64,000 nucleotides of DNA from Bolinopsis microptera (taxonomy: Eukaryota; Ctenophora; Tentaculata; Lobata; Bolinopsidae), in the NCBI RefSeq assembly GCF_026151205.1, contig NC_087074.1, forward strand, positions 21,061,765 to 21,125,764, in the 5' to 3' direction. A model generated the notes under the pieces. The model was not told where the DNA came from and ran no database searches. It saw only the letters and a program-made list of their open reading frames with translations. The translations under genes and the position numbers were made by a program. Below, one piece after another: positions 1-64,000 of this stretch (positions are counted from its first letter, which is position 1; every line of letters begins with the position of its first letter).

Positions 1-8
1 GCTATATT

Positions 9-2480
9 GGGGGGGGGGGGGGGGGGGGGGGGTGACATGTCTCCAATGTCTCCCGCACCTTATCTTTTCGAAAAAGACAAAGACATTGGAGACATTGGAG
101 ACATTGGAGACATTGGAGACACAGCTTTTGGAGACATTGGAGACATTTGGGACATTTGGGACATTGGGGACATTAGAGACACAGCTTTTGGAGACATTGG
201 AGACACAGCTTTTGGAGACATTGGAGACATTGGGGACATTTGGGACATTGGGGACATTAGAGACACAGCTTTTGGAGACATTGGAGACACCTCCTCCTCC
301 TCCTCCTCCTCCTCCTCCTCCTCTTCCTCCTCAGTCCTCCTGAGTCGTTCTCCTCCTCCTCCTGAGTCCTCCTCCTCCTGAGTCCTCCTACTCCTCTTCA
401 TCCTCCTCCTCTTCCTCCTCAATCATCAGTCCTCCTCCTCAGTCCTCCTCCTCATCTTTCTCGTCAGTCTTCCTCCTCCTCCTCAGTCCTCCCCAAGTCC
501 CCCTCCTCCTCAGTCCTCCCCCAGTCCCCCTCCTCCTATTCAGTCCTCATCCTCCTCCTCCTCAGTTCTCCTCAGTCCTCCTCCTTCTCAGTCCTCCTCC
601 TGAGTCCTCTTCCTGAGTCCTCCTCCTGAGTCCTTCTCTTCCTGAGTCCTCCTCCTCCTAGGTCCTTCTCCTCCTCCTCCTCAGTCCTTATCCTCCTCCT
701 CCTCCTCCCTCTCAGTCATCCTCCTCAGTCATCCTCCTCAGCCATCCTCCTCAGCCGTCCTCCTCAGCCATCCTCATCAGTACTCCTCAGTCCTCCTCCT
801 CAGTCCTCATCCTCCTCCTCAGTCCTCCTCCTCATCCTTCTCCTTAGTCCTCCTCTTCCTCAGTCCTCCCCAGTCCCCCTCCTCCTCCCATTCACTCCTC
901 CTCCTCCTCCTCAGTTTTCCTGAGTCTTCCTCCTGAGTCCTCCTCCTCCTCCTGAGTCCTCCTCCTGAGTCCTCCTCCTGGGTCCTCCTCCTCCTAGGTC
1001 CTCCTCCTTCTCCTCCTCAGTCCTTCTCCTCCTCCTCCTCAGTCCTCCTCCTCCCTCTCAGTCATCCTCCTCAGCCATCCTCCTCAGTCCTCCTCAGTCC
1101 TCCTCCTCCTCCTCAGTCCTCATCCTCATCCTCCTCTTCAGTCCTTCTCCTCCTGGGTCTTCTTCCTACTCTTCATCCTCCTCCTCTTCCTCCTCAGTCC
1201 TCAGTCCTCCTCCTCATCCTTCTCGTCAGTCCTCCTCCTCCTATTCAGTCCTCCTCCTCCCCCTCAGTTCTCCTCAGTCCTCCTTCTCATTCCTCCTAAG
1301 TCCTCCTCCTGAATCCTCCCCCTCTTCCTCCTGAGTCCTCCTCCTGGTTCATCCTCCTCCTAGTTCCTCCACCTTCTCCTTCTCCTCCTCAGTCATTCTC
1401 CTCCTCCTCCTCCTCAGTCATCCTCTTCAGTACTCCTCAGTCCTCCTCCTTCTCAGTCCTCCTCCTTCTCAGTCCTCCTCAGTCCTCTTCCCGAGTTCTC
1501 CTCCTCCTCCTCCTCCTCAGTCCTCCTTCTGGGTCCTCCTCCTCCTAGGTCCTCCCCCTCCTCCTCCTATTCACTCCTCAGTTTTCCTGAGTCCTTCTCC
1601 TGAGTCCTCCTCCTGAGTCCTCCTCCTGGGTCCTCCTCCTCCTAGGTCCTCCTCCTTCTCCTCCTCAGTCCTTCTCCTCCTCCTCCTCAGTCCTCCTCCT
1701 CCTCCCTCTCAGTCATCCTCCTCAGCCATCCTCCTCAGTCCTCCTCCTCCTCAGTCCTCATCCTCATCGTCCTCTTCAGTCCTCCTCCTCCTGGGTCCTC
1801 TTCCTCCTCTTCATCCTCCTCTTCCTCCTCAGTCCTCAGTCCTCAGTCCTCCTCCTCATCCTTCTCGTCAGTCCTCCCCAGTCCCCCTCCTCCTCCTATT
1901 CAGTCCTCCTCCTCCTCCTCAGTTCTCCTCAGTCCTCCTCCTTCTCATTCCTCCTAAGTCCTCCTCCTGAGTCCTCCTCCTCTTCCTCCTGAGTCCTCCT
2001 CCTGGTTCATCCTCCTCCTAGTTCCTCCACCTTCTCCTTCTCCTCCTCAGTCCTTCTCCTCCTCCTCCTCCTCAGTCATCCTCTTCAGTACTCCTCAGTC
2101 CTCCTCTTTCTCAGTCCTCCTCAGTCCTCTTCCTGAGTTCTCCTCCTCCTCCTCCTCCTCAGTCCTCCTTCTGGGTCCTCCTCCTCCTAGGTCCTCCCCC
2201 TCCTCCTCCTATTCACTCCTCAGTTTTCCTGAGTCCTTCTCCTGAGTCCTCCTCCTGAGTCCTCCTCCTGGGTCCTCCTCCTCCTAGGTCCTCCTCCTTC
2301 TCCTCCTCAGTCCTTCTCCTCCTCCTCCTCAGTCCTCCTCCTCCTCCCTCTCAGTCATCCTCCTCAGCCATCCTCCTCAGTCCTCCTCCTCCTCCTCAGT
2401 CCTCATCCTCATCGTCCTCTTCAGTCCTCCTCCTCCTGGGTCCTCTTCCTCCTCTTCATCCTCCTCCTCTTCCTCCTCAG
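9..2480. repeat. G-run, 9-bp minisatellite and 2.2-kb pyrimidine tract
   Basis: A run of 24 G (9-32) is followed by TGACATGTCTCC and then by a minisatellite on the GGAGACATT theme to about 290. From there to 2480 the plus strand is almost pure TCC/CCT with interspersed TCAGTCC words. A duplication of roughly 650 bp is visible: the block at about 1581 recurs at about 2230. The tract ends exactly at a TCCTCAG splice acceptor in front of the first recombinase-like exon seen here. Ser/Pro-rich and Glu-rich reading frames in this tract are low-complexity artefacts. Confidence 0.9.
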
Positions 2481-2482
2481 GA

Positions 2483-4507
2483 TGGTTTCTCAGAGGAATG
2501 GCGATTTCTGAGTCAAGGTGAGCAATGAGTATTCAGATGAGACTTGTTACATATTATATCCACAAGCTTTACTGCTTTACAGACACATCTTGAACCGATT
2601 TATTCGGACTGACAATCTTTCATGAAAAATAATGTAGATAACTCATAACCTACCAAATTTCGGATATATATTGAATCTTATTATAACATTTAACGACTAT
2701 TCTACATAGTACATTCATTTAAAAATCAAATAATGATTTTCTGCATGGTGATAAATGTCACATATAAGCCATCATTTCAGTCTGGATACCGACAAATTAA
2801 GAGCGACAATTAATTTCAAGGCTGCTCAGAAAGCAATTTATATGATAGAGAAGAAGAGGCTCTGTCGCGAGATAGAGGATGAACTTGGTATCATAACCTT
2901 CGTAATAGGAAAAGGCAACACTGGAAATGGTTTGACAGGTAAAAATAATGAACGTGTATACTGACTCTATTTATATGTATTGCTTTTGAGTAAGAAATAC
3001 TGAACTAATTGTCACGTCGCTTAACAATATTGAAATAAAACAGTATCAGTAGTATTTGTTTTCAGGTGGTCAAGGAAAAAAATTCTTTGATAAAGCTGAG
3101 GAGGTTTGTGCGCTGTTGAAAAACAGAAAGGACAGTGGAAAGTGGCTGCTCCTCATGAAACGGATTCAGTTTATCCTGACTTCGATTAACTCGAATATGA
3201 AGATCGAGCCGCAAGCCTTTCGAGTATATTTGCGGGTTACTACTGACTTCATCGTGAGAAATTTCAAATGGATGAGGATAATTCCGACGTTGCACACAGT
3301 CAGTAACTAAATAATAATTTGTATTAAGGCAATTCACTCAACAAAATTTTTGCTCTTGACAAATAAATCAATTGTTTATCTATATGATTGGATTTGGGTG
3401 TTGATAGGCACTGAATTGTCAAATGCCACATGAATGAAATATACCGTACCTGTGCATATCGTATCGTATTGTATTTTAACAGAGATATCGTTATTGAAAT
3501 AGTTTTTGCCATTACATCTTTTGCATTTGTCTAATAATGTAACATCACAGGTTCTCGCTCATTCATGGGAGTGGATTGAGCGCAACGGTGGTTATGGAAT
3601 CACTAACTATAGTGAGGAACCGCTTGAGGCAAAACAGGGGAAAGCAAGGAACCTTCGCAACCACAGTTGTTTCCAAGGAAACCTAGATAAGAACCTGACG
3701 CAATGTATTCAACATATGTGGTTGCAGGGCGACATGACCATCAATAAACCTTTTTTTGCAACGACAAAAAATGTAAGAAATATTTACATATAGGAGGATT
3801 TAAGGATGGAATCTTATTTGATGCGTGTGATCTTTTATACTTTTATACTTTAGTTTTTGTCTACGGCCAAATATGCTGATTTAGGAACAATCAATAACAC
3901 CAATGATTATCGTCGACTTGACTTTAATATTATATATAAATTTCAGAAGAAACGTCATATCGATGAATCTCACCGCTCTTATGCCAAAATTATAGACAAA
4001 GACTCAGTCAAGTAAGAAATCCTTGTGATAAATAATTCCTTTTTAACGAGGCTATGATCTTCAAAAATGCTAGGGCGTTGAAGCCTTGTACGTACACAGC
4101 GGAAAAATCTTAATGAATAAAATGTGAATTGCTGCTCACTTAAAACTCTATAGAAAAACTTTAAAGGTTTTATTGTCCGTCAAAAAACAAGCATGCAATT
4201 TTAGGAAAACAAGTCAGCTACACAAGAAAAGAGTTCATTGATAAGGAGTGTGAAAATAACATTATCTCTCCGAGAACAGATGTAAGTTGAGCGAAATTAC
4301 TATCCCCAATTATTTGCCCCTGCTGATGAAAAATGTTGTATTGTGATTCGGAACGTTATTATATATATCATACAATTTTGACACATCGCAACTCACTACT
4401 TACTGAGGTTATGTTTAAAGTCGTTTCACATTATTAATCTTTGACAGGTTGTTAATTCTGCCACAAAAGAAAAGAATGAACTGATGAACTGGTTCTTCAA
4501 TTGTTGA
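2483..4507 (+). CDS. RAG1L: RAG1/Transib-superfamily recombinase-like protein, C-terminal exons
   Basis: Exons read from sequence: 2481-2517, 2781-2938, 3066-3298, 3551-3772 and 3947-4011; further candidates are 4205-4281 and 4448-4507. All introns between 2517 and 3947 are GT-AG and the codon phases join without a frameshift. Seen: a GKGNTGNGLTG stretch leading into GKKFF, then PTLHT joined to VLAHSWEWIER, then YSEEPLEAK. In the family (RAG1, ProtoRAG, Transib) this is the C-terminal end of the RNase H-like core. The two His of HTVLAH (3293-3295 and 3560-3562) have the spacing of the zinc-binding pair H937/H942 of mouse RAG1. The Glu at 3626-3628 falls where catalytic E962 is expected. The two catalytic Asp and the CxxC would be upstream, outside the window. 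Exon 4 reads into TAA at 4013-4015 if unspliced, and its splice phase does not match the 4205 exon, so the 3' end is uncertain. No RAG2-like gene or element ends were seen. Confidence 0.82.
4205..4507 (+). other. Candidate 3'-terminal exons of the RAG1-like gene
   Basis: Two exon-like blocks are each bounded by TTAG or ACAG and a GTAAGT donor or a stop. The block at 4205-4281 is open in the frame starting at 4207 and ends at GAT before GTAAGT. It joins in phase with 4448-4507, which encodes a short tail ending in NWFFNC and TGA. The join from the 3947-4011 exon into 4205 needs a 1-nt adjustment, so either there is an error or these exons are not part of the same transcript. Confidence 0.35.
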
Positions 4508-5271
4508 GGAAAACTTCCTTCTCTCGCTGCTCGCAACATAGCATAACTTGGTTTAATTCTCTGCGCTCTTATTTTGCAAACGAGGCCTAAAATATTGTTA
4601 TGTAGGATAGACTTTTATGTAGGATAGACGGAATAGTTTCAGTAACTTTCTTGATCATCTTTAGAAACTCTTTCACCAACTTCGGAAAAGTCCAGTTTGC
4701 CTGCTGAAATTTCAGAATCCTGCTCTACTTTACGGAAGGCGCGAATGTAAAATCTATGAATTGTAAAAAAAGCAATAATTGTCAGTTAAGAGTTAATATT
4801 TGAATATATATGGTCGGTCGAATATGATATAAAGAATTGATCCAAAGCCAGCAGGCTTTTCGCACTGGCCAGTAATGCTTTTTGAAGGGAAACGCTACAA
4901 TGCTCATCAAGGAGCAAATCCTGATTCGCGTAACCAATATCAAACGCATCATGGAATCCATTTTCTGAGATAGGATTCACATTTAATCATCAAAACTCTT
5001 TTTACTGTTTGTTTAACATAATGATATTAAGTAGTGGTCGTTTTGAATTATTTTCAGACTTTCAATACCGATGGGGTTTGAGAATAATTAGGTCTTGGGA
5101 GTTGGGAACATAGTTCTAATCCGGAGTTATGGCAAATTACGTGTTAGTAATAATGTCAATGATTGTATCTGTGTTCGTGTTTTAATCTAACTACTGACTT
5201 TATTTGTTTATTTCAATAAGGTATTGTATTTACCTTATATTTATAAATAATATAGATAGAGCAAAAGCATT
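4508..5271. other. AT-rich stretch, one unassigned minus-strand ORF
   Basis: Mostly AT-rich with no recognised gene. A minus-strand open frame at 4786-4980 has protein-like composition (GFHDAFDIGY near its start) and a possible CTATCTCAG acceptor, so it could be an exon. I do not recognise the family. Confidence 0.3.
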
Positions 5272-5424
5272 CCGGATGTGGGTTCGAGTCCAGGCCAGGG
5301 GTTGAAATCTTCGAATCGAAGTCCAGGCCAGGGGTTGAAATCTTCGAATCGAAGTCCAGGCCAGGGGTTGAAATCTTCGAATCGAAGATTTCAACCCCTG
5401 GCCTGGACTCGAACCCACATCCGG
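5272..5424. repeat. Perfect hairpin with three tandem 33-bp units
   Basis: The 33-bp unit beginning GTCCAGGCCAGGGG occurs at 5288-5320, 5321-5353 and 5354-5386. It is immediately followed by its reverse complement through to CCACATCCGG at 5424. The outer arms contain GGTTCGAGTCC, which matches the consensus of a tRNA-type pol III B box, in inverted copies. No tRNA cloverleaf can be folded around it, so a tRNA/SINE-derived origin is only an inference. Confidence 0.85.
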
Positions 5425-5991
5425 TCTAACTTTTACTAGTATCTGTTCTTTGGAGTAGTCCTCTGCTCTCATGATCAAGCCATTGTGGTAACTGATCATT
5501 TTGATACTATGTGTTATTATATTGTGCTACAATGCACTAATCGATCAAATTAATAATAGTTTCAATTCTTATATTGGTAGAATTGGCGTTAAAAATTGCA
5601 CGCGAATGTATTAAAATTACACAGAAACATCGTCTTTGATCATCTCTATCTCAAAACGATCACAAAGTAGCATCCTGAAAATTTGCACACATACAGTTGA
5701 GATGATGTCTAATATCTTCTAAGTTTTCTGGGAGCCTACTATGTAAGCTTCACTTGCAGTGGTCTGTCGAAAATTGGTTACTTTGCGCACATTTAATAGT
5801 CGACTTTATGAAAAAAGTTAACTAATCAAATTTATACTGGGATGCAGAACAAAGGATTCTCTTTAAAACTGAAACATGAACTAGTGATATGCTAAGTAAA
5901 GATAGGGCTGGTGGTCAATAGGAATCATGATGAAATATTTGCCTGGCAACACTCAGCGCGCGAAAAAATCTGTAGTGCAATGCGCTTCCAG
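5425..5991. other. AT-rich stretch with no recognised feature
   Basis: No convincing exon, RNA gene or repeat was recognised between the hairpin and the Ig-like exon. It ends in a TGCGCTTCCAG acceptor-like sequence. Confidence 0.5.
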
Positions 5992-6224
5992 TGGTCCCAT
6001 CGTGGGCTGTTGAAGGAAAACAAGCCATTTTAACCACATTCCTGACTGCTACAAACAAGTCGACTATCGAGGTTATCTGGCAACACAGGATTGAAGGAAA
6101 CTGGACGAATGTTCCATCAGATGGCTACCTGACTCTTTACTATAGTGTGGCAGAAAACGGTGTCATGTCTACAAGTCTTGTCATCCATCGTGTAAAAGAA
6201 TCAGATGTAACACAACCATACGAA
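5992..6224 (+). CDS. Probable immunoglobulin-like domain exon lacking the canonical cysteines
   Basis: An open exon is bounded by a CTTCCAG acceptor (ending 5991) and a GAA/GTAATG donor at 6225, starting in phase 1 as Ig exons usually do. Reading VPSWAVEGKQ, then EVIWQH (Trp codon 6078-6080), then TSLVIHRVKESDVTQPYEV, it follows the order of a V- or I-set fold: B strand, C-strand Trp, E strand and the S-D-x-x-x-Y motif before the F strand. No Cys is present at the B- or F-strand positions. Cys-less Ig-like domains are known in invertebrate recognition proteins, including hydrozoan allorecognition genes; assigning this exon there would be speculation. The open frame continues to 6335 but enters array sequence from about 6215. 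No neighbouring Ig exons were found. Confidence 0.45.
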
Positions 6225-6699
6225 GTAATGCGATTGAACATAAATACTCAGCTTACAACTTCAACCATGGGAACGAGACGTCGTGAGCCTCAAAATTCTT
6301 CAAATATACAGCACATACCAGTTGCAAGACACTAACACAACATAACATACGATACCAAATAATGTATGAATGCCATTACTAACTTCGAAAGAAAATATAT
6401 CTGCTATCTAATTTAAAAAAATGAAGAATAAACCTTAATAAAGGGTAAGATAGGGGTTTGGGAGAGGCAGATTAAGTTAACAACAGGATCCGTGAGCCGC
6501 AATGATTTAAAATTTGTTGAATGATGATTCGTTTTGTTCGTCTCTTAGATTAATATATAGGTCTTGATTACCCTTGACAAGGTGTCTTTGCAATAACACG
6601 TGGTTTACTGCATATGATTAAGTTATTTAATTAACCTATTTCAATTATAATTGCATTTGCATCAAAGTTGTTAACTGCACCATAGTGTCTGTCATATTT

Positions 6700-8100
6700 A
6701 GATTGAAGTTTCAAACAAGAGCTTTTCTTAAGAAGTATTCTTGAAAATACTGATAGGAGTGGAGAAGTCCTATTTCACTTCGTGACTTACGGCAGTGCTT
6801 CCAAATACTGGTTGATTGGTAGATGAAAGTGATTACAGGAGTGGTGGGATGAGGTAGTTTGTCTCGTCTTGTGACCTTGAATAAAGAGAACAATGAGACT
6901 GGTGATGGAACTTATTAATTTTAAACATTTTCCAGTAAACAGTGCACTTAAGAAGATTGGTGTACCAGTCAGAAGTAGACTCGTTTACAGAAAGGTTTAC
7001 TGTGTTTCTAGTTCAAAGAAAATCTTTGCCTAACATCTGGCTGATAACTTTACCGGGTTCTTATCCCTAGGATAAGTGGCCTTACTCTGGCACATGGTTT
7101 GAACTTATTGAAGGTCGCATCATTCATACCAAAGAGAATTCTTATGCATTTCTTTTGGTGTTTTAAAATGGCTCTAGTTTATTATTTTAAACAACACTTC
7201 CCCAAACAGAGAATTCCATAACATAGGTGTGATTCAAAAAGGGTGTGTGTACAGGTCCTTATAGATTGTTTTAGTACACAGCGTCTGATTCCACATATAC
7301 CTAACCAATCTCCACATTTCAATTTTACGATTTAACGCTCTCAATGTGAGCATGCCCAGTTTTCATTTTTGTCAATAATTACTCCAAGAAAACTTAGTTC
7401 CTCTACCATTTAAATATTATATTATTCAGTGTCAGTTCTTAATCATTAGTGTTTTGAATCTGGTTCATTTCCTACATTCGGCTTAAAGTGGATATAACAA
7501 CAATTTTCTTTGTGTTTGATAGTGCAGCAAGTTACTCTTCATATATTGATGAACAAGTTTAAAATTTTGTTAAGCTTTGCAGTAAAGGTTTTTATACTTT
7601 ATCTACAACAAATATGTTGGTGTCAACGGCAAACAAGTATAAACTTACTAGGTCATATACTCAATATTATTTCATTGATGTATATAATGAAAAGCAAGGG
7701 ACCTAATACTGACCCCTGAGGCACACCAATATTACAGATCAGTTTTTCGATTCTTCTCCAAGTACTGAAACATATTGCTGCCTATTAATAAGGTAACTGC
7801 TAATTAATTTATTTGCAGTCCCTCGAATTCCATATCAATTTCAGTTTTTAAGCAGTTTAATCATGACATATTGTATCAAAAGCTTACTTAAATCAATGAA
7901 GATGCCTAGTACATGATTTTTTATCTCTGTTGATTTTTCAATGTAGTCGCTAGAGAATGTTAAGTGCATGCTTGTCGAATGATTTTTTCTGAAGCATATG
8001 ATTTTTCATATAATAATCCTTGGCGACTGGGAAGAAACTGTAAAGCCAGGAGAATATCAATGACATTGATATTTCGGCTGCGTGAACGGTTTGGTGAGGG
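6700..8100 (-). pseudogene. Reverse transcriptase fragment of a CR1/jockey-type LINE (example in unit 1)
   Basis: Read on the minus strand across the seven copies, the fragment runs from a truncated finger region through ENQYGFRKNHST, then DLSKAFDT (clearest at 34679-34894), the GVPQGSVLGP region and ILFADDTN (reverse complement around 7625), and on into the C-terminal domain. These are the RT core blocks of non-LTR retrotransposons. No endonuclease domain precedes it. Every copy is broken by frameshifts, some of which are probably sequencing error. It is related to, but distinct from, the LINE at 57833-63482; the same motifs differ at many residues. Equivalent stretches lie in each unit. Confidence 0.8.
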
Positions 8101-8261
8101 GTTAGGGTCAACGTTATACTTATAGGGTCAAAGATAGGACCTAGAGTTGTACACAATTGACATTGTGAGGGTAATGGTTTAGGTTTTATACACTAGCGAC
8201 CTTTACATCTTACCACAATATTGGCAAAAATGCGATGTTGTAATTCACGTGACAAATTAGG

Positions 8262-8665
8262 CCGATGGTAGGAAATCGAGTCGGAGTCAGTGACTCTGTT
8301 GAGTCCGGCGGACTCCGAGCGGAAGGCCCGCCGAGCTGTGCGGACTCCGGCGATTCAAGTCTGGGCGGAGAAGGTCCTCGGCTGAGTCAGCCAATGCACT
8401 TCCGCCGGATCCGCGCGGAACCGAGTCCGCCTAGTGGCTTACTCTGCGGCGGACACTCTGGCCAGCCGCCGCTGAGGGGACCGCTCTTAGTCCGCGGCGG
8501 ACTTTACAGTCCGCTCGGAGTCCGCTCGTAGTCCCGCTCGGCTCCGCTCGGAGTCCGCCAAAATGTACTCGAGTCCAGTGTAAATACATTTTATAGCGGA
8601 GCACCGCCGTATTCCGCTCGTAGGTTCCGCGGCTCGCGCCTCGGACTCTACACCGCGAGTATAGT
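8262..8665. repeat. GC-rich palindromic block (example in unit 1)
   Basis: About 400 bp of GC-rich DNA lies in an otherwise AT-rich unit. It is built from GGAGTCCGC and GCGGACTCC words on both strands, so it is full of short dyads such as GGCGGACTCCG-AG-CGGAGTCCGCC (best seen at about 29750-29775). It is preceded by the palindrome GTCACGTGAC (E-box/CLEAR-like) and followed by a CCAATAAAAACGAC motif in all units. No coding signal was recognised. It occurs once per unit, at the positions given under each unit. Confidence 0.8.
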
Positions 8666-8954
8666 GCCAATAAAAACGACTTCAGATGTCTTAGAAAGAT
8701 TCTAGATTAAATGAAGTGTTCAAACAGGAAAGAACAACTTTTTATCTTCAGACCATTTGAATTAGTAATTAATTAATTAGTTAATCAAATAAATTAAGAC
8801 AAAATATTCAAAAATTATAAAATTAATTTTCGATCAAAATATTTAAAAATTACGTAACATGAATAATAAAACAACTTGTCACTAAATTAATCTGGAAACG
8901 AAGGCAGTACTTATAATACCATATTATATTACTAGATAAAGAGTCTTACTTATA

Positions 8955-9545
8955 ATCCTCAGCTGGCACATTGGTGCAATTGTCCTGACATTTAAGGCAG
9001 TTGATCCCTCAATGTATTCCTGCTTTCTGCATGAACAAGCATTCCACAACCTGACTTTAAACTGTTCCAGACTGATTGTTTTAAATGAGCTTTTACGGAT
9101 CTGTATTCATAAGAGTGTCACGGTAAATGCCCCCATTATTCTTCTTTCATCCTCAGCTTATCGGATCTAGTTTAATTATTATCTTACGCCTGCAGCGATG
9201 GAAACAAGATCAGAATGTTGTTCAGCTGTCCCAGATGTTGGCGGAGGCTGTTCCACTTGATGTCTGCTGTTGAAGATTGCGACCTTCTGTCAAGAACTTA
9301 AAGTCTAGCTTTCATCTAGTCCATCTCGAATGTGATGAAATCAACTGCAGCATCAAAAGTTCTCACGACATGCTTTTATGGTTTTGCAGGTGTAGATTTT
9401 GCCGAATAAAAAAGCATCTATTACACTTTCATCGAGTTGATCGATCGTTTCTGATACCGATCCTTACCATCCGTGGATCCAACTTGGTGGTGTCTGATCC
9501 ATTGAAAGCGTGCACAGCAGTATCGTGTTTCGTGCCTCCAAGGTT
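8955..9545 (-). pseudogene. Fragment of a conserved invertebrate protein with HAFTGSDTTS motif and Cys-rich tail (example in unit 1)
   Basis: The minus-strand consensus of the seven copies reads HAFTGSDTTSWIHG, then, after a one-base frame change, a helical stretch around SIDESVIDAFYSA, then LPPTSGTAEQH, and finally a cysteine cluster of the form CNCLKSGCGNACSC. This order matches a large family of uncharacterised proteins that I recall from cnidarians, molluscs and other invertebrates. They carry H-A-x-T-G-x-D-T-T-S, an L-P-P-T block and a CXC-like cysteine tail. The fragment covers only the C-terminal part and has stops and frame breaks. Longest open pieces: 14665-14859, 20058-20258 and 30869-31066. 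Confidence 0.5.
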
Positions 9546-9564
9546 TTAGGAGTCTAAATCGGTA

Positions 9565-9995
9565 GTTTCTTAATAAACTTGTTAGACCCATAATGTTGTC
9601 AAAACTAGGAGCAGAATTCTATTCCATGAAACAACCAAACCATTATTTAACAGTCATAAACACCTTACAGTTCATAATCTTACAACTTCGTACTATAACT
9701 GAACTTTTTTAAAATAGTGAAATAGATGGTACCCCATATCTCTACTATCTCTATACTTAACATGTCTGAACTGAGGAAGACCGTCTAATACCACCAAAGC
9801 CAAGCCATAATTTTATTTATAAATCATCTTGGCTTTGGAATCATTCAAAACTCCAAACACAGAAAATAAACCTGACTTTGTGAACACAACCTGTAACTCA
9901 TCAAATAAGGCAAACCGATCTCTTCTAGATTCCCAAGAGCAGTTTTCGATAATGAGTGCATAATGACAACCTTTAACAGTTTTGGACCATCTAGA
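9565..9995 (+). pseudogene. LINE ORF2 C-terminal tail (example in unit 1)
   Basis: Plus-strand sequence corresponding to the clean copy at 63041-63482. That copy encodes a tail with NMSELRDDRLIPPKP, SSWLWNQFKDSN, LLDAQSRFDNEWH and FGPC-stop. In the array each copy is broken by indels. It lies in the opposite orientation to the RT fragment of the same unit, so the two pieces come from different insertions or from an inverted one. Confidence 0.75.
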
Positions 9996-11560
9996 TTATT
10001 GTATAAAAACGTGGAATTTAGTAAACAAATACTTAATTACTAAAATATTGCCGTTTCCCGTACGGCCGCAATAAAACGTAATGATATTTAAAAGCGCGGC
10101 CGCAGCTACTCCCTACCTCAACATTTGCGCGGTTCTTATGCGCCCACGTACTTTTATTCTTGTCCGTTAATCAGACCCATGACAAAGACTCTATAGGTGG
10201 CAGTGACCTGAAATTTTCTCAACAATTACATGAATTATCCATCCATAAAGATGATATACACAATGACACCTAAACCTCGTGTTTCGGTGGTTCACGTAAA
10301 ACGTTACTTGGCGCTGAACTGTGGTTTCTGACGTTTGGCAGCTAGATCGGACTCTGCATGTATTGATTAGAGCAAATTTGTATAGTGTAGAATTGTTAGT
10401 GTTTTATAATACCTTGGCAACCTGGTAGCACGGCTAACACAAAAACAAAATGTTGGCCTGGCTTGTGCAAACCAATTAAATAACACTCCTAAAAACACCG
10501 ATAAAAGCCATCTGAGAAACTCACGGCAAAATGTTCATTGTAGTCAAACGGGCACGAAAGAAGCACTACTAGCAATTTGTGTCCTTTACCCTCCACATAA
10601 TTTGAACATTTTTGTGCAACTTCATTGAACAACATCTGAATTAAAAAACAACATTTAATAAAACAAAAGTTAAATTTATTACCAATTTATTTCAATCAAT
10701 ACCATATCATAATTCTAATAATGGAAACACAATTCAAAATGATGTCTTAAACTAAAATTTTATGTTGATACGAATTAACTCCTTTACTTTCAAAGTAGAA
10801 ATTTTAGTTAAGTAGGAAATGCCACCACATCATAGTTTAGGGTAAATTTATTTTAAATATTTAAAATTGAGAATCTTGCTCAGGCTTAAAATTTAAATAA
10901 TCTAGCAAAAGATATCTTATTTTTAAATAGTTAGTTAGTCAGTTTATGACATACTTGCATGACTAGTTTTATGTGGCTGTAAAAGGACCAGTTGCCTGAA
11001 ATGCCTGTTACCCGAACCCCAGGGGAACCACAATGTGATAAGTTCATGCCAGATGTTCTATGTAGAGCAATAATTTATTTTGGAGCTATGATTACTGGTA
11101 AGCTGGCTGTCATTTTAAAGTCAGTTTTAATCCTTGTGTGCTAATTATCCATCCAGATGCTTAGTGTTGGGTAAATCATGCCCATCTAGACGATATTTAT
11201 GTTTGACCCTAAATTTGTTTTAACCACATAAACTGTGTCATAATGTCAATAACAATATTTACATTCATTGATATTTAAAGCTAGTTTTTTTCCCCAGCAC
11301 TACTACACAACAAAAACCGTCGGCCACCGAAGGTAAACATGCGGTCCGCAGAACAAAAGAGCCCAATTGTTCTCTTCTATTCTGTGGATCGTGTGTATCA
11401 ACATAAACTATCAAAATATTATAAGAAAATTAATGGAAATCCATACAGTCCCGTTTGATAATTATCAACAGTGTCAAAGTAAGTTCATGGTGATCATATT
11501 TTTTGATCCCCGGTGTGGCAAACACTCGTCCGAAAGGTCAAGGCAACCTTCGATGTTTCA

Positions 11561-14500
11561 CCATACAAGTAAGGCGATTTGAACATATACTACTCAGCTT
11601 ACAACTCATCCATGGGACGAGACGTCGTGAGCCCTCAAAATTCTTCAAAATATACAGCACACCCTAGTTAGCAAACACAAACACACCATACATACGAATA
11701 CAAATAATGTATAATGCCATTACTAATTCGAAAGAAAATATATCTTCTTAACTAATTTAAAAAATAGAAGAATAGAACCTGAAAGAAAGTGGAAGAGAAG
11801 GGGTTTGGTAGAGGCAGAGTAAGGGAAAACAACAGGATCCTGTGCCGCAGATTTTAAACATTGTTTAAGATGATCGGATTGGTTTCGTCTCTTAGATTAA
11901 TATATAGGCTGATACCCTTAGACATGGTTCTTTGCAATTACCACCGTGGTTTAACTCATATGATTAATTTTAGTATATTAACCTATTTCACTATAATTCA
12001 TTTGCATCAAAGTATTAAAACTGCACAAGTTGTCTGTCATTTAGTTGTATACTAACAAAGCTTTCTTAAGATTTTCTTGAATAACTGAAAGGATTGGGAA
12101 GTCTATTCACTCGTTGACTTTACTGCAGTGATTCCAAATACTGTTGATTGGTAGATGTAATAGTGAGGACGGAGTGGGTGGATGAGGTAGATGACTCGTC
12201 TTTGTGACCTTGTGAATAAAGAGAACATAAGAGACAGGTGATCTGGAACTTATTAATATTTAAAAACATTTCTACAGTAAAACATTGCAACTTATTGAAA
12301 TATTGTGACAGTCAGGAAGTAATACTCGTTACAGGATTGTTTACTGTGTTCTAGTTCAAAGAAATCTTTGCCTAACTATCTAGCTTGATAACTTACCGTT
12401 CTAAACCCAGTGATAGCCTTACTCTGGCACATGTTTTGAACTTATTGAAGTACGCAATCATTATCACCAAATAGAATTCTGATTCATTTCTTTTGTGTTT
12501 TAAAATGGGCTTCTAGTTTATTATTTGATACACCTCCCAAACAGATATTCCATAACATATGAGTGAATCAAAAAGGTGTGGTACAGAGTTCCTTATAGAG
12601 TGTTTTTAGTACACAGCGACTGATTCCACATAGTCTATAACCAATCTCACTCACATTATTAATTTAACGATTTAAACGGCTCTCAAGGTTAGCATCCCCG
12701 TCCCAGTTCAGTTTTGGTCAATAATGACTCCAAGAAACGTAGTTTTCCTATACCTTTTTAATTATTAAATTATTCAGTGTCAGTCTCATTCATTAGTGTT
12801 TGAATCTGGTTCAATTCTACATTCGCTTAAAGTGGATATAACAACATTCTTTGTGTTGATAATGCATCAAGTTACTCTTTCATATATTGATGAACAAGTT
12901 TAAGAATTTTGATAGCTTTGCAGTAAAGTGTTTTATACATTTATCTACAACAAATATGTGGTGTCATCGCAAAAAGTATAAACTTACCTAGGTCTGATTA
13001 CTCTATATATTTCATTGATGTAATAAAGAAAAGCAAGGGACCTAAACAGACCCCTGAGCTCACCAAATATTAACAGACAGTTTTTCTGATTCTTCTCCAA
13101 GTACTGAAACATATTGCTGCCTATTAGAGATGAAACTGGCTATTAATTATTTTGCAGTCCCCTCGAAATCCATAATCTTTCAGTTTTAAGCAGTTTATCA
13201 TGACAGAATTGTATCAAAAGCTTTACTTAAATCAATGAATTTGCCTAGGTACATGATTTTTATTCTCTAGTGAATTTCAATGTAGTCTACTGAGAAAGTT
13301 AAGTGCATGGCTTGTCGAATGATTTTTACTGAATCCATATTGTGGATTTCAATATAATAATCCTGCGACTGAATAAACTGTAAAATCCCTGGAGAATATC
13401 AATGACATGATATTTCGCATGCTGACGGTTTGGTGGAGGGTTAGGGTCAACGTTTATACATATAGGGTCAACCGTTAGGACTAGAGTTGTACACTATGAC
13501 ATTGTGATGGTAATGTTAAGGATTATCACTAGCCGACTTTTTCATCTGACCACAATATTGCAAAATGCTATGTTGGTGTATGTCACGTGACTAATTAGCC
13601 GAGGTTCGGAAGTCGGAGGTCGGAAGTCAGTGGGACTCTGTTGAGTCCGGCGGAACTCCGTAGCGAGGTCCCCGAGCTGGCGTACTCCGTTCTGATTCAA
13701 GTCTGGCGGAGTAGTGTCCGGCGGAGTCCCGCCAAGCACTCCGCCGGAGTCCGCAGGCGGACCGAGTCCGCCTAGTGGGCTTCTCTGGCGCGACACTCTG
13801 CCGAGCAGCCGCGGAGCCCGCTCGGAGTTCCGCGGCGGTGACTTTACAAAGTCCGTCTCGGAGTCCGCTCGTAGTCGCTCTTCTCCGCGCGTGAGTCCGC
13901 CAAAATTGTAACTACGAGTCCAGTGAAAATAACTTTTAGCGTAGCACCGCCGAGTCAGCTCGGAGTCCGGCGGCTCCGGGCCGCGGACTCTACTCCCGCG
14001 ACGGATTAGTGCCAATAAAAAACGACTTCTGATGTCATAGAAAGTTCGTAGATTAAACTGATTGTCAAAACAGGAAAGAGAACACCTTTTTATCTGACAA
14101 CCCATTGAATGAGATAATTAATTAATTAGTTAATCAATTATTAGAACAAGATATTCAAAAATTAATAAAATTATGATTCGATCAAAAATTATTAAAAATA
14201 CGTAACATGAAAATAAACAACTTTTCATAAATTTAAATCGTGGAAATCGAAGCAGACTTTAATATGACCATATTAAAAACTAGATAAGAGTCTTCCTTAA
14301 AAGTCCTCAGCCTGGCACATTGGTTGCCATTGTCCTGACATTTAAGGCAGGTGATCCACATGTATTCCTGCTTTCTGCATGAACAAGCATTGCCACAGAC
14401 CTTACTTTGACAGTAGCAACTGATGTTTTAAATGAGCTTTTTCGGAGCTGTATTCATAAGAGTGGTCACTGGTACATGCGCCCCATTATCTTCTTTCATC

Positions 14501-16927
14501 CTCAGCTTATCGGCTCTAGGTTTATAATTATCTTATACTCCTGCTGCTGATGGTAAACAAGATTAGAATGTTGTTTCAGCTGTCCAGATGTTGGCGGGAG
14601 CTGTTCCACTTGAGTGTGCTGTTGAAGATTGCTACTTCTGTTCAAAACTGAAAGTCTAGCTTCTCTAGTCATCTCGATGTGATGAAATCAACTGCAGCAT
14701 CAAAAGTTCTTCCGTACATGCTTTATGGTTTGCTGTGTAGAATTTGCCGAATAAAAAAGCTTCAATTACACTTTCATCGATATATCGATCGTTCTGAAAG
14801 CCGATCCTTACCGAATACGTGGATGCAACTGGTGTGTCTGATCCATGAAAGCGTGGCACGCATTATCGTGTTTACGTGCCACCAAGTTTAGGGGGGAGTT
14901 CTAAAATCCGTAGTTCATAATAAACATTGTTAGACCCTTATGTTGTCAAAAACTAGTAGCTGGAATTCTATTCCAATGAATCAACCAAACCATTATTTAA
15001 CAGTCATAAACTCCTTACTGTTCATAATCTTACAAACACGTTACTATAACTGACTTTTTTAAAATAGTGAATATAGTTACCCATTCTCTCTACTCTTTTA
15101 CTTAACATGTCCTTGAACTGATGGATGACCGCTAATACCACCAAGAGCCAAGCATAACATTATTTATAATCTTCTGGCTTTGGAATCAATTCAAGGACTC
15201 CAATTCCACAGAATAAACCTGACTTTGTGAACACATCCTGTAACTCAATCAAATCAAGGCTAAACCGAACTCTTCTAGATGCCCAAAGCGGTTTCGATAA
15301 TGAGTGGCATAATACAACTTTAACAGTTTTGGACATGCTAGATATTGATAAAAACGTGGAATTTATGTAAACAAATACTTAATTACTTAAATAATTCGTT
15401 TTCCGTACGGCGCTATAAACGTAATATATGTAAAAGCGCGCCGCAGCTACTCCCTACCTCAACATTTGCGCGTGTTTCTTATGCGCGCACGTTAACGTTT
15501 ATTCTTGGCCGTTAATCAACCCATGACATAACGCTTAGGTGGCAGTGACTGTACGTTTCTCTTCAACAATTACTTGAATATCCATCCTAAAGTATTTACA
15601 AAATGACACCTAGAACCTCGTGTTTTTCGTGTTCACGGTTAATAACGTTACTATGGCGCTGACCTGTGGTGTCTGACGTTTGCAGCTAGAACGTGACTCT
15701 GGCATGATATTGTATAAGCAAATTTTTATAGAGTATAATTGTTTAGTGTTTAGTAAACTCTCAACCTTGGTAGCACGGCTAACACAAAAACAAAATTTTG
15801 GCCTGGCTTGAGCATAACCAAGTAAATATAACACGCACATCCGATAAAATCCGTCTGGAGAAACGTCCGCAAATGTACATTGTAGTCAAAACGGGCATCA
15901 AAGAAGCCTACTAGCAATAGTGTCCCTTGTACCCTCCTGACATAATTTTTGAAAATTATTGTGCGAACTCATTGAAACAACATCTAATTAATAAACACAA
16001 AAGTTAATAAAAACAAAAGTTAAATTTATTACCAATTATTCAATCATATACATATCATAAATTCTAAATAATGGAAACACAATGCAAAATGGAATGTTTA
16101 AACTATAATTATTTGTTGTGACTAATAATCTATTGACTTTCACAGTTTTGAATTTTAGTAAGTATGAAATGCCACCACATCATATAGGTTAGGTAAAATG
16201 TATTTTTAAATTTTAAAATTGTGAAGATTGCTCAATGGGCTTAAAATTAAAATTCTAGCAAAGAAATCTTATTTTTTTAAAATAGTTGGTTACATTTATG
16301 ACAGTACTGGCATGACTAGTTTTATTGTGGTCTGTAAAAGGACCCAGTGCCCTGTCAGGTGGCTTTATACCGAAGCCCCAGGTGGGTACCACAAAGTGAT
16401 ACAGATCAGGCCAGATGTTTTATGTATAGCAATTTATTTATTTAGGAGACAATGATTACGTGGTATAGCTGGTGGTCATGTTTTAAGGTTCATTTCATCC
16501 TTGTGTGCTAATTAACCATCCAGATGCTTAGTGATGTGGGTAAATCATGCCCTTCTACGATATCTAATGTTTGACCATAAATTGTTTTTTTAACACATAT
16601 AACTGGGCAACTAATGTCAATTAACATATTTACATTCATTTATATTAAAGCGTGTTTTTTTCCCCAGCACTACTACACAACAAAAACCTGTCGTGCCCAC
16701 CGAGGAAACACGGTCGGCATAACAAAGAGCCCAATTGTTCACTTCTATTCTGAGAATCGGTGTATCTACTATAAACTAGCTAATATATACTAAGAAAATT
16801 TAATGAGCATTACAGTCGTTTGATAAGTTCACGTGGTCAAAGTAAATGTTCACGGTGATCATATTTTTTGATCCCCTGTGGGCAAACACTCGTCCGAAAT
16901 GTCAAGGCAAACCCTGTCGATGTTTTC
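11561..16927. repeat. Array unit 2
   Basis: RT fragment about 12060-13440 (-), GC block about 13598-14005, HAFTGSDTTS-type fragment about 14290-14890 (-), LINE tail about 14905-15340 (+). Indel-rich relative to the clean partial copy at 63041-64000. Confidence 0.9.
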
Positions 16928-19900
16928 ACCTACGAAGTAAGGCGATTTGAAACATATACTCATTCTGACAACTCTACCATTGTACGAGACGTCGTGAGCC
17001 TCAAAATTCCTTTCAAAAAATACAGCACATACCTAGTTATCAAACCTAAACACAACATACATCGATACCAAATAAGTGTATAATGCCATTACTAATTCGA
17101 ATAAAATATATCTGCTATCTAAATAAAAAAATTGAAGAATAAACCTTAAGATAGGGGAATGGAGAGGGGTTTGGGAGGGCAGAGCTAGGAAACAACAGAT
17201 CCTGTGCCGCAGGATTTTAAAATTTGTTGATGATGATCGTTTTGTCGTCTCATAGACTAAATATAGGTTCTGAACCCTGACATGGTTCTTGCAATAAACA
17301 CTGTGGTTTACCATATGATAAGTTTATTTAATAACCTAATTCAATGATAAATTCATTTGCATCAAATTGTAACTGCACCATAGTTTTTCTGTCCATATTA
17401 GATTGTAGTTCTAACAGAAGCTTTCTTAAATATTATTCTTGAATATACTATAGGAGTGGAGAAGTCTAATTTCATCACTCGTTTACTTACTGCAGTGTAT
17501 TCCAAATACGTTTAATTGGTAGATGAATAGTGAGGACGGAGTGGTTGATGAGGAGTTGTCTCGTCTTGGTGACCTGTTGAATAAAAGAGAACATTAGAGA
17601 CTTGGTGATTGGAACTTATTAATTTTAAATCATTTCCAGAAAACAGTGCAACTCAAGAAGATTGTGGACAGTCAGGAAGTTATACTCGTTACAGATTGTA
17701 TTACTGTGTTCTAGTTCAAAGAAATCTTTGCCTAACTCTGCATGATAACTTTACACGGTCTATCCCTAGTGAAGGCCTTAACTCTGGCACATTGTTTTAA
17801 CTTATTGAAGTACGCATCATTATCACCAAATAGAATATCTGATGCATTTCTTTTTGTGTTTTAAATATGTCTTCTATTTATTATTTGATACACCTCCCCA
17901 AACAGATATCCATAACATAGTGTGTTCAAAAAGGGTGTGGTACAGGTCCTTATAGAGTGTTTAGGTACACAGCGTCTGATTCCACATAGTCTAACCAATC
18001 TCCACATTTCAATTTACGATTTAAAACGCTCTCAAGTGAGCATCCCATTCAGTTTTATTGTCAATAATTGACTCCTATAAATTTAGTTTTCCTCTACCTT
18101 TTTAATTATTATATTAATCATGTCAGTTCTAATTCATTAGTGTTTGAATCTGTTCAACTCTACAGTTCGGCTTAAAGTGGATAAAACAACTTTTCTTTGT
18201 GTTGATATGCAGCAGTTACTCATCATATATTGAATGAAACAAGTTTAAGAATTTTGTTAGCTTTGCAGTAAAGTGTTATTAATACATTTATCTACAACAA
18301 ATATGTTGGTGTCATCGCAAAAAGTATAAACTTATTACCTAGGTCTGATACATCTATATATTTCATTGAAGTAGATAAATGAAAAGCAAGGGACCCAAAT
18401 TCTGACCCCAAGCACACCATATATTACAGACAGTTTTTCGGATTCTTCTCCCAATACTGAAACATATGCTGCCTATTAGAGAGTAACTGCTATTAATTAT
18501 TTTGCATCCCTATCGAAATCCATAATCCTTCCAGTTTTTTTAAGCATTTTAATCATACAATTTGTATCAAAAGCTTTACTTAAATCAAATGAAGATGCTA
18601 GTACAGTGATTTTTCCTCTTAGTGATTTTTCAATGTGTCGACCGAGAAGTTAGGCATGGCTAGTCGAATGAATTTATATCTGAAGCCTATTGATTTTCAA
18701 TATAAAAATCCTTGCGAACTGGAAGAAACTGTAAAGCTTGGAGAATATCAATGAAATTGATAATTTCGCTGCGGACGGTATTTGGTGGAGGTTAGGGTCA
18801 CCGTTTATACATTATAGGGTCAAAGTTTAGACTGAGAGAGTTGTACAACCTATTGACATTGTGAGGGTAATGGGTTTAAGGTTTAATCACTAGCGTACCT
18901 TCTCATCTGACCACGAATATTGCAAAATGCTATGTTGTATTCACGTTGACAAATAAGGCCGAGGTGTCTGAAGTCGTAGGTCGGAAGACAGTGAGACTCT
19001 GTTGGAGTCCGGCGACTCCGAGCGGACTCCGCTAAAGCTGGCGGACTCCGGCGGGATTCAAGTCTGGCGGAGAGTTCCGGCGTATTCCGCCAAGCACTCC
19101 GCCGGAGTCCTCAGCGGACCGGAAGTCCTCCTAGTGGCTACTCTGCGCGGACACTTGCCCGATCCCGCCGCTGAGCCTGCTCTGAGTCCGCGGCTGACTT
19201 TAAAGTCCGCTCGGAGTCCTCTACGGAGTCCGTCTCTGGCTACCGCTCGAGTCGCAAAATGTACTCGAGTCCAGTGTAAAAACATTTTTTAGCGGAGCAC
19301 CGCCAGTAGTCCCCGCTCGGGAGGTCCGGCGGCCTCCCGTCGGACTCTACTCCGCGACGGATAGTGGCCAATAAAAACGACACTGATGTCTTAGAAAGTT
19401 CTAGATTAAACTGATGTGTTCAAAACAGGAAAGAGAAAACAACTTTTTATCTGACAACCGTTGATTAGATAATTAAGTTTAATTAGTGTTAATCAATATT
19501 AAACAAAATTCAAAAATTAATAAAATTTATTTTCGATCAAAATATTTTAAAATTACGTAACATGAATAATAAACAACATTTCACTAAATAAAATCGTGAA
19601 ATCGAAGCAGTACTTATATATGACCATATTATATACTATAATAAGAGTCTTTACTTATGAAGTCCTCAGCCCGCACATGGTGCAATTGTCCTGAATTTAA
19701 GGCAGGTTAGATCCACAATGTATTCCTGCTTTCTGCATGAACAAGCATGTGCCACAACCTGACTTTAAAACAGTTCGCAACTGATGATTTAAAATGAGCT
19801 TTTATCGAGCTGTAAATTCATAAGAGTGGTCACCGTACATGCGCCCCATTATTCTTCTTTCAATCCTCAGCTTATCGGATTCTAGGTGTATTATTACTCT

Positions 19901-22282
19901 TAACGCCTGCAGCTGATGGGTAAACAAGATTAAGAATGTTGTTCAGCAGTCCCAGATGTTGGCGGGAGCTGTTCCACTTGAATGTCTGCTGTTGAAGATG
20001 CGACTTCTGTCAAGAACTGAAGTCTAGCTTATCTAAGTCATCTCGATTGTGATGAAATCAACTGCAGCATTCAAAAGATCTCCGACATGCTTTATGGTTG
20101 CTGTGTAGAATTGCCAGACTATAAAAGCATCTATTAACACTTTCAACGATAGATGCGATCGTTCTGAATAGCCCGAACCTACCATTCCGTGGATCCAACT
20201 GGTGGTGTCTGATCCAGTGAAAGCGTGGCACAGCAGTATCGTGTTTACGTGCCTCCAAGTTTAGGGGGAGTCTAGAACGATTTCAATAAAAAACTTGTTA
20301 TACCCTATGTTGTCAAAAACTAGGAGCTGAATTCTATTCCAAGGAATCAACCAAACCATTATTTAACAGTCATAAACCTTACTGTTCATAAACTTTACAA
20401 ACTTCGTACTATCAACTGAAGCTTATTTAAAATAGTGAAAATATATGGAACCCATATCTCTCTACTCTTTTACGTAACATGTCTGAACTGAGGGATGACC
20501 GTCCTAATTACCACCAAAGCCAAGCCAATACTTTATTTATAAATCGGTCTTTGGCTTTGGAATCAATCAAGGACGCCACTCCAACAGATAATCCTGACCT
20601 TTGTGAACACATCCTGTAACTCAATCAAATCAAGGCAAAACCAAATGAACTCTTCTAGATGCCCAAAGCAGGTTCGATAATGAGTGCATAATGACAAACT
20701 TAAACAGTTTTGACCATTCTAGATATTGATAAAAACGTGGAATTTATTTCAACAAATACTTAATTACTTAAATATTGCCGTTTACGTACGGCGCTATATA
20801 CGAATATATGTTAACAGCGCGGCCGCGCAGCTTACTCCCTACTCAACATTTTCGCGGTTTCTTATGCCCGCAACTTAACGTTAATCTTGGCCGATAATCA
20901 GACCATTACATAACGCAATAGGTGGCAGTGACTGTAATTTTCTTCAACAATTACTGAATTATCCATCCTAAAGTATTTACAAATGACACCTAAACCTCGT
21001 GTTTCGGTGTTCACTTAAACGTTACTTGGCTGCTGAACTGTGTGTCTGACGTTGCACTAGATCGACTCTGCATGATATTGTATTAGCAAATTTTGTATAG
21101 TGTATAATTGTTTAGTGTTTATAATACTCTGCAACCTGTAAGCACTTCTACACAAAAACAAAAAGTTGGCCTGGCTCTGTGCATAACCAAGTAAATAACA
21201 CGCACTCCGAATAAAAGCCGTCTGGAGAAACTCCGCAAAATGTTCAATGTAGTCACGGGCACAAGAAGCACTGACTAGTACAGATTGTGTCTTATAACCT
21301 TCTACATAATTTGAACATTTTTGTGGCGAACTCCTTGAAAGCAACATCTGATTAATAAAACAAAAGTTTTAATAAAATAACAAAAGTTAAATTTATTACC
21401 AATTATCAATCAATACATACCAATAAATTCTTATAATGGAAACACAATGCAAAATGGATGTCTGTAAACTATAATTTTGTTGTGACTAATAATCTATTGA
21501 CTTTTCAAAGTTGAATTTTTAGTTAAGTATGAAATGCCACCACATCATAGTTAGGGTAAAATGTTATTTTTAAATTTAAAATTGGAAGATTGGCTATGGG
21601 CTTAAAATGTATATTCTTAGCAAAAGATATCTTATTTTAAAATAGTTGGTTACAGTTTATGACAAGTCCTGGCATGACTAGTTTCTTGTGGCATGGTAAA
21701 GGACCCATTTGCCCTGTAAGGGCTTTACCTAACCCCATTGTACCACAAAGTGATAAATCAGGCCAGATGTTTCTATGTAGATCACTTATTTATCATTGGA
21801 GCTATGATACGATGTATAGCTGGTGGTCATTTTAAAGGTCATTTAATCCTTGTGTGCTAAATTATCAATCCAGATGCTTAGTGATGTGGGCAAAACATGG
21901 ATGCCCTTCTACGATATATAATGTTTGACCAAAAATTTATGTTTTTACCACATAAACTGTGGCACTAATGTCAATTAACAATATTTACATATCGTTGATA
22001 TTTAAAGCTGTGTTTTTTCCCCATCACTACTACACAACAAATACTGTCGGCCCACCGAGGAACACGGTCGCAGAACAAAGAGCCCAATTGTGCCTCTTCT
22101 ATTCTTGTGATCGTGTTATCTACTAAAAAACTAGCTAAATATACTAAGAAAATTTAATGAATCATTGACAGACCGGTTGATAAGTTTCACGTGTCAAAGT
22201 AATTGTTTCATGTGATCATAATTTGTTGATCCCCGGTGGCCAAACACCTCCGAAAGGTCAATGCAAACCTTTCCGATGTTTC
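16928..22282. repeat. Array unit 3
   Basis: RT fragment about 17410-18785 (-), GC block about 18958-19365, HAFTGSDTTS-type fragment about 19650-20265 (-), LINE tail about 20275-20725 (+). A 96-codon minus-strand frame at 21057-21347 is partly open in several units; I do not recognise it. Confidence 0.9.
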
Positions 22283-25200
22283 ACCATACGAAGTATGGCG
22301 ATTTTGAACATGATACTCAGCTTAACAACTCAACCCTTTGGGACGATACTCGTGAGCCTCAAATTTCTTCAAAATATACAGCCCATACCTAGTTAGCAAA
22401 CACTACACAACAAACAAACTATACCAAGTAATGTATAATTGCCATTACTAATTCGAAAGAAAATATATCTGCCTATCTAATTTAAAAAATTGAAGAATAA
22501 AACCGAATAAAGGGGAAGGAGAGGTTTGGAGAGGCGAAGAGTAGGAAAACAACAGGATCCTGTCCGGCAGAATTTAAGATTTGTGTATGATGTTCCGTTT
22601 TGTTTCGTCTCTTAGATAATATATTAGGACTGATAACCCTTGTCATGGTTCGTTTGCAATAACACCGTGGTTTACTCATATGATTAATTATTTTATTTAA
22701 CCTATTCAATGATAATTCATTTTGTGCATCAAAGTGTAACTGCACCATAGTTTGTCCTGTCATATTTTAGATTGTAGATTCTAACAAAGCTTTCTAAGAT
22801 TATTACTTGAATATACTGATAGAGTGGAGAAGTCTATTTCACTCGTTGACTTACGGCAGTGATTCCAAATACTGGTTGATTGGTAGATGAATTAGTGATG
22901 ACGGAGTGGTGGGATGAGGTAGTTGTTCTCGTCTTTAGTGACCTGTTGAAATAAAAGAACATTGAGACCTGGTGATTGGAACTTATTAATTTTAAACATT
23001 CCAGTAAACAGTCAACTTATTAAGATTGTGGACATCAGGAAGTTATACTCGTTACAGATGGTTTACTGTGGTTCATGTTCAAAGAAATCTTTGCCTAACA
23101 TCTGCTTGAAACCTTTACCGGTCCTTATCCCTAGTGTTAGCCTTACTCTGGCACATGATTTTTTGAACTTATTGAAGTACGCATCTTATCACCAAAGAGA
23201 ATTCTTATCATTTCTTTTGTGTTTTAAATTGCTTCTAGTTTATATTTTGATACACCTCCCCAAACAGATATTCCATAACATAGGTGTGATTAAAAAGGGT
23301 TTGGTACAGGTCCTTTATAGAGTGTTGAATGTACAACAGCGCTTATCCACATAGTCCTACCAATCTCACATTTCAATTACGATTTAACGCTCTCAATGAG
23401 CATCCCAGTTTCAGTTTTTTGTCAATAATGACTTCCAAGAAACTTAGTTTCCTCTACCTTTTTAATTATTATATTATACAGTGTCATTCTAATTCATATG
23501 TATGAATCTGGTTCATTTCAACAGTTCGTCATTAAAGTGGATATAACAACATTTCTTTTGGTAGATATGCAGCAAAGTTAGCTCTTCATAATGATGAACA
23601 AGTTTAAGAATTTGTTAGCTTTGCAGTAAGTGTTTTTAACATTTATCTCAACAAAATGTTGGTGTCATTCGGCAAAAAGAATAAACTACCTAGGTCCCTG
23701 ATACACTATATATTTCATGATGTAGATAATGAAAAGCAAGGGACGCTAATACTGACCCCCTGAGGCACACAATATTACAGACATTTTTTTTCTCGGATTC
23801 TCTCCAATACTGAAAACATATGCTGCCTATTAGACAGAGGTAACGTGCTATTAATTTATTTTCAGTCCCTTCGAAATCCATAATCATTCAGTTTTAAAGG
23901 CAGTTTATCATGACAGATAGTATCAAAAGCTTTACTTAAATCAATGAAGATGCCAGTACATGATTTTTATCTCTTAGTGATTTTTCAAGGTAGTCGACAG
24001 AGAAGTTAATGCATGGCTTGTCGAATTATTTTCTTGAGCCATAAAGATTTTCATATAATAAATCCTTGCGACTGGAAGAAACTGTAAAGCCTGGAGAATA
24101 TCAATGACATTGATATATCGCTGCGGACGGTTTGGTGAGGGTTAGGGTCACCGTTTATACATTATAGGGTCAAAAGTTAGGACAAGAGTTGTACACTATT
24201 GACATTGTGAGTGGTAATGGTTAGGTTTATCCAATAGCGACCTTTTCATCTGACCCAATCTGCAAAATGCTAAGTTGTATGTCACGTGACAAATTTAGTC
24301 CGAGGTCGAATTCGAGTCGAAGTCATGGGGAACTCTTGTGTTGGATTCCGGCGGACTCCTCGCGCGGAGTCCCGCCGAGCTGGCGGATCCGGCTGATTCA
24401 ATACAGTGAGAGAGGGTCCGGCGGAGTCTCGCCAAGCACCTCCTCCGAGTCCGCAGCGGACCGGAGTCCGCCTAGTGGCTTACTCTGCGCGGACACTCTG
24501 CGAGCCGCCGCCGGACCCCTCGGAGTCCGCGCTGACTTTAAAGTCCGCTCGAGTCCGCTTCGAGTCCGCTCGTGCACCGGCACGAGACCGCCAAAAGTAC
24601 TCGATTCCAGTGTAAAATACATTTTAGCGGAGCACCGCCGGAGTCCGCTCGGAGTCCCGGCGGCCTCCGCCGCGGACTCTACCCGCGACGGATAGTGCCA
24701 ATAAAAACGACTTCTTAGTCTTAGAAAGTTTTCTAGAATAAACAGATGTGTTCAAAACATTAAAATAACAACATTTTATCTGACAACCATTTATTAGATA
24801 ATTAATTAAATAGTTAATCAATAATTAAACAAATATACAAAAATTATAAAATTATTTTCGATCAAATATTTTAAAATTACGATAACATGAAAATAAACAA
24901 ACTTTTCACTAAATAATGCGGAAATCGAAGCAGTACTTTATATATGACCAATATTATATACTAGATAAGATCTTGACTTATGAAGCCTCAGCAGGCACAA
25001 TGTTGCAATTGTCTCATGACAATTAAGCAGGTTGATCACAATGTATTCCTGCTTATCTGCATGAACAAGCATTGCCTTGCCCTCAACCTGACTCTAAGAC
25101 AGTTCAACTGATGTATTAATGAGTATTTCGAGCTGTTATTCATAATAGTGGTCACTGGCATGCCCCCATATTCTTACTTTCACCTCAGCTTTATCGGATC

Positions 25201-27631
25201 TAGTTTATTATATCTAACTCCTGCAGCTGATGGTAAACAAGGATTAGAATGAGTTCAGCTGTCCCATGATGTATGGCGGTGAGCTGTTTCCCACTTGATG
25301 TCTGCTGTTGAAGGATTGCGAACTTCAGTTCCAAGAACTGAAAGTCTAGCTTCATCTATCATCATATCGATTGTGATGAAATCAACTGCACATCAAAAAA
25401 AGTTCTCCTGACATGCTTTAATGGTTCTGTTTTTAGAATTTGCCGAATAAAAAGCATCTATGCCACTTTCATCGATAGATTCGATAGTTCGAATAGCCGA
25501 ACCTTACCATTTCGCCGTGGATCTCCACTGTGGTGTCTGAATCCAGTGAAAAGCGAGCACGCAGTATCGTGTTTACGTGCCTCCAAGTTTAGGTGATTCT
25601 CAATCGGTAGTTCATAATAAACTTTGTTAGACCTTATGTTGTCAAAAAACTAGGAGCTGAATACTATCCAAGAATTCAACCAACCATTATTTAACATTCA
25701 TAAACACCTTACTGTTCTATCATTACAAACTTCGTACTATAACTGAACTTTTTAAAATAGTTAAATATAGGGTACCCAAATCTCTCTACTCTTTACTTAA
25801 CATGTCTGAACTGAGGGATGACCGCTAATACAACCAAAGCAAGCATTACTTTATTTTATAAATCTTCTTGCTTTGGGGGAAACAAGTCAAGGACTCCAAT
25901 CCACATAATAAACCTGAACTTTGTATGAACACATCCCTGTAACTCAATCAAATCAAGGCTAAACGGACCGATCCTTCTAGATGCCCAAAGCAGGTTCGAT
26001 AATGATAGGCATAATACAACTTACCGTTTTGGACCATGCTAGAATTATTGATAAAAACGTGGAATTTATGTAAACAAATACATTAATTACTGTAAATATT
26101 GCCGTTTCCGTACGGCGCTATAAGACTTAATTATGTTAAGAAAGCGCGCCGCAACTACTCCCTACCTCAACATTTGAGCGGGTTTCTTATGCGCGCGACT
26201 TACGTTTATTCCTTGCCCTGTTAATCATACCCATGGACAATAACGCTATATGAGGCATTGACTGTAATTTTCTTCAACAATTACGATTTAACCATCCCAA
26301 AAAGTGATTTACAAAATGACACCTAAACCTCGTTTTCGGTGTTTCACCTTAAACGTTACATGGCGCTAGAACTGTGGTCTGACGTTTGTCAGCTAGATCG
26401 ACTCTGCCAGATTATTGTATTAGCAAATTGTATAGGTGTATAATTTTTTATTGTTAATAATACTCTGCAACCTGGTAGCACGCAAACACAAAAACAAAAT
26501 GTTGGCCTGGCTTGTTCATAACCAAGTAAATAACACGCACTCCGATAAAATCAGTCTTGAGAAACTCCCGCAAAATGTTCATTGTAGTCAACGGGCACAA
26601 AGAAGCACTACTAGCAATTTGTGTCCTTTACCCACCTACAAATTTGAACATTTTTTGGGCGAACTCAATGAAACTACATCTGAATAAATAAAACAAAATT
26701 TAAAAAAACAAAAGTTAAATTTATACCATTATTCAATCAATACAATAATCATAAATTCTAATAATTGGAAACACAAATGCACAATGGATGTCTTAAATTA
26801 TAATTTTGTTGTGACAAATAATCTATTGACTTTCAAAGTGAATATTTAGTTAAGTAATAAATGCCACCACATCAAAGTTAGGAGGTTAAAATTTATTTTT
26901 AAATTTAAAAAGTGAGAAGAATTGCTCTATTGCTTAAAATGAAAAAATTCAGCAAAAAGTATCTTATTTTTAAAATAGTAGGTTACATATTATGACAGTA
27001 CTGGCATGACTAGTTTTATTGTGCTGGTAAAAAGGACCCAGTTGCCTGTAAGGCTTATACCTCCGAACCCCATGGGAACCACAATGTATTAAGATCATGC
27101 CAAGTTTCGTATTTAGAGCATTTTATTTTATTATGGAGCTATGATTACGTGGTATAGCTGGTGTCATGTTTAAAGGTCAGGTTTATCCTTGTGTGCTAAT
27201 TATCGCATCCAGATGCTTAGAGATGTGGGTAAAACAAGTCCCTTCTACGAATATATAATGTTTGACCATAAATTTGAGTATTCCCAACATAAACTGTGCA
27301 CTAAGTGACAATTAACAATATTTACATTCATTGATATTTAAGAAGCGGGGTTTTTATTCCCCAGCACTACTACACAACAAAAACCTGTCCGGCCCACCGA
27401 GTAAACACGGTCGGCAGAACAAAGAGCCCAATTGTGCTCTTCTATTCTGTGATCGTGTGTATCTAACTATAAACTAGCTAAATATACTGAGAAATTTAAT
27501 GTAATCAAGTACAGTCGTTTTGAAAAGTCACGTGTCAAAGTAAAGTTTCATGGTGTATCATAATTTTTGATCTCCCGGTGGGGCAACACACTTCGTCCGA
27601 AAGGTCAAGGCAAACCTGTCGATAGTTTTCA
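22283..27631. repeat. Array unit 4
   Basis: RT fragment about 22765-24135 (-), GC block about 24298-24700, HAFTGSDTTS-type fragment about 24975-25600 (-), LINE tail about 25610-26040 (+). Confidence 0.9.
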
Positions 27632-30600
27632 CCATACGAATTAGGCGATTTGAACATATACTCCAGCTTACAACTCAACCAATGTGACGAGACGTCGTGA
27701 CCACAAAATTCTTCAAAATATAACAGCACATACCCTAGTTAGCAAACACTAAACACAACATACATACGGATAACCAATAATGTATAATGCCATTACAAAT
27801 TCGAAAGAAAAATAGTATCTGCTATCTAATTTAAAAAATTGAAGAAGAAACCTGAAGAAAGGAGGGGAAGTAGAGGGTTTGGAGAGCAGATAGGAAAACA
27901 ACATGGATCCGATGAGCGCAGTGATTTAAAATATGTTGTATGATGATGTCGTTTTTGTTTTCGTGCTCTTAGATTAATATATAGGTCTGACTACCCTTGT
28001 CATGATCTTTGCAATACACCGTGTAGGATAACACCCATATGATAACGTATAGTTCAAAAACCTAATTCAATGAAAATTCCATTATGCATCAAAAGTAGTA
28101 ACAGACAACCATATTTGTCTTACCAAAATAGATTGTCATTCGAACATAGCATTCTATGATTATTCTTGAATATACATATAGGAGTGGAGAAGTTCAATTC
28201 ACGTCGTTTACTAACGCATTGATTCCAATACTTGTGTTGAATGGTAGGAAGAATATTTAAGACTTTTGTGTGTGGGATGAGGTAGTTGTCTCGTCTTGTT
28301 ACCTGTTGAATAAAGAGAACATGAGACAGGTGATTGGAACTTATTAATTTTAAAACATATCCAGAAAACAGATAGCAACTATATGAAGAATGTGACAGTC
28401 CAGAAGTTATACTCGTTACAGTTGTGTTTTACAGTGTTCAAGTTCAAAGGAAATCATTGCCTAACATTCTTCATGAAAACTTTACCGGTCTTATCCCTAT
28501 GATAGCCTTACTCTGGCACATGTTTTTTAACTTATTGAAGTAGCATCATTAACACCGAACGAGATTCTTATGCATTTCTTTTGTGTTTTTAAATATGGCT
28601 ATCTAGTTATTATATTTGAAACACCTCCCCAAACAGGTATATACCATAACATAGGTGTGATTCAAAAAAGGGTGTGGTACAGTCTTATATAGTGTTTTAG
28701 GTATCAGCATCGTCAGAATCCACATAGACTACCAATCTCACATTTCAATTTATACGATTTAAACGCTCTCAAGTGAGCATACCCAGTTCAATTTTTGGTC
28801 AATAATGACTCCAAGAAACTTATGTTTCCTCTACCTTTTAAATATTATATTATTCAGTGTCAGTTCTAATTCATTTAGCGTTTGAACCTGGTTCATTTCT
28901 ACGTTACGGCTTAAAGTGGATATAACAACATTTCTTTGTGTTGATATGCACAATTTACTCTTCATATATGTGATGACCAATTTAAGAATTTTTGTTAGCT
29001 TTGAGTAAAGTCTGTTTTTATACATTTACTACACAAATATGTTTGTTGACATCGGCAAAAAGTATAAAACTTACCTAGGTCTGATACTCATATATTTCAT
29101 TGATGTAGGATAATGAAACGCAAGGGACCTAATACTTGACCCCTAGGCACAACCAAAATATTCAGAACATTTTTTTTTTTTTCGGAATCATCTCCAAGTA
29201 TGAAACATATTGCTAGCCTAATAGTAGAGTAACCTGGCTTATTAGTTTATTTGCAGTCCCTCGAATTCCATAATCATTCAATTTTTTTAAGCAGTTTGTT
29301 ATCATGACGGATTGTATCCAAAGCTTTACTTAAATCATATGAAGATGCCCTATTACAGATTTTTTTAACGTCTTAGAGATTTGTCAATGTAAGTCGACAG
29401 ATAAGTTAAGAGCATGGCTTGTCGAAATTATTTGTTTCTGACCATATTGATTTTCATATAATAATCCTTGCGACTGGAAGAAACTGTAAAAGCCTGGAGA
29501 ATATCAAAGACAGTTGATATTTCGCTGCGACGTTGGGTGGAGGGTTTAGGTCAACGTTTATACATTATAGGGTCAAAGTTAGGACTAGAGTTTTGTACAC
29601 TAATGACATTGTTATGGTAAAGATTAAGTTAATCACTACGACCTTTTTCATCTGACCACAATATGCAAAATGCATTTGTATGTCACGTGACAAATTTAGC
29701 CCGAGTGTGCGGAAGTCGAGTCGGTAAGTCAGTGGAACTCTGTGGAGTCCGGCGGACTCCGAGCGGAGTCCGCCGAGCTGGCGGACTCCCGGCGTATTCA
29801 ATTCTGGCGTAGAGGTCCGGCGGAGTCCGCCAAGCACTCCGCCTTAGTCCGCAGCGGACCTGAGTCCGTCCTAGTGGCTTACTCTGCTGCGGACACATCT
29901 TCCGAGCCGCCGCTGAGCCGCACGGAGTCCGCGCGGACTTGTAAAAAGTCCGCTCTGGAGTCCGCTCGGAGGACCCGGCTTCGGCTTCCGCTCGAGAGAT
30001 ATCCGCCAAAATGTTACTCGATCCGAGTGTAAATACATTTTAGCGGAGCACCGCCGGAGTCCTCACGGAGTCCGTCGGCTCCGCCGCGACTCTACTCCGC
30101 GACGGATAGTGGCCAATAAACGACTTCGAATTTCCCATGAGAAAGTTCAAGACTAAACTGATGTGTTCAAAACAGGAAAGAGAACAACGTTTAATCCATG
30201 AGCCCAGAAACCATTTTATTAGATAATTAATTATTTATTAATCAATTCTTAAACAAATATTCAAAAATTATAAAAATATTTTCGATCAAAATATTTTAAA
30301 TTACGAAACATGAATAATAAACAACTTTTCACTAATTAATCGGGAAATCGAAGCAGTACTTTATATATGAACCATATTATAAACTAATAGAGGTCTTACT
30401 TATGAAGTCCTCAGCTGGCACAAATGGTGCAATTGTCCTGAACATTTAAGGCAGGTCGATCCTCAATGTATTCCTTGCTTTTTCTGCATGAACAATCATT
30501 GCCACAACCTGACTTTAAACAGTTGCAACTGATGTTTTTAAATGAGCTTTTCGAGCTGTATTCATTAATAGTGGAGTTTCACTGGGTACAATGCGCCCCA

Positions 30601-33020
30601 TTATTCTCTTTCATCCTGCAGCTTACGGATTCTGGGTATGTATTATCTTACCGAATACGCCTGCAGCTGATGTAAACGAAGAATTAAATGTTGTTCACGC
30701 GCCAGATGTTTGCGTGAGCTGTTCCCATGATGTCTGCTTTTGAAGATGGCTACTTCTGTCAAGAACTGAAAGTCTAGCTTCATCTAGTCTCTCGATTGTG
30801 ATGAAATCACTGCAGCATCAAAAGTTCCCGACATGCCTTTATGGTTGCTGGTGGAGAATTTTGCCGAATTAAAAAGCATCTATTACACTTTCATCGCTAG
30901 ATGCGAATCGTCTGAATATCCGATCCTTACCATTCCGTGGATCCAACTGGTGGTGTCTATCCAGTGAAAGCGTGGCACAGCAGTATCGTGTGTTTAACCG
31001 TGCCTCAAGTTTAGGGGAGTCTAAATCGGTAGTTATAATAAAACTTGTAAGACACCTTATTGTCAAAAACTATGAGCTGAATTCATATTCCAAGAATTCA
31101 ACAAACCATTATTTAACAGTCATAAACTCCTTACTGATCAAAATCTTTACAAAACTTCGTACTATACCTGAACTTTTTTAAAATAGTGAAATATATGGTA
31201 CCCATACTCTCTACACTTTACTTAACATGTCTGAAACTGATGGATTACCTTCTAATACACCAAGCCACCATAACACTTAATTTATAAATCTTCTTGGCTT
31301 TTGGGAATCAATTCAAGGACTTCCTATCACAGAATAAACCCTGTACATTGTGAACACATCCTGTAACTCAACAATCAAGCTAAACCGCACTCTTCTAGAA
31401 GCCCAAGCAGTTCGATATGATGGCATAATGACAACTTTAACAAGTTTTGACCATGCTATATTATTGATAAAAACGTGGAAATTTATGTAACCAAATACAT
31501 AATTATTAAATATTGCCGTTTCATCCGTACTCGTCTATACGAAAGATATGTTTAAAAGCGCGCCGCAGCTACTCTCCTACCTCAACATTTGCGCGGGTTT
31601 CTTATGCGCGCACTAGTATCTTTATCCTTGGCCCCGTTAATCAGACCCATGACATAACGCTATAGGTGGCAGTGACTGTAATTTTCTCAACAATTACAGA
31701 ATTATCCATCCATAAAGGTTAATTACAAATGACACCTAAAACCTCGGTGTTTCGTGTTCACTTAAAACGATTACTGGCGGCTGAACTGAGGTGTCTGACG
31801 TTTGCAGCTATATCTACTCTGATGATGATTGTTATTAGCGAAATTTGTATAGTGTATAATTGTTTAGTGATTAATAATACTCTCAGAACCTGGTAGCAAC
31901 GGCTAACGACAAAAAAACAAATGTTTGCCTGGCTTGTGCATAACCAAGAAATAACACCACTCCTATAAAAAGCCGTCTGGAGAAACTCCTCAAAATGTTC
32001 ATTGTAGTCAACGGGCACAAAGAAGCACTACTAGCAATTTGTCCTTTTAACCCTCCTACATCTTTTGAAAACATTTTTTGTGCGAACTCATTGAACAACA
32101 CGAATTAATAAAACAAAAGTTAGATAAACAAAGTTAAATTAATACCAATTATTCAATCAATACATATCTAAAATTCTAATATGGAAACACAAATGCAAAA
32201 GGATGTCTTAAACTATAATTTTTGTTGTGACTAATAATCTATTTGACTGTTCAAAGTTGAATTTTTAGTTTAAGTATGAAATGCCACCACATTACCATAG
32301 TTAGGGTAAAAATTATATTTTTAAATTTTAAAATGAGAAGATTGCTCTATGGCTAAAATGTAAAATTCTAGCAAAAGAAATCTTATTTTTAAATAGTTTG
32401 GATACAGTTTATGACAGTACTGGCATTGACAAGTTTTATTGTGGCTGGTAAAAAGGACCCAGTTGCCTGTAAGGCTTACGAACGCCCCGGGGACCACAAT
32501 GTTATAAGATCAGCCAATGTTTCATTAGAGCAATTTATTTATTTTGGAGCTATGATAACGTGTATAGCAGGTGGTCATGTTTAAAGTCATTTTATCCTTT
32601 GTGCTAATTATCCATCCAATTCTTAGTGATGTGTGTGTAAATCATGCCTTCTACGATATATAATTTTTGACCATAAATTTTGTTTTTTACACTTAAACTG
32701 TGGCACTAAGTCAATTAACAAAATTACATTACATTGATATTTAAAGCGTGTTTTTTCCCCAGCACGACTACACAATCAAAAACCTGTGGCCACCGGGAAA
32801 CACGTCGCAAGAAACAACAAAGGCCCAATTGTGCTCTTCTATTCAGTGAACGTGTGTATCTACTATAAACTACTAAATATACTAAGAAATTTAATGGAGA
32901 TCATTACAGTCGTTGATATGTCACGTGTCAAAGTAATGTTCATGTGATCAATAATTTTTGATCCCCGGTGGGGCAAACACACGTCCCGGAAAGAGTCAAG
33001 GCAAAACTGTCGAGTTGTCA
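27632..33020. repeat. Array unit 5
   Basis: RT fragment about 28130-29530 (-), GC block about 29697-30115, HAFTGSDTTS-type fragment about 30395-31020 (-), LINE tail about 31030-31460 (+). Confidence 0.9.
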
Positions 33021-36000
33021 CCATACGAAGTAAGGCGATTTGAACAGTATACTCAGCTTACAACACAACCCATGGGACGAGACGTCGTTACCTCAAAATT
33101 CAACAATATACAGCACATACTAGTTAGCAAACACTAAACACAACATACATACTATTACTAAATAAGTATAATCCCATTACTAATTTCGAAAGAAAAATAT
33201 ATCTGCTATCTAATTTAAAAATTGAAGAATAAACCTGAAGAAAGGGGAAGTAGAGGGGTTTTTGTGGGAAGCAGAGTATGGAAACAACGGAACCTTTGCC
33301 GCAGGTTTAAAAATTTGTGTAAGATTATTCGTTTAGTTTCGTTCGTCCTTAGATTAAAATATAGGTCTGATACCCTTGTCATGGATCTTTTATCAATAAC
33401 ACCGTTGTTGTACTCATAGTATTACTAAGTTATTTAATTAACCTATTCAATGATAATTCATTTTGCATCAAAGTTGTAACAGCAACCATAGTTGTCTGTC
33501 ATGATTTAGATTGTAGTTTCTTTACAAAGCTTTCTTAAGATTATTCCCTTGAATATACAGATAGTAGTGGAGAAGTCTCATTCACCTCGTTTTTTTTGTG
33601 GACCCCCCCCTTACTTGCAGTGATTCCAAATAACTGTTGATTGTAGATGAATATGAGGACGGAGTGGGTGGGATGAGGTAGTTGTCTCGTCTTGGTGACC
33701 TGTTGAATAAAGAGAACATTGATACTGGTGTATTGGAACTTATAAATTTTAAACATTTCCAGTAAACAGTGCAACTTATGTAGATTGTGGACAGTCAGGA
33801 AGTTTACTCGTTACAGATTGGTTTACTGTGTTCTATTCAAAGAAATCTTTGCTAACATCTGCTTGATAACTTTACCGGTCTTATCCCTAGTGATAGGCCT
33901 TCTATGGCACATTTTTTGAACTATTTAAGTAACGCATCATTAACACCAAATAGAATTCTTATCCATTTCTTTGTGTTTAAAAAGTATTTCTATCTAGTTT
34001 ATTATTTGATACACCTCCCCAAACAGATAATTGCCATAACATAGGGTGTGGATTCAAAAAGTGTGGTACAGGTCCTTATAGAGTGTTTTTAGGTACACAG
34101 CGTCTGCTCCCACATAGTCACCAATCTCACATTCAATTTACGAATTTAACAACGCTCTCAAGTGAGCATCCCAGTTTCAGTTCTGTCAATAATGACTCCA
34201 AGAAACTTAGTTTCCTCTACCTTTTAATTATTAATTTATCAGTGTCAGTTCTAATTCATAATGGATTGAATCTGTTCATTACTACAGTCGGCTTAAAGTG
34301 GATATAAAAACATTTCTTTCTTTGTGATGATATGTGCAGCAAAGTAACTCTTCATATAATTGATGAACAAGTTTTAAAGAATTTTTTTGTTAGCTTTGCA
34401 GTAAAGTGTTTTTATACATTTATCTACAACAAATATGTTTGTGTGGTCATCGTCAAAAAGTATAAATTCATACCTAGTCTGATACTCTATATATTTCAAT
34501 GTGTAGATAATGAATAAGCAAGGACCTAATACTGACCCCTGAGGCACACAAATATTACAGACAGTTTTTCGGATCTTTCTCCAAGTACTTAAACATATTG
34601 CTGCCATTAGAGAGGAAACTGGCTATTAATTTATTTGCGTCCCTCGAATTCCATAATCATTCATTTTTAAGCATTTTATCATTGACATATTGTATCAAAA
34701 GCCTTACTTAAATCAATGACGATGCCAAGTACATGATATTTATCTCTTAGTATTTTTCCAATGAAGTCGACAGAGAAGTTAAGGCTGGCTTGTCGAATGA
34801 TTTTTTCTGAAGCATATTGAATTTCATATAATAATCCTTGCGACTGGAAGAAACGTGTAAAGCCTGGAAATATCAATGACATTGATATTCGCATGCGGAC
34901 GGTTTTGTGGAGGGGTTAGGGTCCAACGTTTATACATTATATGGTCAAAGTTAGGACTAGAGTTTGTTACACTATTGACAATTGTGAGGGAATGGTTAAG
35001 GTTTATCACTAGCGACCTATTCATCTTACCACAATAAGTTGCAAAATTCTATGTTGTATGTCACGTGACAAATTTTAGCCGAGGGGCGGAAGTCGGAGTC
35101 GGTAAGTCAGTTGACTCTGTTGTGAGTCCGCGGACTCCGAGCGAGTCCGCCTAGCTGGCTGACTCCGGCGGATTCAGACTGGCGGGGAGGTCCGGCTGAG
35201 TCCCGCCAAGCACATTCCGCCGAGTCCGCAGCGGACCGGAGTCCGCCTAGTGGATTTTAACTCTGCGCGGACACACGCCGAGCCGCCGCGGAGACCGCTC
35301 GGGGGGTAGGGTAGGGGTGGAGTCCGCGGCGGACTTTAAAGTCCGCTGAGAGTCCGCCAGCTCGAGTCCGCTTGGGCGGGGCTCAAGGGGGAGAGGTTGT
35401 GAAGCCAAAATGGATATGAGAGGGAATGGGTTTGTATGGTGTGGAGGGTGGGATATAAGGAAGTGAAGATCGGAGTCCGCTGCTCGCCGCGGACCTCTAC
35501 CCCGACGGATAGTGCCAATAAAAACGACCTTTTTCTGATTCTTGAAGAAAGTTCTAGATTAAACTGATGTGTTCAAAACAGGAAAGAGAACAACTTTTTA
35601 TCTGACAACCATTTGATTATATAATTAATTAATTTAGTTAATCAATATTATAACAAATATTCAAAAATTATAAAATATTTTCGAATCAAAATATTTAAAA
35701 TTACGTAACATGAATATAACAACTTTTCTTCACTAAATTATCGGGAAAATCGAAGCAGAACTTATATATGACCATATTAATTACTAGAATAACGAGTCTT
35801 ACTATGAAGCGGTCCTCGCTGGCCATTGGTGCAATTGTCCTGACATTTAAGGCATGTTTTGATCCACAATGTATTCCTGCTTTTTTCTGGCATGAACAAG
35901 CATGCACAACCTTACTTTAAACAGTTGCAACGATTTTTAAATGAGCTTTATCGGAGCTGTATTCATAAGAGGTTGTTCCCACTGTACAAGCGCCCCCATT

Positions 36001-38421
36001 ATTCTCTTATCATCCTCACATATCGGATCAGGTTATTATATATCTTACGCCTGCAGCTGATGGTAAACAAGATAGAATGTTGTTCAGCTGTCCCATATTG
36101 GCGGAGCTGTTTTCCCACTTGATGTCTGCTTGTTGAAGATTGCGACTTCTGTTCGAAGAACTTAAAGTCTAGCTTCTCTAGTCATCTCGATTGTGAATGA
36201 AATCAACTGCATCATCAAATTCTCCGACATGCTTATGGTTGCAGGTGTAGAATTTGCCGAATAAAAAGCATCTATTACACGTTTCATGTATAGAACTATC
36301 GTTCTGAATACCGATCCGTTACCATTCCGTGGATCCAACCTGGTTGTGTCTATTCCAGTGAAAAGCGTGGCACAGCAGTATCGTGTTTACGTGCCTCCAA
36401 TTAGGGTGAGTCTAAATCGGTAGTTCATAATAAACATGTTAGACCCTTATGTTTCAAAAACTAGAGCGAATTCTATTCCAATGAATCATCCAAACCAGTT
36501 ATTTAACAGTCCATAAACTCCTTACTGTTCATAAATCTTACAAACTTCGTTACTATAACTGAACTTTAGTTAAAATATGAAATAGTAGGTACCATATCTC
36601 TCTACTCTTTACTTAACATGTCTGAACTGAGGGATGACCGTCCTTATACCACCAAAAGCCAATCCATAACTGTTATTTAAATAAGATCTTCTTGGCTTTT
36701 GGGAATCAATTCAGACTCCAATCCACAGAATAAACCTGACTTTGTGAACACATCCTGTATACTCATCAAATCAAGGCTAAACCGATCTCATTCTTAGATG
36801 CCCCAGAAGCAGGTTCGATAATGATTGCATAATGACACACTTATCAGTTTGGTGACCATGCTAATATTGATAAAACGTGGAATTTATGAAAACTAAATAC
36901 TTAATTACTTAAATATAGCCGTTTCCGTACTGCGCTATACTTAATAGTATGTTTAAAAGCGCGCCGCAGCTCCTCCCCTACCACAACATTTGCGCTGTTT
37001 CTTATTCGCGCACGTACTTTTATTTACTTGGCCTATAATCAGAACCATACATAAACGCTATAGTGGCAGTGACGTAATTTTTTTGCGCAACAATTACAGA
37101 ATTATCCTCCATAAAGTGATTTACAAAATGACACGCCTAAAACCTCGTGTTTTCGTGTTCACTTAAACGTTACTTGGCGGCTAACTGTTTGTCCTGACTT
37201 TGCAGCTAGATCCGGACTCTGCCATGAATATGTATTTACAATTTGATATAGTGTATAATTGGTTTAGTGTTTATAATACCTCAGCAACCTGTTATCACTG
37301 CTAACACAAAAACAAAATGATTGCCGTGGCAAGAGCATAACCAATTAAATAACACGCACTCCGATAAAAGCCGTCTGGAGAAACTCCGCAAAATGTTTCA
37401 ATGGGTAGTCAACGGGCACAAAGAATCACTACTAGCATTATGTGTCCCTTTACCCTCCAACATAATTTGAACATTTTTGTTGCGAACTCATTGGAAAACA
37501 TCTGAATTAATAAAACAAAAGTTAATAAAACAAAAGTTAAATTTATTACCAATTATTCAATCATACATATCCTAAATTCTAATTATGGAAACACAATGCA
37601 AAATGGATGTCTTAACTATAATTTTTTTGGACTAATAATTATTGACTTTCAAAGTTGAATTTAGTTAAGTATGAAATTCCACCCACATCATAGTTAGGGG
37701 TAGAATGTTATTTTTAAATTTAAAATTGAGAAGATTGATCTATGGCTTTAAAATGTAAAATTCTAGCAAAGATATCTTAATTTTAAATAGTTGGTTACAG
37801 TTTATGACAGTACTGGCATGACTATTTGTATATTGTGGCTGGTAACAACCATGTTGCAGTAAGGGCTTTACGAACCCCAGGGGACCCACAATGATGATAA
37901 GATCAGTCCAGATTGTTTCTATGTAGACAATTTATTTATTTTGGAGCTTATGATAACGTGGTAATAGCTTGGTGGTCATGATTAAAGTCAGTTATCCTTG
38001 TGTGCTAAATATCCATCCAGATGCTTAGTGTTGTGGGTAAATCATGCCCTTCTACGATAATAAATGTTTGACCATAACTTTGTTTACCAACATAAACTGT
38101 GGCACTAATTTCAATAACAATATTTACATTCATGATATTAAAGCGTGTTTTTTTCCCAGCACTACTCCACAACAAAAACCTTCGGGCCCACCCGAGGAAA
38201 CACGGTCCGCAGAACAAAGAGCCCAATTGTGCTCTTCTATTCTGTATCGTGTGTATCTACAATAAAGACTAAGCTAAATATACTAGAAAAAATTGTAAAT
38301 GGAATCATTACAGTCGTTTGATAAAGTTCACGTGTCAAAGTAATGTTCCATGGAGATCATATTTTTGATCCCCGGAGGGCAAACACACTTCCGAAGGTCA
38401 AGGCAAACCTGTCGATGTTTC
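33021..38421. repeat. Array unit 6, with unit-specific inserts
   Basis: RT fragment about 33510-34895 (-), GC block about 35078-35515, HAFTGSDTTS-type fragment about 35800-36410 (-), LINE tail about 36420-36865 (+). Two stretches are unlike every other copy: a T-run/C-run at about 33590-33611 and G-rich sequence at about 35300-35460, the latter replacing the part of the GC block that contains the CCAAAATGTACTCGAG motif elsewhere. Confidence 0.88.
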
Positions 38422-41400
38422 ACCATACTAAGTAAGGCGATTTGAACATATACTCAGCTACAACTCAAGACCCAAACGGGACGTAAGAACTTCGTGAGCC
38501 TCAAAATCTTCAAATATACAGCACAAGTACCTAGTTAGTCAAACACATAAACACAAAGCATACATACGAATACCAAATAATGTATAAGTGCCATTACTAA
38601 TTCGAAATAAAAATATATCCTGCTATCTAATTTTAAAAAATTGAAAATAAACCTGAGAGAAGAGGGGAAGGAGAGGGTTTTTGGGAGAGGCCATATGAGT
38701 AAGGAAAACAAAACAGGATCCTGTGCCGTAAGCTTTTAAAAATTTTTGTATATGATTCGTTTTGATTTCGTCCTCTTATAATAATATAAGGTCTGATAAC
38801 CCTTGTCAAGGAACTATGCAATAACACCGTTGGTTTACTCATATGATTAAGTATTAGTTAAATAACCTATTTCATGATAATTCATTTGCCATCAAGTTGT
38901 AACTGCACCATCGGTTGTCTGTCATATTTAAATGTAGTTCTAACAAAGCTTTCATAAGATTAATCTTGAATATACTGATAGGAGTGGAGAAGTCCTATTT
39001 CACTCGTTGACCTTACGGCAGTGATTCCAAATACAGTTGATTTTAAGATGAATATTGAGGACGGAGTGGGTGGATGAGGTAGTTGTCTCGTCTTGGTGAC
39101 CTGTTGAATAAAGAAACATTGTGTATACGGTGATTGTAACTTATTTATTTAAAAACATTTCCAGTAAACAGTGCAACTTATGAGATTGTGGACAGTCAGA
39201 AGTTATACTCCGTTTCAGATTGGTGTTTACTGTGATCTATTATCAAAAAAGAAATCTTTGCCTAACATCTGCTTGATAACTTACCGTCTTATCCCAGTGA
39301 TAGGCCTTACTCTGGCCATGTTTTGAACTTATTGAAGAACGCATGCATTATCACAAAGAAATCTATGATTTCTTTTTGTATTAAATATGGCTTTATTTAT
39401 TAATTTGATGACACCTCCAAACAGATATTCCATAACAAGTGTGATTCAAAAAGGGTGTGGGTACAGGTCTTAAGAGTGTATTAGGTACACATCGTCTGAT
39501 TCCAAATAGTCGCTACCAACTCACATTTCAATTTACGATTTAACGCTCTCAAGTTACATCCCAGTTTCAGTTTTTGGTCAATAATGACTCCAAAGAAACT
39601 TTAGTTTCCTCTACCTTTTATATTATTAAATTATTCAGTGTCAGTTCTAAATTCATTAGTGTGTTGAATCTGGTTCATTTTCCTACAGTTCTGCTTAAAG
39701 TGATATAACAACATTTCTTTGTGTTGATATGCAGCAATTTATCTCATATAGTGATGAACAAGTTTAAGAATATTTGTTAGCTTGTTGTGCATTAAAAGGT
39801 GTTTTTATAATTTATCTACAACAAATATGGAGGTGTCATCGGCAAAAGTATATAACTTACCTAGGTCTGATACTCAATATCTTCATTGAATGTATATAAA
39901 TGAAAAACAAGGACCTAATACTGACCCCTGAGGCACAACCAAATATTACAGACATTTTTTTCGGATTCTTCTCCAAGTACTGAACATATTGCTGCCTATT
40001 AGAGAGGTAACTGGCTATTAAATTAATTTTGCATCCCTCGAATTCCAAATCAATCAGTTTTTTAAGCAGTTTATCATGACAGATTTATCAAAACGCTTTA
40101 ACTTAATCATAAGAGCCAAGTACATGATTTTTATCTCTTAGTGATTTTTTCATGTAGTCGACAGAGAAGTTAAGTGCATGGCTTCCGAATGATTTTTCTG
40201 AAGCCATAATGATTTTCAAATAATAATCCTTGCGACTGGAAGAAACTGTAAAGCCTGTGATAATATCAGATGACATTGATAATTCGCTGCCCGGACGTTC
40301 TGTGTGGAGGTTAGGTTCAACGGTTCTATACAGTTAAATGTGACAAAGTTTAGGACTAGAGTTTTACACTATGACATTGTGAGTAATTAAAGGTTTATAC
40401 TAGCGACCTTTTCATCTTGACCACAAAATAAGCAAAATGCTATGTTGTTGTCACGTGACAAAAAATTTTAGCCGAGGGTCGGAAGTCGGAAAAAGGTTCA
40501 TGAAGACAGTGGAACTCTTTGTAGTCCGGCTGTACCTCCGAGCGTAGTCTCGCCGAAGCTTCGGACTCCGTCGGATTCAAGTCAGGCGGAAGAGGTCCCT
40601 GCGGAGTCCGCCAGCACTCCGCCGGAGTTCCCGCACTGTACCTGAGTCCGCCTAGTTGCTAACTCCTGTCGGCGGGACGACCCTGCCGAGACCCTGCCTC
40701 GGGAGCCGCTCGGAGTCCGCGGCGGACTTTAAAGCCGCTCGGAAGTCCCCTGCTCGGAGTCCGCTCGCTCCGCTCGGAGTCCGCCAAAAAGACTCGATCC
40801 AGTGTCAATACATTTTAGCGGAGCACGCCGGAGTCCGCGTCGGAGTCCGGCGGCTCCGCCGCTGACTCTACTCCGCGACGGATAGTCAATAAAACGACTT
40901 CTGAAGTCTTAGAAAAGTTCTAGATTACACTGATGTGTTCAAACAGAAATAGAACAAACTTTATAAATTCTGACAACCATTTGATTAGATAATTAAATAA
41001 TTAAGTTAATCAATTATTAAACAAATATTCAAAAATATAAAATTATTTCATCAAAATATATTAAAATTACGTAACATGAATAATAAACAACTTTTCACTA
41101 AATAATCGGGAAATCGAAGCAGTACCTTTATATATGACCTATTAAAAACTAGATCAATCGTACTTATGAAGTCCACAGCTGCACATTGGTGCAATTGTCC
41201 ATGACATTAAAGGCAGTTTGATCCACAATGTATTCCTGCTTATTCTGCATGAACAATCATTGCCACAACCTGACTTATAAACAGTTGCAACTGTATTGTT
41301 TAAAATGAGCTTTTCGGAGCTGTAATTCATAAGAGTGGTCAACTGGTACATGCTCCCCTTATTCTTCTTTCATCCTCAGCTTATCGATTCAAGTTATTAT

Positions 41401-42940
41401 TATCTTACGCTGCAGCTGATGTTAAACAAGATTAGAATGTTGTTCAGCTGTCCCAATGTTGCGGGAGCTGTTCCCACTTGATGTCTGCTGTTGAAGATTG
41501 CGACTTCTGTTCAAGAACTGAAGTCTAGCTTCACTAGTCACTCGATTGTGATGAAATCAACTGCAGCATCAAAAGTTTCTCCGACATGCTTTATGGTTGC
41601 TCAGGTGTAGAATTTGCCGAATAAAAAGCATCTATTTACACGTCATCGTTTTTTAGAATGCGATCGTTCTGAATAGCCGATCCTTACCAATTCCGTGGAG
41701 CCAAACTGTGGTGTCTGATCCAGTGAAAGCGTGCACAGCAGTATCGTGTTTACGTGCCTCCAAGTTTAGGGGGAGCTAAATCGGTAGTTCATAAATAAAC
41801 TGTTATACCCATAAGTTTCAAAACTAGGAGCAGAATTCTATCCACGAATCAACCAACTTAATTAACAGTTTCATAACTCCTTACTGTTCATAATCTGTTA
41901 CAAACTTCGTACCAAAACTGAACTTTTTACAAAAAGTTAAAATAGTGTATACCCATATCTCACTACTCTGTTACATAACATGTCTGAACTGAGGGATGAC
42001 TTCTACATGAACCACCAAAGCCAGCCTTAACTTATTTATAAATCTTCTTGGCTTTGGAAACAATCAAGGACTCCAATCCACATAATAAATCCTACTTTTG
42101 AGAACACATCCTGTAACGCATCAAATGCATCAACGATCTCTTCTAGATGCCCAAGCAGTTCGATAATTAGTGGGCATAATGACAACTTTAACAGTTTTGG
42201 ACCATGCTAGATTATGATAAAAACGTGAATTTATGTAAACAAATACTTAATTACTTAAATATAGCGATTCCGTACGGCGCTTATAAGACGTAATATATGT
42301 TAAAAGCGCGCCGTCAGCTACTCCCTACCCTCAACATTTGGTCGCGGGTTTCTTATGCGCGCACGTACGGTAATCTTGGCCGTTAATCAGACCATGACAT
42401 AACGCTATAGGTGGGAACAGTGACTTGTATTTTTCTTCAACAATACTGAAATTATCCATCCATAAATGATTTACAAAATGACACCTAAACCTCGTCGTGT
42501 TTCGTGTTCACGTTCAACGTTACTGGGTCGGCTGACCTGTGTTGTCGACGTTTGCGAGCAGATCCGGACTCTGCATATATTGTATTAGCAAATTGTATAG
42601 TGTATAATTGTTTAGTGTTTATAATACTCTGCAAGGGCCTGGTAGCACGCTAACACACCAAACCAAAAAGTTGGCCTGCTTGTTCATAACCAATAAATAA
42701 CACGCACAATCCGATAAAAGCGCGTCTGGAAGAAACCTCCGTCAAATGTTCCTTGTATCAACGGGCACAAGAAGCACTACTAGCAATTGTTCCTTACCCT
42801 CCTACATACTTTTGAACATTATTGTTGCGACTCATTGAACAACATCTGAATTAATAAAACAAAAGTTAATTAAACAAAAGTTAAATTTATTACAATTATT
42901 CAATCAATACATATCATAAATTCTAATAATGGAAACACAA
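38422..42940. repeat. Array unit 7, truncated
   Basis: RT fragment about 38935-40295 (-), GC block about 40470-40890, HAFTGSDTTS-type fragment about 41155-41775 (-), LINE tail about 41785-42210 (+). It ends abruptly at 42940 where the 14-bp minisatellite begins, about 0.85 kb short of a full unit. Confidence 0.9.
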
Positions 42941-43147
42941 TCGCTAAACCACACTCGCTAAACCACACTCGCTAAACCACACTCGCTAAACCACACTCGC
43001 TAAACCACACTCGCTAAACCACACTCGCTAAACCACACTAAACCACACTCGCTAAACCACACTCGCTAAACCACACTCGCTAACCACACTAAACCACACT
43101 AAACCACACATCTTAACCACACTAAACCCACATCTTCTCGCTAAACA
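42941..43147. repeat. 14-bp minisatellite TCGCTAAACCACAC
   Basis: About a dozen copies of TCGCTAAACCACAC, degenerating to ACTAAACCAC variants on the right. It begins exactly where the 5.36-kb array breaks off and ends just 35 bp before exon 6 of the acyltransferase gene. Confidence 0.93.
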
Positions 43148-43181
43148 CAGGAAAGATGACGATTTAAAGTTAGTTAATTAC

Positions 43182-53221
<10,040 letters not shown>

Positions 53222-53710
53222 CCAGCTTAATATCTATAACATAGTATTGGTAATTTCTTAATAGTGAATTGGAATTTAAACTGTTGTAAAATTCATTCTA
53301 AATGTAATCTTTACAATCAACTCAACATGTATATCTTAAATATCAACAATCTCACGTGAATTTTACAAAGATTCGGGAAATTATGTATTGGACTGTGCAA
53401 AAAAGTCCAAGACAGTAGTCAAGTCGGGGTCGAAATTAGAAATTCGGAATCTTTTTCGAAAACTCAATCGAAATTAGGATTGAATTAAAAGTCACTGAAT
53501 GCAGGTGGAAATCTTTTCCATGATTTTGTAATCTAGTTTGTTATTGTAGAAAATTAAATATATTAAGAAAATTTGCCGATGTCATAAACAAATGTTCAAA
53601 TACACCCAAAATAATTTTGTGTTTAAGTTCAGAATTTCAGACTATTACTCAAAAATGAGATATTGCCAAGTTTGAAGTTACTGAAAATCCCTATGCTACA
53701 AGTTATTATA
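53222..53710. other. Presumed 5' flank of AGPAT
   Basis: AT-rich sequence upstream of the ATG at 53221 on the minus strand, up to the mariner-like element. I see no convincing TATA box or other promoter element. Confidence 0.4.
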
Positions 53711-54456
53711 CAGGGTGGGCCAAAAGTCAGTGGGCATACGTTGGCCTTAATAGCTCAGTCACTGAGTGCCCAATTGAAATAATTCTTTCTGGTATGACTT
53801 AATACCACCACTGGTTCGAGGAATTTGTCAAATCGAAAAATATTCGTGTTCATTTAAAAAAAATTAAGGTTCATTTTCGCATTTATTTGATAGTTTGGAT
53901 AGATGGATCGAGCCAAATTTTATTGAATTGTGTTTGGCCTTTCGAATTACGTTTGTCCTGAAAAAATGAGAGTTTTAGCTTCTCAGATCACCGAGATATG
54001 AAGCATAACGAGTTTATTCATTACGTGTGATCAGATGATTGGCTTACCTAATCACGTGATAAGGTGACCCCGTTAACCACCCCGTTAAACATTATGAGAA
54101 TCGTTAAGGCTGCCCAATTAAGGTGTCGTGTCACGGTGTCACATAATCACCCAGTCAATTTTGTTAACAAGATACACAAAATGCTTGATAACTTCGTCAT
54201 TTCTAATCTGTTTTGCGTCATGTTTTCAGATCATATAATGCAACATTTAATACTCTACCGTCTGTTCAGAAAAAACAGTACAGGTGTTTTAATATTGAAT
54301 GGGCGTGGTCTAAAATATTCGAATTTTCAAATTTTGATGACGGAATCCTCGAACCAGTAAGTACAGTATGCCATCTGCAAAGCAACAGCTCTCAAATATA
54401 AAACATGGTGGAGCTATTGAGGCCAACGTATGCCCACTGACTTTTGGCCCACCCTG
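53711..54456. mobile_element. Mariner-like non-autonomous element with 46-bp inverted ends
   Basis: CAGGGTGGGCCAAAAGTCAG at 53711 is matched in reverse complement at 54437-54456. The inverted ends extend about 46 bp with one mismatch. Both ends are flanked by TA (53709-53710 and 54457-54458), the usual target duplication of Tc1/mariner elements. The 746-bp body holds only a 98-codon frame without recognisable transposase motifs, so it is a deletion derivative or MITE. Confidence 0.82.
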
Positions 54457-55435
54457 TACAAAATAAGATATAACAAGCAGATGGTTTTAAAAATAATGTG
54501 CATAATTCTTTGAAATTTGCATGTATATTGGCACAATTAAATGCATTATTAGGCAGCACAGCCCATGGTTTGGGTATGTAAGGAATTAAAATATAGTTTT
54601 GCATTATAGCTGTTCACATGCACAACCTGTTAAATCTTTCGAGAGTGTGCAGTACAAGGAATAATGTATGTTTTTAGCTGCAGGTAATTAAGTGATTTAG
54701 TCATTAGTGATACAATAAATTTAAAATTGAAGTTCGACTGTTTGCACTTTAACCGTTATATCAACATTTAAAAATGAATGTTACAAAAATTGGTTTAATT
54801 AATTCGTGTTAAAATTAGGGTTATGGTTAGGAAATCAAACTACAGTACTCTGAGTAGTGCCCTTATTGCACTTGCCATTAACGCTGTTAAAGCTAAAAAC
54901 ATTTAATGCAGTTTTATTCAATGAAACAAGAAATTTCAATGAAACAAGAAATTTAATTTTAACACATTTTACAGAATAAAAAGATGAATAAACAATTCAT
55001 AAAATATAATGCCCATTTGGTGTATGACTTTTTGTCCTTGACTGCTAGTTTGGTTTTGGAAGGACAGGTAACTAACGGGGCAAGGAGGCAAGGTTCAGTT
55101 AGGTTTTTAGAGACAAGGCTCATATTAGGACTAGAAGAAATTTGTTAATAGACATTAGGGGTTCTGTTTATAGTTGTTACTATTAACAGGTTACTATTAA
55201 TAGGTTGCAGTCTTGTTGTGACAAAAAGTCTACACTAAAACATGCTATAGTTTATATTGTGTAGTTCACGGATATAAAATGCAGCTTCAAGGTGGATATT
55301 AGAAAGCTGTTGACGGATGTTACTCGTCTAAATTTCTTCGAAGTAGCGCGCGCCGCTTTCTTCTCGAAATAAATGGCCTGATGGTTCACATAGCCATGTG
55401 TATACGCGTATTGCGTGACGCGCTTGTTTCACAAG

Positions 55436-55471
<36 letters not shown>

Positions 55472-57832
55472 TTATTGAATATATATATATTTGCCGCCTT
55501 CGGCGGTCGCGTTGCTCTAATCAGAGCCCTCTCGCTTGCAGTATCAATGATTATAATATTACGTTTTTCGTTTTATTTTTGGCTTAGCTCGCTTGTTGAA
55601 GCACCGCGTGCATTGCCAATTGCTGCATGCTTGCTTCTAAGCAATAATACATTGCGCTTTACAATTTAACGTTGCTAAGTCACGTGTTTATAAAACGATT
55701 TAGCTAATAGCATTGGCTTTAGTTTTTTAGGAAAACGTGCGTTTTTTATTTAGTATTCAATCTGCGTTCAATTAAAAACTAAATGCACAATGGGCCTGGG
55801 GCCGGGGAAAAGTAGGGCTGAAATATGTATTTTATTGACTGCAAATAATAAAGAAATTAGGGAGAATTTTAAAAAGTAGTTATGATGTTTATGTCATTAC
55901 TTGTAGCGCTATGCACTACTGGGCCGCGCCGCGCATCTTCTCGCAATCACAGTAGGTCGGAGAAATGCACCACTGTGCGTGGCCAAGCTGCAAAGGATTG
56001 ACATCGTGAATCAATCTCATTACTTTTGATTTCACAATAAAAAGTTTAATAATACAAAAGTTAAATTTATTACCAATTATTCAATTTCATTACATATAAT
56101 AAATTTTAATATTAGAAGCACTGCGCAGAATAAATGTTTTAAACTGTAAACTATATCGATTGTTGTGACTTACTATCGATTAACTTCTTTGAGATTCCTC
56201 GTGAGGCTTAATGTGATACCGATGTAGTTATAACTTATAATATTGCATCGAGTTAACCAGTGATACTGGTAAAATATTTGTTTGAAATATGAAGACCGTC
56301 AACGAGTCCAACTCGGCGCGCGTCTTGGTAAGTTACAGTAAAACAAAATTTTTATTTACCACAAAACAATCAATACATATTTAATATTATTATACATTTA
56401 CAAATAAATCTAAATTTAAATTCAGCTATATCCACAATACACAGCCCGCCGCGCAGACAGCCACACATTGCTGAGAGATTCTCAGGTGCAGATGTAAGCG
56501 CCGCGCGCGCGAGGTTTGTTATCTTACAATTACATGTCACGATATATTATTAATTATCAGAGAATTTTAGAAGCAAAATAATAATTGCATATTGGGAAAA
56601 TTTCGGTCGTTAACGCAGTACAGGGCGTGGACACTGCAATGCTAATAACGGAAAATTTTGAGGCACGAGTTTCATTCAGCTACCCAATTTATATGTGACA
56701 TGTACTTGTATTAAATTCAGATAAATGTTAGTAACAATCGACGTCAACATTGTGCAACTGTAAACTGCAAAATGTTAACGTCGATTATCACTAAATCAGA
56801 TCTCGCAAGTTACTAATTCTTTGCACTATATATGTTACGTCACTATAGCATATGTCATTCATATTGTACGTTATATAAGATAAAAATAAACATTTTATAA
56901 TTGTTTCAATGTTCAACACTGCTAAAAAACAAATACCTACTTGCCCATCCTTCAGCTTCACACCTCGTTTTGGAGACTGAAGGATGTCAATAAATAAATA
57001 ATGGATAACATTAATACTGAATATGATGGATAATCAGTAATATCAATAAAATCCACAATCACTAATCATGTTTTCGATGGGCAAGCACTCGCAACTGGAT
57101 GCTGAAACAAACGGCGCAAGTCTTGCACCGTTCATGCAGCATAGAGAAACAAATTTTAGAGAAACAGCATACGTCGCGAGATATCATGAGCTCCGCTAAC
57201 TCTGCGATTCTAACGGATGAATTAGGCTACCCCGACAGAAACACAGGTAACAGGGGGTTGTGGAAGGACACGAACACTGTTCGTTAACTCGTACCCCGGG
57301 TACCCCCTATATAGATCTATGTCCCGCCGGAGAGAGCCCACCACCAGTCATATCGAAAGCAGCTTTTAATTCTGCATTATAAATATCGCGTCGTCATAAT
57401 AAATAATATACATTACCACTACACACTTGTCACTACACACTTTTATGCACAGTACAACTAAAATATTAACAAGAGACAGAAGAGTTTTACATCGGCTCAG
57501 CACCGCAAGGACGTTGGCTATACACGTGGTTCATAAATTAGTTTGATTTGGGTACGGTTCGACCGGGAAAGTGGTCGGGATTAGTTCTCATAATGAGTGA
57601 TCACTGTCGTCAGATATATTAGAGCGGGAACTCCCCCAGGTTCCGGACGAAACGCGCACAGTATTTAGAGTATCAGCGCCCAATGCTGTGCGCGCGCGTT
57701 CCCATATTGTTTTATCATTCGGCGATCGCGTTCAACGTGACTGGTGAGGAAGTGCTATGTTGTTTACCTAAATTCAAGCATGGTATCCATAGATAAGATT
57801 ATCAGTCAGTAAGTGGGAATAACAGGCAAGTA
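54457..57832. other. AT-rich region with microsatellite and diverged repeat fragments
   Basis: No gene was recognised with confidence. A (TA)n microsatellite spans about 55438-55492. The stretch 56035-56200 (ACAAAAGTTAAATTTATTAC and following) is a diverged copy of the part of the array unit around 10660-10790. A short possible first coding exon, ATG at 57187 to a GTAACA donor at 57249, reads MSSANSAILTDELGYPDRNTG; nothing supports it beyond openness and a donor. Confidence 0.5.
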
Positions 57833-60800
57833 TCACTTGTACAGTAGGAAAAGTAGAGGTCCTAATACACTACCCTGAGGGACTCCAAATTCGACCGGTA
57901 ATTCATCAGATTTGGTATCTAGAACATTTACAAATTGTTTCCTATTAGACAAGTAACTAGAGATAAGATTCAGAGCATTCCCTCTTATACCATAGTTTTT
58001 TAATTTAGTAGTTAGTTTACAGTGATCTAGAGTGTCAAAGGCTTTTGAGAGATCGATGAAGACCCCTAGGACATGTTGCTTTTTACTAATTAACGATTCT
58101 ATATGTTCTACAGAGTAGTTCAGTGCATGGCTGGTGGAGTGTCCTTTCCTAAAGCCGAACTGGTTTTCATGTATTATCCCCTTGGAAGTAAGGAAACTAT
58201 AGAGCCTCTTATAAATTAACTTTTCTAGAATTTTCCCGAATACAGGTAGAGTTGATACTGGTCTATAGTTTTCTAATAGCTGTTCATCTTCTTTTTTGTA
58301 AATGGGGCTGATTCTCCCAGTCTTCAATTCATCGGGGAAGTGGCCTTCTTGCATGCATTTGTTAAAGTATCTAGCTAAGTACGGTGCAGTAATTTGGCAT
58401 GACTTCTTGATCACATGAATAGGTATGTCACTGGATTTCCCGTTTTTTAGTTCGCTTATGGTCTCTTTAATCTCAGTACAGTCAGAATCCCAAAGATAAA
58501 TACTGGACGTAATTGATGTTGGCAGGTAGTCAGTAAATGAAGGCAGCGAATTTATTCTCAAATAGTCACCAGAGTATGCTTCGTTCAGGTTAGCTGCAAT
58601 AGAGGCAAAGTATTTATTGAACTCATTTGCAATTATACGACGATTAATCACACGTTCATTATTTATCACGAAGTTCGGCTTGATCTCACGTCTTTTCTTA
58701 CCACGTAGTTCGTTGATTATCTGCCAGGTTTTCTTACTGTCTCCAGCGCATTCTGTAATCTTAACACCATGATACTTACGTTTTGCAGAATTGATAAGGT
58801 GGTTTAATAACTTCCGGTGTGCCTTAAATTCTTCATGACGTGTTACCTTATTTGTACAATTATAACAAAGAGTAAGACAGTCTGCATGGCTAGGTGAAGA
58901 GTTGCTGAGGCATTTCTTCTTAACTGCCTTTTTCCATAGGTCATAAAGCTCATGTTTTCTATTTATAGAGGCAATTAGGCCAGATGTAATCCATGGGTTG
59001 TTTTTAGCAGTACGTTTAGAACACTTAGGCTGGTCTAGTTTACATGCGTTGTCTAGTTGATGATTGAATAGAGTGAAAAAAGTACTGAAATCTTCTGGTG
59101 GATCACTTGTTAATTCATTGTCTAGTACTTCGACAAATTTGTTCACATTAGTAGCACAGTAGTCATAGTACTGGAAGTGCTTTTGTTCATGATCCTCAGC
59201 ACTGACTAGGGGTGAGTTGAATATGTTAAATACAGCATGATGGTGACTGATGCAGGTACTAATCGTTCCAGAGCAGATAGAGTTTTCGATGTTGGTGGTG
59301 AGTATGTTGTCAATGCATGATTGGTTACATCCTGGTTTATGATGCGTAGACGTAGAAATAAGTGGTGATAAACCTAGGCCTAGAATAAGGTTTTCAAAGT
59401 CTTGAACGAGTTTACTGTTTTCATCATGGAGATTAATGTTGAAGTCTCCTAGTATGTAAACATTCTTTTTTGAGCATGATTCAATCATTTTTCTAAGTTC
59501 ATTTAGTGCCTCTGAGGCGTTCCCACTAGGAGGACGGTACAGAACTCCTACATGTAGAGGTTCATCATGTTGAATGGTAATAAATAGGGTTTCAAGATTT
59601 TTGGTTACCCATGATAATTCTTCGTTTACAACTCCATTAAGTTCGTCCTTTAAGTACAATGCTACTCCACTTCCCTTCGCTTTATTGATATGTTTATCTT
59701 GGTAGAAACAATTAGTCCAGTCATTTACGGACATTTTTGGGTTAGTACCTGCAAATTTTCAGATACCCACGAAACTTTGCACAGACCTTCCCAAAGGTAT
59801 GATAAAACGATTTTCGGTTGGAGACATTTTTTTTACTTTGGGCAAAACCCAGGAGGGCCACGCCCATCTGACCCAATAACGTAACTGACCCCTTGCTTCT
59901 GAAGGTCGTAGAGACTTCAAAATAGGCTTAAACGAAGCCGCATATGCATGTTTATATAAGAGTTATTGATCAACACAATGCCTAAAATCCTTACTTTTCG
60001 AGAAATTCGCCAAAAACCATTTTGGGCGTGGCGCTGAGCCGATTTTACTAACTTTTGATAGGATTGTGATAGATTGTTTGGATAGAGTTCAAAAGAACCG
60101 CAATTGGCATATTTATATATGACTTACGAAGAAACATATGCCTTAAAGTGCTTACTTTTTCAGTTATTGGCGAAAAACTGATTTTCGGTTCCAGAAATCA
60201 TGCAAAAATATGGGTATGTGGTACATTGGGCTATGAAGGCCTTAGAGATTTTTGAATGAGTGCAAATTGTGCAAAATGGCCATGTTTATATACAACTTAT
60301 GAAGCAACATGCACCCTAAAATGCTTACTTTTCGAGTTATTTGGGGGAAAAACAGAGAAAATTTGCACAAAATAGAGCAAAATTGGTTATATCAGCCATT
60401 TTTGCCTCCCGTTCTATGTTAATAACTCGAAAAGTAAGCATTTTAGGGTGCATGTTGCTTCATAAGTTGTATATAAACATGGCCATTCTGCACAATGTGC
60501 ACTTATTCAAAAATCTCTAGGGCCTTCATAGCCCAATTTACCACATACCCATATTTTTGCATGATTTCTGGAACCGAAAATCAGTTTTTCGCCAATAACT
60601 GAAAAAGTAAGCACTTTAAGGCATATGTTTCTTGGTAAGTCATATATAAATATGCCAATTGCGGTTCTTTTGCACTCTATCCAAAGAATCTATCACAATC
60701 CTATCAAAAGTTAGTAAAATCGGCTCAGCGCCACGCCCAAAATGGTTTTTGGCGAATTTCTCGAAAAGTAAGGATTTTAGGCAATGTGTTGATCAATAAC

Positions 60801-61325
60801 TCTTATATAAACATGCATATGCGGCTTCGTTTAAGCCTATTTTGAAGTCTCTACGACCTTCAGAAGCAAGGGGTCAGTTACGTTATTGGGTCAGATGGGC
60901 GTGGCCCTCCTGGGTTTTGCCCAAAGTAAAAAAAATGTCTCCAACCGAAAATCGTTTTATCATACCTTTGGGAAGGTCTGTGCAAAGTTTCGTGGGTATC
61001 TGAAAATTTGCAGGCACATGTCCATAAATGACTGGACTAAATTGTATCCCTCTAGATGGTAAACAGTGCTTTCCTCTATTCCAATATTGGTTTCAGCAAG
61101 TCCAATAATTTTAAATTTTTCGGCTATTAGGTCTAGTTCCATGCTAAAGGCATCAAAATTTGTTTTATTGCCATCTATGTTCTGGAAAATCATGGAGCAG
61201 TTGCTTGCAAAACACGGTTTGATATGTGTGTTAAAGTCCTTAATTGTATAGGATCTACAGTTTTCCAAAACATCAGACATCTTTTGGAGACATGGGTCAC
61301 AGTCATTAACTTCAGGATCGGTCAT
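57833..61325 (-). pseudogene. CR1/jockey-type LINE ORF2: endonuclease and RT N-terminal part, interrupted
   Basis: The minus-strand frame starts at 61325 and encodes the beginning of an APE-type endonuclease (SMIFQNIDGNKTNF, then GLAETN). It stops being LINE sequence at GYN (61043), where a palindromic element is inserted, and resumes at CFYQDKH (59712). Then follow VALYLKDEL, VGVLYRPPSG, ILGDFNINL, CIDNILTTN and SHHHAVF, the endonuclease core. The RT blocks FGFRKGHSTSHAL, VFIDLSKAFDTLDH and GVPQGSVLGPLLF come next, ending with LLYK and a stop at 57833 before the catalytic FADD block. The 633-codon frame 57833-59734 is intact; only the insertion and the lost 3' half break the element. The missing 3' half lies on the opposite strand from 62390. 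Confidence 0.9.
59713..61039. mobile_element. 1327-bp near-perfect palindromic (foldback) element inserted in the LINE
   Basis: It begins TAGTCCAGTCATTTACGGAC and ends with the inverted equivalent GTCCATAAATGACTGGACTA. The two halves are inverted copies along about 630 bp each, around a short centre near 60376. The flanking 3-bp duplication AAT is at 59710-59712 and 61040-61042. Removing the element and one AAT restores the GYN-CFY reading frame of the LINE. Within each arm a motif like CCTTAAAATGCTTACTTTTC recurs at spacings of about 165 bp. No long coding frame is present. Confidence 0.88.
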
Positions 61326-62389
61326 TACTTTAAAAGGATTATATTTTTTAGATATAGAATGTTTACAAACTTACAAGCATCGAGGAGACGGCGTACACTC
61401 ATAAGTGACGCTTTTGCAGTCTGTAAGGATCCTCTCAGTACGATTGAAGACCACTAAAGCCATTTCAGTTATGTTAACAGAACGACACCACTCCAAGTAG
61501 CAAGATTCGAGGACATTAACACCAAAATTTTGTATTGTATTCAATTGTTGGGTGACACATTAACTTCATTTTAAAAACGGAGTGAACGATACATTCATAC
61601 AAATTAAGTGATGCAATTGGCAGAGCATAGGAAAACAAATTTTTTTAGGAAAACAAATTTAAATTTTGGTATTTATTAATAACAATCAAAACATATCATA
61701 TCATAAAAATAAAGCCGCGCGTTGGTTGACTGCCTCAGTAAGGTGAATAATTTAAGCTTGAAGGTGCCCTGCGAATTTACAGAACCTTATGCGGCGATCA
61801 CATATTCATGAGGACCTGTGAGCGCCAAAATTAATTTAAAGTTTCTAGAAATCATACATCACTACGAGTTACTCATGCTTTTGGATTATAAGAGTGCGGA
61901 TTGTCAGGTATTTCATTCATTCATACTTAATCGGTTTAAAGCTGTATATTTAGAACTCACTATTGTTTAAACTACGAAAGCAGAACGTAGATAATGGACA
62001 ATATACCGACGACAATACCAAGGACCCGAGTGCCACATTGACTTTTCCGGATCCGTTTTTACCGAAGGCTTATCCACCAGTTACTCATGCTGCATGTATA
62101 GTCTGATAATATTTTGTCTTATCTCTAGCAAGCATTCTGCAAATTGAAGTGTCGTATTTACACGGGCTTAACAGAAATATATACCATTGCTACCGATATT
62201 ATTTGAAATCTCAATAATATGTCCCAAAACGAATATCACGTGCTGCTCGGAATGTCCAAGCTATGTAGGTGTAATACAAAAAATAAAGATGGAATGAGAT
62301 AAAATTGGATTCGAATCCAATTTCTTCTTGCAACAGCTTGCTCAAAAGCTATTTTCGTAGTTGAGTGTGTTAACATAGAGGCTAAAGAG
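61326..62389. other. Between the two LINE parts; possible LINE 5' region, otherwise unassigned
   Basis: Sequence just right of 61325 may be the 5' region of the LINE on the minus strand; no ORF1 was recognised. About 61630-61720 is AT-rich, with AAATTTAAATTTTGGTATTT resembling the end of the array unit. The remainder has no recognisable feature. Confidence 0.35.
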
Positions 62390-63482
62390 GATTTTATTTG
62401 CTGACGACACTAACCTATTCGTTTCTGCAGACTCGAAAAAAGACGTTTATAATGTAGCTAACGATATTCTTTCGTCTATTTCTAGATACATGAAATGTAA
62501 TCTACTACATATTAACGCTAAGAAGAGCTGTTATATGTATTTCTCCCCAAACAAACGTGTAAATGAATCGTCTACATGCAGTACACCCGATGATTTAAAT
62601 CTCTCCATAGACGGCTCCATAATAATACGTGTTAAAACAACTAAGTTTCTAGGCGTGCTGATTGATGATAAACTGAACTGGAAACCTCACATCGAATCAC
62701 TAAATAAGAAACTAAGAAGTGCTTGTGGACGTATTTACCGCATAAAAAACTGTCTACCTATAAAACTGCACAAGCAGATATACCACACACTATTTGAATC
62801 ACACCTTACGTTCACCATCTCAGTATGGGGTGGTGTCTCTAACCAAGTTATCAACCCTGTATTCTTAACACAGAAGAGATGTATTAGAATAATTTTTGGA
62901 GATGCAAACTCATACCAAAACAAATTCAAAACATGTGCTCGTTCTAGACCTATTCAATGTAAAATACTGGGTAAATATGAGTCTAATGTTAATAACTCTG
63001 TTAATCCACGTATTAAACCATGTGCAAAGTGTGTCCGCTCTAAATCGGTAGTTCATAATAAACTTGTTAGACCCTTATGTTGTCAAAAACTAGGAGCTTA
63101 ATTCTATTCCAAGGAATCAACCAAACCATTATTTAACAGTCATAAACTCCTTACTGTTCATAATCTTTACAAACTTCGTACTATAACTGAACTTTTTTAA
63201 ATAGTGAAATATAGGGTACCCATATCTCTCTACTCTTTACTTAACATGTCTGAACTGAGGGATGACCGTCTAATACCACCAAAGCCAAGCCATAACTTTA
63301 TTTATAAATCTTCTTGGCTTTGGAATCAATTCAAGGACTCCAATCCACAGAATAAACCTGACTTTGTGAACACATCCTGTAACTCAATCAAATCAAGGCT
63401 AAACCGATCTCTTCTAGATGCCCAAAGCAGGTTCGATAATGAGTGGCATAATGACAACTTTAACAGTTTTGGACCATGCTAG
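62390..63482 (+). pseudogene. LINE ORF2 3' half: RT FADD block to C-terminus
   Basis: The plus strand opens with ILFADDTNLF, the RT catalytic block, at about 62390-62420. It continues through KFLGVLIDDKLNW and HIESLNKKLRSACGRIYRIK and into the C-terminal domain. The frame 62490-63101 ends at a TAA where array copies have a GAA codon (GCTGAATTC there, GCTTAATTC here). A second break lies in the T-run near 63198. The tail reopens at 63204 and ends at FGPC and a stop (63480-63482). This is the part missing from the minus-strand LINE at 57833, so the two are the halves of one inverted copy or of closely related copies. Confidence 0.88.
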
Positions 63483-64000
63483 ATTATTGATAAAAACGTG
63501 GAATTAATGTAAACAAATACTTAATTACTTAAATATTGCCGTTTCCGTACGGCGCTATACGTAATATTATATGTTAAAAGCGCGCCGCAGCTACTCCCTA
63601 CTTCAACATTTGCGCGGGTTTCTTAAGCGCGCACGTACGTTTATTCTTGGCCGTTAATCAGACCCATTACATAACGCTATAGGTGGCAGTGACTGTAATT
63701 TTCTTCAACAATTACTGAATTATCCATCCATAAAGTGATTTACAAAATGACACCTAAACCTCGTGTTTCGGTGTTCACTTAAACGGTACTTGGCGGCTGA
63801 ACTGTGGTGTCTGACGTTTGCAGCTAGATCGGACTCTGCATGATATTGTATTAGCAAATTTGTATAGTGTATAATTGTTTAGTGTTTATGATACTCTGCA
63901 ACCTGGTAGCACGGCTGACACAAAAACAAAATGTTGGCCTGGCTTGTGCATAACCAAGTAAATAACACGCACTCCGATAAAAGCCGTCTGGAGAAACTCC
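63041..64000. repeat. Clean partial copy of the 5.36-kb array unit
   Basis: From TAAATCGGTAGTTCATAATA at 63041 to the window edge the sequence follows the array unit (unit 1 about 9560-10530) with few indels. It covers the LINE tail and the next 0.5 kb with the GCGCGCCGCAGCTACTCCCT region. It continues past the window edge, so another copy or array may lie to the right. Confidence 0.9.

Follow-up and report, generated by a model that had tools for sequence, protein, structure and literature searches.

The transposase-like gene at the left border of the window (the whole 64,000-bp stretch of Bolinopsis microptera DNA analyzed, C3:21061765–21125764) represents, in our confident reading, the 3′ half of a Transib-superfamily transposase gene with multiple exons, carried in a 17.4-kb cut-and-paste transposon of this ctenophore. 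The window copy is a broken transposase of a mobile Transib, not a RAG1 gene. The Transib-type DNA transposon occupies C3:21050391–21067768 as a single insertion of 17,378 bp, whose ends and target duplication were read directly. An earlier note on this DNA had seen in the gene either an old domesticated copy or an intron-rich transposon; the second alternative was borne out by the ends and target duplication, while the first gave way to a mobile element having ends, a duplication, and an end sequence found at many places.

Transposase Exons in the Window

Five pieces of the plus strand (2483–2517, 2781–2938, 3066–3298, 3551–3772, and 3947–4011) join in phase with no stop, and the introns between them are GT–AG in four of four cases. 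The junctions (2517/2781, 2938/3066, 3298/3551, and 3772/3947) agree with those read previously. The first piece is the 3′ remnant (2478–2517, +, WFLRGMAISES) of a transposase exon of ~200 nt, a fuller form of which is present in the left arm of the element. The exon start formerly placed at 2483 was abandoned, since the near-identical copy shows that the break lies at ~2478, where the surviving last ~40 nt of the exon meet a CCT simple repeat and the AG is fortuitous. The exon at 2781–2938 (+) was supported by its GT–AG sites and open frame. The next exon (3066–3298, +), which carries the GxGKKFF block and the first His of the H-x4-H pair, was supported by splicing, the match to the solved structure 6pqn, and alignment. 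The second His and the E962-type catalytic Glu (3626–3628) are located on the exon at 3551–3772 (+), for which alignment and the related C5 copy gave evidence. The exon at 3947–4015 (+) is probably the last, as its unspliced frame stops at 4013–4015. The H-x4-H codons (3293–3295 and 3560–3562) are split by intron 3. When six sequences were aligned (the window, 6pqn, mouse RAG1, the RAG1L of 6b40, and two relatives found in this genome), the invariant columns were one Gly, both His of the H-x4-H pair, and the Glu at 3626–3628. The pair and the Glu pointed out in the earlier note are hence three of the four invariant columns.

Two extra exons proposed beyond 4011 (4205–4281 and 4449–4507) were rejected, because straightforward junctions to 4205 and 4449 put stops in frame; the 4449–4507 piece has a 16-bp insertion in the C5 copy. 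On the other side, window 11–2480 (+) consists of poly-G, GACATTGG-type, and CCT-rich simple repeats, which stand where comparison with the left arm places the D708-type exon and the greater part of the exon after it. To call the frame undamaged was therefore too strong, as the exon of the second catalytic Asp is absent from this copy, and so is the bulk of the following exon.

Ends and Target Duplication of the Element

The right part of the transposon covers window 1–6004 (+), position 6004 being the right end of the element, and its left end lies 11.4 kb beyond the left border of the window. This delimitation was based on the reading of the ends and GGCTG, and on the end being common to other insertions. 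The end itself, reading inward CACGATGGGACCACTGGAAGC, was located at window 5984–6004 (−) by edge comparison and genome matches; the window copy, the inverted copy, and the C5 copy share the sharp edge CCATCGTG and have unlike flanks. Both ends of the C3 element read CACGATGGGACCACTGGAAGC inward and each abuts GGCTG, leading to the layout GGCTG–CACGATGG...CCATCGTG–GGCTG with the ends 17,378 bp apart. The 5-bp target site duplication GGCTG occupies window 6005–6009, and its second copy lies at C3:21050386–21050390. When the flanks were joined, a 145-codon open frame running through the insertion site was obtained; a Pfam search gave no match for it, and the gene was left unnamed.

The edge CACGATGGGACCACTGGAAGC was searched in the genome (264.65 Mb, 232 contigs) with up to 3 mismatches, giving 25 matches, while its reversed control gave none. 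One match (L055) was dropped as lying in unrelated sequence. Of the 24 ends left, 19 start with CACGATG, 3 with CACGGTG, 1 with CACGACG, and 1 with CCGGATG, and they carry 22 distinct 20-base flanks, so that many dispersed copies of the element end exist. Among the 276 possible pairs of these ends, complementary 5-bp flanks occur in the C3 pair only, which is also the sole convergent pair within 100 kb. The consensus of Transib ends is of the CAC..TG type; such ends, resembling the RSS heptamer, were found on the C3 element together with the 5-bp target duplication typical of Transibs, GGCTG on either side. The CACAGTG-like ends and 5-bp duplications that the earlier note had suggested looking for were thus both encountered.

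No second convergent copy of the end was found within 100 kb of the other insertions at up to 3 mismatches. A search for the other end of the family, guided by target duplications and by the limits of homology, took in 1.5 kb inward from each end, the C5 copy, and the interior of the C10 and C4 elements, and it found no such end there. Because the other insertions show the CACGATGGGACCACTGGAAGC-type end singly, the family probably has unlike ends. Subgroup I Transibs have unlike ends, and this unlike-end pairing was inherited by RAG as the 12/23 rule. The C3 element has two identical “right” ends, yet a perfect 5-bp duplication. We consider it quite unlikely that it moved in the two-armed form by joining two like ends; if it did, a ctenophore Transib would join like ends against the unlike-end pairing, and the C3 element would be a mobile palindrome bearing two divergent half-genes.

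Inverted Arms and Broken Gene Copies

The element has inverted arms. An inverted gene copy to the left of the window is 99.96% identical to the window arm over 2,392 bp. The right arm contains, in order, a D600-type exon (KDGMDGAGNQ), its open frame closing 42 bp before the left border of the window, followed by the simple repeats and then by the exons of the window. The left arm contains a D708- and zinc-Cys-type exon (MLDGKM...CNSC) and the fuller next exon, and a D600-type exon was not seen in it. Neither gene copy of the C3 element is whole, and a whole transposase gene was present in no copy found in the assembly.

The D600-type exon had one close match genome-wide, just left of the window; its other matches (three of at least four) were 64–77% identical and all located on C12, these counts and those for D708 being lower bounds. 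For the D708 query, 12 of at least 14 matches were 21–47% identical and the two close ones were the two left-arm exons, the D708-type exon itself having one close match genome-wide, in the left arm. When the D600, D708, and next exons were compared singly with solved structures, no transposase or recombinase was matched, and the D600 and D708 exons came closest to an O-methyltransferase (E = 0.037) and a GATA factor (E = 1.7). The D600 and D708 residues are hence putative assignments by motif and weak matches to relatives in the same genome. Of the D-D-E triad, the Glu is invariant, and the GMDGAGN and MLDGKM..CNSC exons were seen in the element outside the window, with all three residues seen together in no single gene copy.

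By analogy with other Transibs, an intact protein would bind the CACGATG ends, cut with its D-D-E site, and insert with a 5-bp stagger. The two part-genes may have arisen by an inverted duplication followed by loss, so that the C3 insertion would now encode no whole enzyme.

Two further observations concern L023, the 10-kb stretch adjoining the window on its left. A left-arm intron holds an insert of ~1.2 kb (L023:2142–3314), absent from the window arm, which has 354-bp inverted ends (CAGGGTGGCCC) and an apparent TA duplication and looks mariner-like by eye. Tandem repeats of ~750 bp lie inside the element at L023 ~4369–6829; they adjoin the C5 copy too, at a different gene breakpoint.

Relation to Transib and RAG1

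The 237 residues obtained by splicing matched 6pqn, which we take to be the HzTransib transposase of Helicoverpa zea, with E = 1.8e-9. This was the sole match among solved structures at E ≤ 1, and no RAG1 or RAG1L chain among them was matched by the window protein at this threshold. The window protein scored 13.8 bits against the Pfam RAG1 profile, for which the cut-off is 25, and a search of the whole genome with this profile matched two places (C2 and C3:4.78 Mb), not the window. The RAG1-like C-terminal core recognized earlier was therefore confirmed, with a significant structure match to a Transib transposase and a RAG1 profile score below the cut-off.

In a tree of nine rows, built from the C-terminal part, two vertebrate RAG1 and the RAG1L of 6b40, presumably amphioxus ProtoRAG, were grouped (100/98) apart from the other rows, namely the window, C13, 6pqn, and the remaining relatives in this genome. 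This tree, which is small, has long branches, and drew a program warning, appears to support “not RAG1” better than an exact place. A RAG1L nearer to RAG1 than to Transib, the hallmark of RAG-like elements, was not observed in the Pfam score, the structure match, or the tree. The family named in the earlier note hence stands as the RAG1/Transib superfamily outside vertebrates, with the gene nearer to Transib than to RAG1 or RAG1L.

Copies and Relatives in the Genome

The window protein as a query found 21 places in the genome at E ≤ 1, among them the exons of the window itself, the inverted and C5 copies, the C13 copy, which is more distant, and remote relatives. Exon 4 of the window and C5 copies differs with dN.017 and dS.072 (three synonymous and three other changes). 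For the window and C13, synonymous sites are saturated, and dN is.19 in exon 3 and.32 in exon 4; exon 3 of C13 contains a stop. An intron of C13 lies at the same position as in the window, between PTLHT and VLAHSW/VLSHAW, indicating that the introns predate the window/C13 split. These dN values at saturated synonymous sites indicate that the protein was selected for much of the time since that split, and such selection is expected for an active transposase too.

The C10 and C4 elements carry the same end too, and their mutual identity is 98.6% over 4.15 kb. Where they were compared with the C3 element, their match to its gene region (81–82%) extends inward only to ~window 4257, which is short of the supported exons, and beyond this they resemble the 750-bp repeats weakly. 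Derivatives of this kind, with the same end and without transposase exons, were probably mobilized in trans. The C4 copy breaks into sequence resembling reverse transcriptase by eye.

A second, more RAG1-like lineage was noticed at C2:19700416–19701534 (−) and C3:4783511–4784548 (−), with open frames of 571 and 406 codons, respectively. In the comparison with the window protein, where its loci are given as C2:19700416 and C3:4783487, it belongs to the same superfamily and shows D-D-E-type motifs by eye, but its Pfam RAG1 scores (49.4 and 41.3 bits) are above the cut-off while that of the window is below, its identity to the window protein is 24–28%, and its frames are long and open. The protein of C3:4783511–4784548 has a CxxC...H...C-type tail. 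No inverted repeat with CAC ends was listed in the 10-kb stretches at these loci (L025 and L026), and the lineage could be domesticated. A third Transib-type lineage was noticed at C6:5382476–5382940 (+), where a 388-codon frame with MIDGKM...CHFC, giving no Pfam match at E ≤ 0.1, is accompanied by a further upstream open frame with GMDGSGSH.

Matches to the glutamate-receptor channel family number 32 in this genome. A whole receptor used as query gave kainate-2 receptors as its best chains (254.7 bits), above the short ligand-binding chain ML032222a (212.8 bits). The second half of the binding domain by itself gave ML032222a, from Mnemiopsis, first (115.6 bits), then 4zdm, from the ctenophore Pleurobrachia (102.7 bits), and kainate-2 chains at 46.8 bits, which identifies the host as a ctenophore. 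A search for COX1, aimed at the mitochondrial code of the host, found none.

Other Features of the Window

A ~5.36-kb unit is present seven times in tandem over window 6215–42948, the seventh copy being partial and the copies ~82–83% alike, and part of the unit recurs at 63039–64000. A second block similar to 1–2480 (poly-C, GGACATTGG-type, and GAG repeats) lies on the other strand at 45383–48129; simple-repeat blocks of this kind may represent a recurring mobile or satellite unit. A LINE-type endonuclease and reverse transcriptase frame (Pfam RVT_1, 90 bits) was found at 57836–59758, beside a 1.27-kb palindrome (59745–61017) that is 95% identical to its own reverse complement.

Alternative Explanations

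Inverted arms beside simple repeats could be an assembly fault, and there is an appreciable though minor chance that the two-armed 17.4-kb form is an assembly product, in which two copies or haplotypes were joined via simple repeats. Such joining would agree with the near-identity of the arms (99.96% over 2,392 bp), with a break located in a 2.2-kb CCT repeat beside poly-G, and with the gap-closing and haplotig-purging of the published B. microptera assembly described in the consulted part of its report (PMC10232365). It would, however, leave to a chance of ~1 in 1,024 that GGCTG is common to both ends in the right orientation, and it has to face joined flanks that read through as one frame and a 1.2-kb insert that is in the left arm and not in the right.

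The frame being open over five exons, and the exon 3 and exon 4 proteins being 69% and 61% identical to those of C13 at saturated synonymous sites, which indicates protein selection, are what a domesticated RAG1-like host gene with lost transposon ends would display. An active transposase is equally expected under selection, whereas the ends and target duplication are present, several dispersed copies exist in place of a single locus without ends, the window gene is broken, and C13 has its stop in exon 3; domestication is thus highly improbable. The introns, formerly read as a sign of either domestication or an intron-rich transposon, do not argue for the former, as multi-exon RAG1L genes have been reported in sea urchins and amphioxus (PMC9885083, in the sections consulted). 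It is just as improbable that the element is a member of the RAG-like transposons (RAG1L plus RAG2L), with which it shares the superfamily, an RSS-like end, and the 5-bp duplication, since no RAG1 or RAG1L chain was matched at E ≤ 1 and the Pfam RAG1 score is below the cut-off. A RAG2 search of the genome also gave no match, its control likewise matching nowhere, and no kelch or RAG2 family was present in 32 of 32 stop-to-stop ORFs of at least 60 codons in L023, a stretch that covers the element outside the window up to its leftmost 1.4 kb. The leftward extension advised in the earlier note hence gave the D600-type exon in the right arm and the D708-type exon in the left arm and, among those ORFs, no RAG2-like neighbor. 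A broken transposase gene of a mobile Transib is the reading that we retain.

Significance and Comparison with Known Systems

The C3 element represents a further Transib family, rich in introns and well delimited by clear ends, in Ctenophora, a phylum frequently regarded as the sister group of the remaining animals, and it bears on the age and variety of the RAG1/Transib superfamily. It also cautions that an open frame and introns are no mark of a domesticated RAG1, and by itself it leaves the accepted origin of RAG unchanged. In the parts of the sources consulted, RAG1 is assigned to the Transib superfamily (PMC4411706), Transibs are described as having 5-bp duplications and low identity to RAG1 (PMC7204232), and RAG1L and Transib are treated as two clans, with six Transib-like proteins coming from ctenophores (Mnemiopsis and Pleurobrachia; PMC9435367). 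The terms “RAG” and “Transib” are absent from the main text of a paper on ctenophore immune genes (PMC11797021), and no report of the C3 element family was found in titles and abstract openings among the papers listed for Transib, RAG1, introns, and ctenophore DNA transposons. Ctenophore Transib proteins are already known, and the C3 family stands out by its numerous introns and its pair of like ends.

Compared with RAG1 and RAG1L, the window protein has the catalytic residues in common, but it is 18–19% identical, falls outside their clade, and was found with no RAG2 partner. The ctenophore Transib proteins, as described in PMC9435367, share the superfamily and phylum. Transibs generally have CAC..TG ends and a 5-bp target duplication, as in the C3 element. 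The window protein resembles 6pqn in its alignable catalytic C-terminus, H-x4-H pair, and catalytic Glu, with 26% identity over the aligned part, and the C3 gene differs from HzTransib in being split by several introns and carried in a 17.4-kb element with long inverted arms.
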